A DNA stretch of 64,000 nt from Fibrobacter sp. UWB5 (lineage in GTDB: Bacteria; Fibrobacterota; Fibrobacteria; Fibrobacterales; Fibrobacteraceae). Made by a program: the position numbers and the translations under genes. Shown here piece after piece: positions 1-64,000 of this stretch. The stretch's first letter is position 1. Each line of letters opens with the position of its first letter. The DNA lies in contig NZ_MWQH01000005.1 in the NCBI RefSeq assembly GCF_002210295.1, forward strand, positions 62,001 to 126,000, given 5' to 3'. A model generated the notes under the pieces. The model was not told where the DNA came from and did no database searches. It saw only the letters and a list, made by a program, of their open reading frames with translations.

Positions 1-431
1 CGCTGGGTCACCACCTCTCCGACGTCATCGAGACCACCGTCATGGCGATGTTCTACGGTTCGCAACTGCAAGGCATGATGCCCAAGCTCCACAGCCTGAA
101 TTTCGGCGGCATGGAACTCATCCGCCCCATGTATTGCATCAACGAGCAAGACATCATCAACTGGAAAAATTACAACGGGCTGCAGTTTATCCAGTGCGCC
201 TGCCGCTTTACCGAAAGTTGCACCGTCTGTGACAACGGCGGTGGCGGTAGCAAGCGGCAAGAAATCAAGATGCTCATCAAGCGCCTCAAGCGCGAAAACC
301 CGAACATCGAAAAGAGCATCTTCAACAGCCTGCACTCCGTCTGCATCGAGACGTTCCCCGGCTACAAGGCCGGCGGCGAACCGCATTCATTCCTTGAAGA
401 TTACGAGGATCGCCTACCGCAGAAAGGGTAA
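1..431 (+). CDS. ttcA: TtcA-like tRNA 2-thiocytidine biosynthesis protein (5' partial)
   Basis: This is the C-terminal part of a PP-loop ATPase of the TtcA/TilS superfamily; the frame is open from base 3 and the start lies before the window. The first visible residues (LGHHLSDVIETTVMAMFYG) match the TtcA helix that normally reads GHHxDDxxETxxxNxxYGG, followed by the usual MPPKL-like stretch (MMPKL) and the IRPMxYxxE segment. Known TtcA enzymes activate cytidine 32 of tRNA with ATP and add sulfur using an iron-sulfur cluster held by conserved cysteines. Several cysteines are present here (QCACRF, ESCTVC), but the spacing differs from classical TtcA, so a related thiolase of the same superfamily is possible. 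The RND gene that follows is separated by about 70 bp and has its own upstream box. Confidence 0.72.
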   Translation, partial: LGHHLSDVIETTVMAMFYGSQLQGMMPKLHSLNFGGMELIRPMYCINEQDIINWKNYNGLQFIQCACRFTESCTVCDNGGGGSKRQEIKMLIKRLKRENPNIEKSIFNSLHSVCIETFPGYKAGGEPHSFLEDYEDRLPQKG

Positions 432-443
432 GCCTCCCGTCCG

Positions 444-493
444 TTTGGAGTAGAAAAAGAGGGCCCGGAACGCTATTTTTCACCCCAAAAAAA
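444..493 (+). promoter_or_regulatory. Upstream box shared with the second RND exporter gene
   Basis: This leader aligns with 11308-11358 in front of the paralogous exporter. Shared blocks in order are TTTGGAGTAGAA, GGCCC, CTATTTTT and CACC-C followed by an A tract. The A tract leads into the ribosome-binding region in both genes, and the alignment puts the start of this gene at the ATG at 505. CACCCC (481-486) can also pair with GGGGTG (496-501), forming a hairpin over the likely Shine-Dalgarno. Whether the box is a promoter, an operator or only a relic of duplication cannot be decided from sequence. Confidence 0.5.
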
Positions 494-504
494 GTGGGGT
501 GCTT

Positions 505-2853
505 ATGCAAGTTTCTCGTGTCAACAAGGTTTTTGCCCGGTTAGGGCGTTTTCAGATCAAGTTTCGCTGGTTGATTCTGCTGGTAACGGCAATTGTGACG
601 TTTTTGGCGTGCCTCGGGCTCCCGCAACTGCAGATGACGAGCAGCGAAGAGGAATGGTTTGACGACTGGGACAAGGTGAAAATTGACCAGGCGCACTTCA
701 ACGAAAAATTCGGCAGCGACGACGGCTACATGGTGATGGTCCGCGCCGACGACGTATTCGCGCCGGAGGTGTTGCAGGCAATCGACAGGCTTTCACGCAG
801 GCTCGAAAACGAGGTGCCGTACGCCGACCGCGTGGTTTCGCTGACACACAACTTGTCAATTCCGGTTGCAAATGACGAAGGTTTTGAAGTCATCGACCCA
901 TTCGAGGGCGGTATTCCCAACGACCCGCAGGAACTGGAATCGAAAAAGCGGCTGATTCTTTCCCGCGAATCGCTGGTGAACAATATCGTCTCGGACGATT
1001 CGAAGGAAACATGGGTTATTCTCTCGCTGAAATCTTACGAGGGCGGCGTCGATTTCGGCAAGGACAGCATCGCGCCTTTCGCCCGCGAAGTCATTTATTC
1101 CGACGAATTCAAGAGCGACAAGTTTGAAATGCTCCCGACAGGCATGAGCTACACCGAGATGGAAGAAAACGAAGTCATTTCGAAGGAATGCGCCATGCGC
1201 ATCGGTTTCGGCTTCCTGGTGATGGTCATTTGCCTTGTTTTGTTTGTACGTTCGTTGCGCGGCGTGGTGGTGCCCGCGATTGCAACAGTCGGCGGCATTG
1301 CCTCGGTGCTTGGCATCAACGCATGGCTAGGCATTATCGGCGATGAAAGCATGGTCGCTCTCCCGGTGCTTTTGGGCATGGCACTTTCAGTAGGCTATTC
1401 CATCCACTATATCAATTCATTCCGCATGCATTTTAGGCGCACGGGCAACCGCCGCGAATCCGTGATTTGCGCCGTCGAAGAAACGGGCTGGCCCATCCTC
1501 TTTACGGTCATTACTACGGTTGCATCGCTGATTTCGTTTCTGTTCGCAGGCATTCGCCCCATCCGCTGGATTGGCGGGATTTCGGCGGGCATCGTCACGA
1601 TGGTTTATCTGTATGTCATCATCCTGATTCCGATTCTCATGAGTTTCGGCAAGAACGCAAAACCGAACCCGACGCAAGTAAAGTCGGCAGGAGCCACTAA
1701 GGCGGACATTCTCTTTGAATTCTTTGGGCGCAAGGTATGCAGGCACAGCGTTATCGTCGCAGTGATTTCGGCGGCAGTAATGTTGCTGCAGATTCCAGGA
1801 ATGATGCGTATCGACGTGAATATGGATTACACTGAGACCATGGGCGAAAAGATTCCCTTCGTGGTGCGGCTCAAGGACATGCTCAGCGGAAAACTCGGAA
1901 GCCTTTACGACTTCAACGTGATGGTGGAATTCGACGATGCAGACGCGCTCAAGGATCCCGCCAACATGAAACGCATCGAGCAACTGGAACAGAAACTCGG
2001 CACGCTCCAGCTCACCAAAATTTCGGGCGACAAGCCGCGCGTGCAATCGGTGACGCGCCTCGTGAAAGAGATGAACCGCACGCTGAACGCTGACAGCATC
2101 GAGTATTACAAGATTCCCGACGCGCAGGACATGCTCACGCAACTGCTTTTCTTGTACGAGATTTCGGACCCGGACGCACTCTTTGAACGCATGGACGAAA
2201 ATTACAAGACAACCTTCATTCACATAGAACTGGCCGGCTACGACGCCAAAAAAATCGTCGAGGACCTGGATTCCGCAAACGCTTATGCCGCGCAGATTTT
2301 CCCCGACGCGAAAGTCTCCGTGGTGGGCGAAGTCGTGAACTACGCCGAAATGAACGGCAAGCTGGTCGGCGGGTTGTTGCGCTCCTTCGGCGGCTCGTTC
2401 GTGATTATCGCCATCATGATGATTCTTGCGTTCGGGAGCATCAAGGCGGGCCTTATCGGGATGATTCCAAACGTCGCGCCCGTTCTCCTGATTGGCGGCG
2501 TCATGGGCTATTCGGGCATGCCGCTCGACATGATCACGATGATCGTGATGCCAATGATTCTGGGCATCGCCGTCGACGACACCATCCACATGAACAATCA
2601 CATCAAATACGGATTCGAGCGCACGGGCAGCTACAGGCACGCGTTACTGCTCTCTTACCGCGAAATCGGAAAGACCATGGGCATGACCACCTTCATCCTT
2701 TGCGCGATGTTCTTCGTGTTCATCTTCAGCCCCATGGGGGCCCTCCACAACGTGGGCCTGCTCTCCATCGTGGGCCTCGGAGCCGCACTCCTTGCCGATT
2801 ACACGCTCACCACCGCACTCGTGTACCTGAGCAAGCCATATGGGAAAGGTTAA
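505..2853 (+). CDS. RND/MMPL-family exporter (first paralog)
   Basis: A protein of about 782 residues with the two-fold layout of the RND superfamily (MMPL/HpnN-like branch). One transmembrane helix near residues 20-44 is followed by a large periplasmic loop, five helices around 225-390, a seventh helix near 410, a second loop, and a final helix bundle from about 620. The characteristic GIAVDDTIHMNNH stretch lies in the second bundle, where RND proteins carry the proton-relay aspartates. Members move lipids or other hydrophobic molecules using proton-motive force; the substrate here is unknown. A GTG at 499 is in frame, but ATG 505 is preferred because GTGGGG sits just upstream and the alignment with the second paralog puts its ATG here. 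No periplasmic adaptor gene is adjacent, and a ZIP transporter follows after 15 bp. Confidence 0.85.
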   Translation: MQVSRVNKVFARLGRFQIKFRWLILLVTAIVTFLACLGLPQLQMTSSEEEWFDDWDKVKIDQAHFNEKFGSDDGYMVMVRADDVFAPEVLQAIDRLSRRLENEVPYADRVVSLTHNLSIPVANDEGFEVIDPFEGGIPNDPQELESKKRLILSRESLVNNIVSDDSKETWVILSLKSYEGGVDFGKDSIAPFAREVIYSDEFKSDKFEMLPTGMSYTEMEENEVISKECAMRIGFGFLVMVICLVLFVRSLRGVVVPAIATVGGIASVLGINAWLGIIGDESMVALPVLLGMALSVGYSIHYINSFRMHFRRTGNRRESVICAVEETGWPILFTVITTVASLISFLFAGIRPIRWIGGISAGIVTMVYLYVIILIPILMSFGKNAKPNPTQVKSAGATKADILFEFFGRKVCRHSVIVAVISAAVMLLQIPGMMRIDVNMDYTETMGEKIPFVVRLKDMLSGKLGSLYDFNVMVEFDDADALKDPANMKRIEQLEQKLGTLQLTKISGDKPRVQSVTRLVKEMNRTLNADSIEYYKIPDAQDMLTQLLFLYEISDPDALFERMDENYKTTFIHIELAGYDAKKIVEDLDSANAYAAQIFPDAKVSVVGEVVNYAEMNGKLVGGLLRSFGGSFVIIAIMMILAFGSIKAGLIGMIPNVAPVLLIGGVMGYSGMPLDMITMIVMPMILGIAVDDTIHMNNHIKYGFERTGSYRHALLLSYREIGKTMGMTTFILCAMFFVFIFSPMGALHNVGLLSIVGLGAALLADYTLTTALVYLSKPYGKG

Positions 2854-2868
2854 TACTATCTTTATGGC

Positions 2869-3657
2869 ATGAACGAGCCTGTCTTACAAATTGCCCAAGG
2901 TCTTGCCATCCCGTTTTTAGGGACTGTCTTGGGGGCGGCATGCGTGTTTTTTATGCGCAAACAGATGAGCCAAAATCTCAAGCGGGGCCTTCTCTCTTTT
3001 GCGGCGGGCGTCATGGTGGCGGCATCTGTATGGAGCCTGCTTTTGCCCGCAATCAGTGCAAGCGAATCGATGGGCAAACTGGCATTCATTCCGGCGACAG
3101 TCGGATTCTGGGCCGGCATTCTATTCTTGTATATTTTAGATAAAATAACGCCGCACTTACATTTGGGTAGCGCCACGCCAGAAGGTCCCAAGGCAAAACT
3201 CAAGCGCACGACCATGCTTACGCTAGCAGTAACTTTGCACAACTTGCCCGAGGGCATGGCTGTCGGTATCGTTTTCGCAGGCTGGCTTTCGGAGAATGTC
3301 GCCATCACGCTTTCGGGTGCGTTTGCGCTTGCCATAGGCATCGCTATTCAGAATTTCCCCGAAGGGGCGGTGGTGTCGCTCCCGCTCCGTGCCGAAGGGG
3401 CTTCCCGCAAAAAAGCTTTTGCACTTGGCGCGCTTTCCGGAGCGGTAGAACCTGTAGGGGCCTTAATCACGCTGCTTGCGGCTGAGGCGCTCTCGCCCTT
3501 CATGCCCTACCTGCTCTCGCTTGCGGCGGGCGCCATGATTTATGTCGTCATCGAAGAAATGCTCCCCGAAGTCAGCGAAGGAGAGCATTTTGATGCCGGC
3601 ACCATCCTTTTTGCCGTGGGTTTCACGCTCATGATGGTACTCGACAGCGCGCTATAA
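2869..3657 (+). CDS. ZIP-family divalent metal transporter (ZupT-like)
   Basis: A 262-residue integral membrane protein with about eight predicted helices. The two metal-site signatures of ZIP transporters are clear: HNLPEG (near residue 124) and QNFPEG (near residue 164) in consecutive helices, with an EE pair late in the protein (VIEEMLPE). ZIP proteins import Zn2+, Fe2+ or Mn2+ into the cytoplasm without ATP. The length fits the family. The start follows the RND stop by 15 bp and has no obvious Shine-Dalgarno, so translation may be coupled. feoB ends only 8 bp downstream on the opposite strand, which groups two metal-uptake systems but gives no proof of shared control. Confidence 0.88.
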   Translation: MNEPVLQIAQGLAIPFLGTVLGAACVFFMRKQMSQNLKRGLLSFAAGVMVAASVWSLLLPAISASESMGKLAFIPATVGFWAGILFLYILDKITPHLHLGSATPEGPKAKLKRTTMLTLAVTLHNLPEGMAVGIVFAGWLSENVAITLSGAFALAIGIAIQNFPEGAVVSLPLRAEGASRKKAFALGALSGAVEPVGALITLLAAEALSPFMPYLLSLAAGAMIYVVIEEMLPEVSEGEHFDAGTILFAVGFTLMMVLDSAL

Positions 3658-3665
3658 AATTTCAC

Positions 3666-5714
3666 TTAGAAAATCAGCAATCCGATGTGGTAGCCGATAA
3701 AGGCGAGCCCGAGCGAAAGAGCCAAGTAGTAGCCCATGATGGTGGCTAGCCACTTGAACGAGCCGGCCTCGCGGTAGGTGGTGCCCATCGCCAACACGCA
3801 GGGAACGTTGAACATCGATGCAAACAGGAAAGCGAGTGCTTCGGGCTTGCTGATGGTACTTGCAAGAGCCTCGCCCAAGTTTTCGCTTGCAGCCACGCGG
3901 GTCACAAGAGAGAACGCCTCTCCAGTGTGGTTGAAAAGCGTGCTCATAATGCCAAGCGAAGCTTCTTTACTGAACATGCCGCCCAAATAAGAGACGAAAA
4001 GTTCCCAGCGCATTCCGAAGAACATCGTCACCGGTTCAATCGCATTGCCAATCTTGTAAAGGAGCGTATTTTCCACATTGCCGTCACCCGCGTAAGAGAG
4101 CGCCCAGAAAAGGGCCGCCACCATCAGGATCATCTTCAACGCCTTCTTGAAAATTCCCCAGGTGCTACGCCCGACCATCGCAGCAATCATCTTCCAGTGC
4201 GGTTTGTGATACGGCGGCAATTCCATAATCATGCCCACGCGTTCATTCTGCGGGACAAGCTTTTTGCCGAACAGGCGCGAAGACCGGTAGAAACTGGCAA
4301 AAATCAGCGCCACGTAGCCGATGCCAAACAGCGGTGCGGCCGACCCGAAGAAAGTCGACGCCAGGAACAGCACCACAGCCACCTTGCTCCCGCACGGAAT
4401 GGCCCACAACAGAACGAGCGCAAGCAAACGTTGCCCGCGGGTATCAAGCACGCGCGTACCGCAAACTGCACCCGCCGTGCATCCAATTCCAGAGAACAGC
4501 GGCATAATCGCCTTGCCCTGCAAACCGAGGCGCGAAAGCCAGTTGTCAAACGCATACGAGAAACGCGCCATATAGCCGATTTCTTCAAGAATGCGGAACA
4601 CGAAAATGATAGCGAAAATGAAACTCGTCATACAAATCGTGATGCAAGTTCCACCGACGAGCACCAAGTTGATGAACGAAATCACCACAGGCCAAACGCC
4701 AAGCGCATTGCCAACACGTTCTACAAGCGACTGCAATACAGGCTGCATTCCAAAACCGATTCCCATGCCCGGGAAAGCGAGAATCATACACGCAATCAGC
4801 GAAACGACCATGATTCCGAATGCAAAGAACTTGCCCTTGATATGGTGCGTGGCAATGCGGTCCCACTTGCTGAAAACTTTCTCGATGGATTTCGGCGTGG
4901 CCGATTCACGCACGATCTTCGAAGCCCAGCGATACTTGGCTTCGCCGGTGAGAATGCCGCCGTCGCGCCCTTCTTCGCTATCGAGGATTGCATCAATCGC
5001 ATTCTTCCTAGCGAACGGAAGCATTTCATTCACGACACCACAAATGAGTTTGTCTTTTTCGAGAAGCTTTTCCGCAATCCAGATTTTTTCGCAAACGCCG
5101 TATTCAAAATCGCCGAGGGCTGCTTCGATACGGCTAATGAGACTATCCGTTTTTTCAGCAAGCTCTCCCCCGCCAACGAGTTCCTCGCGCAGGCTCCCGC
5201 TATCAAGGCAAACAGGCGTCTTGATAGCCAAAACCATCTTCTTGAAAAAATCAGGATAACGTTCCGTTTCGGCCGCACTGAAGCCAAGCACCGGAACGCC
5301 GAGGCGCTTTTCAATCGCAGCCACGTCAATCTTCTTGCCCGCCGCTTCGGCCACATCCATCATGTTGAGCACCAGCATCACGGGCATGCGAATGCCCACA
5401 AAATCCGCCAGCATGTAAAGGCTGCGTTCCAGCTGCGACGCATCTACCAGAATGCACACGAGGTCCGCCTTGCCGCTCTGAATGTAGTCGCGCGTGACGA
5501 CTTCTTCTTCGGAGTTCGCCGAAAGCCCGTAACTGCCCGGAAGGTCAATTACTTTATATGTCGAACCATCAAAAACAAATTCACCTTCAGCCTGCTCCAC
5601 CGTTTTGCCGGGCCAGTTGCCCACGCGCTGGTGAAGTCCCGTAAGGTTGTTAAAAAGCGTCGATTTACCAGAATTAGGCTGTCCGAGCAAAGCAATAGTC
5701 TTGATTTCGCTCAT
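3666..5714 (-). CDS. feoB: Ferrous iron transport protein B
   Basis: A 682-residue protein with the FeoB layout: an N-terminal G domain, a helical GDI-like spacer and a C-terminal membrane channel with Gate motifs. The G1 loop is GQPNSGKST (residues 11-19), with the FeoB-typical NWPGKTVE stretch following as switch I. G3 reads DLPGSYGL and G4 reads NMMD. Gate cysteines appear in GIGCTAGAVCG and near NVPC. The known role is GTP-dependent Fe2+ uptake across the inner membrane. feoA lies immediately upstream, its stop codon two bases from this start, so the pair is an operon in the usual A-B order. No FeoC-like gene follows. No clear terminator was seen between feoB and the convergent ZIP gene. 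Confidence 0.95.
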   Translation of the reverse strand: MSEIKTIALLGQPNSGKSTLFNNLTGLHQRVGNWPGKTVEQAEGEFVFDGSTYKVIDLPGSYGLSANSEEEVVTRDYIQSGKADLVCILVDASQLERSLYMLADFVGIRMPVMLVLNMMDVAEAAGKKIDVAAIEKRLGVPVLGFSAAETERYPDFFKKMVLAIKTPVCLDSGSLREELVGGGELAEKTDSLISRIEAALGDFEYGVCEKIWIAEKLLEKDKLICGVVNEMLPFARKNAIDAILDSEEGRDGGILTGEAKYRWASKIVRESATPKSIEKVFSKWDRIATHHIKGKFFAFGIMVVSLIACMILAFPGMGIGFGMQPVLQSLVERVGNALGVWPVVISFINLVLVGGTCITICMTSFIFAIIFVFRILEEIGYMARFSYAFDNWLSRLGLQGKAIMPLFSGIGCTAGAVCGTRVLDTRGQRLLALVLLWAIPCGSKVAVVLFLASTFFGSAAPLFGIGYVALIFASFYRSSRLFGKKLVPQNERVGMIMELPPYHKPHWKMIAAMVGRSTWGIFKKALKMILMVAALFWALSYAGDGNVENTLLYKIGNAIEPVTMFFGMRWELFVSYLGGMFSKEASLGIMSTLFNHTGEAFSLVTRVAASENLGEALASTISKPEALAFLFASMFNVPCVLAMGTTYREAGSFKWLATIMGYYLALSLGLAFIGYHIGLLIF

Positions 5715-5716
5715 TT

Positions 5717-5968
5717 TTACAATTCCACCTTGACAAAAATCTGTGAACTTTCCTTATAATTGACAGCGATTACCGTATCGCGGCAAAAAACGAGCACTGG
5801 CGAGCGCCCATCATTCTTGAGGAGCGTAAAGGCGGAACCCGGCGTAAGCCCGATGGAAACAATTCTTGAAATAAAGCGGGAATCGCCTTCGATCTGGGCG
5901 ACCGTCCCGCAACGATTCTCGCCCATTTCGGCGAGACTCAAACGGTCAACAAAATCAGCATTTTTCAT
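5717..5968 (-). CDS. feoA: Ferrous iron transport protein A
   Basis: An 83-residue SH3-like FeoA protein. It shows the family's pattern of a short hydrophobic and basic N-terminus, an ISRIVSIGLTPGS segment typical of the FeoA core (RLxxxGLxPGxxV), and a terminal strand ending VKVEL. FeoA proteins bind the FeoB G domain and are needed for ferrous iron uptake. The stop codon is separated from the feoB start by two bases, so translation is probably coupled. The ATG at 5968 is the first start in frame with a family-length product; its Shine-Dalgarno is weak. Confidence 0.9.
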   Translation of the reverse strand: MKNADFVDRLSLAEMGENRCGTVAQIEGDSRFISRIVSIGLTPGSAFTLLKNDGRSPVLVFCRDTVIAVNYKESSQIFVKVEL

Positions 5969-6029
5969 GCGCCAAAAGTAGCCGAAAAACGCCCCAAAAA
6001 CCGCTCCAAATGGACTTCGGGGAATCCGT

Positions 6030-7058
6030 TTATTTTCCCTTCATACTTTCCTGGATTTTAGCAATAACTTCTTCGGGTGTTACAAAATTCAAAACGCTAA
6101 ATGCAGTCATCTCGTTACCCATATCTTTAAAACTCGCCCCAAAGTGATAAACGATATCATCTACAAGCAAGAATCTATCGTGAATGGTTCGCATAGTTTT
6201 CAACTCCAGGCCGGGATATTGCTTGTTGTGCAATTCCTTGGCAGCTTTAAATTCTGGTGTAATATGTGCGGAATAAATAACCGCAGTTACTCCTTTTGTT
6301 CGCATTGCGGCAAATTTTAAAATTTCAATTGTTGCAAATGGATCGATAAACACTACAGACCGCTTCGCCAATTTCACTAAATCAGCAATCAGAGCAAGCC
6401 CGTCAAATCGAGTTCCCGTCGCAAGGATGCCGCCCGTCGGGGTTTGCGCTGCTTTCACAAAGAACTCAATATGCTTTTCAACTGTCGAAAGACGAGTTTC
6501 AACATTTTCAAGTTTTGCGCCCTGATTTTCAATTAGTTGCCGTTGTTCCTGAAACCTATTGGCTATCTGCATTCCAGTTGCAACCATCCGTTGATTTACG
6601 GCATAACCTTTGAGCATGTAGTCCTTCAAGACCTGATTAGCCCAGCGACGGAATCTTACGCCCGTTCTACTGTTGACACGATAGCCGATAGATATAATCA
6701 TATCAAGGTTGTAAAAATCAATGCGTCTTGCGACATTTCTTTTGCCTTCTTTTCGAACTACTCGAATTTTTCGAGTAGTTGAAATGTAATCAAGTTCATC
6801 GGTTTCAAAAATCTCTTGAATATGATAGGTAATCGTATTTTCTTTAACAGAGAACAATTCTGCCATTTGTCCTTGTGTTAGCCACACAGTATCATTTTCG
6901 ACACGAACCTCTAGCCGGACATCACCTTCCGGCTGATAGAGTACAATTTCGCCAAAACCCGATTCCGCAGACGGATTCGATAATACATTTGTCGATCCGG
7001 CCTTTATGCCGGAATCCTTTTCCTTGATTTTTCCCATAGCCTTGCCTATGGAACGCAT
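6030..7058 (-). CDS. RhuM-family protein with PLD-like C-terminal region
   Basis: A 342-residue protein. Residues about 37-150 match the RhuM (virulence protein) domain, with WLTQGQMAELF, RIDFYNLDMIISIGYRV and RFRRWANQVLKDYMLKGYAVN; this domain resembles phage antirepressor and KilA-type modules. A coiled-coil-like stretch follows (about 165-200). The C-terminal part contains VVFIDPFAT and IHDRFLLVDDIVYHFGAS, a pattern like phospholipase D-type domains with an HxD core. RhuM proteins are typical of genomic islands and their biochemical role is not established. A second start seven codons in (MGKIKEKDS) is possible. The gene is more AT-rich than feoAB and opens the accessory island. A perfect 15-bp palindrome lies about 40 bp upstream of the start. 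Confidence 0.75.
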   Translation of the reverse strand: MRSIGKAMGKIKEKDSGIKAGSTNVLSNPSAESGFGEIVLYQPEGDVRLEVRVENDTVWLTQGQMAELFSVKENTITYHIQEIFETDELDYISTTRKIRVVRKEGKRNVARRIDFYNLDMIISIGYRVNSRTGVRFRRWANQVLKDYMLKGYAVNQRMVATGMQIANRFQEQRQLIENQGAKLENVETRLSTVEKHIEFFVKAAQTPTGGILATGTRFDGLALIADLVKLAKRSVVFIDPFATIEILKFAAMRTKGVTAVIYSAHITPEFKAAKELHNKQYPGLELKTMRTIHDRFLLVDDIVYHFGASFKDMGNEMTAFSVLNFVTPEEVIAKIQESMKGK

Positions 7059-7096
7059 TCCCCGAAACGGGCCCCTGTCGGGGGATATAATAAAGT

Positions 7097-7111
7097 GTTG
7101 GAACTTCCAAC
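7097..7111. promoter_or_regulatory. 15-bp palindrome upstream of the RhuM gene, candidate operator
   Basis: GTTGGAACTTCCAAC is a perfect 7-1-7 inverted repeat. On the minus strand it is followed by TTTATTATAT, a plausible -10 region, so the palindrome would overlap the -35 area of the RhuM promoter. This is typical placement for autoregulation, and the RhuM protein is the nearest candidate binder. That link is inference only. Confidence 0.4.
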
Positions 7112-7575
7112 GCGGGATGAAATATACAATATCATTCCAGGTTGGATTATGATAAAATTGGCTTTTTTAGAGAAATTTGCCGTTCTTTGCACTTAAACGC
7201 ATTTTTTTTCGCAAAAAACATTCAATTTGTAAATATTTATGTTATTTTTAATGCAAAATAGAGTTTAGCTCTTGTTCTCCAAACGAAATCTGCAAATTTC
7301 AAATAACCGGGAACAAGGCGAACGCTCACGCAGGCATGCCGTTGTTAGCAGTGTGTTTCAGTTTGTCGTACCGACTTAATAGTCGGTCTTTGGTCATCTG
7401 ACCATTGGGCAACAGCCCTTTTGGGGCGTGGGTCGCTCGCATTTATCGGTTATAGGCTTTGCAGAGCCTCGTTTGGATAAATGCAACGACTCGCACCTTT
7501 TTTGTATTCAGACAAAATTTGGCAGGATTCCTTGCAACAGGGGCAGACTTTTGAAATATTCAAGGGGAGGTTGCA
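7112..7575. other. 464-bp intergenic region with three tandem hairpins
   Basis: No coding sequence with credible composition was found here. The left part is very AT-rich and could hold divergent promoters for RhuM and the zinc-ribbon operon. The right part is GC-richer and structured. CCGACT(7371-7376)/AGTCGG(7381-7386), TGGTCA(7391-7396)/TGACCA(7399-7404) and GGGC(7407-7410)/GCCC(7415-7418), the last followed by TTTT, form three consecutive small hairpins. They could be a 5' untranslated structure or small RNA for the island operon, or part of a repeat element. There is no match to a known RNA family that I can name. Confidence 0.4.
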
Positions 7576-7794
7576 ATGGCAACATACTACTGTAAGAAGT
7601 GCGGACAATCTTATACGGATTTTACGTATATGACGCGGAATACTTACTGCCCTAAAGGCGGGCATTGTGAACCCTATGAAGGTCGTGAAACTGGGCCGTG
7701 GCATTGTAAAAAATGTGGACGTGCCTACACGGATTTTAAATACATGATCCAGAATACTTACTGCGAAAAAGGCGGCAAGTGCGAACCGTTTTAA
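7576..7794 (+). CDS. Small tandem zinc-ribbon protein
   Basis: A 72-residue protein made of two near-identical units of about 33 residues. Each unit begins CKKCG, continues with a YTDFxYMxxNTYC segment, and ends KGGxCEP. The pattern CxxC plus two further cysteines per unit predicts two zinc ribbons. Related short proteins with repeated CKxCG...GxHxxYEG units occur in many gut and rumen bacteria; no function is established that I know. The start follows AAGGGGAGG closely and is well supported. It is the first gene of the island operon, with the YaaW-GTPase gene beginning 29 bp downstream. It could be a nucleic-acid or protein-binding accessory, but that is speculation. Confidence 0.7.
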   Translation: MATYYCKKCGQSYTDFTYMTRNTYCPKGGHCEPYEGRETGPWHCKKCGRAYTDFKYMIQNTYCEKGGKCEPF

Positions 7795-7823
7795 TCCAGA
7801 ATTCCTAAACCGATGGAGATGAC

Positions 7824-9020
7824 ATGCTAGATTTAGAATATCGAAAAGATCCTGACCTTGATTTTCTTGAGTTTGTGCCTGGTTACGAACTTGCTGATTT
7901 GGTAAAAATATTAACCACGAATGGAGCGAATGAAAAATACTCCTTTCAAGAATTAGATAAAGATTTAAGATTCAAAAGTTCAAAAGACCCTCATTCCTGT
8001 TGGAATCTAATCGCTGCTGAATTGCAAACATTTGGAGGTGATACTAGGGCAAATCTTTTAAGGCGTATTTTTAAAAATGGATCGGGCATTACCTATGCAG
8101 AATTGTTAGACGACGCGCTGGAAATAATCGGATATAAATCTGATGCCAAAAATCTTAAAAAGAAAGAAGAGGATTTTTATAAAGGGTGTTTTACACTAAT
8201 GTACGACAATCCTCCTGTTGATTTTCTTGGGAAAAATATTAAGATATTGGCAAATGATATCTGGAAAAATTGGAAACTGTTTTGGAAAAAATGTCCTGTT
8301 TCCATAAAAAATAAGGTTCCGCTGATTGGAGATAACATTATTTCTGGACCTAAATATCAGATAACGATTCCTTCAATATTATATGTTATAGGCCTTCGAA
8401 AAGAAAAAAATGAACTTGCAGATAAGTACAATATTTTATCCAATGTGTCGCTAGGCATTATAGGAATGCAACAGTCCGGAAAATCAACTTATCTTGAACT
8501 TTTGAGAAATGGCGAAGTTGAGGAACAAATGAAAAGAACATTTGGAGAAGTTCCATATGAAGCTTTCCAAGCAAAAGTTCTTGGAATAAATGTAGAAGGC
8601 GGTGTTGATATTGCCGGTGGCGATGCAAATGTTGTTCATTATTCCGAATATGTAATGAATAAAGAAAGGATCTTATTTTTCTTTAATGCAAAATCGTACC
8701 TAAAACCAGACGAATCTAATTTGGATTATGCGGAAAAATGCCAAGGCCGATTCCATTATGTATATGAGAAAATATATAAAGATGGAATTGCTCAAAAATC
8801 AATTAAATTCATAGGAAGTCATATTGATGAATTAGAAGAAACCGATAGAGTTCAAGCAAAAGATAAAATATATGATTCCTTAGTTTCTACAAACGCCGGA
8901 TTTGCAAAAATGTTCTCGGAAAACCCAGACGCATTGTTTGTCACTGATTTGAAACATGCTCAATGGTCTGATAATTTTGAGGAATACATCAATTTAATGA
9001 AATTTAGCTTGGGGGTATAA
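7824..9020 (+). CDS. YaaW-like (DUF3944/UPF0174) domain fused to a GTPase domain
   Basis: A 398-residue protein with two parts. Residues about 1-195 follow the layout of E. coli YaaW: DPDLDFLEF at the start, then WNLIAAELQTFGGDTRANLLR, and a closing GPKYQITIPSILYVIGLRK that corresponds to the end of YaaW. Residues about 205-398 look like a small GTPase. The P-loop is GMQQSGKST, a DIAGGD stretch is a candidate G3, and GSHIDE is a candidate G4 in place of NKxD. The N-terminal family has no settled function. A fusion to a G domain suggests a nucleotide-controlled switch on that domain. Shine-Dalgarno ATGGAG precedes the ATG. The stop is one base from the next gene, so the two are almost certainly co-translated. 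Composition is strongly AT-rich. Confidence 0.72.
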   Translation: MLDLEYRKDPDLDFLEFVPGYELADLVKILTTNGANEKYSFQELDKDLRFKSSKDPHSCWNLIAAELQTFGGDTRANLLRRIFKNGSGITYAELLDDALEIIGYKSDAKNLKKKEEDFYKGCFTLMYDNPPVDFLGKNIKILANDIWKNWKLFWKKCPVSIKNKVPLIGDNIISGPKYQITIPSILYVIGLRKEKNELADKYNILSNVSLGIIGMQQSGKSTYLELLRNGEVEEQMKRTFGEVPYEAFQAKVLGINVEGGVDIAGGDANVVHYSEYVMNKERILFFFNAKSYLKPDESNLDYAEKCQGRFHYVYEKIYKDGIAQKSIKFIGSHIDELEETDRVQAKDKIYDSLVSTNAGFAKMFSENPDALFVTDLKHAQWSDNFEEYINLMKFSLGV

Positions 9021-9021
9021 T

Positions 9022-9555
9022 ATGAAAAATATACTTTGGGTCCAAACCAAAACAGAAACAGGTTCTGACGCCATCTTGAGAAATGGTGAAATAGGTAATC
9101 AAGCTGATTACGACAAAATGCGTCAGATAAAGAAAACCACTTCATGGGAGCAATTGACTCCAGAACCATACAATGTAAAGAAGTGTGAAGATATGTTTTT
9201 TATTCAAGGTTATCTTGAAGATGTAGATTACCTTAGCTCGAGATTACCATTTGAATTTTTATGCTATTGTACGTCCTTTCATGAATTGTTTGAGGATTTG
9301 AAAAAAGCTCTTGAAACATTAAACTATCGCTTAAATGAAAATGATGTAAATAGAACAATTGGCAGATTGAAGAATTCAAATGTTTCCATTAACGGAACAT
9401 GTTTGAAAATAGATTTGCTTGTAGCATATTTAGAAAAGCTAATAAGTATTTGCAAAAAACTTGCTGAATTCTGTAAGAAACATCCTATTGTTTCATTAAT
9501 TGTAGCGGCTTTGTTTGCTGTTGTTGTAAAGAAAATACTTCAAGGAGATAATTAG
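9022..9555 (+). CDS. Unknown protein with C-terminal membrane anchor
   Basis: A 177-residue protein not recognised as any family. The first 120 residues are soluble and mixed alpha-beta in character. Residues about 130-155 form an amphipathic helix rich in Leu, Ile and Lys. Residues about 155-172 (PIVSLIVAALFAVVV) form one transmembrane helix followed by KKILQGDN, so the bulk of the protein should face the cytoplasm with a C-terminal tail anchor. It starts one base after the YaaW-GTPase stop and ends 8 bp before the next gene. In this context it could be the membrane-targeting partner or effector of the GTPase. No homology supports that, and it is offered only from gene order. Confidence 0.6.
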   Translation: MKNILWVQTKTETGSDAILRNGEIGNQADYDKMRQIKKTTSWEQLTPEPYNVKKCEDMFFIQGYLEDVDYLSSRLPFEFLCYCTSFHELFEDLKKALETLNYRLNENDVNRTIGRLKNSNVSINGTCLKIDLLVAYLEKLISICKKLAEFCKKHPIVSLIVAALFAVVVKKILQGDN

Positions 9556-9563
9556 GAGCTATT

Positions 9564-10469
9564 ATGGAAAATCCCAAAATCATTATACCACGTCCGGCTT
9601 ACATTGCTGAAAGTTTCAAATGGATGTTGAATGATTTAAAGAAAGTCTATGAAAATGATGATGATAAAAAATCTTTATGTCAATCAGCCTTAGATGACGT
9701 GTCTAATGGCTGTATAAAAATTTGTTCCATCGAAAAACTAAAGAAAGATAATCTTGTCTTTATTGATCGCATAGGCAATGTTAATCCAAAGGAAAATGAA
9801 GTCTACATTCAAAATCCCTATTTAAGCACTCAATACATAAGTTCTGAGTATTTTCTTGAAAATGTTCAGAAGCAACGTTATAATCTTTACAAATTGCTTT
9901 TGCAGAAATTAGGTGCAAAACATGTTTATAAGAAAACAAATACAAATAATATTAACGAAAGTGATTTAAAAATTGACCTTAATGTGGGTAAAGAAAGCAA
10001 AGCGAAAGATAATGAAAAAGGATTTGCTGATAAAGACGAAAAAAGTATGAAATTATCTTTGGAAAAAGAACTTAAGGAGTTACTTGAAGAAAATTATTGG
10101 GAAGATTTTTCATTTGAAAATAATTCAAGTGAGGGCTTTTCTAAAGTTCACTGGAATAGAGCAAAGGAATTTGTTTCGAAAAACAATCTTCAAGATGATA
10201 CAGAATTTAGCACTTTGTTAGAACAGAGAAATCCCGACAATCCATCTTTATTAAGGACATTTGAAACGCACTATAATAGTAAAAAGGATTGTACATCTGT
10301 ATTGGACTTGAATTTTGAAATAGATATTGCAAAAACTGCTTTCGGTTTCAATCCTGCAACAAAAGTAATAAACAAGTTCTTAAAATTGTCTTTCGACATT
10401 GACTTTAAGCTAAAAAGAAAATTGCACAATATTATGGAGCAATCTATAGAACTGAAAGTTGAATTTTAG
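9564..10469 (+). CDS. Unknown island protein
   Basis: A 301-residue protein with no family I recognise. Residues 1-130 appear folded and include YIQNPYLSTQYIS and a LLLQKLGAKHV stretch. Residues about 130-175 are a charged, Lys/Asp/Glu-rich and probably flexible linker. The remainder is helical and ends in basic and hydrophobic residues. There is no signal peptide and no convincing membrane segment. A good Shine-Dalgarno (TTAGGAG) precedes the ATG, 8 bp after the previous stop, so it belongs to the same transcript. Codon use and composition match the two genes upstream and differ from the core genes outside the island. Confidence 0.6.
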   Translation: MENPKIIIPRPAYIAESFKWMLNDLKKVYENDDDKKSLCQSALDDVSNGCIKICSIEKLKKDNLVFIDRIGNVNPKENEVYIQNPYLSTQYISSEYFLENVQKQRYNLYKLLLQKLGAKHVYKKTNTNNINESDLKIDLNVGKESKAKDNEKGFADKDEKSMKLSLEKELKELLEENYWEDFSFENNSSEGFSKVHWNRAKEFVSKNNLQDDTEFSTLLEQRNPDNPSLLRTFETHYNSKKDCTSVLDLNFEIDIAKTAFGFNPATKVINKFLKLSFDIDFKLKRKLHNIMEQSIELKVEF

Positions 10470-10490
10470 TTTCGACAGCAACTAATTGAA

Positions 10491-11126
10491 ATGAATTTCT
10501 TTTCCAAAACTTTATTCGTTAATTTCTACCCATACATAGGTAAGGATTATGCAAATGCTCTGCACAAAATTCTTGTGCTAGGCGAATCGCATTACGGTCC
10601 GCAATCTAACAATGGCTACCACGAGTGGACTCGTGAGGTGGTCGAGAAGGATTTCCTGGGAAACTACGATAAGGGAGCGACACTCCCTAAATGGGCGCAG
10701 TGCCACCGCAATACGGCAAATGTTCTTGCTTCGATCCGTGATGTAAATCCGCACGAAGTTTACGATAAAATTGCCTTCTATAATTTCTTCCAAAAAAGCA
10801 TTGGCGAAGGCGACCACGCGGATAAACGTTATTTAACGGCAGAATTAAAGGATTTGTCTGCCAAAGCCCTTGCCGAGGTTATGGAAATTCTGCGTCCTGA
10901 TTTGATTGTCGGTTGGGGGTGGGATAATCTTGAATGGAAATATCTCCCGCAGGCTCGTGATCAAATTGAGATTAGCAAGAATTGTGCTGGAATAAACCTA
11001 CATTTGTTCACATTGAACGGCTTCCCGCCCGTCCCCATTTGGTGTATGCACCATCCGTCTATGGGTATAAACATTGATGCCCATAGAGAATGTTTTTCTA
11101 AAATCAAGAAATACCTCAAATGGTGA
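10491..11126 (+). CDS. Uracil-DNA glycosylase-fold-like protein
   Basis: A 211-residue protein with hallmarks of the UDG-like superfamily. ILVLGESHYG near residues 27-36 corresponds to the early GxDP/GEAPG-type motif. DLIVGWGWDN lies in the middle. MHHPSMG near residue 187 corresponds to the late HPS motif that contacts DNA in uracil-DNA glycosylases. Proteins with LGESHYG are usually annotated only as hypothetical or UDG-like. It follows the previous gene by 21 bp without a good Shine-Dalgarno, and its middle part is GC-richer than the genes before it, so it may have joined the operon separately. If part of the system, a DNA-acting or nucleotide-sensing role would fit, but no activity is shown. 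Confidence 0.55.
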   Translation: MNFFSKTLFVNFYPYIGKDYANALHKILVLGESHYGPQSNNGYHEWTREVVEKDFLGNYDKGATLPKWAQCHRNTANVLASIRDVNPHEVYDKIAFYNFFQKSIGEGDHADKRYLTAELKDLSAKALAEVMEILRPDLIVGWGWDNLEWKYLPQARDQIEISKNCAGINLHLFTLNGFPPVPIWCMHHPSMGINIDAHRECFSKIKKYLKW

Positions 11127-11148
11127 ATTTCTTGGTGTATTTGCGTTA

Positions 11149-11238
11149 GGGGGCGTCGCACTTTTGTGGCGAGACGCGTAGCGGCTCGATGAGCCGAAGG
11201 CGAACAGCACCCGACCCGGCAAGCCGGGGAACGCCCTC
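11149..11238. other. 90-nt multi-hairpin (cloverleaf-like) element
   Basis: GGGGGCGT (11149-11156) can pair with ACGCCCTC (11231-11238) as an outer stem with one G-U pair. The enclosed sequence holds a perfect CGGCTC/GAGCCG hairpin (11182-11196), a CCCGG/CCGGG hairpin (11215-11228), and a weaker CGC/GCG one near 11157-11171. It is followed by an A run. It does not have the conserved bases of a tRNA. It lies between the end of the island operon and the RND gene, and could be a structured RNA, a terminator or a mobile palindromic element. Confidence 0.4.
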
Positions 11239-11307
11239 AAAAAAAACTCCAAATAGACAATAAACAATCCGAAAGGATTTAAAAACTGTTCGGTTTTGCG
11301 CAAAACC

Positions 11308-11358
11308 ATTTGGAGTAGAATTTTTAGGCCCATATCCCTATTTTTGCACCGCAAAAAA
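11308..11358 (+). promoter_or_regulatory. Upstream box shared with the first RND exporter gene
   Basis: This is the second copy of the leader described at 444-493: TTTGGAGTAGAA, GGCCC, CTATTTTT, CACC-C and an A tract, leading into GAGG at 11361-11364 and the ATG at 11370. Just upstream, CTCCAAAT near 11247 can pair with ATTTGGAG (11308-11314), and GGTTTTGCGCAAAACC (11291-11306) is a perfect 16-bp palindrome. The combination suggests an operator or strong secondary structure in the leader. Confidence 0.5.
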
Positions 11359-11369
11359 AAGAGGATACA

Positions 11370-13745
11370 ATGAGCCTACCAAAGATCAACATTGAAAAAA
11401 TCAACGAGCGATTCGGCCGTTTTGGCGAATTTTTGCTCGCACACCGCGCCATTATGCTAGTGGCGTTTGTCGTTTTGCTCGCAGTTTCGGTCGTGGGCAT
11501 GAAAAAAATCTACGTCGAGGCGTCGTGGGACAGCTACTTTATCGAGGGCGACCCGATGCTTGTCGAAACGGACAAGTTCAAGGAAACTTTCGGTAACGAC
11601 TATTTCGTGGGCGTGCTGGTCGAAAGCGACCATTCCATCTTGACGCCGGACAACCTGAAGCTATTGCGCGAGCTTTCGAACGAACTGCGCGACAGCCTCT
11701 CGTATTCCGACGGCAAGGCGACTTCGATTGTCGATTTGGAATACATGCTCGGCACCGAAGAGGGCATGGAAATCACGCAGATTGTGCCCGAAGAAATCCC
11801 GACAGACGAAGCGGGCCTCGCAGAAATCGAGAAGCGCCTGGCCGACAAGCCGGAACTGGCGAAGAAGCTGATTTCGAGTGACCGCAAGCAGGCCTTCATC
11901 AACATCAAGCTGCGCCCCTTCCCCGAAGATGACCTGTGGAAAGCCGAAGGCGAAGCGAAGGGTGAAAAGGCGGAAGCCCCCGACATGAAAACGGGTCGCG
12001 AAACGGCAGCAATCATCGCGAAGGAAAAGTATGCACCGCTGAATCCGCGCGCTACGGGCATGCCTTACTTGAGCTTCGAGAAGATGACTTACATCGGTCA
12101 GGAAATGGGTCGCATTTTCATCATGACCATTCTCTGCGCCATCATCGTGATGTTCTTGGTGACACGTTCGCTGCGCGGAATCGTCTCGCCGTTGATTACG
12201 ACTTTTGCGGGAGTCATCATGACTTTCGGCCTGGTGGGTTATCTCGGACTTTATATGGATGCAACCAACATCATGGTGCCCGTGATTTTGGCCTTCGCCG
12301 TTTCAATTGCATACAACATTCACATCAACTCATTCTTCCGCAAGAACATGATGCTTACGGGCAAACGCAAGGAATCGGTGCTTTACGCCATGCGTGAAAC
12401 GGGCTGGTCGGTGCTTTTCTCGGGCCTTACCACGATTGTCGCGTTGCTCAGTTTCCTTTCGGTGATGCTCAAGCCGATTCGCTCCGTGGGCATTCTCTCG
12501 TCGATTGCGATTGCATTCATTCTTCTCGTGGCGCTGACGGTTTCGCCGATTCTCCTGAGTTTCGGCAAAGACAAGAAGCCGAACGCGAAGGTGCTTGAAC
12601 GCGGTGACACGCGCATGGGAGTCATTCTCGATTCTATCGGAAAATTCGTTCTCGGGCACGGCAAGCCGATTGCGATTGTATTCGCCATCGTAACTGCAAT
12701 TTCTGCTTTCGGGCTCACCAAGATAGAACCCGCCTTTGACGTAGAACGCACCATGGGCCGCAAGGTCGAATACGTGAACAAGATGCTCTACGTGGCAGAA
12801 TCCGAAATCGGAAGCTTCTATTCGTACGACCTGGTGATTGACTTTGGTACAAACGACAAGGCCAAGGAAGTCGAGAATCTGAAAAAGCTCGAACAGTTGC
12901 AGGATCATGCCGGCAAGTACCCGCTCACCAAGCGTTCCACCTCCATTCTTGACATCGTCAAGGATTTGGACCGCACGCTGAACGAGAACCGTCAGGATAA
13001 ATACGCCATTCCCGAAACGGAAGAAGAAGTCGCTCAGCTGCTTTTGCTCTACGAAAACGCGGGCGGCAGCGAAGCAAGCTACTGGATGGATTACGATTAC
13101 AGGAAGCTCCGCCTGATGATTGAAATTTCGAGCTACAACTCCAACGAACTCCAGAAGGAAATCGAGGACTTGCAGAATTTCGCACGCAAGCTTTACCCGG
13201 ACGCAAAGGTGACTGCCGTAGGAAACCTGCCGCAGTTCACCGCCATGCAGCAGTACCTGGAAGTGGGCCAGATGACGTCGTTCCTGATTTCTGTAGTCAT
13301 CGTGGCTGTCCTTTTGATGATCGTTTTCGGCAGCATTCGCACGGGCCTTATCGGCATGATTCCGAACATTGCGCCGGGCATTTTCGTGGGCGGCTACCTT
13401 GGACTCACGGACATTCCGCTTGACATGATGACGGCGACGCTCATCCCGATGATTATCGGCCTTTCCGTCGACGACACGATTCACTTCATCAACCACGGGC
13501 ATGTGGAATTTGACCGCACCCACGATTACCGCGAATCGATTCTCAACGTATTCCGCACGGCAGGCCCGGCACTCGTGATGACGACGATTATCATGGTGGC
13601 GACATTTGCGGGCTTTACCACCTCGGCCGCAACGCAGATGTTCAACTTCGGCTTCGTGGTGTTCGTGGGCCTTGTCTCGGCACTGCTCGCCGACCTGTTT
13701 GTGACACCGCTTTTAATCAAGAAATTCAAGATTTTTGGAAAATAG
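11370..13745 (+). CDS. RND/MMPL-family exporter (second paralog)
   Basis: A 791-residue RND-superfamily exporter, paralogous to the protein at 505-2853 over its whole length: same helix layout, same LRGIVSPLITTFAGVIMTFG-type second helix, and the GLSVDDTIHFINH motif in the second bundle. It differs by a longer acidic stretch near residues 190-215. ATG 11370 has a clear GAGG Shine-Dalgarno. The next five genes (LolA-like protein, outer-membrane barrel, TonB, ExbB, ExbD) follow with gaps of at most about 40 bp, so this exporter is probably the inner-membrane part of an envelope trafficking system. RND proteins next to LolA-like genes are commonly linked to lipid or lipoprotein movement. The true cargo is unknown. 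Confidence 0.85.
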   Translation: MSLPKINIEKINERFGRFGEFLLAHRAIMLVAFVVLLAVSVVGMKKIYVEASWDSYFIEGDPMLVETDKFKETFGNDYFVGVLVESDHSILTPDNLKLLRELSNELRDSLSYSDGKATSIVDLEYMLGTEEGMEITQIVPEEIPTDEAGLAEIEKRLADKPELAKKLISSDRKQAFINIKLRPFPEDDLWKAEGEAKGEKAEAPDMKTGRETAAIIAKEKYAPLNPRATGMPYLSFEKMTYIGQEMGRIFIMTILCAIIVMFLVTRSLRGIVSPLITTFAGVIMTFGLVGYLGLYMDATNIMVPVILAFAVSIAYNIHINSFFRKNMMLTGKRKESVLYAMRETGWSVLFSGLTTIVALLSFLSVMLKPIRSVGILSSIAIAFILLVALTVSPILLSFGKDKKPNAKVLERGDTRMGVILDSIGKFVLGHGKPIAIVFAIVTAISAFGLTKIEPAFDVERTMGRKVEYVNKMLYVAESEIGSFYSYDLVIDFGTNDKAKEVENLKKLEQLQDHAGKYPLTKRSTSILDIVKDLDRTLNENRQDKYAIPETEEEVAQLLLLYENAGGSEASYWMDYDYRKLRLMIEISSYNSNELQKEIEDLQNFARKLYPDAKVTAVGNLPQFTAMQQYLEVGQMTSFLISVVIVAVLLMIVFGSIRTGLIGMIPNIAPGIFVGGYLGLTDIPLDMMTATLIPMIIGLSVDDTIHFINHGHVEFDRTHDYRESILNVFRTAGPALVMTTIIMVATFAGFTTSAATQMFNFGFVVFVGLVSALLADLFVTPLLIKKFKIFGK

Positions 13746-13754
13746 GAGAAATTT

Positions 13755-14537
13755 ATGAATATGAAATTCGCAAAAAAAGCCGCGACAATTATTGTCGCCT
13801 TGAGCGCCATGGTGAGCGCAGAAACTTTGACCGGCCGCGACATCGTGCAAAAAGTGCATGACCGCCCCGATGGCGACACACGCAGTTCCGAACTCTCAAT
13901 GACTCTCATCAACAAGAGCGGAGCCAAGCGCGAACGCAAGATTACCTCGTTTGCAATGGACGTGGGTAAGGACACCAAGCAGATCATGTTCTTCCGCTAC
14001 CCCAACGACGTGAAGGGCACAGGATTCCTGACTGTCGATTATGACGACATCAACAAGGATGACGACAAGTGGCTTTACCTGCCCGCCATGAAAAAGACGC
14101 GCCGCATTAGCGGAAAGAGTTCCAAGACGGATTACTTCATGGGCTCCGACTTCACTTACGACGATGTGGGCCTGCGCAACATCGACGAAGACACGCATAC
14201 ATTTGTGCGCGAAGAAAAGGTCGATGGCGTGGACTGCTGGGTCGTTGAATCCGTGCCGAAAAAAGGCGACGAAATCTTCTCGAAGAAAATCTCCTGGATT
14301 CGCAAGGACTGCCTGATTGCAGCGAAAGTGGAATACTACGACAAGCTCGGCAAACTGCACCGCTCGCTGAAAGTTGAAAACGTGGTTCAGGTAGACGGTT
14401 TCTGGTCTATCGCCAAGATGAGCATGGAAAACGTGCAGACCAACCACAAGACACTCCTTGAATTCGGCGACATCAAGTTCAACATTCCGCTTGACGCAAA
14501 GACATTCACCGTCCCGCGCCTGGAAAGAGGACTCTAG
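13755..14537 (+). CDS. LolA-like outer membrane lipoprotein-sorting protein
   Basis: A 260-residue periplasmic protein with a signal peptide (basic start, hydrophobic core, cleavage probably after VSAE or VSA near residue 22). The rest fits the 'outer membrane lipoprotein-sorting protein' family (PF17131-like, LolA/LolB fold). Typical features are [19 protein letters not shown], repeated beta strands, a [17 protein letters not shown] segment and GSDFTYDDV. These proteins form a hydrophobic half-barrel and are usually encoded next to RND/MMPL exporters, as here. The start has an AGGAG Shine-Dalgarno nine bases after the RND stop. A role as periplasmic carrier for the exporter's hydrophobic cargo is the obvious inference. 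Confidence 0.8.
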
Positions 14538-14539
14538 CA

Positions 14540-15751
14540 ATGTCTAAATTCTGGTGGTTAGCGATCGGAATGGCGGCAGCGACCGCCTTCGCCCAAGAAT
14601 CTCCATTCCAGTTTAACGGGTTCGTGGATACGTATCACGCCCTGCAAACGCAGCATCCGCACGATTTTACCACGTCGCGGACGCGCCTGCGCGCAGAACT
14701 CCGCGTGGATTACGAGAACGCCTACTTGTTCACCAGCCTGAATGGCGTGCACAACAGCATTCTCGAAGACCGCACCGGAGTGCAGTTGCAAGAGGCGTAT
14801 TTCAACTACCAGAATGACTTTCTTGAAATTCGTGCGGGCCGCCAGATTGTGGTATGGGGCGTTGCCGACGGGCTTCGCGTTACCGACTTGATTTCGCCTG
14901 TAGATTACACCGAATTCATGTCGAGCGATTACGACGACATGCGCATGGCTGTCGACGGTTTTCGCATCAAGTACCCCGGCGAACGCGTGAATGCCGAAAT
15001 CGTTTACGTGCCCGTGCCGCGATACTTCCAGATGCCCATGCAAGAAGAAAACCCCTGGCGTCCTGAATTGCCCGAAAAAGCGAGCATCGATTTCCCGGAA
15101 GGTCCCGATGCCAAATTCAAGAACGGCGACTTCGGAACGCGAGTCTCGTTCTTCCTCTCAAATCTAGATTTCTCTGTCTCGGCGCTCCATACGCATAACC
15201 AGTCGCCTGTCTCCGTCGCGGGTTACGACCCCGTCAAGGATTCCATTGTCATCCACGGCATTCACGAAACCATGACCATGATCGGTGGCGACCTCTCTAT
15301 GCCTATCGGCGAATTCGTGCTGCGTGCAGAAATCGCAGAATACTTCGGTGAAGCGCTCGGTTACGCAAGCAATCTCGATTACGCCCGCAAGAATACCTTC
15401 AATGCGCTTGGTGGAATCGACTGGTACGCCGGCGACAACTGGACTTTCATGGTGCAGTATTTGCACAAGTACATCGCCGACTATTCGCATAACTTGGCCG
15501 CCGAAAAGAATTCCTCCGAAATGACCTTCCGTATTTCAAAGGAACTGCTGAACAACACGCTCAAGCTTTCGCTCTACGGCATGTTCGACATTGACAACCT
15601 TGCCTATTACGCGCGCGTTTCGGGCGATTACTCAGTTACTGACCAAGTGATGCTCTCGCTCGGTTATGACCACTTTGGCGGCAAGCGCGGGCAACTCGCA
15701 GGCTACGACAAGAATCGCGAACTTTGGGCGAAAGCGAAGTATTACTTCTAA
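14540..15751 (+). CDS. Outer-membrane beta-barrel protein (DUF1302-like)
   Basis: A 403-residue protein with signal peptide (cleavage likely after ATAFA, residue 18). The mature part has the alternating aromatic-hydrophobic and polar strands of a beta barrel and ends in an aromatic residue (KAKYYF), as barrel proteins do. RAGRQIVVWGVADGLRVTDL is close to the signature of DUF1302/alginate-export-like barrels that occur beside RND and LolA-like genes. It starts two bases after the LolA-like gene. It is probably the outer-membrane endpoint of this export route, although import cannot be excluded because TonB-ExbBD genes follow. Confidence 0.75.
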   Translation: MSKFWWLAIGMAAATAFAQESPFQFNGFVDTYHALQTQHPHDFTTSRTRLRAELRVDYENAYLFTSLNGVHNSILEDRTGVQLQEAYFNYQNDFLEIRAGRQIVVWGVADGLRVTDLISPVDYTEFMSSDYDDMRMAVDGFRIKYPGERVNAEIVYVPVPRYFQMPMQEENPWRPELPEKASIDFPEGPDAKFKNGDFGTRVSFFLSNLDFSVSALHTHNQSPVSVAGYDPVKDSIVIHGIHETMTMIGGDLSMPIGEFVLRAEIAEYFGEALGYASNLDYARKNTFNALGGIDWYAGDNWTFMVQYLHKYIADYSHNLAAEKNSSEMTFRISKELLNNTLKLSLYGMFDIDNLAYYARVSGDYSVTDQVMLSLGYDHFGGKRGQLAGYDKNRELWAKAKYYF

Positions 15752-15760
15752 TAAGACCTA

Positions 15761-16468
15761 ATGAATTTTGAATTTGAATCAAACTCCCGCAATCCCTATT
15801 CCGCATTCATGATGCGGCGTGTATTTTGCTTTGGCATTGTTATCGCCGTTTTGCTGCACGCAGGCTTTTACGCTTGGGGATTCCTGAAGCGGACGCAGGT
15901 GGTTACCACCCGCGAAGACGCCGAGGTGATTCATGTGGAGCAATTACTGCTCCAACCGCCTCCACCCCCGCCCGAAGTCAAGAAAATCGTGAAGAAGGTG
16001 GTTCGCGCCAAGATTATCCCGAACATCGTGCAAGATACCGTGCCGGAACCTGAACCGGAGCCAGAGCCGGAACCGATCGTGGTGACAGACGCGGAACCCG
16101 TTGTCGAAGCGCCCGCCGAGCCTGTGGCACCGCCCCCGCCGCCACCTCCACCGAAACCTTCGAAGGATTCGCTGATGAAGGTGACGAAAGCCTACCTTAT
16201 CGGGCTTTCCAAGGCGTTTGAAAAGCAGAAGGACTACCCCGCAACGGCCCGCCGCTTAAAGCAAGAAGGCACCGTGCGCGTGCAATTCACCGTTGCAAAG
16301 GACGGAAGCATCAGCGGAGCAACCGTTTCGAAACCGTGTCCGTATTCTTCGCTGAATGAAAGTGCGCTTGCCGCCGTGCAGGCCGTGCCCAAATTTGATC
16401 CAATTCCAGCTGTACTTGGCAAGGACTCCTGGAAAATGGAAATTCCAATCAAGTATAACCTTCACTAA
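15761..16468 (+). CDS. tonB: TonB-family energy transducer
   Basis: A 235-residue TonB-type protein. One N-terminal transmembrane helix (about residues 21-42) is followed by a proline-rich periplasmic spacer. The spacer has PPPPPP runs and an alternating Pro-Glu stretch (residues about 100-112), then a second PPPPPPPPKP run. The C-terminal TonB domain (about 155-235) has DYPATARRLKQEGTVRVQF and AVPKFDPIP, as in the family. TonB couples the ExbB-ExbD motor to outer-membrane partners. exbB and exbD follow directly, so the energising complex is complete. It starts nine bases after the barrel gene, which suggests joint expression with the exporter cluster. Confidence 0.88.
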   Translation: MNFEFESNSRNPYSAFMMRRVFCFGIVIAVLLHAGFYAWGFLKRTQVVTTREDAEVIHVEQLLLQPPPPPPEVKKIVKKVVRAKIIPNIVQDTVPEPEPEPEPEPIVVTDAEPVVEAPAEPVAPPPPPPPPKPSKDSLMKVTKAYLIGLSKAFEKQKDYPATARRLKQEGTVRVQFTVAKDGSISGATVSKPCPYSSLNESALAAVQAVPKFDPIPAVLGKDSWKMEIPIKYNLH

Positions 16469-16470
16469 CA

Positions 16471-16504
16471 AAGGAGATTCCGGCTCGGAGGCCGGAATGA
16501 CATA
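16471..16504. repeat. Short palindromic repeat, copy 1
   Basis: The element reads AAGGAGATTCCGGC, a 4-base loop region, then GGCCGGAATGACAT: an inverted repeat of ATTCCGGC-type arms with asymmetric ends GGAGAT and GATGACAT or AATGACAT. Related copies lie at 29286-29317 (reverse), 45466-45602 and 58289-58420. It separates tonB from exbB and falls in the exbB ribosome-binding region. It looks like a dispersed REP/MITE-like intergenic element of this genome. Confidence 0.55.
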
Positions 16505-16507
16505 AAC

Positions 16508-17089
16508 ATGAACTACATCTTAGATTTTATTCAACAGGGCGGCGTTATCGCCTACGTACTCGTGGCGATGAATTTCGTCGGTTATTCCATCATCGTATGG
16601 AAAATCATTTCGCTGATTCTCTTTAACAGGAGCATCCGCAAGCGCCTTCCGTCTAAAATTCTGCACCGCGTGGTGAGCCACAACACCGATCACCACATCA
16701 TTATGGAAAGCATCCGCACCGAAATCGCACTCGCTTTCTCGCCGTTACAGAAGGGCATGACCACGATTGAAAACATCGCCAGCATTTCTCCGCTGCTGGG
16801 CCTTTTGGGAACCGTGTTCGGCATCTTCAACGCCTTCAGCGTCATCGCCGTTTCGGGCCTTTCTGATGCAGGCGCATTCGCCACAGGCATCAAACTCGCC
16901 CTTATTACGACGGTGATTGGTCTTGTAGTCGCCATTCCGCACGTCATCGCCTTCAACTACCTGAATGCCAGCATGGAATCGGAACAGGACAACGTTGAAA
17001 ACGATGTACTTTTGCAGCTGGGCCGCATTCTCAAGGAAAAGGACCACATTCGTTCTCAGAGCGCCGATTCCGCAAACGAGGATGCATAA
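16508..17089 (+). CDS. exbB: ExbB/TolQ-family proton channel subunit
   Basis: A 193-residue MotA/TolQ/ExbB protein with three transmembrane helices: near residues 10-32, then a pair around 98-120 and 135-160. The conserved segment SISPLLGLLGTVFGIFNAF and the later GIKLALITTVIGLVVAIP are the signatures of ExbB helices 2 and 3. With ExbD it forms the proton-driven motor for TonB. Its stop codon touches the exbD start (TAAATG), so the two are co-translated. A short palindromic repeat separates it from tonB. Confidence 0.88.
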   Translation: MNYILDFIQQGGVIAYVLVAMNFVGYSIIVWKIISLILFNRSIRKRLPSKILHRVVSHNTDHHIIMESIRTEIALAFSPLQKGMTTIENIASISPLLGLLGTVFGIFNAFSVIAVSGLSDAGAFATGIKLALITTVIGLVVAIPHVIAFNYLNASMESEQDNVENDVLLQLGRILKEKDHIRSQSADSANEDA

Positions 17090-17485
17090 ATGGCCAAGCG
17101 CACCCGCCGAATCCGCCCCGACATGACGCCGCTCATCGACTGCGTCTTCTTGCTGCTGGTGTTCTTTCTGGTGACATCGGTATTCAAGCAAGACGAATCG
17201 GTGCTCAAGCTGATTCTGCCGGAAACACAGACCGAAACCAAGCGCGACACGCCCGAAGGCCTGTACATTGAGCTTTCCGAGACAGAACTCGCCTTTAACG
17301 GCCAACGTGGCACTCCCGACGAACTCCGCGAAAAAGCCGCTGCGGTGCAGAATAAGAAATCCCCTGTCGCCATCAAGATCGACAAGGGAACAACTTACGA
17401 GCGCATCGCCGTCATCCTTGATATTTTACAGGTGCAAAAACTGTACAATATCCAGCTGATTAACGAGATGGAAAGCGCGGAATAA
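17090..17485 (+). CDS. exbD: ExbD/TolR-family motor protein
   Basis: A 131-residue ExbD/TolR protein. The N-terminal helix (about 12-32) follows DMTPLIDCVFLLLVFFLV, containing the conserved aspartate (D17) that carries protons in ExbD. The C-terminal periplasmic domain ends in the usual helix-strand pattern (TYERIAVILDILQ). It forms the stator-rotor complex with ExbB and links to TonB. It is the last gene of the 11370-17485 cluster and is followed by a strong bidirectional terminator. Confidence 0.88.
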   Translation: MAKRTRRIRPDMTPLIDCVFLLLVFFLVTSVFKQDESVLKLILPETQTETKRDTPEGLYIELSETELAFNGQRGTPDELREKAAAVQNKKSPVAIKIDKGTTYERIAVILDILQVQKLYNIQLINEMESAE

Positions 17486-17519
17486 AACCACTTGCGGCAT
17501 TCTTCTGCCGCAGGGTTTT
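17484..17519. terminator. Bidirectional terminator between exbD and the NicO gene
   Basis: TGCGGCA (17493-17499) and TGCCGCA (17506-17512) form a perfect 7-bp stem with a TTCTTC loop, extended by AAAACC at the left and GGTTTT at the right. T-rich ends on both strands mean it can stop the exbD transcript and the convergent NicO transcript. Confidence 0.75.
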
Positions 17520-18525
17520 ATACGCGGCCCGCGAACTGGTTCGTAAACAGCAACAGTCCCGAAATAAAGATAATGACACCGCCTGCGAGAGTCGCGACGG
17601 TGTATATTTTTGTCGCAATACGGGTGTGGGCACTCCCCTTGTCGATTCCCTTGCGGAATGCCACGGCCGCAATCCCGAAGGCCACATTCGTAATCGTCAT
17701 GCCGATGCAAATGACAAGCGCACCCAGGAGCGAAAGCGCCACCATCGAATTCAGCAGGCAGAAAAGCACAATCAACGCCACAGCCGGACAAGGCACAATT
17801 CCCGTAACGGCGGCAACACCCAAGATTTCACGCCAGCGGGCAATCGGCGGCAATTTAGACTCCGCAACAGCCCCCTCCGCAGACTCCATCCGAGCACAAC
17901 ATCCGCAGCCCTTGTGCGACTTGAACACATCACGAATCGCTAGCACCACCAGCAACACACCCGTCAGCATAATCAGCGCATAGCTTGCCCGCTCGATTCC
18001 AATGCGCCCCGTCTCAAACGCCGAAAATACCGTCGCCTTGAAAATCGCATACAGAATCAGCAGCAAGAGAACAGCACTCATCGTGTGCGTCACCGTAATG
18101 CCTGCGCCAAGCGCAACGCCCTGCCGCCAGCGACCACGACGCGCAATAAAATATCCGACCACAATCGACTTTCCATGTCCGGGGCCAAGCGCATGCAACA
18201 TGCCGTACACAAGGCAAATCGCAAGGAACTTCCAGATGGCATTCCAATCGCCGCTTTTCATCGCCGAAATCGTCGCCGTCAACTTTTCACGAAGAACCTT
18301 CTGCTCCTCCGCAATCACCGTATAAAGCGACCGCGATTTTTCTACCGGTTTTTCAGGCACTACAGCAGATTCCGCAGCAACCTCCGGCGCAACCGATTTG
18401 ACAGTCACCTCCGTCGCAGCCGGCGCATCCGAAGCGCCTCCCACATCAAAACGCTTTTTCTTGACCGCCGCCGAAGCCGCCACCGCTATCAAAAGAACCA
18501 GCAAAAACACAATGGACTTTTTCAT
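17518..18525 (-). CDS. NicO-family nickel/cobalt transporter
   Basis: A 335-residue protein with a signal-like N-terminus (residues 1-20), a variable Ala/Val-rich periplasmic segment, and then about six membrane helices. GMLHALGPGHGKSIVVGYF and GAGITVTHTMSAVLLLL carry the histidine motifs of the NicO (RcnA/NrsD-like) family. A later CGCCARMES loop could bind metal. Such proteins move Ni2+ or Co2+; NicO proteins encoded with a DUF1007 protein, as here, are common in Gram-negative bacteria. The DUF1007 gene lies 13 bp upstream in the same direction. Direction of transport cannot be told from sequence. Confidence 0.82.
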   Translation of the reverse strand: MKKSIVFLLVLLIAVAASAAVKKKRFDVGGASDAPAATEVTVKSVAPEVAAESAVVPEKPVEKSRSLYTVIAEEQKVLREKLTATISAMKSGDWNAIWKFLAICLVYGMLHALGPGHGKSIVVGYFIARRGRWRQGVALGAGITVTHTMSAVLLLLILYAIFKATVFSAFETGRIGIERASYALIMLTGVLLVVLAIRDVFKSHKGCGCCARMESAEGAVAESKLPPIARWREILGVAAVTGIVPCPAVALIVLFCLLNSMVALSLLGALVICIGMTITNVAFGIAAVAFRKGIDKGSAHTRIATKIYTVATLAGGVIIFISGLLLFTNQFAGRV

Positions 18526-18538
18526 AAAACACCAACCA

Positions 18539-19129
18539 TCACTTCTTATACCTTAAAAAAAGACCTTCCGTATCGCTTCTGAAAGCACGGAATAACGTGA
18601 GCCCGCGAACCTCGTCAGGGAAAAACTCTACATCCAGCCCATCAGGAGCATCGACATCCGCATTTTCCATATCGGTCGTCATCTGGATATAATTCGTCTG
18701 ATCACTGACCACAATCACAAGCATCGTGTAATCTGATGTTGCCGGAATAGAATAAGCTACCTTAAAATCAAGCACCAGTTTCCCATTTTTCATAGCCGCC
18801 GAAAACCCTTCGATTTTCTGTGCCGGAGCAAACTTACTTTCAACCGTCACATAGTTAAAATAGCCGCTTTGCTTCAAAGGGTCAAGCACGAGTTTTTTTA
18901 TTTCGTTGGCCTCTTTCCCCGTGATTTTACCATCACCGTCGGCATCAGCAGAGGCAACCATCGCCGCACTGTACACCTCGTCAAAGGTCCAACGATTCTG
19001 GACCCCCGTAAAGGCATCTTGACTGAACAAGGCCTTAATAGATACGTCGGCAAATACGTGCGGGTGCGCCTCGGCCATGACAACAAAGCCGACCAATAGC
19101 ATTAAAATATACGACAATCGCATCCGCAA
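18539..19129 (-). CDS. Periplasmic DUF1007 protein
   Basis: A 196-residue protein with a signal peptide ending near AEA (residue 21). The mature protein begins HPHVFADV, the typical His-rich start of the DUF1007 family, and contains RWTFDEVYSA plus an EF-hand-like DADGDGKIT loop near residue 65. DUF1007 proteins are partners of NicO transporters and probably present metal at the periplasmic side. It is the first gene of a two-gene operon with the NicO gene. The upstream 130 bp are very AT-rich and hold the divergent promoters toward the FISUMP gene. Confidence 0.82.
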   Translation of the reverse strand: MRMRLSYILMLLVGFVVMAEAHPHVFADVSIKALFSQDAFTGVQNRWTFDEVYSAAMVASADADGDGKITGKEANEIKKLVLDPLKQSGYFNYVTVESKFAPAQKIEGFSAAMKNGKLVLDFKVAYSIPATSDYTMLVIVVSDQTNYIQMTTDMENADVDAPDGLDVEFFPDEVRGLTLFRAFRSDTEGLFLRYKK

Positions 19130-19262
19130 GAATTTTCCTCGATTTCACCCTAAATATAAAAGAAAAATTTACCATTTTTTGTTCATTTTTCGTAAAAAAT
19201 CCATATATATATAGAACTAGTTGTTTTTATATTTTCCGCTCGTCTTTAGTTTGGGCCCTCGC

Positions 19263-20516
19263 ATGATTCGTTTTTTTGTTGCCGTTCTTGTCGCTGCTTC
19301 GTTATCGCACGCAATCACCTCTATCCCGATTAACGGAATCAAGGCTTCAGCAACACTACCCGACATTGGCCAGACGACGTACAGACCCGAAAATATGGTC
19401 ATGAAAAAACATGTGCACCCGTTTTTTCAAGTTTGGGGAGCCAAGTACAAAAACAAGCCCATAACCCTGGAATTCCTGGTAGAAGCCCAGCGACTTGACC
19501 TTATCACCATTTATAACGGTTTTTTGCGGGATTCTTCGGCTTACACGAATTACAGCCTAGCAAAGACCATCAAGATTTACCAGAACACCACCGACAACCT
19601 GATCAAGGTGCATACGCTCGCCAAGCCCAATTGGCGCGGGCACAAAGACCCCCTTGCCGACGTGATCGTGTTCGATAAACCGCTCAAGAACGTATTCAAG
19701 ATTATCATTGAAATCGAGGACATTTACCCGGGCAAGCTCTACCAGGATGTATGCATCGCCTTGATCAAATTCTGGGGATTCACCCGCCTGCCGCACAAGC
19801 CCAACTTTGCGCAGCTGACCGACGTGCGCGACGGACAGACCTACAGAACCATCAGCGTGGGCGACCACATTTGGATGGCCCAGGATTTGCGCTACAAGAC
19901 AAGCGGTAGCCGCCCATTTACCGATGCAAACAGGCCCAATGTAAAGATCCCGACGGATGCAGGCCTGGAATACCCCACCGCCGACATCGAATACAATATT
20001 TGCCCAGAAGGCTGGCGTCTCCCGACCCAGACAGAATTTACAAATCTGCTGACAGACCTTTCGCCTACGGCCTCTTACGACGACCTTTTTTCGACCGCCT
20101 ACCGCAAGCCGCGCTATTCCATTCACCAAATTGGAAAACTGAGCGGTTCGCAGTCGTACTCTACCGACGCCGAAGTCTTTTTCTACCCCACGAACGCCTA
20201 TGGCATGAACTTTTCGACGCTCACCCGCCGCTATTACGATAGCGAGTGCACCGAAGAAACCGGCGAGACTTACGCTTTTGGCTCTTACTGGACCGTAGAT
20301 TCCAAGGAAATCCCGCTTTGGCCCGACGAAAACGGCAATGTAGAAGTCAAGCAACTCAGGCATTACCGCTTTGGCGGCACCGACTACTGCGAAGCGATGC
20401 TCTGCCACGAAGACTATCATTTTGTCCGCTGCATCAAGGACGACGGTTACACGCCGCCGACCTATACAAATTCAGAAAGCCCCGACACAGGCTTTACAGA
20501 TTCCGTAAATGAATAA
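19263..20516 (+). CDS. Secreted FISUMP-domain protein with discoidin-like N-terminal domain
   Basis: A 417-residue protein. An ATG at 19221 is in frame, but ATG 19263 gives a proper signal peptide (MIRFFVAVLVAASLSHA). Residues about 20-165 resemble the NADase-type glycan-binding (F5/8 type C-like) domain, with LITIYNGFLRDSSAY as the most telling segment. From about 180 to the end is a FISUMP domain (TIGR02145-like): QTYRTISVGDHIWMAQDLRY, then YNICPEGWRLPTQTEF, TYAFGSYW, and FVRCIKDD at the end. FISUMP proteins are expanded in Fibrobacter and are thought to be surface proteins tied to fibre degradation, without proven activity. This is one of the best taxonomic markers in the window. Confidence 0.82.
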   Translation: MIRFFVAVLVAASLSHAITSIPINGIKASATLPDIGQTTYRPENMVMKKHVHPFFQVWGAKYKNKPITLEFLVEAQRLDLITIYNGFLRDSSAYTNYSLAKTIKIYQNTTDNLIKVHTLAKPNWRGHKDPLADVIVFDKPLKNVFKIIIEIEDIYPGKLYQDVCIALIKFWGFTRLPHKPNFAQLTDVRDGQTYRTISVGDHIWMAQDLRYKTSGSRPFTDANRPNVKIPTDAGLEYPTADIEYNICPEGWRLPTQTEFTNLLTDLSPTASYDDLFSTAYRKPRYSIHQIGKLSGSQSYSTDAEVFFYPTNAYGMNFSTLTRRYYDSECTEETGETYAFGSYWTVDSKEIPLWPDENGNVEVKQLRHYRFGGTDYCEAMLCHEDYHFVRCIKDDGYTPPTYTNSESPDTGFTDSVNE

Positions 20517-20603
20517 GCGAATTTTCAATTTTTGAAAAAGATTGAATTTTTGTAAAAACAAGAAATTTGGCGATTCTGCAAAGAATTCGCCATTTTTTGA
20601 TTT

Positions 20604-20618
20604 TGGCACGCGTTTTGC
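20604..20618 (+). promoter_or_regulatory. Sigma-54-type promoter of glnN
   Basis: TGGCACG-CGTT-TTGC matches the -24/-12 consensus: GG at 20605-20606 and GC at 20617-20618 with exactly 10 bases between. It lies about 40 bp before the glnN start. An inverted repeat TGGCGA/TCGCCA around 20570-20593 lies just upstream. The same promoter type precedes the PII gene at 52603. Confidence 0.78.
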
Positions 20619-20657
20619 TTTTATGGCACCGAAAACAAAACATAATAGGAGATTGCC

Positions 20658-22778
20658 ATGAGCAACGAATACAGATTAAAAGCTATCAAGGAAATCGCCA
20701 GCGAAAACGCCGGCGCAAACCTCCCCGCAGCACCCGCAAACATCGACTTCTACGGCGAAGACGTTTTCAACGCCGAGGCCATGCGCGCATATCTTCCCAA
20801 GGACATTTGCAAGAAGCTCTTCGCCACCATCGACGGCGGCGCACCGCTTGACCCGAGCATCGCTGGCGAAGTTGCCCACGCCATGAAAAAGTGGGCAATC
20901 GACCGCGGCGCTACCCACTTTACTCACTGGTTCCAGCCCCTTACCGGTTCCACCGCCGAAAAACACGACTCCTTCCTCGAACCCGAAGATGGCAAGGCAA
21001 TCCTCGCCTTCAGCGGCAAGAACCTGATCGTCGGTGAACCGGACGCCTCTTCTTTCCCGAGCGGCGGCCTCCGCTCTACGTTTGAAGCCCGCGGCTACAC
21101 CGCCTGGGACCCGACCTCTCCGGCATTCATCAAGCGCCACGGCAACGGCGCAACGCTCTGCATCCCGACCGCTTTCTGTAGCTACACTGGCGAAGCATTG
21201 GACAAGAAGACTCCGCTTCTCCGTTCTATTCAGGCCCTCCAGAAGTCCGCCGACCGCCTCATGGGTCTCTTCGGCGTTGCCCAGCAGAAGGTCACAGTCA
21301 CTCTCGGTGCCGAACAGGAATACTTCCTGATCGACAAGCGTTTCTACCTGCAGCGTCCGGACCTGTACCAGGCCGGTCGCACCCTGTTTGGCGCCGCTCC
21401 GGCAAAGCACCAGCAGATGGAAGACCACTACTTCGGTAGCATTCCGGCACGCATCATCAACTTCATGAACGATGTGGAAAAGGAACTCTGGAAGCTCGGC
21501 ATTCCGGCCAAGACCCGCCACAACGAAGTCGCTCCGGCCCAGTTCGAACTTGCCCCGATGTTCGAGGAAGTGAACCTCGCCTGCGACCACAACATGCAGA
21601 TTATGGAAGTGCTCCGCCAGGTTGCGGACCGCCATGGTCTCGTCTGCCTGCTGCACGAAAAGCCGTTTGCCGGCATCAACGGTTCCGGTAAGCACAACAA
21701 CTGGTCCGTGAACTACGGCAAGACCAACCTTTTGAACCCGGGCAAGGACCCGCACCAGAACGCCATCTTCCTCACCACGCTCTGCGCTGTGATCTACGCT
21801 GTCGACACCCACGCCGACTTGCTCCGTATGGCTGTCGCTAGCGCCGGTAACGACCACCGTCTCGGTGCCAACGAAGCTCCTCCGGCAATCATCTCCATGT
21901 ACCTCGGCGACCAGCTCGCCGACGTCATCGACCAGCTCGAAAAGGGCGATCCGAAGTCCAGCAAGCAGGCCGGCGCCCTCAAGCTCGGTTCTGACACGCT
22001 CCCGCCGCTCCCGCGCGACGCTACCGACCGTAACCGTACATCGCCCTTCGCCTTCACCGGCAACAAGTTCGAATTCCGCGCTCCGGGTTCCAGCCAGAGC
22101 TGCTCCGAACCGAACGTCATCCTCAACACGATCGTGGCCGAAGCCTTCGACCTCATCGCCGACAAGATGCAGAGCGTTCCGGCCGACAAGTTCCACGAAG
22201 AACTGCAGAACCTGTTGCAGAAGATCGTGAAGGAACACAAGCGCGTTATCTTCAACGGCAACGGCTATACCGACGAATGGGTCGAAGAAGCTGCCAAGCG
22301 CGGCCTCCCGAACATCCGCACCACCATGGAAGCCCTCCAGGCCCTCGCCAAGAAGGAAAACGTGGCCCTGTTCGAAAAGTACGGCGTGTTCAACAAGCGC
22401 GAACTCGACTCCCGTTACGAAGTCAACATGGAAGATTACCACAAGAAGATCCACATCGAAGGCAAGATTGCATTCGATATCGCAAAGAACGTGGTGCTCC
22501 CGCAGGTGCTCTGTGCATACTCTAACGCATTGAAGACCAACGAGTTAGCTAAGGGTCAGGGCTTCTACGCTGTGGACGGTTACGCTCGCGAACTCGGCGA
22601 CAAGCTCAAAGAACTTGAAGCCGCAGTCGCCCAGATGGAAACTGCCCTCGGCGAAAAGCACGAAGTCATCCTCGACGCTATGGCCAACCTCCGCATTATC
22701 GTGGACAAGATCGAAAGCATCGTGCCCGACGAAAAGTGGCCGCTGCCGAAGTATCGCGAAATGCTGTTTATTTACTAA
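20658..22778 (+). CDS. glnN: Type III glutamine synthetase
   Basis: A 706-residue GSIII enzyme that makes glutamine from glutamate, ammonia and ATP. It has the family-specific N-terminal region ([21 protein letters not shown]), the GAEQEYFLI metal-binding segment, [16 protein letters not shown] near the active site, and [20 protein letters not shown]. The long C-terminal helical part is typical of GSIII. Length agrees with the roughly 700-730 residues of the family in Bacteroidetes and Fibrobacteres. An AGGAG Shine-Dalgarno precedes the ATG. A sigma-54-type promoter upstream and a strong terminator downstream make it a single-gene unit, probably induced under nitrogen limitation together with PII-amtB. 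Confidence 0.95.
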
Positions 22779-22818
22779 TTGTACTCCAAAACCTCATAAT
22801 AATCCGAACCTCAAAAAT

Positions 22819-22853
22819 GCAATTCGTCGGCCCCGCGCCGGCGGATTGCTTTT
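22819..22853 (+). terminator. Rho-independent terminator of glnN
   Basis: A 13-bp stem with two G-U pairs (22819-22831 with 22837-22849) and a CCCGC loop is followed by TTTT. It starts 40 bp after the glnN stop. Confidence 0.8.
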
Positions 22854-22970
22854 AAAAAAGTTTAACCCCTCGTGACTCAAAAAAATTATTCAAAAACACT
22901 CTTCCACCCTTGGGTCAAGATTTACTATATTTTGAGCCCGATGAAAATATCGGAATCCATCGAGGCACAC

Positions 22971-23158
22971 ATGAGTACCGCCGTTGCAGGAATCTCGCAA
23001 CGCAACCAGGTGACTCTCTCTGGATTTCACAAAATTTCTTTTTTTCACATTTTTTATCGTCTTTATCGTTTGGCAAAAGCATTTGGCTTTTGCCTTTATT
23101 TTTATGCAGGAACAACGGCAAAGACGCCTTCAAGTTTTAACTACACAACGAGTACATT

Positions 23159-23162
<4 letters not shown>
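22971..23162 (+). CDS. Putative pyrL-like leader peptide upstream of carA
   Basis: A 63-codon reading frame with a good Shine-Dalgarno (GAGG, five bases before the ATG). Its middle is encoded by an extremely U-rich stretch (23033-23070) giving runs such as FHKISFFHIFYRLYR. A terminator hairpin lies inside the frame at codons about 35-42. The frame ends with a TGA that overlaps the carA ATG (ATGA at 23159-23162). This is the layout of the E. coli pyrBI leader: low UTP stalls RNA polymerase in the U tract, the ribosome catches up and blocks the hairpin, and transcription continues. Here the target would be the carA-pyrG-carB operon. The peptide itself is probably not functional. Coding status is inferred from the layout only. 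Confidence 0.6.
23072..23102 (+). terminator. Attenuator hairpin upstream of carA
   Basis: GGCAAAAGC (23072-23080) and GCTTTTGCC (23086-23094) make a perfect 9-bp stem with a five-base loop, followed by TTTATTTTTAT. It lies 55 bp before the carA start inside the leader frame, so it must be bypassed for operon expression. A possible promoter -10 (TATATT) is near 22926-22931. Confidence 0.72.
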
Positions 23163-29280
<6,118 letters not shown>

Positions 29281-29285
29281 GCGAC

Positions 29286-29317
29286 ATGTCATCCCGCCCA
29301 CCGAGCCGGAATCTCCT
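29286..29317. repeat. Short palindromic repeat, copy 2 (reverse orientation)
   Basis: TGTCATCCCGCC followed by GAGCCGGAATCTCC is the reverse of the tonB-exbB repeat, with the same GGAGATTCCGGCTC end. It lies between the carB stop and the carB terminator. Confidence 0.5.
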
Positions 29318-29328
29318 ATAAACTTTAA

Positions 29329-29357
29329 ACGCAGACTCAATCGAGCCTGCGTTTTTT
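29329..29357. terminator. Terminator shared by carB and the GH30 gene
   Basis: ACGCAG-A-CTC and GAG-C-CTGCGT form a stem with one mismatch and an AATC loop, followed by TTTTTT on the plus strand and by TTTAAAGTTT on the minus strand. It can end both convergent transcripts. Confidence 0.75.
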
Positions 29358-29387
29358 ACTTTAACTAACCCTATATCTTGAATTGGG

Positions 29388-30881
29388 CTATTTCAAAACC
29401 ATGTATTGCGTTTTGGCATTGCCACGTTTGATCATGTACACGCCGCGGCTTAGGCCTGCGCTTGTCATGGCGTTGCGGAGTTCACCGATATGTCCGGCCT
29501 GGAATTCGCCAACAAACGCTCCAAGCGGGCTAAACACCTTATATGTGCTTTGGAGGCTTTTGGGGGCAGAAAATCCGAAGGCGATAGCCTCTGTAGAATC
29601 TGCGGGCGGTTCCACCTTTGGTTCCTGCCACAGAATGAATTCGACTGTCGTTGCACTGCGGGCCGGAACGCTGTAACTGCACTTTGTATCGTCAACCTGA
29701 ACTTCGTCACCTTCCTTGAGGTTATTGTTGTCGTCGGTGACGTAGGGCTTGAAGCTTCCAATTTTTGTGTTTCCGAAGTCAAAGTCCGCCTTGAATTCCT
29801 CATTCTTGGAATTGAGAATGACGACTGCAATTTTCGTCTTGAGGGAGTCGCGGTAGGCAGTGACCTTTACATCTCTTTCGGGATTCTTGGTGGCGTCGAT
29901 TCTCATGGAGCCGGGTCGCGCGAAACGGCTGAAGTTCCCCATGACCCAGAGTCGCTTGGTAGGCTCCACATTGTCGGGGTTGCCTTGTCCTTGCGGCCAG
30001 AGGGCTCCGTTGCCGCAGCTGGCTTCGCTGCAGGAATAAATCCACCAGAAATGCCAGGCGTTCATGTTCGCAATAGTCAGGGCGTCATGGATTACACCTG
30101 CAACGCGGAGAGCACTTCCCATGCCCACGTCTTCCTTGTTACTTCCAAGATCATAGACTTCGGTTTCCCAGAATTCCTTGCCGGCTTCGTGAATTTCGGG
30201 GTAAGCGGCCGGGTCTCCGCCGTATTCGTGCGTCCCAAAAATGTCCGTGTATTTCAAGGCGGCAGGGTTGTTGAAGAAAGCTTTTTTGTAATTGGGGAAT
30301 CCATACCAGTTGATAGCTTCGGTGCCAATAATTTTGATGCCCGTGGTATCGAGGGTGGGGCCAAGGTAGTCGCCGACCCAACGTGCCAATTCATCGGGTT
30401 CGTAGTGGTTGTCTCCGGTGCCGTCGGGCTCGTTTTGCGACGAAATTGCATATAGATTAACGCCAGCCTTCCGCATATCTTGCGTAAACTTCAAGATGGT
30501 GTTGGCCCAGTCCTGAGCGTGATTGAAATCCAAATGCTTTTTGTCACCGTCGTAATTTACGGTGTATTTGGATGTCCATGGGGCAGCCCAAACTTTGACG
30601 CCGTATTCACTCGCCTTTTTGGCGATACTTGTTTCGGAGGTGGTGCCGTCCGGAGCGATGCGGATGCGGTGCAGCGTAAGCCCTGCGCCACTGGTAGAGT
30701 CCCAAAGGAAGGCGGCATTCTTGTCGGTGATGGAACCGGCCCATGCCGAGGCGGCCCCAAAGCCACTGATGCGCTGGTATTCTTTGTCCATGTCAACGTT
30801 TATCGTAGCAGCACTGGCAAGAGTGCCCCAAAATGCGATGGACCCCGCAAAAAGAGAAAATCCCTTTATTGAAACCGTCAT
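29388..30881 (-). CDS. Secreted GH30 family xylanase-like glycoside hydrolase
   Basis: A 497-residue secreted enzyme. ATG 30881 is chosen because GGGAGG lies just upstream and it gives a signal peptide (GFSLFAGSIAFWGTLASA). The catalytic barrel of GH30 follows, with YQRISGFGAASAW at its start and AISSQNEPDG containing the acid/base Glu. KEFWETEVYDLG contains the probable nucleophile Glu, and AWHFWWIYS comes before the side beta domain. GH30 enzymes of this type cut glucuronoxylan or related xylans. After about residue 410 comes a terminal module ending LSRGVYMIKRGNAKTQYMVLK, similar in form to the end of the gene at 63665. Such tails in Fibrobacter may serve in secretion or surface attachment, which is inference. 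Confidence 0.85.
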   Translation of the reverse strand: MTVSIKGFSLFAGSIAFWGTLASAATINVDMDKEYQRISGFGAASAWAGSITDKNAAFLWDSTSGAGLTLHRIRIAPDGTTSETSIAKKASEYGVKVWAAPWTSKYTVNYDGDKKHLDFNHAQDWANTILKFTQDMRKAGVNLYAISSQNEPDGTGDNHYEPDELARWVGDYLGPTLDTTGIKIIGTEAINWYGFPNYKKAFFNNPAALKYTDIFGTHEYGGDPAAYPEIHEAGKEFWETEVYDLGSNKEDVGMGSALRVAGVIHDALTIANMNAWHFWWIYSCSEASCGNGALWPQGQGNPDNVEPTKRLWVMGNFSRFARPGSMRIDATKNPERDVKVTAYRDSLKTKIAVVILNSKNEEFKADFDFGNTKIGSFKPYVTDDNNNLKEGDEVQVDDTKCSYSVPARSATTVEFILWQEPKVEPPADSTEAIAFGFSAPKSLQSTYKVFSPLGAFVGEFQAGHIGELRNAMTSAGLSRGVYMIKRGNAKTQYMVLK

Positions 30882-31028
30882 AAAACCTCCCAATTGAACT
30901 TTACTTACTATAAAATATGTTGAAAAATTCACTTTATTTACGGCTAAAATCGAATTAGCTTTGATAAAATGACAATAGAATGTTGTATCTTTCAACAGGT
31001 ATAAAAATCAAGCTCACCGGAGTTTATC

Positions 31029-31610
31029 ATGAAAGTCGTCTTGTTCAACGGCAGCCGTCGCGAAAAGGGCTGCACCTACACAGCACTGAACATTGTCGCG
31101 GACGAACTCAACGCCGCAGGCATCGAAACCGAAATCTTCTTTGTCGGGGGCCGCGTGCTCAAGGGTGAAACGGAAGCCGTCGTCCACGAAGCCAAGGAAA
31201 TCTTGAAGTCCGCCGACGCAGTCGTTTACGGTTCGCCGGTCTACTACGCCTCCCCCAGCGGCGAAATGCTGATGTTCCTCGACAGGCTCTACGGCCTCGC
31301 CGAAGCGGAACTGCTTTTCAAGCCCGCCGCCACGCTTGCTTCGGCTCGCCGCGCAGGCACCAGCGCCACCCTCGACGCACTGAACAAGTACCCCACCTAC
31401 GCGCAGCAGCCCTTGGTGACCTCGCGCTACTGGAACATGGTCCACGGCTCCAGTCCCGAAGACGTACTCAAGGACGAAGAAGGCGTGCAGATCATGCGCG
31501 AACTCGGCCGCAACATGGCTTGGCTCCTCAAGAGCATCGAAGCGGGCAAGCAGGCGGGCATTGCGCAGCCTGTTGCCGAAAAGAAAATTTATACGAACTT
31601 CATCCGCTAA
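31029..31610 (+). CDS. NADPH-dependent FMN reductase-like flavoprotein
   Basis: A 193-residue flavodoxin-fold protein. It begins VVLFNGSRREKGCTYTALN, the phosphate-binding loop of the FMN reductase/iron-sulfur flavoprotein family, and has VVYGSPVYYASPSGEMLMFLDRLYG, which forms the flavin pocket. Only one cysteine is near the usual cluster site, so it probably lacks the [4Fe-4S] centre of classical iron-sulfur flavoproteins. Likely role is flavin-dependent reduction of quinones or other acceptors. A CCGGAG Shine-Dalgarno precedes the ATG. The cation efflux gene starts 10 bp after its stop. Confidence 0.78.
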   Translation: MKVVLFNGSRREKGCTYTALNIVADELNAAGIETEIFFVGGRVLKGETEAVVHEAKEILKSADAVVYGSPVYYASPSGEMLMFLDRLYGLAEAELLFKPAATLASARRAGTSATLDALNKYPTYAQQPLVTSRYWNMVHGSSPEDVLKDEEGVQIMRELGRNMAWLLKSIEAGKQAGIAQPVAEKKIYTNFIR

Positions 31611-31620
31611 GAGTCTTCAC

Positions 31621-32733
31621 ATGAACGAAACGGAAAACCGTCAAAAGGTCATTGTCCGAACAAGCATCATCGGCATTGCGGCAAACATCGTGCTGTCCGC
31701 ATTCAAGGCATTCGTCGGCTTTGCAACCAACTCCATCGCTGTGACGCTCGATGCAGTGAACAACCTTTCTGACGCTTTGTCCTCGGTCATTACGATTGTG
31801 GGCGCAAAACTTTCGAACAAGTTGCCCGACAAAAAACACCCGCTCGGTTACGGTCGAATCGAATACTTGAGCGCAATGGTAGTTGCGGCAATCGTGCTTT
31901 ACGCCGGCGGTACCTCGGCGGTGGAATCGGTCAAGAAGATTATCCACCCCGAAGCAGCGGACTACTCCACGGCTTCGTTGGTGATTATCGCCTCGGCAGT
32001 AGTGGTAAAACTCGTGCTCGGCAAATTCGTGAAACGCCAAGGCGAACGCGTAAACTCAGGCGCACTCGTGGCATCGGGTGCAGACGCCCTGTTCGACGCC
32101 ATTCTCTCCCTTTCGGTGCTGGCTTCGGCCATCGTCTTCATTCTCACAGGCATTTCGCTTGAAGCCTACGTAGGCCTCGTGATTTCAGGATTCATCATCA
32201 AGTCGGGCATCGGCATGCTGATCGAAACCCTGGACGACATTCTGGGCAAGCGCGCCGATGGCGACCTGGTCAAGAAAATCAAGGCGCTACTCACCGAAGA
32301 ACCGCAAGTCCGCGGCGCTTACGACGTCATTCTCAACAATTACGGTCCAGACAAGTTTCTCGGTTCCGTGCACTTGGAACTCCCCGACACCATGACCGTC
32401 GAAGAAGTCGACGTACTGACCCGCAGGGTACAGGCACGCGTACTCAAGGAAACTGGCGTGATTCTCACGGGCGTAGGTGTGTATTCACACAACACCAAGA
32501 ATGACGAAGCTTCCAAAATTCGCAGCAACGTGTTGAAGTTGGTAAAGGAGCACCCTTGGGCATTGCAACTCCACGGCTTTTATGTGAACCTTGAAGATCG
32601 CATCATGCGTTTTGATGTGGTCATGAATTTCGAGATCAAGCCGCAAGAAGGCCTGGACATTCTGCACAAGGAAATCGGCGAAGCCTACCCCGACTACGAT
32701 TTACATATCGCCGCCGATATTGACGCATCGTAG
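31621..32733 (+). CDS. Cation diffusion facilitator (CDF) transporter
   Basis: A 370-residue CDF protein. An upstream in-frame ATG at 31561 lies inside the previous gene; ATG 31621 gives the normal N-terminus. Six membrane helices span about residues 10-210. The metal site in helix 2 is in SIAVTLDAVNNLSDALSS, and KLPDKKHPLGYGRIEYLSA is the family signature. HxxxD appears again in ASGADALFDA. The C-terminal cytoplasmic domain (about 215-310) dimerises and binds metal. A further region to residue 370 repeats the same fold type. CDF proteins export Zn2+, Fe2+ or Mn2+ by proton exchange. The terminator for this gene lies in the 3' end of the convergent bioD. Confidence 0.88.
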   Translation: MNETENRQKVIVRTSIIGIAANIVLSAFKAFVGFATNSIAVTLDAVNNLSDALSSVITIVGAKLSNKLPDKKHPLGYGRIEYLSAMVVAAIVLYAGGTSAVESVKKIIHPEAADYSTASLVIIASAVVVKLVLGKFVKRQGERVNSGALVASGADALFDAILSLSVLASAIVFILTGISLEAYVGLVISGFIIKSGIGMLIETLDDILGKRADGDLVKKIKALLTEEPQVRGAYDVILNNYGPDKFLGSVHLELPDTMTVEEVDVLTRRVQARVLKETGVILTGVGVYSHNTKNDEASKIRSNVLKLVKEHPWALQLHGFYVNLEDRIMRFDVVMNFEIKPQEGLDILHKEIGEAYPDYDLHIAADIDAS

Positions 32734-32760
32734 CGACCACCGCGAGGTTCCTTTAATTTT

Positions 32761-33426
32761 TTAAAACGGCTTGACACCTAGATCGGTGTCGCCGTTTTTT
32801 ACTTTTGCAAGGATTTCAAGCCCCGTCAAATCCTGCATCATACGGATGTTATCGTCTTCCATTTCGAGGTTACCGCTAGAGCCGTAGCGATTCACGATGA
32901 GGCCGCGAACATCGAGGCCACAGCTGCGGGCGTATTCTACGGTGAGCACGCAAGCGTTAATGGAGCCGAGAGCCGCTGTCGTAACAATAACCAGCGGAAG
33001 GTCCAACATTTTCATGATATCGACGAGGAATACTTTCTGGTCATCGTAGCGGATGGGGCAAATGATTCCGCCGCTGCCTTCGGCGAAAATGAATTCGTGG
33101 CGATTGCGGGCCGCATCAAAATCATCTTTGACTTTCGCGAGTTCTACTGGGTTGCCTTCTTTGCGGGCAGCGAGATGTGGCGAGACAGCTTCTTTATAGA
33201 CATAGCTCACGAGCTGCTCTTGCGAATCAGGGAGGTTTGCGATGCGCGTCACGTAATCAGCGTCACCTGCGACCCATTTGCCATCGCGGAGTTCTGCGCC
33301 GCTGAGGGCGGCCTTGTAGTAGCCCGCATCAATGCCGGAATCGCGCCATTTTTTTACGAGAAGGGCGGTAATGAAGGTCTTGCCGACATCGGTTCCGGTC
33401 GCTGTAACGAAATAACCTTTGGACAT
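32761..33426 (-). CDS. bioD: Dethiobiotin synthetase
   Basis: A 221-residue P-loop enzyme. GTDVGKTF near residues 11-18 is the BioD Walker A variant. FAEGSGGIICPI is the segment around the second substrate-binding site, and TTAALGSINACVLTVEYA follows. BioD closes the ureido ring of dethiobiotin from 7,8-diaminononanoate, CO2 and ATP. It is the last gene of the biotin operon, 47 bp after bioF, with a short heptamer repeat in the gap. The start has no clear Shine-Dalgarno. The final codons form a transcription terminator that also serves the convergent CDF gene. Confidence 0.93.
   Translation of the reverse strand: MSKGYFVTATGTDVGKTFITALLVKKWRDSGIDAGYYKAALSGAELRDGKWVAGDADYVTRIANLPDSQEQLVSYVYKEAVSPHLAARKEGNPVELAKVKDDFDAARNRHEFIFAEGSGGIICPIRYDDQKVFLVDIMKMLDLPLVIVTTAALGSINACVLTVEYARSCGLDVRGLIVNRYGSSGNLEMEDDNIRMMQDLTGLEILAKVKNGDTDLGVKPF
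32763..32800. terminator. Bidirectional terminator embedded in the bioD 3' coding end
   Basis: AAAACGGC plus GACACC (32763-32778, with a TT bulge) pairs with GGTGTC plus GCCGTTTT (32785-32798), giving a 14-bp stem and a six-base loop. It is followed by a T run on the plus strand (32795-32800). On the minus strand it is followed by TTTTAAAAAATTAAAGG. The last bioD codons (GDTDLGVKPF) are encoded within the hairpin. Confidence 0.8.
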
Positions 33427-33437
33427 AAAAAGTAAAC

Positions 33438-33460
33438 AGTGGTTAGTGATTAGTGGTTAG
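33438..33460. repeat. Heptamer tandem repeat between bioF and bioD
   Basis: Three consecutive copies of GTGRTTA (GTGGTTA, GTGATTA, GTGGTTA) plus flanking bases occupy most of the bioF-bioD gap. The repeat is short and may vary in number between strains; no function is evident. Confidence 0.5.
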
Positions 33461-33473
33461 GAATAGCGACGCT

Positions 33474-34688
33474 TCACAAGCAATCATTTATGATTTGAGC
33501 GATGGTTGTTGCGGCGGCATGAAGTTGTTCACGCGTATGTGTGGCCATCAGGCTTGCACGGAGGCGGGCTTGCCCCTTGGCAACTGTCGGATAGCGAATC
33601 GCGGGGATCAAGATTCCCGCATCCTGGAGTTTTGCAGAAATTTCCAAAGCGCGGGCCTCGTCGCCAATGACAATCGGAACAATCGCCGAAGGAGACTGTT
33701 CCACGTTCACACCTTCGCGTTGCAAGGCTTCGCAGAAAAATTTCACGTTATCGCGCAAGTTCTGCACGCGTTCTGGATGCGTATCAATGTAGCGCAAGTT
33801 ATTGCAGGCGGCAGCGGCAACGGCAGGGGCCATCGCGGTTGTAAAGATAAAGCTGCGGGCCTTGTTGCGCAAAAAATCAATCAGCTGCTGCTTGCCCGCC
33901 ACGAAGCCGCCCTCGGCGGCGACGGCTTTGCTCAATGTGCCGACGGTTACATCAGCGTGAGCACAGCCGTAGTGCTCGGCAAGCCCGCGCCCGGTCTTGC
34001 CGAGCACGCCCGTGGCATGCGCTTCATCAATCATCAAGAGACAATCATTTTCTTTCGCGATGCGTAGGAGTTCCGGCAAATTTGCAAGGTCGCCATCCAT
34101 GCTGAAAACAGCGTCGGTCACAATGAGTTTGCGAGGGACCGGCAACGTGGGCTCATACGCACGAGACTTTTCCGCTTCTTGAATCACGCGTTCCAAATCC
34201 GCCATATCGTTATGCTTGTAAACAAGGCATTTGGCTCGCGATAACCTAATTCCGTCAATAATGCTCGCGTGGTTCAGTTCATCGCTAAAGATAAAGTCGT
34301 TCTTGCCACACAAAGCCGAAATCGTGCCGACATTCGCCATATAGCCCGTATTGAAGGTGATAGCGGATTCTTCGCCTTTGAATTTCGCGATAAATTCTTC
34401 CAATTCCTGATGCGGAGTCTTGTTGCCCGTGGTAAGGCGGGCTCCCCCGCTCCCTGTACCCCACTCCAAAACGGCCTGGGCCATCGCCTGCTTGAGTTCG
34501 TCGACATTCGCCAAGTCCAAGTAAGAATTAGACGCCAGCAGGATCTGTTCCTGCGAAGCGCCGTTGGGCATGCGGATTTTCACGCATGACGATTCCGGCG
34601 ATTCCATCAAGCGCATGGTGCGGTAAGTGTTATTCGCCCGCGCTGTTTCCAAAGCGTCTTTCGTAAAAATGTCAAGAATGCGACTCAT
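33474..34688 (-). CDS. bioF: 8-amino-7-oxononanoate synthase
   Basis: A 404-residue PLP enzyme of the alpha-oxoamine synthase family. The start at 34688 overlaps the bioW stop by four bases (ATGA); an upstream in-frame ATG at 34736 is less likely. FNTGYMANVGTISAL and DELNHASIIDGIRLS are family signatures, DEAHATGVLG binds the PLP ring, and TLSKAVAAEGGF holds the Schiff-base lysine. BioF condenses pimeloyl-CoA with L-alanine. With bioW immediately upstream, the pimeloyl-CoA is probably made from free pimelate. Length is slightly above the usual 385-395 because of an extended N-terminus. Confidence 0.92.
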   Translation of the reverse strand: MSRILDIFTKDALETARANNTYRTMRLMESPESSCVKIRMPNGASQEQILLASNSYLDLANVDELKQAMAQAVLEWGTGSGGARLTTGNKTPHQELEEFIAKFKGEESAITFNTGYMANVGTISALCGKNDFIFSDELNHASIIDGIRLSRAKCLVYKHNDMADLERVIQEAEKSRAYEPTLPVPRKLIVTDAVFSMDGDLANLPELLRIAKENDCLLMIDEAHATGVLGKTGRGLAEHYGCAHADVTVGTLSKAVAAEGGFVAGKQQLIDFLRNKARSFIFTTAMAPAVAAAACNNLRYIDTHPERVQNLRDNVKFFCEALQREGVNVEQSPSAIVPIVIGDEARALEISAKLQDAGILIPAIRYPTVAKGQARLRASLMATHTREQLHAAATTIAQIINDCL

Positions 34689-35443
34689 ACCCCGACATCC
34701 ACCAGCACTTTTTTCCTCTGCAAATATCCAATACACTCTTCGGCTTTCGCCTTGCGCGAATCAAACAGGAAAATGCGGCCTCCGTTTTCGTCGCCCATTT
34801 CCTTCATCTTCATGATGCGCACGTAACCGAGTTCCTTGCTCGCGACATAGCCCGTCACGTAATTCGGATCATCGCTCACGCAAAATTCCGCAACCATTCC
34901 GGGGGCGTTCGCCACCTTGGTCGCCAGCACAATCGCTTCGTTAAAATGATTCTTGCAGCCATCCACTTCGCTCGAATGAAGCGCATCCATATAAGTCGCA
35001 CGCACGCCGCGTTCGTGGTCAGGTTCTAGGCGGTTTCCCGTCGCGATATCGTAGAGCATCGCCCCACGCATTGGGAACGTTTCGCGCAAGAGCTCTTGCA
35101 ATTTTTCGCGAAGCCCGCAGCCAGAACCCATCAGCGGAGCAATCAGTCCAAACGCCTTCTCGAGCCCTTCCTGCCATGTATCCACATCCACACGTGTCAC
35201 CGGCAAGGCCTTCAGAATTTGGATATCGCTTTCATGAACCTTCTCGATTTTCACGTTGATAAAATCCGGGTCGCCCTTAGAATGCGTCATGGCCCGGCGT
35301 ACCATCGCCATACAAACAGCCTCAACAGAATCCCGGTTCACGATGCGCTCGGCACCGGAAATATGCTGTTCGTGTTTCTGTTCGCCCTCGCCCACTTGCT
35401 GCGAGGCACGCATTTTCAAGCTGTAATAATCCATATCACTCAT
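34685..35443 (-). CDS. bioW: 6-carboxyhexanoate-CoA ligase (pimeloyl-CoA synthetase)
   Basis: A 252-residue BioW. YYSLKMRASQQ at the start and HISGAERIV (residues about 26-34) are the family signature, followed by a PDFINVKIEKV segment. VRATYMDAL lies in the middle and ELGYVRI near the end. BioW activates pimelate with ATP and CoA, the entry to biotin synthesis in Bacillus-type pathways in place of BioC-BioH. It overlaps bioA by 8 bases and bioF by 4, so the three are translationally coupled. No bioB is in the window; it must lie elsewhere if the pathway is complete. Confidence 0.88.
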   Translation of the reverse strand: MSDMDYYSLKMRASQQVGEGEQKHEQHISGAERIVNRDSVEAVCMAMVRRAMTHSKGDPDFINVKIEKVHESDIQILKALPVTRVDVDTWQEGLEKAFGLIAPLMGSGCGLREKLQELLRETFPMRGAMLYDIATGNRLEPDHERGVRATYMDALHSSEVDGCKNHFNEAIVLATKVANAPGMVAEFCVSDDPNYVTGYVASKELGYVRIMKMKEMGDENGGRIFLFDSRKAKAEECIGYLQRKKVLVDVGV

Positions 35444-36746
35444 GAAATTCGTCTTCGCCTTCTACGACAGGCGCGGGTTCACATTCGCCAATCATCTTGA
35501 TGGCTCCGCAGATGCGGTCGATTTCAGAATCAGTCGTAATGAACGGAGGCATCGTATACACATAATTGCAGAAAGGCCTGAGCCACACGCCGGTTTCGCG
35601 AATCACGCGCAGAATGTCGTCTGCGGAAGGTTTCGCCTTCAGTTCCAAGACTCCGATAGCACCCAGAACACGCACGTCCGCCGCATTTTCAAGCGCACGG
35701 AGCGGCTCCAGATTCTGTTTAAGACGTTTTTCAATTCGTGCAACACCAGCCTCGTAATTGCGACTTTCGAACAGCGAAAGCGAAGCGATTCCCGCGGCGC
35801 AGGCGAGCGGGTTCGCCATATAAGTAGGGCCGTGCATGAATGCCGGGATTTTGCTGTTCGTGATTGTTTCGGCAACTTTCTCGGACGCGACACAAGCCGC
35901 CATCGTAATGCTTCCGCCCGTGAGCGCCTTGCCGATACACATGATGTCCGGCATTATCCCCGCATGCATCATCGCAAATCGCGGGCCCGTGCGGTAAAAG
36001 CCCGAAGCAATTTCGTCCAAAATAAGCAAGATACCGTAACGGTCGCAAAGTTCGCGGAGTGATTTCAAGTAACCCGCATTGTAAAGCCACATGCCGTTTC
36101 CGCCCTGAAAAACCGGCTCGCAAATCACGGCAGCGATTTCACCCTTATGTTCTTCGACAACGCGTTCCATCGAAGCGAAATCTGTCGGATTCCACGCCTC
36201 GTCATAGCGGCAGTTCGGACGTTCCGCAAAGTAATGGTGCGGCATGATTCCGCGGAAAAGCGTATGCATTCCGTCCGGATCGCTAAGCGCCATCGCGCCT
36301 GCGGTATCGCCGTGGTAGCCGCCCTTCAACGCGACCAACTTGCAACGCTCCGGATGTCCAAGGGAATACTGGTACTGCACAGCCATCTTGGCGCTGCATT
36401 CCACGGCTATGCTACCCGAATCCGCAAAGAAAATCTTGTTCAATCCTTCGGGCAAAAAGTTCACCAGCTTTTCGCCAAGCTCAATCGCGGGCTCGTGCGT
36501 AAAACCGCCGAACATCACGTGGCACATTTTTTCACTTTGTTTCTGAATCGCATCGACGATTTCAGGGGCATTATGCCCGTGCGCCATGCACCACCAGCTA
36601 GACACGGCATCAATCAATTTCAGACCATCGGCCGTTTCAATCGTTGTTCCGTGAGCTGTTTTGGCGAGAAATCTTGCGGGAGTATTTTTCAGCGCCGCAT
36701 ACGGATGCCACAAATGTGCGCTATCAAAATCTAAAAGGGTTTTCAT
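35436..36746 (-). CDS. bioA: Adenosylmethionine-8-amino-7-oxononanoate aminotransferase
   Basis: A 436-residue class III aminotransferase. LWHPYAALKN at the start is the BioA-specific substrate motif. SSWWCMAHGHN and MFGGFTHEPA follow. GGYHGDTAGAMALS lies near the PLP phosphate, LILDEIASGFYRTG contains the PLP-binding Asp, and CIGKALTGGSITMAA carries the catalytic Lys. It uses S-adenosylmethionine as amino donor. The start overlaps the stop of the upstream DUF4405 gene by four bases, and its end overlaps bioW by eight, so it is embedded in a tightly packed operon. Confidence 0.94.
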   Translation of the reverse strand: MKTLLDFDSAHLWHPYAALKNTPARFLAKTAHGTTIETADGLKLIDAVSSWWCMAHGHNAPEIVDAIQKQSEKMCHVMFGGFTHEPAIELGEKLVNFLPEGLNKIFFADSGSIAVECSAKMAVQYQYSLGHPERCKLVALKGGYHGDTAGAMALSDPDGMHTLFRGIMPHHYFAERPNCRYDEAWNPTDFASMERVVEEHKGEIAAVICEPVFQGGNGMWLYNAGYLKSLRELCDRYGILLILDEIASGFYRTGPRFAMMHAGIMPDIMCIGKALTGGSITMAACVASEKVAETITNSKIPAFMHGPTYMANPLACAAGIASLSLFESRNYEAGVARIEKRLKQNLEPLRALENAADVRVLGAIGVLELKAKPSADDILRVIRETGVWLRPFCNYVYTMPPFITTDSEIDRICGAIKMIGECEPAPVVEGEDEFHE

Positions 36747-37399
36747 TTGCGGCCAAATATAGAAATTGCCATCGCAAACAGCACGACGATGGCGATATAG
36801 TCCGCAAAAAAGAGGGCGTAGCCGCGCTCCGCGTCAAAGAAGAAGAAGGGCTGCTGCAGGAACATGTATTTCCAAAGCCCGCGAATCGCGAAGGCGTAAA
36901 TTCCATAGCCCGCCACAAGAACGGCAACCACGCGGGTTGCAATTAGGGCCGCCTTTGACTTGAATGCGCCCGCAAGTCCCAAGCGGTTTGCAATCAGGCT
37001 CACATGCAGCCCGATGTGGAGCGACATGAACACGTAATACCAATGGCTTGCGAGCAGGTGCGCCGTGCGGGCGAAGTTTGCGCCCGATTCAATCCCGAGC
37101 CAAGCGAACACGTGGTTCGAAAGCATGATTCCGCTCACCATCAAGAAAATCGCGCACAAAAGGATCCCGCAATTCACGACCGCCTGCAAAATGCGGAATA
37201 CATTGTAGCGGCCCTTGAACAACGAAAGAAAAAAGCGCCGGTTCAGCGTGATGTGCACCGCCCACAGAACAAGCAGCACCACGCCCAGAATCTCGTGAAC
37301 AGCGGTCGATTCAAAAAAATAATTGCCGCCCATCAGCACGAGCGTCGCGATTGTCATCGCGATATCAAGCATCATACGGATTTTTGCGGAAATAGGCAT
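36743..37399 (-). CDS. DUF4405/cytochrome b-like membrane protein
   Basis: A 218-residue integral membrane protein with about six helices. Histidines recur at helix positions typical of haem ligands in cytochrome b561/DUF4405-type proteins: AVHEILGVVLLVLWAVHITLN in the second helix, and HLLASHWYYVFMSLHIGLHVS in the fourth. These are patterns for bis-His haem b binding. The role is unknown; electron transfer across the membrane is the usual suggestion. It is directly upstream of bioA with a four-base overlap, so it is co-translated with the biotin genes although no link between the two is known. Confidence 0.65.
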   Translation of the reverse strand: MPISAKIRMMLDIAMTIATLVLMGGNYFFESTAVHEILGVVLLVLWAVHITLNRRFFLSLFKGRYNVFRILQAVVNCGILLCAIFLMVSGIMLSNHVFAWLGIESGANFARTAHLLASHWYYVFMSLHIGLHVSLIANRLGLAGAFKSKAALIATRVVAVLVAGYGIYAFAIRGLWKYMFLQQPFFFFDAERGYALFFADYIAIVVLFAMAISIFGRK

Positions 37400-37414
37400 A
37401 TCAAGGAATATACA

Positions 37415-37735
37415 TTATTTCGTCTTCACGCCGTTTTTCTCGAGCCACTTGGCCACATCTTTCGAGAGGCTCGAACCGCCGGAATAATGCACCGAAAGGC
37501 CTTCGCCGATTTTTGCGTTGGGCGCAAGTTTCGCAATCGCGGTGATGCTCTGGCCAAAGCGCCCGCCACCGTGGGAGCAGAACGGCAGAATCCGCTTGCC
37601 CGCAAAGTCGTAACTTTCGAGCAAAGTCGCAATAGGCATCGGGATACTCGCCCACCAGTTGGGGTAACCGATGATAATCGTTTCGTAACCGGCCCACTTC
37701 TTTGCGTCAGGCTTTTTCTTGAGGGCTGGGCGAGC
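37415..37735 (-). pseudogene. Flavodoxin remnant lacking its N-terminal half
   Basis: Translation in this frame gives ARPALKKKPDAKKWAGYE, then IIIGYPNWWASIPMPIATLL and SHGGGRFGQSITAIA, the C-terminal half of a flavodoxin of the same type as the protein at 39976-40536 (ARPAIK, YVGYPVWWGEMPMPMFTF). There is no start codon and no N-terminal FMN phosphate loop. The sequence joins the 3' end of the SUMF1 gene in a different frame at about 37725-37735, where GGCTCGCC is common to both expected sequences. The likely cause is a deletion between two adjacent genes through that short homology; an assembly error is the alternative. Confidence 0.7.
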
Positions 37736-38574
37736 CGGAGCTCCACATTGTAACTCTTGCTGGATTGCTGCATGGCACCGCGATAGGCGCTGCGGAGGTT
37801 CTTGCCGAAATCGTTCCAGCCGCCACCGCGATGCACGCGCCTCGTGCCCGAAGGTTTGCCCGCCGGATCGACCGTCACGCTTGCCGAGCCCGCAGAAACT
37901 CCGTAATCACCGTAAAAGTCAAAGCACCATTCGCCCACGTTCCCGTAAATATCGTAAAGCCCGAAGGGATTGGGCTTGAACTTACCCACGGGAAGAGTGT
38001 TCCCGCGGTAAACGCCGGGACGTGTTTCCAGAACCTCGTCGTTGAAATAATTCTGCTCGATTTGATACGGATAATGCCCGTAAAAATTCACGTCGTCGGC
38101 ACCGGGAGCCTTCTTTGTGTAGAACGGCGTGGTCGTGCCGCCTCGGGCCGCGTATTCCCATTCCGCTTCGGTGGGGAGCCTGTAGCCGTTCGCCTCGCGG
38201 TTCCAGCTGACAGCATCGTCTTCGATAGCGTAAACGGGAGTGCGTCCGTCGCGTTCGCTTAACTTGTTGCAAAAACGAGCCGCTTCGAGCCACGTGATGT
38301 TTTCGACGGGCAAGTCGTCACCCTTGAAACTGGAAGGATTTTCGCCCATTACCTCGCGGTAAAGCTTTTGCGTCACCTCGTATTTGCCCAGGTAAAAATC
38401 GGAGACCTTCACCTTGTGAAGCGTCTCGTCGTTGACGCGCCAGTCCTCGTTTGCGGGGCTTCCCATGTTGAAAGTCCCGCCCTTGATAAGCACGAAGCCG
38501 TCGGGCGCAGGTGCCGCCGCAAGCGACCCCGCCGAGAACAACAAAACTGCACAAGATAAAAATTTAGCGAACAT
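37426..38574 (-). CDS. SUMF1/formylglycine-generating-enzyme-like secreted protein, C-terminus frameshifted into a flavodoxin
   Basis: The frame encodes 382 residues, but only about the first 282 are native. A signal peptide (about 1-20) is followed by a SUMF1-like domain: LIKGGTFNMGS, KYEVTQKLYREVMGENPS, YRLPTEAEWEYAARGG, GNVGEWCFDFYG and RVHRGGGWND. The domain normally ends NVGFRLxR and here reads NVELRLAQPS. After that the frame runs through the flavodoxin remnant in the wrong phase, giving about 100 meaningless, Arg/Ser-rich residues. SUMF1-fold proteins in this setting are mostly of unknown function. The catalytic cysteines of true formylglycine-generating enzymes are not evident. The start overlaps the stop of the CMD-cupin gene by one base. 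Confidence 0.78.
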   Translation of the reverse strand: MFAKFLSCAVLLFSAGSLAAAPAPDGFVLIKGGTFNMGSPANEDWRVNDETLHKVKVSDFYLGKYEVTQKLYREVMGENPSSFKGDDLPVENITWLEAARFCNKLSERDGRTPVYAIEDDAVSWNREANGYRLPTEAEWEYAARGGTTTPFYTKKAPGADDVNFYGHYPYQIEQNYFNDEVLETRPGVYRGNTLPVGKFKPNPFGLYDIYGNVGEWCFDFYGDYGVSAGSASVTVDPAGKPSGTRRVHRGGGWNDFGKNLRSAYRGAMQQSSKSYNVELRLAQPSRKSLTQRSGPVTKRLSSVTPTGGRVSRCLLRLCSKVTTLRASGFCRSAPTVAGALARASPRLRNLRPTQKSAKAFRCIIPAVRASRKMWPSGSRKTA

Positions 38575-39782
38575 TATTTCAACTTCCCGTAGTCTTCGTC
38601 GCTCACGGGCTCAAGCCATTCGTTGCTTCCGCCTTCACCAGGGACTTCAATCGCCAAATGCTGGAACCAGGAATCCGGAGCCGCCCCGTGCCAATGCTTG
38701 ACTCCAGCCGGAATGTTCACCACGTCGCCGGGCTTCAGTTCCACCGCCGGCTTGCCCCATTCCTGGTAGTAGCCGCGACCCGCCGTCGCAATGAGAATCT
38801 GGCCACCGCCCTTCTTTGCATGATGGATGTGCCAGTTGTTGCGGCACGCCGGCTCAAAAGTCACGTTTCCGACACCCACCTGTTCCTTGCTGATCATGTC
38901 GAGATAACTCTTGCCCACGAAATACTTGGCATAGGCGTCGTTCGGCTTGCCCACCGGGAACACACTCCAGTCCTTGCCTGGCATGTTTTTTGCGACCGTC
39001 GCGTTTACAGCACCAGCCTCAGCCACCGCTTCCTTAAGCAGTCGCAACGCATTCAGCGTGCGCGGGTAACCGCAATACGGCAAGCAGTTGTAAATCGCCT
39101 GTTCCACGTATTCGGGCGTACGAATCTTGAGGTTCGCGCCGATATGCGCCTTGAGCTGCGGCTCCGTTCCCAGATTCACGAGAATCGCCATCGTCAAGAG
39201 TTCGCGAGTATTCAGGTCGAGCCCCTTGCGGGTGTAGTAATCGCCAAAGCAGTTGCTCGCAAGGAAGTAGTTGATAGTCGGCATCCCGTCCTTTCCGTTT
39301 TTCGCCATGTCGCGGAAAATCTGGCCGAACAGCGTCCCCTGCGCGTCAGCACCCGCCTCCAGGCGGGACTGCGCCGTCACCGTCGCACGGTTTTCGTCCA
39401 CCTTCACGTTCTTCGCCTTGAACACGCTGCGGGCAATTTCCACAGCATCCACCGTCCGCGGGAACCCGGTGTAAGGGGCGCACTGGTAAATCGCCTCGAG
39501 AATTTCTTCGGGAGCAAGCCCCTGCGCAAGCGCCGTCGCCACTTCTTCTTGCAAAAGAGCGCCCGACTGCTGCGTCACAAGCGACACCAGGCGAATCAAC
39601 TCCACCTCGCGCTTTTCTACAAGCGGAGTCGCCGCCGGAACTTCGTTCTGCGTGAAGTTGTCCATCACGGCACGCAGTTCCTTGTCCTGCGAAAGCGCCT
39701 TCGCCTCGCCCTGCGGACAGCAGTCACATGCGGCAAGCACCGCACCCATACCAAGCATCGTCATAATCGTCCCTATTTTCAT
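38574..39782 (-). CDS. Lipoprotein with two carboxymuconolactone decarboxylase domains and a cupin
   Basis: A 402-residue protein with a lipoprotein signal (VLAAC, Cys19). Two CMD/AhpD-like domains follow. The first has LVSLVTQQSGALLQEEVA and QCAPYTGFPRTV; the second has LTMAILVNLGTEPQLKAHIG and NCLPYCGYPRTL. The end is a cupin (about 295-390) with metal ligands in NNWHIHHAKKGGG and PAGVKHWHG. CMD-cupin proteins are associated with detoxification of lactones, quinones or peroxides, though activities vary. One copy of the palindromic operator found around the neighbouring LysR gene lies about 80 bp upstream, so LysR control is likely. SUMF1 overlaps downstream. Confidence 0.82.
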   Translation of the reverse strand: MKIGTIMTMLGMGAVLAACDCCPQGEAKALSQDKELRAVMDNFTQNEVPAATPLVEKREVELIRLVSLVTQQSGALLQEEVATALAQGLAPEEILEAIYQCAPYTGFPRTVDAVEIARSVFKAKNVKVDENRATVTAQSRLEAGADAQGTLFGQIFRDMAKNGKDGMPTINYFLASNCFGDYYTRKGLDLNTRELLTMAILVNLGTEPQLKAHIGANLKIRTPEYVEQAIYNCLPYCGYPRTLNALRLLKEAVAEAGAVNATVAKNMPGKDWSVFPVGKPNDAYAKYFVGKSYLDMISKEQVGVGNVTFEPACRNNWHIHHAKKGGGQILIATAGRGYYQEWGKPAVELKPGDVVNIPAGVKHWHGAAPDSWFQHLAIEVPGEGGSNEWLEPVSDEDYGKLK

Positions 39783-39860
39783 GGTTTGTTCCTTTTCTAT
39801 CTACGCCTTTAATATAAATAAATGCGCAAATCCCGCAAAATACCATTTTTTCATGCTCAG

Positions 39861-39877
39861 TATGCGCGAAACGCATA
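39861..39877. promoter_or_regulatory. LysR-type operator, copy 1
   Basis: TATGCG-N5-CGCATA, flanked by CATGCTCAG on the left and GTGAA on the right, upstream of the CMD-cupin gene. It fits the T-N11-A rule of LysR sites. The flanks are the same as in copy 3. Confidence 0.65.
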
Positions 39878-39975
39878 GTGAAGCCCGCCAAGGGGATTGA
39901 TTCCCCTAAAAAAAAGACTGCCAAGAGTTTCCTGGCAATCTTTCTAAAACATTCCACCCATAAGGCGCTAGCCGA

Positions 39976-40536
39976 TTACTTCACCCATTTATCGACTTCT
40001 TTCTGGGCCTTGTCGCGTTCGTTCTGGGCCACGTGTCCGTAGATGGCAAGGCCGGGGGTCACGTTCGCGCCGGTCACCTTCTTGAGGCGCTGCACACCCG
40101 AGAGGCCGCTGCCTTCGTGAGTCACGAACGGGTGAATCGTCTTGCCTTTCAGGTTATACTTCTCGAAGAAGGTGAACATGGGCATGGGCATTTCACCCCA
40201 CCACACCGGGTAGCCGACGTAAATCTCGTCGAATTCTTCGGGGTTCACGTTCACCGGCTTGATGGCCGGGCGCGCGTCCTGCGCAAGTTCCTTCTTGGCC
40301 ACGTTGATGCAGTCGTCGTAGCCCTTGGGGTATTCCTTCGCAGGCTCCACGTGCAGGAGCGTGCCGCCCGTCTTTTCCGCAATCATCTCGGCAATGATTT
40401 CGGTATTGCCCTTGGAAATGTTCCCGACGGAATAGTTTTCGTCTGCACGGGAATAGTAAACGACGAGGATTTTCTTTTCTGCTGCCATAGAGACTCCTAG
40501 AAGAAGTGATAAAAGAATCAAGGTGATTTTTTTCAT
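39976..40536 (-). CDS. Secreted flavodoxin
   Basis: A 186-residue flavodoxin with a signal peptide (LILLSLLLGVSMAA). ATG 40536 is chosen because the open frame continuing upstream runs antisense through the LysR gene. The FMN phosphate loop is VVYYSRADEN-YSVGN-ISKGNTE; GYPVWWGEMPMPMFTF and THEGSGLSG form the flavin pocket. Flavodoxins exported to the periplasm are unusual but recur in such LysR-linked clusters. The gene is divergent from the LysR gene with an operator between them. Similar proteins act as electron carriers or quinone reductases; the substrate here is unknown. Confidence 0.82.
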   Translation of the reverse strand: MKKITLILLSLLLGVSMAAEKKILVVYYSRADENYSVGNISKGNTEIIAEMIAEKTGGTLLHVEPAKEYPKGYDDCINVAKKELAQDARPAIKPVNVNPEEFDEIYVGYPVWWGEMPMPMFTFFEKYNLKGKTIHPFVTHEGSGLSGVQRLKKVTGANVTPGLAIYGHVAQNERDKAQKEVDKWVK

Positions 40537-40631
40537 GGGATTCGCCTTTTTCGTTAAAAATTTCCTTGAACCGGTTGCCTTTAATATAAATAATTTCAGG
40601 ACGGCCGCGTAATGCGTATTTTTTATGCCCA

Positions 40632-40650
40632 CTATGCGTGTAGCGCATAG
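40632..40650. promoter_or_regulatory. LysR-type operator, copy 2
   Basis: CTATGCG-N5-CGCATAG lies midway between the divergent flavodoxin and LysR genes, the usual place for LysR autoregulation. TTTAATATAAATAA to its left is a plausible flavodoxin promoter on the minus strand. Confidence 0.7.
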
Positions 40651-40686
40651 CGAATTTATTATATTCTCCCCCAAAAGGGGCTTTTT

Positions 40687-41490
40687 ATGTTTGTCGAGAC
40701 CTACATTTTGCGATTGCTGGCCGGGTTCCTGGAATATGGGACGCTTTCTGCCGTTGCGGACAAGCTCTACACTTCGCAGCCGGCGGTGAGCCGCGCGTTC
40801 AAAAAGTTGGAAGACGAAATCGGTGCTCCGCTCTTCGAGCGCAAAAAGAACCGCATCGAGCTGAACGAGAAGGGACGCACGGTTGCCGAATATGCGAAGC
40901 GCATCATGGATTTGCAGGGCGAGATGATGGAAAAGGTGAGCCCGCAGGGGGCCACGCGCACATTCTCTATCGCGTCGGTGGCCATCCTCCCCGCCATGCG
41001 GATGGTGCAGGAACTGCAGGAGAAATACCCCGGTGCGCAGGTCACCTACGAGATTATCGACAATGAGGCGGGCGTGCTGAAGGCGCTGAACGAGGGCACG
41101 GCGGATATCGGCATCACGCTTAAGGCCCCACGTGCAAAGAAATACCGCGCCGAAAAATACATGCAGGAGCGGCTCTCGATTGCGCTCCCCAAGAAGCACC
41201 CGCTTGCGAAGCGAAAGTCCATCCGGCTCCGGGAACTCAAGGGCGAAACCATCATCCAGCGTAGCAACGTAGGGTTCTGGGAGCAGGTCAAGCGCAAGAA
41301 GATTCCCGACGTCACCTTCATCAAGCACGACAGCACGAAGGGCATTTCAAAGCTCATTGAGCAGTCTTCGCTGTTGACGTTCGTTTCGGACCAGAAGTTC
41401 GACTACGACATACCCAAGAGCCGCAAGATTGTGCCGCTCGCCGACCGCGAAATGAACGTGGAATTTTTCAAAGTGAAGTTAATGAAATAG
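40687..41490 (+). CDS. LysR-family transcriptional regulator (first)
   Basis: A 267-residue LysR protein, somewhat shorter than the usual 290-310. The helix-turn-helix is in residues about 4-62 (LRLLAGFLEYGTLSAVADKL, SQPAVSRAFKKLEDEIGAPL, FERKKN). The substrate-binding domain follows (about 88-260) with FSIASVAILPAMR at its start. It is divergent from the secreted flavodoxin. Three copies of one palindrome (39861, 40632, 41994) lie in front of the CMD-cupin, flavodoxin/lysR and monooxygenase units, so it probably controls all of them. The inducer is unknown; the regulated functions suggest quinone or electrophile stress. Confidence 0.85.
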   Translation: MFVETYILRLLAGFLEYGTLSAVADKLYTSQPAVSRAFKKLEDEIGAPLFERKKNRIELNEKGRTVAEYAKRIMDLQGEMMEKVSPQGATRTFSIASVAILPAMRMVQELQEKYPGAQVTYEIIDNEAGVLKALNEGTADIGITLKAPRAKKYRAEKYMQERLSIALPKKHPLAKRKSIRLRELKGETIIQRSNVGFWEQVKRKKIPDVTFIKHDSTKGISKLIEQSSLLTFVSDQKFDYDIPKSRKIVPLADREMNVEFFKVKLMK

Positions 41491-41515
41491 CGCGCGGGCG
41501 CTGCATTGTCGCGAC

Positions 41516-41917
41516 TTACTTCCTGATGAACTTTTCGTCGGTCTTGGGCATGGTGTTGTCGGGCGTGTAGCGTTCGACCGTCATTTTCAAGTCGTACTTG
41601 TCACGGAGTTTCGCAATCGTCTTCATCATGGGTGAAGCGTGGTGCACGTCGATGGCCGCCTGGCTTTCCCACGCATCAATCAGCAAGATGGTCTCGGGAT
41701 CGTCCAGCGACTGGAAATATTCGTAGCGGATGTTGCCCTTCTCGGCACGGATTTTCGCCACCGTCCCGCTAGAGACCATCTCTTCGGCGAACTTCTTTGC
41801 CGCCCCGTTTTTACCCGTATAGCGCAGGTTTACCGTAATGTTGCTCATGGCACTCTCCGCAAACACGCTCGCAGCGAGCGCAAGGATTGAAAATAGTGTT
41901 AAAAACTTGAGTTTCAT
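41516..41917 (-). CDS. Secreted antibiotic-biosynthesis-monooxygenase-fold protein
   Basis: A 133-residue protein. ATG 41917 is chosen over the in-frame ATG at 41971 because CGGAG precedes it and it gives a signal peptide (FLTLFSILALAASVFA). The mature part is an ABM domain of the YgiN/quinol monooxygenase type: NITVNLRYTGKNG, GNIRYEYFQSLDDPETILLI, DAWESQAAIDVHHASP. Such dimeric ferredoxin-fold proteins act on quinols or other aromatic compounds. It shares the LysR operator (copy 3, about 80 bp upstream) with the flavodoxin and CMD-cupin genes, supporting a common redox-detoxification role. Confidence 0.8.
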   Translation of the reverse strand: MKLKFLTLFSILALAASVFAESAMSNITVNLRYTGKNGAAKKFAEEMVSSGTVAKIRAEKGNIRYEYFQSLDDPETILLIDAWESQAAIDVHHASPMMKTIAKLRDKYDLKMTVERYTPDNTMPKTDEKFIRK

Positions 41918-41993
41918 TTTGCACTCCGAAATGTTTCGCATATAATATAAATATTTTCGGAGCATGCGCAAAATGCTTAATTTCCATGCTCAG

Positions 41994-42010
41994 TATGCGT
42001 GTAGCGCATA
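41994..42010. promoter_or_regulatory. LysR-type operator, copy 3
   Basis: TATGCG-N5-CGCATA with CATGCTCAG on the left and GTGAA on the right, as in copy 1. It lies upstream of the ABM gene. TATAATATAAAT near 41941 lies between the site and that gene and is a plausible promoter element. Confidence 0.65.
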
Positions 42011-42026
42011 GTGAAAACAAATGCTT

Positions 42027-42180
42027 TTATGGTTTTCTGTCAGAAAAAATCTTCTTCAGATAAAGTAATAACCAATCTGGTTGAATATGGCATTCCCAGA
42101 CGCCTTTGAAATTTCCCGTCAATTCAATCGAGCCAAGCAGTTGGGACTTTAGTTCCAGGCTTTCCCCTTTTTCAACAAAT
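42027..42180 (-). pseudogene. YafQ/RelE-type toxin remnant
   Basis: Read on the minus strand, this intergenic stretch encodes VEKGESLELKSQLLGS, then IELTGNFKGVWECHIQPDW and LLLYLKKIFSD, ending at a stop (42027-42029). It matches the C-terminal half of YafQ-family mRNA interferases, which read LxGNWKGxRECHIxPDWLLIY. The frame is closed upstream, no start or N-terminal half is present, and the usual GSHxDLF end is lost. No partner antitoxin is recognisable. It is a decayed toxin next to a complete AbiE-like pair. Confidence 0.65.
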
Positions 42181-42188
42181 CCTCAAAT

Positions 42189-42203
42189 TGTCATATTATG
42201 ACA
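42189..42203. promoter_or_regulatory. 15-bp palindrome, candidate operator
   Basis: TGTCATATTATGACA is a perfect inverted repeat around a central T, about 35 bp before the small membrane gene at 42238. TATGTATATTTG just downstream could contain the -10. It may bind the AbiEi-like regulator or an unlinked protein. Confidence 0.35.
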
Positions 42204-42237
42204 TCCAAGGTATGTATATTTGTACCAGCGAGGTTCT

Positions 42238-42390
42238 ATGCTGGTAACTTTCCTTATCGTGCTAGGTATTTTGGCTCTTTTCGGGGCTGGCGACGCAGGG
42301 GACGCCTGCGCCATTACCTTGCTGCTGAAAGTGCTACCGTTCCTGATTTTCGTGGGGATTTTCGCATCTTTAATGTTCTGTAGCGGGTAA
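42238..42390 (+). CDS. Small hydrophobic membrane protein
   Basis: A 50-codon frame: an N-terminal hydrophobic helix (LVTFLIVLGILALFGAG), a short GDAGDAC turn, and a second helix (LLLKVLPFLIFVGIFASLMF) ending CSG. It is preceded by a weak Shine-Dalgarno (GAGG, six bases before the ATG). The 19-bp sequence at 42279-42297 that recurs at 43883 lies inside it. No family is recognised. It may be a genuine small membrane protein or the host gene into which the AbiE-like module was inserted. Confidence 0.45.
   Translation: MLVTFLIVLGILALFGAGDAGDACAITLLLKVLPFLIFVGIFASLMFCSG
42279..42297 (+). repeat. 19-bp direct repeat, left copy
   Basis: TTTCGGGGCTGGCGACGCA is identical to 43883-43901. The two copies flank the AbiE-like gene pair at about 1.6 kb spacing. 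This copy is inside the small membrane gene. Confidence 0.7.
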
Positions 42391-42442
42391 AAAGAAATAA
42401 AAACTTGCTTTTTCAACCATTTTATTATATATTTGGTTTGAA

Positions 42443-43051
42443 ATGCAAGAAACAAACGAGAAGAAACTGGAAAAAATGCTGAACGCGAATAGCGGCTACA
42501 TCACGCGAAAGCAAGTCGACACCCACAAGATTCCCTCGTGGTTCTTGACCGATTTCGTGCGAAAGCAGGGCCTTGTCAAGGTAGACAAGGGATTCTACGC
42601 CCAAGAGCAATGGATCAGGGACGATTACCTTGTTTTTCAATACAAGTATCCCAGATTCATCTTTTCACACGTTTCCGCACTATTCTTGCATGGGCTAACA
42701 GACCGCCTACCCGATTATTTCGAGGTAACCGGGCCCAAGAATTATAGGCCATTTTCTCCGAACCCTTCCGTCGCAATCCACACAGATTCTCGCGATGAAA
42801 CCTACAGGCTTGGAATTTGCAAAATCAAGACTTCGCTTGGACATCTGGTGGAATGCTACGATATGGAACGAACGATTTGCGACATCATTAAAAACAGTCA
42901 AAAAATCGATGCGGAAATTTACGGCAAAGCACTCAAGCTTTACGCAAAGTCAAAAGACAAGGACATACGCAACCTACTCCATTACGCCCAAATATTGAAA
43001 ATAGAGAACAAAGTAGCGGAACTTATGACGGTGGTACTGAATGAAGATTAA
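42443..43051 (+). CDS. AbiEi-like antitoxin/transcriptional regulator
   Basis: A 202-residue protein of the AbiEi antitoxin type. The N-terminal winged helix (about 1-65) contains YITRKQVDTHKIPSWFLTDF and KVDKGFYA. The following domain has FIFSHVSALFLHGLTD and a conserved VECYDMERTICDIIKN segment near residue 135. AbiEi binds its own promoter and counteracts AbiEii. The gene overlaps the toxin gene by 11 bases in the usual antitoxin-toxin order. The start has no clear Shine-Dalgarno and a TATATATTT element lies only 12 bases upstream, so the message may be nearly leaderless. Confidence 0.82.
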   Translation: MQETNEKKLEKMLNANSGYITRKQVDTHKIPSWFLTDFVRKQGLVKVDKGFYAQEQWIRDDYLVFQYKYPRFIFSHVSALFLHGLTDRLPDYFEVTGPKNYRPFSPNPSVAIHTDSRDETYRLGICKIKTSLGHLVECYDMERTICDIIKNSQKIDAEIYGKALKLYAKSKDKDIRNLLHYAQILKIENKVAELMTVVLNED

Positions 43052-43880
43052 TAAGAATTCCCTGCAGGCGAAAATCAACAATCTCTCCAAAGAGATGAAT
43101 GTCCATGCCAATGTCTTGCTTGTGTCGTTCTTTTTTGATGCGTTCATTTCAAGATTGGCCAAGTCAACATACGCCAACAAGTTTGTTTTCAAGGGCGGTT
43201 TCTATCTCGCCACATTGCTCGGCGTAAAGAACCGCTACACAGCCGACATCGATTTCCTTTTGAGAAGGGAAACTATGGACGAGAATAGATTGAGGAAAAT
43301 TTTCACTGACATCATCGCAATCGATGCAGACGATTCTATCTCTTTTGAAATAAGTGATATTTCTCCAATACGTGATGAAGACGCCTACGGCGGTTTTTCC
43401 ATCCTTTTGACAGGACGTCTAGAGAATGTCAGACAAAGTTTCCATGTCGATGTAGCTACAGGCGATCCAATTACACCTTCTGACGTCGAATATACCTACC
43501 AAAGCCTCATCAGCCATGAATCCATTACGTTCCGAGCATATAACCTTGAAACAGTCGTTGCAGAAAAACTTCAAACCATTCTTTTCCGAGGCCTGCTCAA
43601 TAGCCGCTGCAAAGATTATTATGATATTTACATTATCAATCAATTGCAATGGAACAACATCAATATTCCTGACTTGAAGAAATCTTTTGAGGCAACTTGT
43701 CGATATCGCAAAACTCCCTTTGAAAAAGAGGAATCTATTTTAATTCTAGAAGAAGTTTCAAAGAGCGGCCTTCTTCAAACCCGCTGGAAGAATTATGCGA
43801 AAAAATCTTCGTTTGCAAAAGACATTCCATTTGAAGCGACAATTGAATCTTGCAAAGAAATTCTTGATTGCATTTTCTAA
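43041..43880 (+). CDS. AbiEii/AbiGii-family nucleotidyltransferase toxin
   Basis: A 279-residue toxin-type nucleotidyltransferase (DUF1814-like). FVFKGGFYLATLLGVKNRYT-ADIDF contains the GG and DxD motifs that bind nucleotide and metal. FRAYNLETVVAEKLQTILFR and SRCKDYYDIYII are the later conserved motifs with Lys and Asp of the active site. Known AbiEii toxins modify cellular targets and inhibit growth, and AbiE systems can cause abortive infection by phage. All visible catalytic motifs are intact, so the toxin should be active. It is paired with the AbiEi-like gene and flanked by 19-bp direct repeats. Confidence 0.85.
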   Translation: MKINKNSLQAKINNLSKEMNVHANVLLVSFFFDAFISRLAKSTYANKFVFKGGFYLATLLGVKNRYTADIDFLLRRETMDENRLRKIFTDIIAIDADDSISFEISDISPIRDEDAYGGFSILLTGRLENVRQSFHVDVATGDPITPSDVEYTYQSLISHESITFRAYNLETVVAEKLQTILFRGLLNSRCKDYYDIYIINQLQWNNINIPDLKKSFEATCRYRKTPFEKEESILILEEVSKSGLLQTRWKNYAKKSSFAKDIPFEATIESCKEILDCIF

Positions 43881-43882
43881 CA

Positions 43883-43901
43883 TTTCGGGGCTGGCGACGC
43901 A
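43883..43901 (+). repeat. 19-bp direct repeat, right copy
   Basis: Identical to 42279-42297; begins two bases after the toxin stop codon. Together the two copies bracket the AbiE-like pair and could mark how the module entered. Confidence 0.7.
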
Positions 43902-44001
43902 AGAGACATTTTCCAATAAAAATACCAAAACGCGATTGTCAAGTGGTTTATGCATTTTTTCTCTTTCGTCGGTCCACAAGGTTGTGTACCAGGCGTTTGG
44001 C

Positions 44002-44889
44002 TTATATCCTCACGCTGAGCACGGCGCCTTTGGTGTCGTCAAAGAATAGCGGGGCGATGGTGACCTTGGGCGGGGTCTGTTTTTCACCGGCTTTTTCCTT
44101 GTAGAACACGCTGCCGATATACCAGCCGATGGAGGCACCCATCAGGGTTCCTGCGACGGCGTCGGAGAACCAGTGGGCTTCTCCTTTTGCACCGAGCACC
44201 ATGCTTGTTGCGATGTAACCTGCATACAGGGCGCAGCCCGCCACGACGAGGGGCTTGTCGCGGTTGTAGCTTGCGATGCTCATGGCCATGGCAGCGTTGG
44301 TCATGGAATGCCCCGAGGGCCAGCCGTAAAAGACGCCGCGCCTAAAAAATCCCCACTTGAAATCGCGGGAACGCTCGCCGCTGTTGAGTTCCGCGTCAGG
44401 GTGCTCGCGAGCCGAAATCGCCTTGAGGATGTTGTTGTAGAGGAAAGTCACGGCGGTAGCCTGCACGGCGACGGCACCGGTGTTGTTCAGCGCGCGGTTG
44501 TCGCAGATAAAGTACATGTAGCCGGGGACGAGTATCGGGAAGAACGTTCCCATCATCATGCCGGGAGTGAACGCAATGCCATACGCGAGCTGGTCCTGAC
44601 GTGCCGCAAAACGGGCCACCATCAGGTCGTTATTTTCCATCGAGAACTTGTACGTAAGCGCACCGCCGAGCATGTGGAACCCGAGCGGCCAGCCGAACGC
44701 ACTCAGCAACATATTATGGCCCAGGTGATCGAACGGGGAAAGTTTTTGTGCGCTATCGATGGCTGCGGAATCCGCGCTTGTCGAATCGGCCGCGGGCATT
44801 TCGGCATGTGCGAAACTTGCAAATGCAGTGAACAGCAATAGCACCAAGAGCGTTCTAAATTTCGTCAACAAGCGCGTCATCGTCTTCAC
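44002..44889 (-). CDS. PAP2-family membrane phosphatase
   Basis: A 295-residue protein with signal peptide (cleavage near AHA, residue 29). The PAP2 active-site motifs are partly visible. KAISAREHPDAE is the first motif (normally KxxxxxxRP) and YGWPSGHSMTNAAM is the second (PSGH). The third, normally SRxxxxxHxxxD, is GAKGEAHWFSDAVAG with the catalytic His and Asp. Several helices separate them. PAP2 enzymes dephosphorylate lipid phosphates such as phosphatidic acid, undecaprenyl pyrophosphate or lipid A. The first motif has His-Pro in place of Arg-Pro, so activity may differ from standard family members. Confidence 0.78.
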   Translation of the reverse strand: MKTMTRLLTKFRTLLVLLLFTAFASFAHAEMPAADSTSADSAAIDSAQKLSPFDHLGHNMLLSAFGWPLGFHMLGGALTYKFSMENNDLMVARFAARQDQLAYGIAFTPGMMMGTFFPILVPGYMYFICDNRALNNTGAVAVQATAVTFLYNNILKAISAREHPDAELNSGERSRDFKWGFFRRGVFYGWPSGHSMTNAAMAMSIASYNRDKPLVVAGCALYAGYIATSMVLGAKGEAHWFSDAVAGTLMGASIGWYIGSVFYKEKAGEKQTPPKVTIAPLFFDDTKGAVLSVRI

Positions 44890-44904
44890 GAAGGAAATAT
44901 ACGT

Positions 44905-45429
44905 TTATTCTACTGAGAACGTCGCTTTCACGTTCCCTTTGCCGAGGATCTGCTGGAGGCGTTTCTTGTTTACGTTGTCGATGCGAGCCAGGCGCGTAAA
45001 GTTCCAGGAATTTTTGTCGTAGTAAATGGTGATGGAGTTGCCCTGGTAAAGGATGATGTCGCCCGCGTCGGTGTCGATTTGCTTGTCGTTGCGCGGGAAA
45101 CTGCGCGGCAGGTCAGCCACCTTCTCGAAGCTGCCGTAGTCGTGCATGTCGAGCGTCATGTCGCCCTGCGTGAGGAATTCGGCGAAGGCCTTGGCCGAGG
45201 AATTTTCTTCGAGCGTTGCCGTGAAGGTGGTATCGTTCACATGGATTTTGAGTTTCACGGGAGCCTCCATTTGGGCTGATGAACTTGCAGGCACGACGTC
45301 GGCTGTTTTGCTTGCAGACGATTTCGGCGTCTGGGCTTCGGGTTGTGTCGGTTTGACAGACGACGCCGCGTCAGAAGAGCAAGCTGCGAACAGCAATAAA
45401 ATGACAATGTATAGGATACGTCCTTTCAT
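44905..45429 (-). CDS. Cyclophilin-like-fold lipoprotein
   Basis: A 174-residue lipoprotein (lipobox LFAAC, Cys17), followed by a Ser/Ala/Pro-rich linker to about residue 55. The C-terminal domain (about 58-174) matches the cyclophilin-like family common in redox gene clusters: VKLKIHVNDTTFTATLEEN, SAKAFAEFL, LDMHDYGSFEKVADLP and GDIILYQGNSITIYYDKNSW. This domain has the cyclophilin barrel without evident prolyl isomerase residues. Its function is unknown. It lies 15 bp upstream of the PAP2 gene in the same direction, so they may be co-transcribed. Confidence 0.75.
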   Translation of the reverse strand: MKGRILYIVILLLFAACSSDAASSVKPTQPEAQTPKSSASKTADVVPASSSAQMEAPVKLKIHVNDTTFTATLEENSSAKAFAEFLTQGDMTLDMHDYGSFEKVADLPRSFPRNDKQIDTDAGDIILYQGNSITIYYDKNSWNFTRLARIDNVNKKRLQQILGKGNVKATFSVE

Positions 45430-45465
45430 AAAAACTCTCTGAAAAATTTAATTCAATAATAAAAA

Positions 45466-45602
45466 GGAGATCCCCACCTTGGTGGCCATGCGCACTAAGC
45501 ACTTCCCCAAAGAGGATAACTCTACTAAGGCGCTAAAGCACCTAGTATCGTATAAAAGTGCTAAGTGCTGTCCGCCCGCCTACGCGGGGATGACATCAGT
45601 CA
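45466..45602. repeat. 137-bp palindromic intergenic element
   Basis: The left end AAGGAGATCCCC and right end GCGGGGATGACATC are the same type of ends as the short palindromic repeats elsewhere in the window. The interior carries GCACTAAGCACTT and AAGTGCTAAGTGCT as an imperfect inverted pair. No coding capacity was found. The element fills the gap between two convergent or unlinked units and looks like a larger, MITE-like member of the family. Confidence 0.5.
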
Positions 45603-45604
45603 AG

Positions 45605-46798
45605 TTACTTCAAGTTTGTCTTGAAGAATTCGTTCAGCTTTTCGAAGGGGATTTTTTCCAGGTTGTCGTAGAGGTCAACATGGGAGGCTCCGGGGATGAC
45701 GAGGAGTTCCTTGTTGCCGACGGTCTTGCTCCAGTTCTTGGTGGCGTCGAGTTTTGCGGGGACGTTCGCCTTCTTGCCGGTCATCTTTTCGAATGCGCCT
45801 TCGCCGAAGTAGCGGCTGTGGGCCTTTTCGCCGTGGATGATGAGCACCGGGTTACGGATTTCGTCGGCGTATGCGAGGAGTTTCGTGTTCATGAGCGAGG
45901 TGCCTGCGGAGGCGGCCCAGCCCTTGTTGCTGTTGAGGGAGCGCTTGTGGTAGCCGCGCGGGGTCTTGTAGTAGGCGTAGTAATCCTTGACAAAGTAAGG
46001 TGCGTCGTCCGGGAGCGGGTCAATAACACCGCCGGCTAGGTCGTACATGCCGTTCTTGAAATCCTTGGTGCGCTGGGCCATCAGAGCCTTGCGGGCTTCG
46101 TTACGGGCGTCGGCGTTGTTTGCGGAATCGAAGTAGCCGTTTGCAGTCACGCGGCTCATGTCGTACATGGTGGATGCAACGGTCGCCTTGACGCGGGTAT
46201 CGATGCCGGCAGCGTTAATCGCCATGCCGCCCCAGCCGCAAATGCCGATGATGCCGATGCGTTCCGGATCAACGTTGTCGCGGGTCGAGAGGAAATCTAC
46301 AGACGCCATGAAGTCTTCGGTGTTGATGTCCGGGCTGTTCATGTAGCGCGGCTCGCCGCCCGATTCGCCTGTGAAACTCGGGTCGAATGCGATGGTCAGG
46401 AATCCGCGTTCCGCCATCTGCTGGGCGTAAAGGCCGCTGGACTGTTCCTTGACGGCTCCGAACGGGCCAGAGACTGCGATTGCGGGGAACTTGCCGTTCA
46501 CCTTGAGGCTCGTGTCCTTGGGCACGAACATATCGGCGGCGAGTTCAATGCCAAAGTGGTTCTTGAAAGTGACCTTGGAATGTTCGACCTTGTCGCTCTT
46601 GGGGAAAACCTTGTCCCATTCGGCGGCGAGCGTAAGCTTGTTCATATTTTCATCCTTTGTCTGTTGTGCCGCTTCTGTTGCCGGTGCGGCGGTTTTGGCC
46701 GCATCCTGTGCGGCATTGTTTTCTTTTTCGGGGGTGCATGCCATCAGGGTGCATGCGGAAACCACGGCTAACGCCGCTTTAAAGAATCTGGATTTCAT
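45605..46798 (-). CDS. Alpha/beta-hydrolase lipoprotein
   Basis: A 397-residue lipoprotein (lipobox LMAC, Cys21) with a short Ala/Gln-rich linker. The alpha/beta-hydrolase fold begins near residue 75: FPAIAVSGPFGAVKEQSS, then IGIIGICGWGGMAIN around the nucleophile elbow, and LLVIPGASHVDLYDN with the late His. The elbow reads GICGWGG, so the nucleophile is probably Cys as in dienelactone hydrolases. YMNSPDINTEDF and VDFLSTRDNVDPERI are typical of this dienelactone-hydrolase-like group. It lies 17 bp downstream of the flavoprotein gene and is probably in its operon under the second LysR regulator. Confidence 0.8.
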   Translation of the reverse strand: MKSRFFKAALAVVSACTLMACTPEKENNAAQDAAKTAAPATEAAQQTKDENMNKLTLAAEWDKVFPKSDKVEHSKVTFKNHFGIELAADMFVPKDTSLKVNGKFPAIAVSGPFGAVKEQSSGLYAQQMAERGFLTIAFDPSFTGESGGEPRYMNSPDINTEDFMASVDFLSTRDNVDPERIGIIGICGWGGMAINAAGIDTRVKATVASTMYDMSRVTANGYFDSANNADARNEARKALMAQRTKDFKNGMYDLAGGVIDPLPDDAPYFVKDYYAYYKTPRGYHKRSLNSNKGWAASAGTSLMNTKLLAYADEIRNPVLIIHGEKAHSRYFGEGAFEKMTGKKANVPAKLDATKNWSKTVGNKELLVIPGASHVDLYDNLEKIPFEKLNEFFKTNLK

Positions 46799-46815
46799 GA
46801 TTTATCTCCTTGTTG

Positions 46816-47355
46816 TTAAACCTTTTTTCCCATGGCGAACGCTTTTTTCAGGAGCGCGGAATTCTTCTTGACATCGCCGGCGCTTTCGGCACCCGTGGCG
46901 CAGAGGGCGCCCTTGAGTTTCACGCCGTCGAAACAGGCAATCCACCCGCCAATGCCGCGCTTCGCGATGTTCATGGCCTTCGCGTCAGTGTCGGCGGCAG
47001 ATGTGAGCAAGTAAATCTCGCGGAACTTGTAATCACTTGAGTAAAGGGAATTTGCGCGGTCGAGCATCGTCTTGAGCTGGCCGCTCATCTCGTAATAGTA
47101 AATCGGCGTCGCGAACACGATGACATCAGCCGATTCCATCTTCTTGGTGATGGCGGGAGCGTCGTCCTTGATGACGCACTTGCCCTTCTTCTGGCAAGCG
47201 AGGCAGCCCATGCAAAAGCCGATCTTCTTGCCGCGCAGCGACTCGAATTCCACCTTGTTGCCCGCCTCGGCGGCACCCTTCGCGAACTCCTGCGCCAGGG
47301 TTTCGGAGTTGCTCCCCTTGCGCAAGCTGCTGGACAAGACCAATACTTTTTTCAT
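46816..47355 (-). CDS. Iron-sulfur flavoprotein-type NAD(P)H-dependent reductase
   Basis: A 179-residue flavodoxin-fold protein. VLVLSSSLRKGSNSETLA is the FMN phosphate loop. CMGCLACQKKGKCVIKDDA carries the compact cysteine motif (C-x2-C-x2-C-x5-C) that binds a [4Fe-4S] cluster in iron-sulfur flavoproteins. VIVFATPIYYYEMSGQLK and LLTSAADTD complete the flavin pocket. These proteins pass electrons to quinones, peroxides or CO-related acceptors. It is divergent from the second LysR gene, with an operator-like palindrome between them, and is followed by the alpha/beta-hydrolase gene. Confidence 0.82.
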   Translation of the reverse strand: MKKVLVLSSSLRKGSNSETLAQEFAKGAAEAGNKVEFESLRGKKIGFCMGCLACQKKGKCVIKDDAPAITKKMESADVIVFATPIYYYEMSGQLKTMLDRANSLYSSDYKFREIYLLTSAADTDAKAMNIAKRGIGGWIACFDGVKLKGALCATGAESAGDVKKNSALLKKAFAMGKKV

Positions 47356-47438
47356 AGGTTCCTCTCGGTTGAAGTCTTTACATGTTCAAATATACCTCTT
47401 TTTTCAGATATTGCAAATACTTTGTTTTCATAACTAGA

Positions 47439-47455
47439 TATGCTTATAAGGCATA
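47439..47455. promoter_or_regulatory. LysR-type operator between flavoprotein and second lysR gene
   Basis: TATGC-N7-GCATA fits the T-N11-A rule and lies in the divergent intergenic region. A further half site (AGTATGC) is 4 bp away on the right. The arms TATGC/GCATA are the same as the core of the operators near the first LysR gene (TATGCG/CGCATA). Confidence 0.55.
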
Positions 47456-47548
47456 GAAAGTATGCTTTCACAAGCCTTAGTTATTCCTTCCGGGCATTAT
47501 TTTTGCAATTTCATACCCGCGGGGCTTGAATTTTATTAGTTTTCGGGT

Positions 47549-48430
47549 ATGGAACTTCGAGTTTTGCGGTATTTTCTGGAGGCGGCGCGGTTGGGGAATG
47601 TCTCGCGCGCGGCGGATAATCTTTGCGTGACGCAGCCGACGGTGAGTCGCCAGCTCAAGGAGTTGGAGGAGGAGCTGGGCGAGAAGCTTTTCGAGCGCAC
47701 GAACTACGCGATTCGGCTGACGCCTGCGGGGGAACTCTTGCGGGAGCGTGCGGAGGATATCCTTTCGATGGCGGACAGGACGGTGCAGGATTTCAAGTCG
47801 CTGAAGGAAGACGAGGTGGTGGGTGAAATCGCCATTGCCTGCGCGGAGTCGCGGAACGTGAATTTTCTTTCGAAGTGCATCGGGATTCTCCGGGACGACT
47901 ATCCGAAGATTAAGTACAACTTATATTCGGGCGACAGCGAGCGCGCCTTGGAAAAGCTGGACAAGGGCATTTTCGATTTCGCGGTGGTTGTAGATAACGT
48001 TGATTTGGAAAAGTACAACTGTCTTGCTGTGCGTTCGGTGGACCGCTGGGGCGTGGTGATGCGTCGCGACGACCCTTTGGCCAAGCGGGATTTCATTGAG
48101 CCGAAGGACTTGCTCGACAAGCCGCTGATGGCGTCGCGCCAGGCGATGGTGGCGGATTTGCCGAAATGGTTCGGCGACGATATTTCGAAGCTGAACGTAA
48201 TCGTGGGGCTGGATCTTTCGTACAACGGTTCGGTGCTTGCGAAGGAGGGCACGGGCTACCTGCTCACTTTCGACGGCCTTGTGGATACGAGCCGCACTTC
48301 GCGCCTGTGCTTCAGGCCACTCATGCCCGAACTCACCACCAACATGTACATCATTTGGCGGCGGGGCCAGCAGTTCACGCGAGCGGGCGAACTTTTCCTC
48401 GATACACTCCGGCACGTGCTGGGGGAATAG
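47549..48430 (+). CDS. LysR-family transcriptional regulator (second)
   Basis: A 293-residue LysR protein of standard length. The helix-turn-helix (about 2-60) has LRYFLEAARLGNVSRAADNL, TQPTVSRQLKELEEELGEKL and FERTNY. The effector domain follows with EIAIACAESRNVNFLSKCIG. It is divergent from the iron-sulfur flavoprotein and alpha/beta-hydrolase genes and probably regulates them from the palindrome at 47439. This mirrors the first LysR-flavodoxin module at 39976-41971, although the two regulators are clearly distinct in sequence. Confidence 0.87.
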   Translation: MELRVLRYFLEAARLGNVSRAADNLCVTQPTVSRQLKELEEELGEKLFERTNYAIRLTPAGELLRERAEDILSMADRTVQDFKSLKEDEVVGEIAIACAESRNVNFLSKCIGILRDDYPKIKYNLYSGDSERALEKLDKGIFDFAVVVDNVDLEKYNCLAVRSVDRWGVVMRRDDPLAKRDFIEPKDLLDKPLMASRQAMVADLPKWFGDDISKLNVIVGLDLSYNGSVLAKEGTGYLLTFDGLVDTSRTSRLCFRPLMPELTTNMYIIWRRGQQFTRAGELFLDTLRHVLGE

Positions 48431-48453
48431 AAAGAAATTAGAGGATTATTCTC

Positions 48454-48942
48454 ATGATTAAAATTGAAGGATACAGTACAAAGTATATCAACGACGCGGT
48501 TGAAATCTGGAACGACATTGTCGAAGACGGAATCGCGTTCCCTCAGAAAGATGCGCTTGACCCGCAGACGGGAGACGAGTTTTTCAAGTCGCAGTCATTC
48601 ACAGGCATCGCCGTTGAAACGGACTCCGGCGAGGTGGTCGGGCTGTACATTCTCCACCCGAATAATGTCGGGCGCTGCGGGCATATTTCGAATGCGAGCT
48701 ATGCGGTGAAGAAGAACAAGCGCGGCCAGCACATCGGTGAATTTCTCGTGAAGGATTGCCTCGCGAAGGCCAAGGAAATCGGTTTCAGGATTTTGCAGTT
48801 CAATGCGGTTGTCGCCACAAACACGTCGGCACTCAAGCTCTACAAGAAGCTCGGCTTTACCCAGCTCGGCGTAATCCCCAAGGGATTCTTGCTCAAAGAC
48901 GGGAACTACGAGGACATTATCCCGCATTATATCGAACTTTAA
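48454..48942 (+). CDS. GNAT-family N-acetyltransferase
   Basis: A 162-residue GNAT protein. The acetyl-CoA binding loop is KKNKRGQHIGEFLVKDCLA (motif A, residues about 87-105), followed by QFNAVVATNTSALKLYKKLG FTQ, the motif B helix that ends in LYKKLGF. Similar proteins acetylate small molecules or proteins; the substrate is unknown. An AGAGG Shine-Dalgarno precedes the ATG, 23 bp after the LysR stop, so it may be co-transcribed with that regulator. Confidence 0.83.
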   Translation: MIKIEGYSTKYINDAVEIWNDIVEDGIAFPQKDALDPQTGDEFFKSQSFTGIAVETDSGEVVGLYILHPNNVGRCGHISNASYAVKKNKRGQHIGEFLVKDCLAKAKEIGFRILQFNAVVATNTSALKLYKKLGFTQLGVIPKGFLLKDGNYEDIIPHYIEL

Positions 48943-49009
48943 AACGGTTGCACCCCATTTTTTCCATTGAAATGAATATATTTTTATAGGTATCTGGAGC
49001 AATGATTCT

Positions 49010-50323
49010 ATGGACAATAGCAAAAATTTTATAGCAGACATTCCTGCGAACGCTGCAGAATTTTTCACGGCTGTAACTCACGCCGCCACAGAACTGTACA
49101 TTTCGATGCATGTTCTTGACCTTGAGGATAAAACCGTTTATCCTATCAAGACTAACGAATTCATCGATAAGTTTATGAAATGCGGCGGCACCCTACAAGA
49201 AAGTCTTACCAATATCATGGTAAACCTTGCATGTCCAGAAAGCGTTGAAACTATCAAGAATTTTACGATTCTTTCAACATTGCCGGAACGCATGAAGAAA
49301 GCAAATGTCATTTCAGAAATTTTCCATGGAAAGATTCACGGTTGGAGCAAGGCGATATTTGTACGCATTGGCGACGAAAAGCCACTACGCCGGGTTCTGT
49401 ACCTTGTCGAAAATGTGAATGCGCAAATGACAAAGTTGGAACAAGAGAAAGAACTCTTGGAGCAGAACCGCAAACAACAAAACATGATCAACGCGCTCAT
49501 GAACGGATACGCCTCCGTTGCCAGTGTCGATTTTGTAACTGATAAGGTGGAAATTTTCCGCACTAGCGATCGAATCAAAAATGCTCTTGGTTCCACGAAA
49601 GAACCGCCGACCTTCAAGGCCCTTGTTGAAAAACTCCTCAATACGACCGTTCTCGAAGAAGACCGTGACAGTCTCCGAAAAGTGGCAGACGAATCCTATA
49701 TTAAAGAATACCTGCCAGTCGGCAATAGTTTGTCAAAAATATTCCATAACGAACTCGGTCAGTATGTCGAAATGAAAGTGGTGCGAACCGGCGAAGAAAC
49801 AACCGTATTCGGCTTTACCGACAAAACTAACGAAATCACAGAAATCAACGATAAAATCTACAGGGATTCGTTGACTCAAGTGATGAATCGTAAGTATTTC
49901 GACGAGAAACTCGCATCACAGAATTGCCAAGCAGTCGTAATGGCAGACATCGACTTTTTCAAAGAAATCAATGACACTTACGGCCACCAGTGTGGCGACG
50001 CCGCCCTTGCAGCCGTGGCATCAATACTGAGTTCTTCAGTTCGTAATCTGGACCACGTCGTACGTTATGGCGGCGACGAATTCTTAATCTCGTTCAAGGG
50101 CATCAGTCATGAAGTGCTGAAAGTCAGACTTGAACAGATGCGTGCCAAGGCAGAAAAAATCGTACTGAAAGACTACCCAAATGTAAAGTTAACCATGAGC
50201 TTTGGCGGAACATTCGGAGACGGGGCCGTTTCAGACATGCTCTCCTTTGCCGACAAGGCACTCTACATATCAAAGAAAAAACGGAACTGCGTTTCCTTAG
50301 TTCCGTTCGAAGAAAAAAATTAA
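49010..50323 (+). CDS. GGDEF-domain diguanylate cyclase
   Basis: A 437-residue soluble protein. Two sensor-like regions (about 10-135 and 160-275, PAS-like in appearance) are joined by a coiled coil (about 143-165). The GGDEF domain covers about 280-432. It has RDSLTQVMNRKYFDEKL at the start, ADIDFFKEINDTYGHQCGD, the active site RYGGDEF, and a complete inhibitory site RNLD five residues before GGDEF. It should make c-di-GMP with product inhibition. There is no membrane segment, so the signal is probably cytoplasmic. It stands alone, with no EAL-domain partner in the window. Confidence 0.87.
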   Translation: MDNSKNFIADIPANAAEFFTAVTHAATELYISMHVLDLEDKTVYPIKTNEFIDKFMKCGGTLQESLTNIMVNLACPESVETIKNFTILSTLPERMKKANVISEIFHGKIHGWSKAIFVRIGDEKPLRRVLYLVENVNAQMTKLEQEKELLEQNRKQQNMINALMNGYASVASVDFVTDKVEIFRTSDRIKNALGSTKEPPTFKALVEKLLNTTVLEEDRDSLRKVADESYIKEYLPVGNSLSKIFHNELGQYVEMKVVRTGEETTVFGFTDKTNEITEINDKIYRDSLTQVMNRKYFDEKLASQNCQAVVMADIDFFKEINDTYGHQCGDAALAAVASILSSSVRNLDHVVRYGGDEFLISFKGISHEVLKVRLEQMRAKAEKIVLKDYPNVKLTMSFGGTFGDGAVSDMLSFADKALYISKKKRNCVSLVPFEEKN

Positions 50324-50341
50324 GTTTTTTTCTAAGTCAAA

Positions 50342-52126
50342 TTAGTTATTAGTAGAGCCATGGAAGTTGTAGCCCAGGAGCACGCGGCCACCTTCGTTTC
50401 TAACTCTTCTAATCACAATCTTCAGATTATGGTTATTCGTCGGCGTCACTTCCACATATTCAAAGGGGTTTGAGGTAGAAGCGGAATTGCCGATCAGCTT
50501 GCCATCCTGATACACAGAAAGGTTGATATCCTGCGGCAGCTTGCCATTTTCAAAAACGTAATCACCGCTAGACAGCCAAGCAATAGCAATACGGTACGTC
50601 ATCTTCGCAATAATACCGGATTCTTCGAATTGAATCTTGTTGCTGGTGTTTGTAAAGAAGTCCGTATTGTTACCATTCCAGAAACGGGAACGGTTGTTAG
50701 AGGCCATCGTTTCAGCATTAATCACCCTCTGAGCATAGTAAGGACCATTGTCACGGTCGTGGCTCGAAGCATCAATATCAAGCTTGTTCGTACCCGAAGT
50801 CAGCAAAAGAGCCTTGACCACTTCCGGATGCCAGCGATAGAACGGCTGCTTATCCAGCAACAAGGCGGTGGTCGCAGCGGTAAACGCCGAAGCAGAAGCC
50901 GTCTGCGTCACATACGGAGGCATCACGAAATCGTTCTGAATAACCGGAGAATAGTTGGTCGGGAAATGGAAATCCGCGAAGTTCACAATTTCAGGCTTCA
51001 CGATGGTTTCCTTAGAGCCCCTATATTTCGGGTTAACAAAACTAGAAGTCTGGTGCATACCGCCATCAAAAGGACTTCTAACGGCGCCGACCGTAATCAC
51101 ATTGGTACCCATAGCGGCACTCAACATCTGATTGTAGCTATCCAAGCCCCTATCACCGGCTGCGGCAAATTCAATGATACGCGTGTTATAGATGAGTTCA
51201 TCGATATAGCGGCTGTCCTGGCCATATACACTACCCGAATACTGTTCCTTATTGTTAATCGTACCAATAAAGATTTTGGGATTCTGGTCATAAGGGTTCA
51301 CCGGATACGGAACATATTCCGCATTATTCATGTAGTCTACGCAGCTTGTGGTGTAACCATACAAAGTGGCACCGGGAGCGACCGTATTCATCAAGCGAGC
51401 GATATTGGATGCATGAGCGATATCGGGAGAATAGTACGAATCACTGCAATCGCCGCCCATTTTCAACTTGCCAGCAGCCACAAAATCTTCAGACGGAGCA
51501 GCCGGTTCCACAAAGTGAATGCCAATGCCATCACCATTTGCGCCCACCATGGGGAAATAGTTGACGTCGGAAAGGTCATGACCGTAAGACATCATCAGAG
51601 GGACACTCAAGAAATAAATGTCTTCCCATTTATTGGGCGACCAGTCGGTTTGAACATTCAGCATGCAGCCGCTTTGGCCTGCGCATTCGTTCGTCGTAAA
51701 CGTCGTCGTATAGCTGGTCGTATTGGGATCATTCGTGGGCAGTCTGTCGTTACCGTGCCTCGAGAAGGCATCTCTCGGTTTGTCCGCATTTTCAATTTTA
51801 GTGATCGATTCCTTATAGGAACGTTCGGTGAGGCTTTTGCCATTGAGCTTATAAGATTTCGTTTCGCCGTGAATCGAATAAATACCTTCCGTCTTGGTCA
51901 TCGACACTTCGGTCGGATAAGCCTTTGCCAAAGCCTTCGTCGGCTTAACGCCCTTCACAAAAGCGACAGATGCGCTAGTCACCTTTGCATTATGACGGCC
52001 GAGGACGTCGGTTTTAGAATTTGTAACATTAAGCTGTGCAGAAGAAACTGCAACCTGCTGATTTGCAGCCATAGAACCGGTTGCAAGAGCGCAGCAAAGA
52101 AACAACAAAGAACGATTGCTCTTCAT
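50342..52126 (-). CDS. Secreted subtilase-like (S8 family) protein with altered catalytic residues
   Basis: A 594-residue secreted protein with signal peptide (ending near SMAA, residue 21) and an N-terminal region like a propeptide (to about 150). The body has the subtilisin fold order. GDGIGIHFVEP sits where the catalytic Asp should be and has Glu207. DIAHASNIARLMNTVAPGA holds the His (H238). AAAGDRG has Asp in place of the oxyanion Asn, and QTASASAFTAATTALL holds the likely Ser (S411). The C-terminal domain is a beta sandwich typical of such proteases. The changed residues could mean lowered or lost activity. An AGGAG Shine-Dalgarno supports the start; a hairpin lies in the 5' leader. Confidence 0.7.
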   Translation of the reverse strand: MKSNRSLLFLCCALATGSMAANQQVAVSSAQLNVTNSKTDVLGRHNAKVTSASVAFVKGVKPTKALAKAYPTEVSMTKTEGIYSIHGETKSYKLNGKSLTERSYKESITKIENADKPRDAFSRHGNDRLPTNDPNTTSYTTTFTTNECAGQSGCMLNVQTDWSPNKWEDIYFLSVPLMMSYGHDLSDVNYFPMVGANGDGIGIHFVEPAAPSEDFVAAGKLKMGGDCSDSYYSPDIAHASNIARLMNTVAPGATLYGYTTSCVDYMNNAEYVPYPVNPYDQNPKIFIGTINNKEQYSGSVYGQDSRYIDELIYNTRIIEFAAAGDRGLDSYNQMLSAAMGTNVITVGAVRSPFDGGMHQTSSFVNPKYRGSKETIVKPEIVNFADFHFPTNYSPVIQNDFVMPPYVTQTASASAFTAATTALLLDKQPFYRWHPEVVKALLLTSGTNKLDIDASSHDRDNGPYYAQRVINAETMASNNRSRFWNGNNTDFFTNTSNKIQFEESGIIAKMTYRIAIAWLSSGDYVFENGKLPQDINLSVYQDGKLIGNSASTSNPFEYVEVTPTNNHNLKIVIRRVRNEGGRVLLGYNFHGSTNN

Positions 52127-52664
52127 TTCTCTCTCCTATATAGTTGATTTTTTACCCATCAATCTCGTTTAGATTGACGTGCGCAAATATAGACAAATAA
52201 AAAATTAATTTGCTAATAATAAATCTTACAAAATAAAACCAATAAATTAATTTGTCTACAATTCAATTATTCAAAGCACCACATTTTTGCGTTGCATATA
52301 CTGCACGCCTATTAAACATTTTTATTCTTTAGTAGTACATTCTCCAAACAACAATCACACAAGACAATCGCTCCGATTCGCCCACACACAAAACACATTG
52401 TAAACAAAATATTGCACGGAGTGGTAAAAGGATGTTGCCACCAGGCGATTCCTGACATACAAGACACACTATGGCAAGCACTTTACAATTTTTGCGCGTA
52501 TTACAGGTTTTGAAAACCAAAATTTGTAATCGATACTTAACAAAATGCGCCAATTAGCTTATTTTCGCTCATTTTTTCGAATTTCAGCCCTTTTTGAGAT
52601 TTTGGCACGCCTTTTGCAATAGGTTGGGCAAAACAAGAAAACAACCTCAACAAAGGATAGGAAC
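52127..52664. other. 538-bp AT-rich intergenic region
   Basis: No gene was recognised. Near the subtilase start, TCAATCT/AGATTGA (52159-52177) forms a 7-bp hairpin in that gene's leader. Direct AAATTAATTTG repeats follow around 52202-52256. The right end holds the sigma-54 promoter of the PII gene. Upstream activator sites are not obvious by eye. Confidence 0.5.
52603..52617 (+). promoter_or_regulatory. Sigma-54-type promoter of the PII-amtB operon
   Basis: TGGCACG-CCTT-TTGC: GG at 52604-52605 and GC at 52616-52617 with 10 bases between, as in the promoter of glnN. The preceding TTTTTGAGATTT resembles the TTTTTTGATTT before the glnN promoter. The start codon is 48 bp downstream. Confidence 0.8.
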
Positions 52665-53006
52665 ATGAAGCTCATTACAGCTTACATCCAACCCGAACGA
52701 TTAAACATCGTAAAGCAAGAACTTTACGAAAGCAAGATTTTCAAGATGTCCGTCACCAACGTGCTGGGCTGCGGCCAGCAACGCGGTTACAACCAGCGTT
52801 TCCGTGGCGTCGTGACCGAGGTGAACTTGCTCAAGAAGATTTGCCTTAAGATTGCTGTGAACGACGAATTTGTGCAGCCTTGTATCGATGCAATCATCAA
52901 GGGAGCCCGCACGGGCGCTATTGGCGACGGCAAGATTTTCGTCACCGAACTCGAACAGTGCATCCGTATCCGTACCGGCGAAACCGGCCCCGAAGCGATC
53001 GGCTAA
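52665..53006 (+). CDS. glnK: PII signal transduction protein
   Basis: A 113-residue PII protein. The T-loop region reads [24 protein letters not shown]; Gln39 (ATP/2-oxoglutarate site) is kept, but position 51, normally the uridylylated Tyr, is Thr. It should therefore not be controlled by GlnD-type uridylylation. [15 protein letters not shown] is the conserved B-loop and IRIRTGETG the C-loop. Lying 25 bp upstream of amtB, it is a GlnK-type regulator that blocks the ammonium channel under nitrogen excess. The good Shine-Dalgarno (AGGA) and the sigma-54 promoter support expression under nitrogen limitation. Confidence 0.92.
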
Positions 53007-53031
53007 ACATCAACCACAAGGAATTTAAACA

Positions 53032-54306
53032 ATGAACGAAGCAGCAACTGTCGTACCTGTCAGCGACGCCATCTTTATGACAGAAAACATTTGGATCATG
53101 ATCAGCGCCATGTTGGTGTTTATCATGGGCCTGGGCTTTGCCTGTGTCGAAGCGGGTCTTGTTCGCGCCAAGTGCGCGGCCAACGTCGCTTTCAAGAACA
53201 TCGCGGTTCCCGCCATAGGTATCACGATGTACGCCGCCATCGGCTTTGCCCTCATGTACCCCGGAACGTTCAACGCGATCTCCGGTGTACTTGGATTTGC
53301 CGGATTCGGCATCGGTGACTGGGCCAACCCGGCCAACTTCACCGCCGCTTACAACGGTCACTTCACCCTCTTCACTGACTGGTTGTTCCAGGCGATGTTT
53401 GCTGCGACTGCAGCCACGATCGTGTCTGGTGCCGTTGCCGAACGTGTGAAGCTGAACTCCTTCCTCGTCTTCACCATCGTCTACGTGGCCTTGGTCTACC
53501 CCATCGTGGGTAGCTGGACATGGGGCGGCGGCTGGCTCTCCACCATCGGCAAGGCAGGTTTCCATGACCTCGCCGGTTCTACCCTGGTTCACTCCGTGGG
53601 TGGTTGGGCAGCTCTCGCTGGCGTCATGATTCTCGGACCCCGTATCGGCAAGTATGTTGGCGGTAAGGTGCACGCTATTCCGGCCCACAACATTCCGCTC
53701 GCAACCATCGGCGTGTTCATGCTGTGGTTCGGTTGGTGGGGATTCAACGCCGGTTCTGCTCTCTCCGGCGATGCAAAGGCTACTAGCTGGATTTTGGTGA
53801 CCACGAACCTCGCCGCTGTCGCAGGCATCATTACCGCAACGCTCACGAGCTGGATCGTTTCGAAGAAGCCGGACGCCACCATGGCCCTCAACGGCTGCCT
53901 TGCAGGCCTCGTCGCCATCACTGCCGGTGCAGACGTTGTCACCCCGCTTTCTTCCTGGATTATCGGTGCCATCGCCGGTGTGCTCGTTGTCGGCGCAGTC
54001 TTCATGTTCGACCGCCTGCACTTGGATGACCCGGTCGGTGCTCTTTCGGTTCACCTGGTGAACGGTGTGTGGGGTACGCTCGCTGTCGGTATCTTCGATA
54101 TCACTGGCGACTACACCCTCGGCACACAGGCCATCGGCGTGATCGCTTATGCGGTTCCCTGCTTCGGTGCTGCTAGCCTCATCTTCTTCGCAATCAAGAA
54201 GACCATGGGCCTCCGCGTTACCGAACGTCAAGAACTCCGCGGCCTCGACCAAAGCGAACACGGTCAAGAATCCTACAGCGGATTCCAGATCTTCAGCAAC
54301 ATGTAA
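53032..54306 (+). CDS. amtB: Ammonium transporter
   Basis: A 424-residue Amt protein with about eleven helices. MISAMLVFIMGLGFACVEAG begins the fold. The pore-lining residues are in FAATAATIVSGAVAERVK and VHSVGGWAALAGVMILGPR, where the first His of the twin-His site lies. GWWGFNAGSAL and VHLVNGVWGTLAVG, which has the second His, follow. AmtB channels conduct ammonium into the cytoplasm. It follows the PII gene directly in the conserved glnK-amtB order. The C-terminal cytoplasmic tail that contacts PII is present (ERQELRGLDQSEHG). A strong terminator ends the operon. Confidence 0.94.
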   Translation: MNEAATVVPVSDAIFMTENIWIMISAMLVFIMGLGFACVEAGLVRAKCAANVAFKNIAVPAIGITMYAAIGFALMYPGTFNAISGVLGFAGFGIGDWANPANFTAAYNGHFTLFTDWLFQAMFAATAATIVSGAVAERVKLNSFLVFTIVYVALVYPIVGSWTWGGGWLSTIGKAGFHDLAGSTLVHSVGGWAALAGVMILGPRIGKYVGGKVHAIPAHNIPLATIGVFMLWFGWWGFNAGSALSGDAKATSWILVTTNLAAVAGIITATLTSWIVSKKPDATMALNGCLAGLVAITAGADVVTPLSSWIIGAIAGVLVVGAVFMFDRLHLDDPVGALSVHLVNGVWGTLAVGIFDITGDYTLGTQAIGVIAYAVPCFGAASLIFFAIKKTMGLRVTERQELRGLDQSEHGQESYSGFQIFSNM

Positions 54307-54341
54307 TCCTACCTACACTCTAGCAAAACGGATAAACGAAA

Positions 54342-54373
54342 CGACCCTGGCTTTGGCCAGGGCCGTTTTTTTT
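54342..54373 (+). terminator. Terminator of glnK-amtB
   Basis: CCCTGGC (54345-54351) and GCCAGGG (54356-54362) form a perfect 7-bp stem with a four-base loop, extended by an outer CG/CG pair, and are followed by eight T residues. Confidence 0.85.
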
Positions 54374-54374
54374 A

Positions 54375-54405
54375 TAATAAAAAAGACCGCCAAAATCGAC
54401 GGTCT
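54375..54405 (-). terminator. Terminator of the zinc-ribbon gene
   Basis: On the minus strand AGACCG and CGGTCT form a stem around TCGATTTTGG, followed by a T run. It lies 18 bp after the stop of the gene at 54424 and back to back with the amtB terminator. Confidence 0.7.
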
Positions 54406-54423
54406 CAAATCTGTTCGCTTCGG

Positions 54424-54759
54424 TTATCGTAATGCCTTGCGAGCGGAGCGCATCAGGTTCTTCAACTGCTTCTTGTCGAGCTGCGGCACTTCGGCATCCT
54501 TCTGGGCGCGGGACTTGGGAGCGCAATCTTCGCAGAGGTGCTTGGTTACCGTGCCAAAGCTAGCCGCGCCGTTGCTCACGCTCGTTTCCTTAAAACGGTA
54601 GGAGCGCAAAAGGGCTTCCTTCTTGCACTTGTCGCAAATTCCCATCTTGGGGGCGGCAGGTTCACGGGTACGTTCCTTTTTGGGAGCGTCGCTGGTTTCC
54701 TCCCAGGCCTTGCTCTGGGCTGCTAACTTGCGGGCGAAATGATCGTCTGTTAAGCTCAT
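54424..54759 (-). CDS. Small zinc-ribbon protein of unknown function
   Basis: A 111-residue protein. The central zinc ribbon has CDKCKK near residue 42 and CEDC near residue 76. The N-terminal 40 residues are charged and rich in Lys, Glu and Ala. The C-terminal tail is basic (KKQLKNLMRSARKALR) and could bind nucleic acid. No family is recognised. A GGAG Shine-Dalgarno precedes the start, 13 bp after the SGNH-like gene, so it is the last gene of a three-gene unit. Confidence 0.65.
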   Translation of the reverse strand: MSLTDDHFARKLAAQSKAWEETSDAPKKERTREPAAPKMGICDKCKKEALLRSYRFKETSVSNGAASFGTVTKHLCEDCAPKSRAQKDAEVPQLDKKQLKNLMRSARKALR

Positions 54760-54772
54760 GGTACTAACTCCT

Positions 54773-55357
54773 TTATTTCATTTCTTTAATTACACAATCA
54801 TACAGGTACAGCGCGAGGAACGTGTTGCATATGGAGGTCGGGTTACCGTCTTCGGTATAAAGGCTCCGGCCAAACTTGCCGCGTTCCAGCTGTTTTTCCT
54901 TGAAGTCCGCCACGTAAGCGGCAAAATCGAATATCTTCACGCGTTTTTCGTCTTTCTGCTGCAAGCCGCGAATGCAGTCGTTCAGGGCAGTCAGTTGCGA
55001 AGGCGCCACGGGGAACATGTCCTCCGGCACGGTCAAAAAGTGCACGGGCACAAGCGTCTTGTTCAGGATTTCGTCGGCCACCTTCTGGTAGGCCGCAAAA
55101 ACGCCCGTGTAGTCCTTGCCGCCGCGCTTGAGTTCCTTCAGCCCAAAGCCCACAATAATGCGCCCGGCCTTTTTGCCTATAATATCGGCGGAGGCGCGGT
55201 CGTAAAGCTGCTGTAATGTCAGGGGGGCGGGGGCGTTTATGGAAAACTGGACAGGTCTGTTGGCTTCGCGACAAAGGAGAATTTCGGCAAAGCGGTTGGC
55301 GGCCTCGCCCTGCTCTCCAAGCATTTCATCGCCTATAATCAGTATCCTGTTTTCCAT
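54773..55357 (-). CDS. SGNH/GDSL-like hydrolase
   Basis: A 194-residue cytoplasmic protein with weak similarity to the SGNH hydrolase fold. IIIGDEMLGEQG at the start is a GDS-like block with Glu in place of Ser. RIIVGFGLKELKRGG corresponds to the Gly/Asn block region, and SLYTEDGNPTSICNTFLALYL near the end may hold the late His/Asp block, but no His is visible. The nucleophile appears to be lost, so it may not be a hydrolase. It sits between the TusA-like gene (12 bp upstream) and the zinc-ribbon gene. Confidence 0.5.
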   Translation of the reverse strand: MENRILIIGDEMLGEQGEAANRFAEILLCREANRPVQFSINAPAPLTLQQLYDRASADIIGKKAGRIIVGFGLKELKRGGKDYTGVFAAYQKVADEILNKTLVPVHFLTVPEDMFPVAPSQLTALNDCIRGLQQKDEKRVKIFDFAAYVADFKEKQLERGKFGRSLYTEDGNPTSICNTFLALYLYDCVIKEMK

Positions 55358-55369
55358 TACATATATAAT

Positions 55370-55900
55370 CTACACTCTTACCGGGCGTTTGACCACAGAA
55401 ATCGACCAAAAACCCTCTTTTTTTTGCCTTTTTTTGACAACGTGTCCATCGGCGACCAATGCCCCAGGTACATTCTCTATAGGCGACCCATCGTCCAGGT
55501 AGATTTCCAGTTCCGCCCCGTCAGGGAGGCCAGACATCACCAGGCGGCTGCGCATGGAGTTGTTCGGGCAAACCACCCCGCGCAGGTCCAACAGCGTCGG
55601 TACCCCACCCTTCAGGGCTTCCGGCAGGGGGTCCACCTTGGTCCGCTCACAGAAATCCGCAATTTCGGGGGCGAACCTCGCAGGCGAGTCCAACCACTTT
55701 CCCAGGGGGTATTCGGGCAGGTTCGTGGCGAGCACTCGGGCAAGGGCCTCTTCGGGGGCAATCGTAACTAAATTTTCACGTCTGTACCACTCCGAACAGG
55801 CGAACGAAATTAGCTTTCTGAGCGCAATTTCGAAGCCTGGATTCCCTTTTTGGGCGTCCATCCATTTTTCAAGTGCATGTTTTTCGTTTTTTACAGACAT
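55370..55900 (-). CDS. Protein with C-terminal TusA-like sulfurtransferase domain
   Basis: A 176-residue protein from ATG 55900 (an in-frame ATG at 56002 gives an unlikely extension). The N-terminal 90 residues are helical and not recognised. Residues about 95-176 look like a TusA-type domain: LLDLRGVVCPNNSMRSRLVM contains the catalytic cysteine of the family (CPxP replaced by CPNN), followed by AELEIYLDDGSPIENVPGAL. TusA-like proteins relay sulfur as persulfide, but the changed motif may mean a different role. First gene of the unit with the SGNH-like and zinc-ribbon genes. Confidence 0.65.
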   Translation of the reverse strand: MSVKNEKHALEKWMDAQKGNPGFEIALRKLISFACSEWYRRENLVTIAPEEALARVLATNLPEYPLGKWLDSPARFAPEIADFCERTKVDPLPEALKGGVPTLLDLRGVVCPNNSMRSRLVMSGLPDGAELEIYLDDGSPIENVPGALVADGHVVKKRQKKEGFWSISVVKRPVRV

Positions 55901-56031
55901 TTGGCACTTATATTTGATAAATTTTTCAAGAAAATCTCTGCCACAATGTAGCAAACTTCCCCGCAGGTTTCTATATTTGGCCGCAAGTTCCGAATGGAGC
56001 AAAAGGTTTTACATATAGGTTATACGGTTTT

Positions 56032-57600
56032 ATGGCAATCAGTACAATCCTACTCGACATCATGTTCGTTGTCTATGTGATCGCAGGCATCGGACTTGTC
56101 ATCTATGGTTTTAGCTGTTACTATAGCATTTACTTATTCTTGAAGAATAGCCGCACCACGCGTCTTTCTGACCGCAAAAAGATCCTGCAGTTCTACCGCG
56201 AACACTCGATGGACGAGCTCCCGCAGGTCACCACCCAGCTCCCCGTCTTTAACGAAGCAAACTGTGTCGAACGCCTGCTCGAAGCTGTCTGCGCCATCGA
56301 CTACCCCAAGGACAAGCACGAAATCCAGGTGCTGGACGACTCCACCGACGAATGCTACGAAGTCGCCAAGAAGAAAGTCGCCGAACTCGCCGCCAAGGGC
56401 TACGACATCAAGCTTATCCACCGCACGAACCGTTCCGAATTCAAGGCCGGCGCCCTTAAAGAAGCAATGGAAGTTGCCAAGGGTGAATTCCTCGCCATTT
56501 TCGACGCCGACTTCGTGCCCGAGAAGGACTTCCTCCTCAAGACGATTCCCTACCTGGTCATGGACGAACAGATTGGTCTGGTCCAGGGTCGCTGGGGTCA
56601 CTTGAACCGCACCGAATCCGGTCTTACGCTCGCTCAGTCTATCGGTATCGACGGCCATTTCGTGGTGGAACAGTCCGCCCGTAGCTGGGGCAAGCTCTTC
56701 ATGAACTTCAACGGTACTGCAGGCGTGTGGCGCAAGCAGGCCATCTATGGCGGTGGCGGCTGGGAAGGCGACACCCTGACCGAAGACATGGACCTTTCTT
56801 ACCGCAGCCAGCTCGCCGGTTGGAAGATGAAGTTCGTGTTCGACGTGATCGTTCCGGCCGAACTCCCCAACGACATCAACGCCTTCAAGGCACAGCAGTT
56901 CCGCTGGGCAAAGGGTTCTATCCAGACCGCTATCAAGATTTTGCCGCGCGTGCTCAAGGCCAAGGTTCCTCTCCGCGTAAAGATTGGCGCCATCCTCCAT
57001 ACCACGCACTATTCTATTCACCCCTGCATGTTGTTTACCGCCCTCTGCGCATGGCCGCTGCTCGCGTTCTTTGAACCGGTCGCCCACCTGCCGACTTGGG
57101 CCTACACTGTTGGTTTCAGCTTTATCTTCCTCGCCGCTATCGCTCCTTCTGTTCTTTACTTTGTGGCACAGCGCTGCTCCGGTTACACCGGCTGGAAGAT
57201 CCGCTTGCTTTCCCTCCCCATCCTCATGGCTCTGGGTGTCGGCATTGCAGTGAGCAACTCCCGCGCCGTGTTCTCTGCCGTAATCGGTGCCAAGGGTAGC
57301 TTCGTCCGTACGCCGAAGAGCGGCGGATCCAAGAAGAAGGCCAAGAGCCACTACGCTCAGAAGTTCCCGTGGCAGGCCGTTATCGAACTGGGCGTTGGCA
57401 TCTACTGCATCTTCGGTCTTTTGGAATACATCGGTGCGCAGAAGTTCATTATCGGACCGTTCCTCGCCCTCTATTCCGTCGGCTTCCTCTCGGTGAGCGT
57501 GCTCTCCTTCATGCACTACATCGGCAACCTCTTCGAAATGCACAGAGCCCGCGCCGCTGAAAAGGCCGCCGCCAAGGCAGCCAAGGTCGCAGAAGCCTAA
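56032..57600 (+). CDS. Processive family 2 glycosyltransferase (cellulose/mannan synthase-like)
   Basis: A 522-residue membrane GT2 enzyme. One helix at the N-terminus (about 7-33) is followed by the cytoplasmic catalytic domain. It contains VTTQLPVFNEANCVERLL, EIQVLDDSTDEC with the first Asp, and AIFDADFVP with DxD. LTEDMDLSYRSQLAGW has the base Asp, and QQFRWAKGS has the Q-x-x-R-W signature of processive synthases. Four or more helices follow (about 320-510), with a loop after GAKGSFVRTPKSGG, as in CESA/CSLA-type enzymes. It lacks a PilZ domain, so c-di-GMP control is not evident. The product is a beta-linked polysaccharide, probably glucan or mannan. It stands alone, ended by a terminator. 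Confidence 0.85.
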   Translation: MAISTILLDIMFVVYVIAGIGLVIYGFSCYYSIYLFLKNSRTTRLSDRKKILQFYREHSMDELPQVTTQLPVFNEANCVERLLEAVCAIDYPKDKHEIQVLDDSTDECYEVAKKKVAELAAKGYDIKLIHRTNRSEFKAGALKEAMEVAKGEFLAIFDADFVPEKDFLLKTIPYLVMDEQIGLVQGRWGHLNRTESGLTLAQSIGIDGHFVVEQSARSWGKLFMNFNGTAGVWRKQAIYGGGGWEGDTLTEDMDLSYRSQLAGWKMKFVFDVIVPAELPNDINAFKAQQFRWAKGSIQTAIKILPRVLKAKVPLRVKIGAILHTTHYSIHPCMLFTALCAWPLLAFFEPVAHLPTWAYTVGFSFIFLAAIAPSVLYFVAQRCSGYTGWKIRLLSLPILMALGVGIAVSNSRAVFSAVIGAKGSFVRTPKSGGSKKKAKSHYAQKFPWQAVIELGVGIYCIFGLLEYIGAQKFIIGPFLALYSVGFLSVSVLSFMHYIGNLFEMHRARAAEKAAAKAAKVAEA

Positions 57601-57621
57601 GCGAAACAAAATTTCAGAATG

Positions 57622-57647
57622 AAGCCGGAGCTAATCCGGCTTTTTTT
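57622..57647 (+). terminator. Terminator of the glycosyltransferase gene
   Basis: AAGCCGGA (57622-57629) and TCCGGCTT (57635-57642) form a perfect 8-bp stem with a GCTAA loop followed by a run of T. It ends within two bases of the stop of the convergent prepilin gene. Confidence 0.85.
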
Positions 57648-57855
57648 ATCGAGTGTCTACAGGCCCGTCCGCATAGGGGTTCATGCGCCGCAGCCCTTCA
57701 AGGATTGCGGCGGATTCTTTCTGGTATTCGCCGGACAAATGCAGGTAAAGCCTGTGGTAAGCCCCGTAAACCTGCAGGGCCGCAAGCGACAGGACCGAGG
57801 CGGCAAGCATCGCCACCAAGAGCTCTATCAGGGTAAAGCCGTTTACCGGGCGCAT
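57646..57855 (-). CDS. Short prepilin-like protein
   Basis: A 69-residue protein beginning MRPVNGFTLIELLVAMLAAS, a textbook type IV prepilin/pseudopilin start with Gly at -1 and Phe+1, Glu at +5. Longer upstream frames with the same end run antisense and out of character, so ATG 57855 is chosen. The start overlaps the end of the preceding prepilin gene by 13 bases. The hydrophobic helix covers about 7-33, with only 36 residues after it, so it is a very small pseudopilin or a truncated one. It is the last gene of the secretin/pseudopilin cluster. Confidence 0.7.
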   Translation of the reverse strand: MRPVNGFTLIELLVAMLAASVLSLAALQVYGAYHRLYLHLSGEYQKESAAILEGLRRMNPYADGPVDTR

Positions 57856-58208
57856 CGCACAAGTCTCCGGAAAACAGGTGCTTTGGGGTCGGTCCGCACA
57901 CTTGGCGTGACAACGAAAACATTCAGCCAGACGATTGGCCGCGGGCCAGGGATCGATTCGAGGGAAACCTGGACCGCGGCGGCAAGCGCCCCGAAGGCGA
58001 ACAAAGTATCGCAACATTCCGGCGGATTTCGGACAAAATGCTCCACCGCCTGGGCCGCAGCAAGAGCCGCATTCGCATGCTGGCGCTCCAGCGCCCGGAC
58101 GCGATTGAAGCCATCCAAGTACCGCCCGAATACAAGAACGCCCGCCGAAAGCACCGCCAACGCCACGCAGACCTCCATCAAGGTAAAGCCGGATTTTCTT
58201 TTCATCAT
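57843..58208 (-). CDS. Type IV prepilin/pseudopilin (PilV/GspI-like)
   Basis: A 121-residue prepilin beginning MMKRKSGFTLMEVCVALAVL, with Gly-Phe cleavage site and Glu+5. The remainder is a globular pilin-like part with one Cys-Cys (PPECC) and ends RRLVRCAR. An in-frame GTG six bases before the ATG pair has better Shine-Dalgarno spacing (AAGGA) and could be the actual start. It overlaps the short prepilin gene downstream. Upstream, 217 bp with palindromic repeats separate it from the PilX-like gene. Confidence 0.75.
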   Translation of the reverse strand: MMKRKSGFTLMEVCVALAVLSAGVLVFGRYLDGFNRVRALERQHANAALAAAQAVEHFVRNPPECCDTLFAFGALAAAVQVSLESIPGPRPIVWLNVFVVTPSVRTDPKAPVFRRLVRCAR

Positions 58209-58288
58209 ACACACGCATTTTTCCTTGTCTTCCCGGCCTTGCCAATAGCCACTTGCAGCTTTGCTGCTTAGTGGATATGGTCCTCGGA

Positions 58289-58420
58289 ACGGGGAAGCCG
58301 GGATCTCCTTTGATGTTTGCAAAAAAAGAATGTAGACGTAATAGTTATAATTCATTTTCATTTCCTAAAATGCTTTGTTCTCGGTTTGAAGAGGAGATCC
58401 CGCATCTACGTGCGGGAAGA
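58289..58420. repeat. Short palindromic repeats, copies 4 and 5
   Basis: ACGGGGAAGCCGGGATCTCC (58290-58308 region) and GGAGATCCCGCA-TCTACG-TGCGGGAAGACA (58393-58422) face each other in the gap between the PilX-like and prepilin genes. The latter has a perfect CCCGCA/TGCGGG stem. Both end in GGAGATC, as in the copies at 16471, 29286 and 45466. The segment between them is AT-rich and non-coding. Confidence 0.5.
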
Positions 58421-58425
58421 CAAGC

Positions 58426-59325
58426 CTACCGCAAGCTCCATTGGAAGGGCTTTAAGTCGCCGGAAATAAAGTCGGGAATCAGAATCGAATCTTGTTCCGA
58501 TTCCAGCGGCAAGTTCGCCGATTCCGCCGCCATTACGAAAGAGGGATACCGCATTCTGACCTTGTCCGCCCCATTCGGGAAAGCAACTTCGTGCCGGGCG
58601 ATGGCGACGCCCGAGAATTCCACGCCCGAGGAAATCTCGATGCGGTCTTCGCTAAAGGCTTCGAGGAACCGGGCCTTTAGCCGCCCGCGGAACGTGAGTG
58701 GTCCGCGGGCGTATACGCGCAGCGTATCGAAAACCACATTCCCGCGAATTTTGACGGAGCCGTCGGCGATGAATCGGCCTGAGGGGATTTCGCCCTCCAA
58801 GTCAAGCGTCAAATCGCCATCGAGAACTTGCAACGCCGTCGAGGGAATTTGCCCGGTATCTCGGCCGAGAATGCGGCGGTTGCCCGACTTGATTTCGAGC
58901 TTAAGCGGGTGCTTGACCAACATGATTTCTTGATTCAGCTGTTGCTTGAAGCCCTCGTAGATTTCACGCCGGAGCTTATGCGATTTGAGCATATTGCAGG
59001 CGCTATCGCAAGCAATTCCTGCCAACACATGAACGCTTCGGATAGAATCTACCTCTGCAGATAAATCCGTCCACGGGCCAAGCCGCGAGCGATCCACTTT
59101 CGGGAGTTTGAAATAATCCTCGGGAAAGCCTTCCAGGCACGCGATTAGAGCCGATTCCGCATCATAAATCTGCTGTTGCATTTGGGCATGGCGCAGCGCA
59201 ACCCGACGCACCCCGCCCGGCAATTGCAAAAGTGATGTCAGCAGGAGCGTCACCGCCAAAAGGATTCCTAAAACCAGCGGCAAAACGGCGCCTCGCCTAC
59301 TTAGGGAATCAAGGACCATGCGCAC
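58426..59325 (-). CDS. PilX/GspK-like envelope protein
   Basis: A 299-residue protein. Its N-terminus (RRGAVLPLVLGILLAVTLLL, residues 10-29) resembles PilX or GspK starts: a short basic head with a small residue before a long hydrophobic helix, but no Glu+5. The rest is soluble, with a helical region to about 155 and then a repetitive beta region (about 165-260) of the type seen in polymer-forming, bactofilin-like proteins. LDLEGEIPSGRFIADGSVKI is a typical stretch. Role is probably a minor pilin or assembly partner. It overlaps the PilM/PilP-like gene by 17 bases, so they are co-translated. Confidence 0.6.
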   Translation of the reverse strand: MRMVLDSLSRRGAVLPLVLGILLAVTLLLTSLLQLPGGVRRVALRHAQMQQQIYDAESALIACLEGFPEDYFKLPKVDRSRLGPWTDLSAEVDSIRSVHVLAGIACDSACNMLKSHKLRREIYEGFKQQLNQEIMLVKHPLKLEIKSGNRRILGRDTGQIPSTALQVLDGDLTLDLEGEIPSGRFIADGSVKIRGNVVFDTLRVYARGPLTFRGRLKARFLEAFSEDRIEISSGVEFSGVAIARHEVAFPNGADKVRMRYPSFVMAAESANLPLESEQDSILIPDFISGDLKPFQWSLR

Positions 59326-60397
59326 CCACCTTTTTCACAACACTAGAATCGCCGCAAGCCAAAGCAATTTGGTCGCGCCCGATTGTCTGAACCTCAAACG
59401 CCCCCAGCGAATCTCCGACCGAAATTTCTCTGGACTCCCCCGCCACCGCAATCACGGCAATCTCTTCGCCCACGACTCCCTTCAAGAAAACTTCTGGCAG
59501 AATGCATTGGGGTTTACGCGACCGCGGAGCGCTAGACTCCAGCGGTTCCATCACATCATCCCATTCCGGCGACACCTCCAGCAGCGATATTTCGGGCATC
59601 GACAATTCCGGCGGCACCACATCTTTCAAAATGGAAAGAGGAGTCGGATTCCAAAATTTCCCGAGCAACAAAGCGAGCGTTAGAATGGCGAACCAAAAGG
59701 TCCTGCGGCCAAGCATCGCGCTAGCGAGCTCCGCTAAGCCCTTTGACGCATTCCCTTCGGGCTTTCGCAGGTCGAGCCCGCGCCAAAAAGGATCACGCGA
59801 GGCCCGCTTGAACATTGCCGGAGAACTACTCCCTTGCAGCGGGATTTCTTCAAAATGATTCGCCCGCGAAAACAGCGCATCGCTTTCCAGGAACCGCCGG
59901 AACCGCGACAACGCCAAATCCAGTTTCGCATGACGCCCTATGACGTCTTCGGACCAGTGGCACAACCGGCCTTCAAAGAAAACAAGCACGTAAAGCCGAC
60001 CCTCATCATGCGCATAGCACAAGTAATTTCCGGCGTTATCGCTTTCGGGCAACGAGCCAATCATCTGGTCTGCCGCCGCCGAAAGCCAAATCTGTTCCGG
60101 CAATACCCGCCGACCACTATTTTCAAGCGGCGGCTCCACCAGCGCCACCAAAAATCTCGATCGTCGCCCTTCGGCAGAATTAAACGAGACCAAATGCCAA
60201 ATCCGGTAAAAGCCACCGCTTTCCTGCAAGCGCAAACACGTGCGCGGGAATTCCATTTCAAACATGCGTTCAAGTTCCGCTTGCGCCGGAATTTCATCAA
60301 AGGTCGTCATGCATTCCCAAGTCAAGAGTTTCGCCTCCACCGGAATTGCCCCCGTGTACCGCAAACGCCAAAACAAAGCAGTCACATTCAAAATCAT
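59309..60397 (-). CDS. PilM/GspL-like and PilP/GspC-like fusion protein
   Basis: A 362-residue protein. The start at 60397 overlaps the secretin stop by four bases. Residues 1-230 are cytoplasmic and resemble a weak actin-like PilM/GspL module. A transmembrane helix lies near 236-252 (FWFAILTLALLLGKFW). The C-terminal periplasmic part (about 300-362) resembles the homology region of PilP/GspC that docks on the secretin: EVFLKGVVGEEIAVIAVAGE, then GDSLGAFEVQTIGRDQIALAC. One protein thus seems to combine functions often held by separate platform components. Assignment rests on pattern rather than strong motifs. Confidence 0.6.
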   Translation of the reverse strand: MILNVTALFWRLRYTGAIPVEAKLLTWECMTTFDEIPAQAELERMFEMEFPRTCLRLQESGGFYRIWHLVSFNSAEGRRSRFLVALVEPPLENSGRRVLPEQIWLSAAADQMIGSLPESDNAGNYLCYAHDEGRLYVLVFFEGRLCHWSEDVIGRHAKLDLALSRFRRFLESDALFSRANHFEEIPLQGSSSPAMFKRASRDPFWRGLDLRKPEGNASKGLAELASAMLGRRTFWFAILTLALLLGKFWNPTPLSILKDVVPPELSMPEISLLEVSPEWDDVMEPLESSAPRSRKPQCILPEVFLKGVVGEEIAVIAVAGESREISVGDSLGAFEVQTIGRDQIALACGDSSVVKKVGAHGP

Positions 60398-62118
60398 AGT
60401 CCCGCCTTTTCCACATGGGGCGTAATAAAAATGGCCAGTTCGTTTTCTTCCTCTTCTTCGGAGGTATAGCTGAACAAGCGCCCGAGCAGAGGAATACTCC
60501 CGAGAAACGGCACCGCCGAGCGCACCTCGGATTTGCTCTTGCGAATCAGGCCACCCAAGCAAAGGGTTTCACCGTCTTTCAGCACCACCATCGTCTTCAA
60601 GTTTCGGGTACTAATGTCGCGCGGGCCATCACCGGAACTGCGCCCGGCCGACTTGATTTCAGGCGAAACCTCTAAAGTGATTCTCCCCTCTTGCGTAACC
60701 GACGGCGTGAGTTCTAGCGAAATGCCATCATTAAAGGAGCGGTAGTCTGTTATCGGGTAACCGTCGGCAGACACTTGGCTTACCAAGTAGTAGACGGTGT
60801 TTGTCACATTGAGCTCCGCCTTATTGCCGTTGAGCGTGGTCAAGCGCGGGCGCGCGAGCACTTCGGCCTGATTGTTTTCTTCGAGCGAGGCGAGCTCCAG
60901 TTCAAAGCGGTCGGGCAAGAGCCCGATTTTACCGAAAGCGCCCGCCACCGAAAAATCCTTTCCCATAAAATCGAAGTAGCCTCGCGCGCCAAGATCGCGT
61001 TCCGCGGTCTTACGCGCGGCACCGCTATGCAGCCCGATTTCAAAGCCACGCCCGCGCTTGAATTCCACCACAATGCAAGAGAGCGTCACCTGCAACGCCG
61101 GAATATCAATCTGCTTGAGCAAATCCACCGCCATCTGGATTTCAAAATGCGAACCGCCCAGCAAGAGCGCATTCTGTTCCTTGATTTCGGTCGCCACGAA
61201 GTTCGGGCTGGGCGCAAACTTGCCCAAGTACGCAAGCGCACGCTCGCTATGGACATGCCGCAGCGGGTAGAGCTTACTCGCCGAAAGCGCCTTGTGCGTG
61301 CCGCCCTCGCTCACGTACAAAGTCTTGCCCTCCAACGCAAAGCTGTAACGACGCCCCTTGAACAGCGACTCAATCAAGCATTCAAGCGTCACCGCATGCA
61401 GCTTAAGCCGCATACTTTCGCGAATGTCGCCGTACAGTGCCAAGTTCAATTCCGCAACTTCCGCAAGTACATTCAGCGCCTGCGCCAAATCGCCATCGTT
61501 CACCTCGGCGCTGTACAAGTCGCCGTCCTTGTAAATCCGGATTTTATCGCTCGCCTCGCTTGTCGCCTTACTCCCAGAACTCACCCTCAAGCATCCGCCT
61601 TCACGCCAAACCCGAAAACCATGTACAGACATGATAGAGCGAAATGCCGCCTCGGCGGGCATGGAGCGAAGCTCGCCCGTAATGCGGCCTTCAAGCCCGG
61701 GCGCTGCCAGAATATTCAGGCCGGAATTCAGGGCAAACTCGCGCACAAATTCGCCCACTTCCTTATCCTTCACCGACAGCGAAACAAGCGAATCGCGCAG
61801 GGTAAATTCATGCTCGCCGCGCTCCCTCGCGCGCCGCACATGGAACACGGATTCCTGCTGCACCAGTTCAAGCCCGTGGGCCGAACAGAGCGCCGTCAGG
61901 GCATCCAGCACGCCCACGCCATCCAAGTGAAACGTCACCTTCAAATCGAGGGCGTCGTCCACCAGCACGGGGGTCTTGTATGCTAGCGAAATCAGGCGCA
62001 CCACCTCGGCGATAGGCGTATCCACGAAATCCAGCGTCACCGGTTTTTCGGCACGCACAGGGGCAAAACAGAGTAACGCCCACAGCAAAACGGGCGCAAA
62101 CAACAATGTACGGGGCAA
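60394..62118 (-). CDS. Secretin of a type IV pilus/type II secretion-like system
   Basis: A 574-residue secretin. A TTG at 62118 is the preferred start: CCGAGGG lies five bases upstream and it gives a signal peptide (LLFAPVLLWALLCFAPVRA). An ATG at 62211 would add a non-signal extension. N-terminal STN/N0-like domain (VTLDFVDTPIAEVVRLISLA) and a second domain are followed by the secretin core. The core has VLARPRLTTLNGNKAELN and DGETLCLGGLI, then VPFLGSIPLLGRLF, the family signature. It would form the outer-membrane pore. It heads an operon with the PilM/PilP-like, PilX-like and prepilin genes. No ATPase or prepilin peptidase is in the window. Confidence 0.85.
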   Translation of the reverse strand: MPRTLLFAPVLLWALLCFAPVRAEKPVTLDFVDTPIAEVVRLISLAYKTPVLVDDALDLKVTFHLDGVGVLDALTALCSAHGLELVQQESVFHVRRARERGEHEFTLRDSLVSLSVKDKEVGEFVREFALNSGLNILAAPGLEGRITGELRSMPAEAAFRSIMSVHGFRVWREGGCLRVSSGSKATSEASDKIRIYKDGDLYSAEVNDGDLAQALNVLAEVAELNLALYGDIRESMRLKLHAVTLECLIESLFKGRRYSFALEGKTLYVSEGGTHKALSASKLYPLRHVHSERALAYLGKFAPSPNFVATEIKEQNALLLGGSHFEIQMAVDLLKQIDIPALQVTLSCIVVEFKRGRGFEIGLHSGAARKTAERDLGARGYFDFMGKDFSVAGAFGKIGLLPDRFELELASLEENNQAEVLARPRLTTLNGNKAELNVTNTVYYLVSQVSADGYPITDYRSFNDGISLELTPSVTQEGRITLEVSPEIKSAGRSSGDGPRDISTRNLKTMVVLKDGETLCLGGLIRKSKSEVRSAVPFLGSIPLLGRLFSYTSEEEEENELAIFITPHVEKAGL

Positions 62119-62253
62119 AAATCCCTCGGGAACGGCAATAACCCTGCCCGGGATATAAAAAAGATTCCCAATTCGGCGAATCGGACTCAATTTACAAAAA
62201 TAGAAGACCAAAGCCCAATTCGGTCCAAAAATTCCGTTTTGGAGTTGTCAGTC

Positions 62254-62283
62254 TCTATGCATTTTTGTACATTTATGCATAGA
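62254..62283. promoter_or_regulatory. Inverted repeat between secretin and metK genes
   Basis: TCTATGCAT (62254-62262) and ATGCATAGA (62275-62283) form a perfect 9-bp inverted repeat 12 bases apart; each arm contains the palindrome ATGCAT. CCAAAA/TTTTGG (62225-62242) lies nearby. Candidate operator in the divergent promoter region; nothing resembling a SAM riboswitch was seen. Confidence 0.4.
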
Positions 62284-62367
62284 AAAACTCAAACCCGTTT
62301 TTTCAGCGCTTGGGAATGCTCAAAAACGCGACATTCTTTTTGGTGCTGAAAACATCAAGGAGCCTAC

Positions 62368-63558
62368 ATGGCACATTATCTTTTTACTTCTGAATCCGTG
62401 TCCAAGGGACACCCCGACAAAGTCTGCGACCAGATCTCTGACGCTATCCTCGACGCTTGCCTTGCTCAGGACCCGAACAGCCGCGTCGCTTGCGAAACGC
62501 TCGTGAACACTGGCCTCGTCGTGATTTCCGGCGAAATCACCACCAAGGCCGTGATTGACTACCAGCAGATTGCCCGCAAGACCATCAAGGGAATCGGCTA
62601 CGTGAATCCGGAACTCGCCTTCGACTACAAGGGCTGCTCCGTGCTCGTGGCTATGGACAAGCAGTCTCCGGACATCGCTCAGGGCGTGGACGCCAAGGCC
62701 GCAGACGGTAAGGAAGATGACAAGCAGGGTGCCGGTGACCAGGGCATGATGTTCGGTTACGCCGTCAATGAAACTAAGGAATTGATGCCGCTCCCGATCA
62801 GCCTCGCCCACAAGCTCATGGAAGAAATCCAGAACCTCCGCGAAAAGGGCAAGATCAAGTGGCTCCGCCCGGACGCCAAGTCCCAGGTGACAGTGGAATA
62901 TGACGAAAACGACAAGCCCGTACGCGTGGACACGGTCGTGATTTCTACCCAGCACGACGAATTCGTGAACGGCAAGGAACTCAAGCACGCCACAATCGAA
63001 AAGGAAATCATCGAAAAGCTCATCAAGAAGGTGATTCCGGCCAAGTTGCTCGACAAGAAGACCCGTTACCTCGTGAACCCGACCGGCAAGTTCGTGGTCG
63101 GTGGCCCGCACGGTGACTGCGGCCTCACCGGTCGTAAGATTATCGTCGACACCTACGGCGGTATGGGCCGTCATGGTGGTGGCGCCTTCAGCGGTAAGGA
63201 CCCGTCCAAGGTCGACCGCAGTGCTGCTTACGCCGCTCGCTATGTGGCAAAGAACATTGTGGCTGCAGGCCTCGCCTACCGTTGCGAAGTCCAGCTCGCT
63301 TACGCTATCGGTTACTCCAAGCCGGTGTCTGTTCTCGTGAACACCTTCGGCACGGGCAAGATCAGCGACCGCGAAATCGAAGCCATTGTCGCCAAGACCT
63401 TCGACCTCTCTCCGGCCGGCATCGTGAAGATGCTCGACCTGAAGAAGCCGGGCTACCAGTCTACCGCCGCTCTCGGCCACTTCGGCCGCACGGGCGCACG
63501 CTTCACTTGGGAAAAGACTGACAAGGCCGCCACGCTCAAGAAACTCGCCAAGGTGTAA
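62368..63558 (+). CDS. metK: S-adenosylmethionine synthetase
   Basis: A 396-residue Met[20 protein letters not shown] is the N-terminal signature and [18 protein letters not shown] the central one. [20 protein letters not shown] and [16 protein letters not shown] are the phosphate-binding loops. The enzyme makes S-adenosylmethionine from methionine and ATP. Length and order of motifs are normal. An AAGGAG Shine-Dalgarno precedes the ATG. It is a single-gene unit ended by a terminator. Confidence 0.96.
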
Positions 63559-63612
63559 GCTGCGGAGGTTTAGCAACCGCTAAACAGCGCAGGCCTAGCG
63601 CAAGATATGAAA

Positions 63613-63643
63613 ACGGCCCCGAGATTTCGGGGCTGTTTCTTTT
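63613..63643. terminator. Terminator of metK
   Basis: ACGGCCCCGA (63613-63622) and TCGGGGCTGT (63627-63636) pair in a 10-bp stem with one G-U and a GATT loop, followed by TTTCTTTT. A-rich sequence on the other side may let it serve the convergent CAZyme gene as well. Confidence 0.8.
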
Positions 63644-63664
63644 ACATACTGAAGCCGTTCGCGT

Positions 63665-64000
63665 CTATTTTACTGCGGTAAAATAGCTCCTGCTTACGCC
63701 CGGAGCGGTAACGCGTACCAGATACACGCCCGCGGGAAGGCCTGCGGTCAGTTCACGCATGTCGCGGAGCATCGCCTGCGTGACATTTTCCGTTTTACGA
63801 ACAAACTTTCCGTCGGTCGCATAGACACTCACGCTGTATGCCCCCTGCTGGAGCGACAAGCCCGAAAGCATCGGGATGGCCGTCTTGGTCGTATCGCCCG
63901 AGCTTGTATCTCGAACAGTCGTATCCTTCTTCGAGGTGTCCGGCGAAACCACCTGCGCCTTCACAAGCGTTACATCGAACTGGTCGATATTCGGGCCGTC
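63665..64000 (-). CDS. C-terminal end of a secreted CAZyme with CBM6-like domain (5' partial)
   Basis: The frame is open to the window edge, so only the last 111 codons are seen. The first residues (GPNIDQFDVTLVK) are a typical end of a CBM6/CBM35-type carbohydrate-binding module. A Thr/Asp/Ser-rich linker (about 25 residues) follows. The final 70 residues form a module ending LPAGVYLVRVTAPG-VSRSYFTAVK, comparable to the tail of the GH30 enzyme at 29388. Such tails are common on secreted Fibrobacter enzymes and may direct secretion or cell-surface attachment. The catalytic domain is outside the window. Confidence 0.7.
   Translation of the reverse strand, partial: DGPNIDQFDVTLVKAQVVSPDTSKKDTTVRDTSSGDTTKTAIPMLSGLSLQQGAYSVSVYATDGKFVRKTENVTQAMLRDMRELTAGLPAGVYLVRVTAPGVSRSYFTAVK

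Follow-up and report, generated by a model that had tools for sequence, protein, structure and literature searches.

A JukA/YaaW Domain That Lacks Its Hydrophobic Half Is Fused to a Divergent G Domain in a Putative Three-Gene Immune-Type Cassette of Fibrobacter

The window analyzed here is a stretch of 64,000 nucleotides from Fibrobacter sp. UWB5. Near its beginning lies a compact cassette of three genes, P0001, P0002, and P0003, whose features are listed in Table 1 together with those of the adjoining genes. P0001 is an intact open reading frame with an ATG start and occupies exactly positions 7824-9020; the fusion of a YaaW-like start to a P-loop GTPase-like second half, as proposed in an earlier sequence-only reading of this DNA, is encoded by one uninterrupted gene. 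The genes follow each other closely: the P0001 stop, at 9020, is followed by starts at 9022 (P0002), 9564 (P0003), and 10491 (P0004).

Table 1. Features of the cassette and adjoining genes (aa, amino acids or residue numbers in the encoded protein)
Feature	Position	Strand	Evidence
P0005, 72 aa, tandem zinc-ribbon-like, upstream	7576..7794	+	relatives adjoin P0004-family genes in L034, L035
P0001 ORF, 398 aa	7824..9020	+	JukA/YaaW N-terminal domain, JukA C-terminal motif, and G domain
JukA/YaaW N-terminal (DUF3944 + core) domain, aa 5-109	7836..8150	+	34-JukA HMM; AF2 model
Kept JukA C-terminal motif GPKYQITIPSILYVIGLRK, aa 173-197	8340..8414	+	34-JukA HMM
Divergent G domain, aa 208-398	8445..9017	+	motifs, P0013 alignment, profile vs PDB
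G1 P-loop GMQQSGKST, aa 214-222	8463-8489	+	motif
G3 DIAGG(D), aa 262-267	8607-8624	+	motif
G4-like SHID (GSHIDE aa 331-336; SHID aa 332-335)	8814-8831	+	motif
P0002, 177 aa, WVQT start, C-terminal membrane helix aa 155-173, putative membrane effector	9022..9555	+	homologues P0008, P0014; hydropathy 2.31
P0003, 301 aa, orphan family, third cassette gene, putative adaptor/regulator	9564..10469	+	homologues P0010, P0015
P0004, 211 aa, uracil-DNA-glycosylase-like (GESHYG, HPS)	10491..11126	+	profile vs 4zbx

The first half of P0001 is related to the JukA/YaaW family. The PADLOC JukA models match it with E-values of 1.4e-23 and 1.1e-17 and the NCBIfam YaaW model (PRK10236) with 2.8e-11, while Pfam DUF3944 (1.5e-4) falls slightly short of its cut-off. 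We also used an HMM of 34 JukA proteins from which P0001 was left out. Residues 5-109 match this HMM with an i-E of 2.7e-21 and residues 173-197 with an i-E of 0.0027; of 1,000 shuffled sequences, none matched it at E 10. Since the HMM matches both regions, the landmarks of YaaW named in the sequence-only reading are real: the DPDLDFL start (residues 9-15), the IAAELQTFGGD core (60-73), and the C-terminal end (175-193). Most of the AF2 model of residues 5-109 has a pLDDT of 67-96.

That first half is nevertheless not a whole YaaW, because the hydrophobic half is missing; the sequence-only reading was right about the N-terminal domain and the C-terminal motif, but what lies between them in a complete YaaW is absent. 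HMM positions 104-215 (approximately 112) are replaced in P0001 by 63 unmatched residues. The Pfam domain PF03981 (Ubiq_cyt_C_chap), which is present in the ordinary JukA protein P0009 (1.3e-12), has no match in P0001. The best 19-residue hydropathy past residue 105 is 0.98 in P0001 and 1.14 in P0007, a second fusion protein described below, compared to 1.24-2.27 in the 34 JukA proteins. All 34 sampled JukA proteins have a hydrophobic, membrane-type half; P0001 keeps the N-terminal domain and the last approximately 25 residues, with this half deleted.

The sequence-only reading treated YaaW as a family without known function, which is out of date. The YaaW family is now identified with JukA, which serves the Juk anti-phage system as its sensor; JukA recognizes early proteins that are anchored in the vesicle of jumbo phages, recruits the pore-former JukB, and is described as one of the most abundant immune proteins of bacteria (PMC13282480). 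Silencing of jukA makes Pseudomonas aeruginosa PA14 sensitive to phiKZ (PMC12571901). Nor is a fusion to a GTPase new as a clue to YaaW function, real as the present one is: YaaW-GTPase fusions were noted in 2008 in Shewanella and Campylobacter coli and cited in support of yaaW being a functional gene (PMC2268670). As far as descriptions can be compared, those proteins resemble P0001 in joining YaaW to a P-loop GTPase, but they have a recognizable MMR_HSR1 domain (PMC2268670), whereas the G domain of P0001 is divergent and belongs to a three-gene cassette.

We call the second half of P0001 a divergent G domain. Its G1, G3, and G4-like motifs are in the correct order, and the three stretches picked out in the sequence-only reading (GMQQSGKST, DIAGGD, and GSHIDE) are found at the residues given in Table 1. 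Two related proteins from another genome of the genus, P0007 and the stand-alone GTPase P0013, allow a comparison of the motifs. The Walker A residues GKST are intact in all three members. The aspartate of the G3 DxxG motif is kept in P0001 (DIAG) and P0013 (DIPGG) and lost in P0007 (ETVPGD). At G4, P0001 has SHID, P0007 THGD, and P0013 THID, and the canonical NKxD occurs in none of the three; THxD at this position is Roc-like. Profile scores of the P0001 G domain alone are marginal (Roc 0.14 in Pfam; small_GTP 0.056 in NCBIfam). The domain aligns to P0013 (BLASTP 6e-12), which itself scores 3.9e-4 with G-alpha (short of the cut-off) and 0.0027 with MMR_HSR1. A profile of the three members finds EngA in the PDB at 4e-4, and Arf (0.009) and G-alpha chains at approximately 0.004-0.01. 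With a limited set of relatives in the alignment, AF2 gives a pLDDT below 50 over most of the G domain and 34.9 for the domain alone, and a structure search with this low-confidence model returned short helical matches only (best Z 4.5). GTPases encoded next to JukA in other genomes (see below) were misaligned past the P-loop when added to the G-domain alignment, and this extended alignment was dropped.

Because G4 is SHID and not NKxD, and because P0007 is without the G3 aspartate, hydrolysis or guanine specificity may have been lost. An alternative reading is that the G domain is degenerate, i.e., that it binds nucleotide and serves for oligomerization without switching. P0001 would then be an ordinary JukA-type sensor that assembles at the membrane and recruits P0002 directly. 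The altered G4 and G3 motifs and the weak scores agree with such a reading, but the intact GKST in every member, the aspartate kept in P0001 and P0013, and the THID of P0013 argue against it, and we consider it unlikely.

The cassette is found in distantly related forms elsewhere in the genus. The genome G129 has two sites. The first carries, in order, P0007 (a YaaW-GTPase fusion of 381 amino acids), P0008 (a WVQT protein with a single C-terminal membrane helix), P0010 (a homologue of P0003), a P0004-family gene, and an EcsC protein. At the second (L141), P0013 is a GTPase of 229 amino acids without YaaW and with a hydrophobic N-terminus; it is followed by P0014, a WIQK protein whose membrane helix is C-terminal, and by P0015, another homologue of P0003. 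P0008 matches P0002 with an E-value of 6e-8 and P0010 matches P0003 with 5e-10 (z 14), while P0015 matches P0003 with z 20. Pairwise scores lie 14-24 standard deviations above those of shuffled sequences (z) for the trio GTPases and for the P0003 family; z is 13.9 for P0002 and P0008, and P0014 is weakly supported as a relative of P0002 (z 6.9 with P0002, 2.8 with P0008). The trio genes are separated by gaps of 1-16 bp or overlap by 4 bp. By this comparison, the trio is the constant part of the cassette and the JukA domain an added module. The JukA domain looks like an exchangeable sensor module, because the JukA-free trio has a hydrophobic N-terminus on its GTPase instead. Downstream of the JukA-free trio (L141:5025-6824) there are a PD-(D/E)XK nuclease and a second uracil-DNA-glycosylase (UDG)-like protein.

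P0003 has no match in Pfam, PADLOC, or the PDB, and in PADLOC none of P0002-P0004 matches JukB; Juk effectors are diverse (PMC13282480). Since neither P0002 nor P0003 has a characterized relative, the roles given for them in Table 1 are guesses.

The gene that follows the trio, P0004, begins 21 bp downstream of P0003. P0004 has no UDG match in Pfam; a profile of its family (17 relatives) matches the solved UDG 4zbx (E 0.002), and 17 of 17 members have HPS or HPR. Of 168 Fibrobacterota genomes, 31 have the family, and most of these lack JukA. Its genes lie directly downstream of GTPase-type cassettes at five loci (L017, L018, L022, L026, and L027). In the wider set of UDG-like loci (GESHY, HPS; L017-L046), several are directly downstream of GTPase or dynamin cassettes, and a tandem zinc-ribbon gene is often adjacent. 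As a core gene of the cassette P0004 is unproven, and DNA of 90% identity encodes it in the genome G107, where there is no JukA; it is probably an associated gene. A glycosylase gene beside a JukA sensor is suggestive, because the DNA of some jumbo phages contains uracil (PMC13282480) and glycosylases can act against phages (PMC11078745). On the upstream side, P0005 is probably a resident neighbor. Also just upstream is a gene for a RhuM-family protein (6030-7058, minus strand), which matches the PADLOC candidate PDC-S05 (3e-111). Rfam gives no match over positions 5500-14000, and promoter and terminator scans stayed at chance level.

Where did the cassette come from? P0001-P0003 have a GC content of 31.7%, against an average of 51.6% (standard deviation 5.2%), the lowest of all stretches of the same length in the window. 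This base composition points to a horizontal origin. Homologues of P0002 and P0003 occur in 2 of 168 Fibrobacterota genomes, those of P0001 itself and G129, and JukA in 3 of 168. No close relatives of P0001 were found in genome contigs. Queries A2, A6, and A5 against viral contigs and P0010, P0013, and P0015 against plasmids found no relatives, and all matches of P0001 in plasmids and phages were JukA-type genes. A profile of the P0003 family found one marginal match in 345 (7e-4) in a sample of another phylum, which has ordinary neighbor genes and was set aside as chance, and none in two further phylum samples (189 and 190, run without a positive control). In G155, a relative from Fibrobacter, an ordinary JukA is followed by two dynamin-like proteins (L010:7221-11508); this system and the fusion cassette of G129 occupy the same chromosomal site and adjoin the same transporter gene.

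YaaW is chromosomal and conserved in enterics, and the literature searched reports no phage activity for E. coli YaaW, so one might suppose that the cassette is a housekeeping or stress module and has no part in immunity. An AT-rich, patchily distributed cassette, a site in common with a JukA-dynamin system, and a neighbor that matches a PADLOC defense candidate make this quite improbable.

We are also interested in whether JukA is associated with GTPases in other bacteria. Among 89 further JukA/YaaW loci, none has a P-loop within the JukA reading frame, so the fusion is rare in this sample, which was collected with a peptide pattern and is biased accordingly. HSR1- or dynamin-type GTPase genes lie near JukA at 9 of 79 genomic loci, a count that is descriptive because these GTPase genes themselves went into the search HMM. 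In eight of them (L048, L055, L077, L085, L092, L113, L115, and L117) the GTPase gene is on the same strand and within approximately 250 bp of JukA; in L103 it is 785 bp away. These loci resemble P0001 in coupling JukA to TRAFAC-type GTPases, but they do so in trans and nearly all with a full-length JukA. Fusions, adjacent GTPase genes, and the JukA-dynamin pair of G155 thus make the partnership of JukA with GTPases, whether in cis or in trans, a recurring theme. That P0001 is itself a dynamin- or IRG-like membrane GTPase, targeted to the phage vesicle by its JukA-derived domain and remodeling the membrane there, would fit the dynamin and IIGP/AIG1-like types among the JukA-adjacent GTPases and the pair in G155, but is quite improbable, as P0001 ends with its G domain, so that a dynamin stalk or paddle could not fit behind it, and in a profile comparison the adjacent GTPases align to this domain in the P-loop region alone.

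Some JukA loci have other peculiarities. In L048 and L085, from gammaproteobacterial MAGs (Succinivibrionaceae, Aeromonadales), JukA is flanked on either side by a different HSR1-type GTPase gene. In L116 (2523-4004), the N-terminal domain carried by JukA contains the motif NCEHF and resembles the LRAT/NlpC type (phospholipase/acyltransferase-like). Two JukA proteins have long C-terminal extensions (L060:454-1860, 468 amino acids; L079:6001-7440, 479 amino acids). The long JukA frames of L151-L154 (Pseudomonadota) were rejected as fusions, being open-frame extensions of GC-rich DNA.

How does the cassette compare to known systems? Like Juk (jumbo phage killer, the sensor JukA plus the pore JukB; doi 10.1016/j.cell.2025.02.016, as reviewed in PMC13282480), it has the JukA N-terminal domain and C-terminal motif and, in second position, a gene for a small membrane protein. 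It differs from Juk in that the internal hydrophobic half is missing, a G domain is fused, a third gene is added, and PADLOC finds no JukB. None of the features found here ties the cassette to nucleus-forming phages. The DO-GTPase/GAP1 conflict systems, in the accessible part of their description, also combine a GTPase threshold switch with membrane components and occasionally a DNA glycosylase; JukA is not reported in that part (PMC7159879). The P0001 locus differs from them in having no GAP1, no GASH, and no Pfam DO-GTPase match at the cut-off: GAP1 found no match among the cassette neighbors, and PF19993 (DO-GTPase) matched P0013 only (E 0.04).

We give about even chances to the reading that the three genes are an immune-type module of horizontal origin in which P0001 acts as sensor and switch, i.e., a GTPase-gated, membrane-acting variant of JukA immunity. 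By homology to JukA, the N-terminal domain would recognize some signal of early infection. Recognition would then alter the nucleotide state of the fused G domain and so set a threshold. In its GTP form, P0001 would engage P0002 and P0003. P0002 might take over the membrane role of JukA's missing hydrophobic half, or that of JukB, and damage or mark either the phage vesicle or the host membrane. P0003 could be an adaptor or a regulator of the switch, which is a guess.

The literature searched contains no JukA domain without its hydrophobic half, no such trio, and no JukA-free sister of it, although the original Juk paper may list GTPase partners. It is tempting to hypothesize, if more tentatively, that the cassette represents an undescribed, GTPase-centered immune system of three genes with a swappable N-terminal sensor. 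Here the sensor would be a membrane-stripped JukA, and sensing would take place off the membrane and be gated by nucleotide.

How JukA sensing reaches the effectors has been worked out for few partners. A JukA sensor joined to a switch and without its membrane half would be a case in which sensing and execution have been separated in nature. The JukA-free sister cassette offers a ready control, and both the ligand of the JukA N-terminal domain and the gating by the GTPase become directly testable. The JukA-GTPase gene pairs that recur elsewhere suggest that the link may be a general one.
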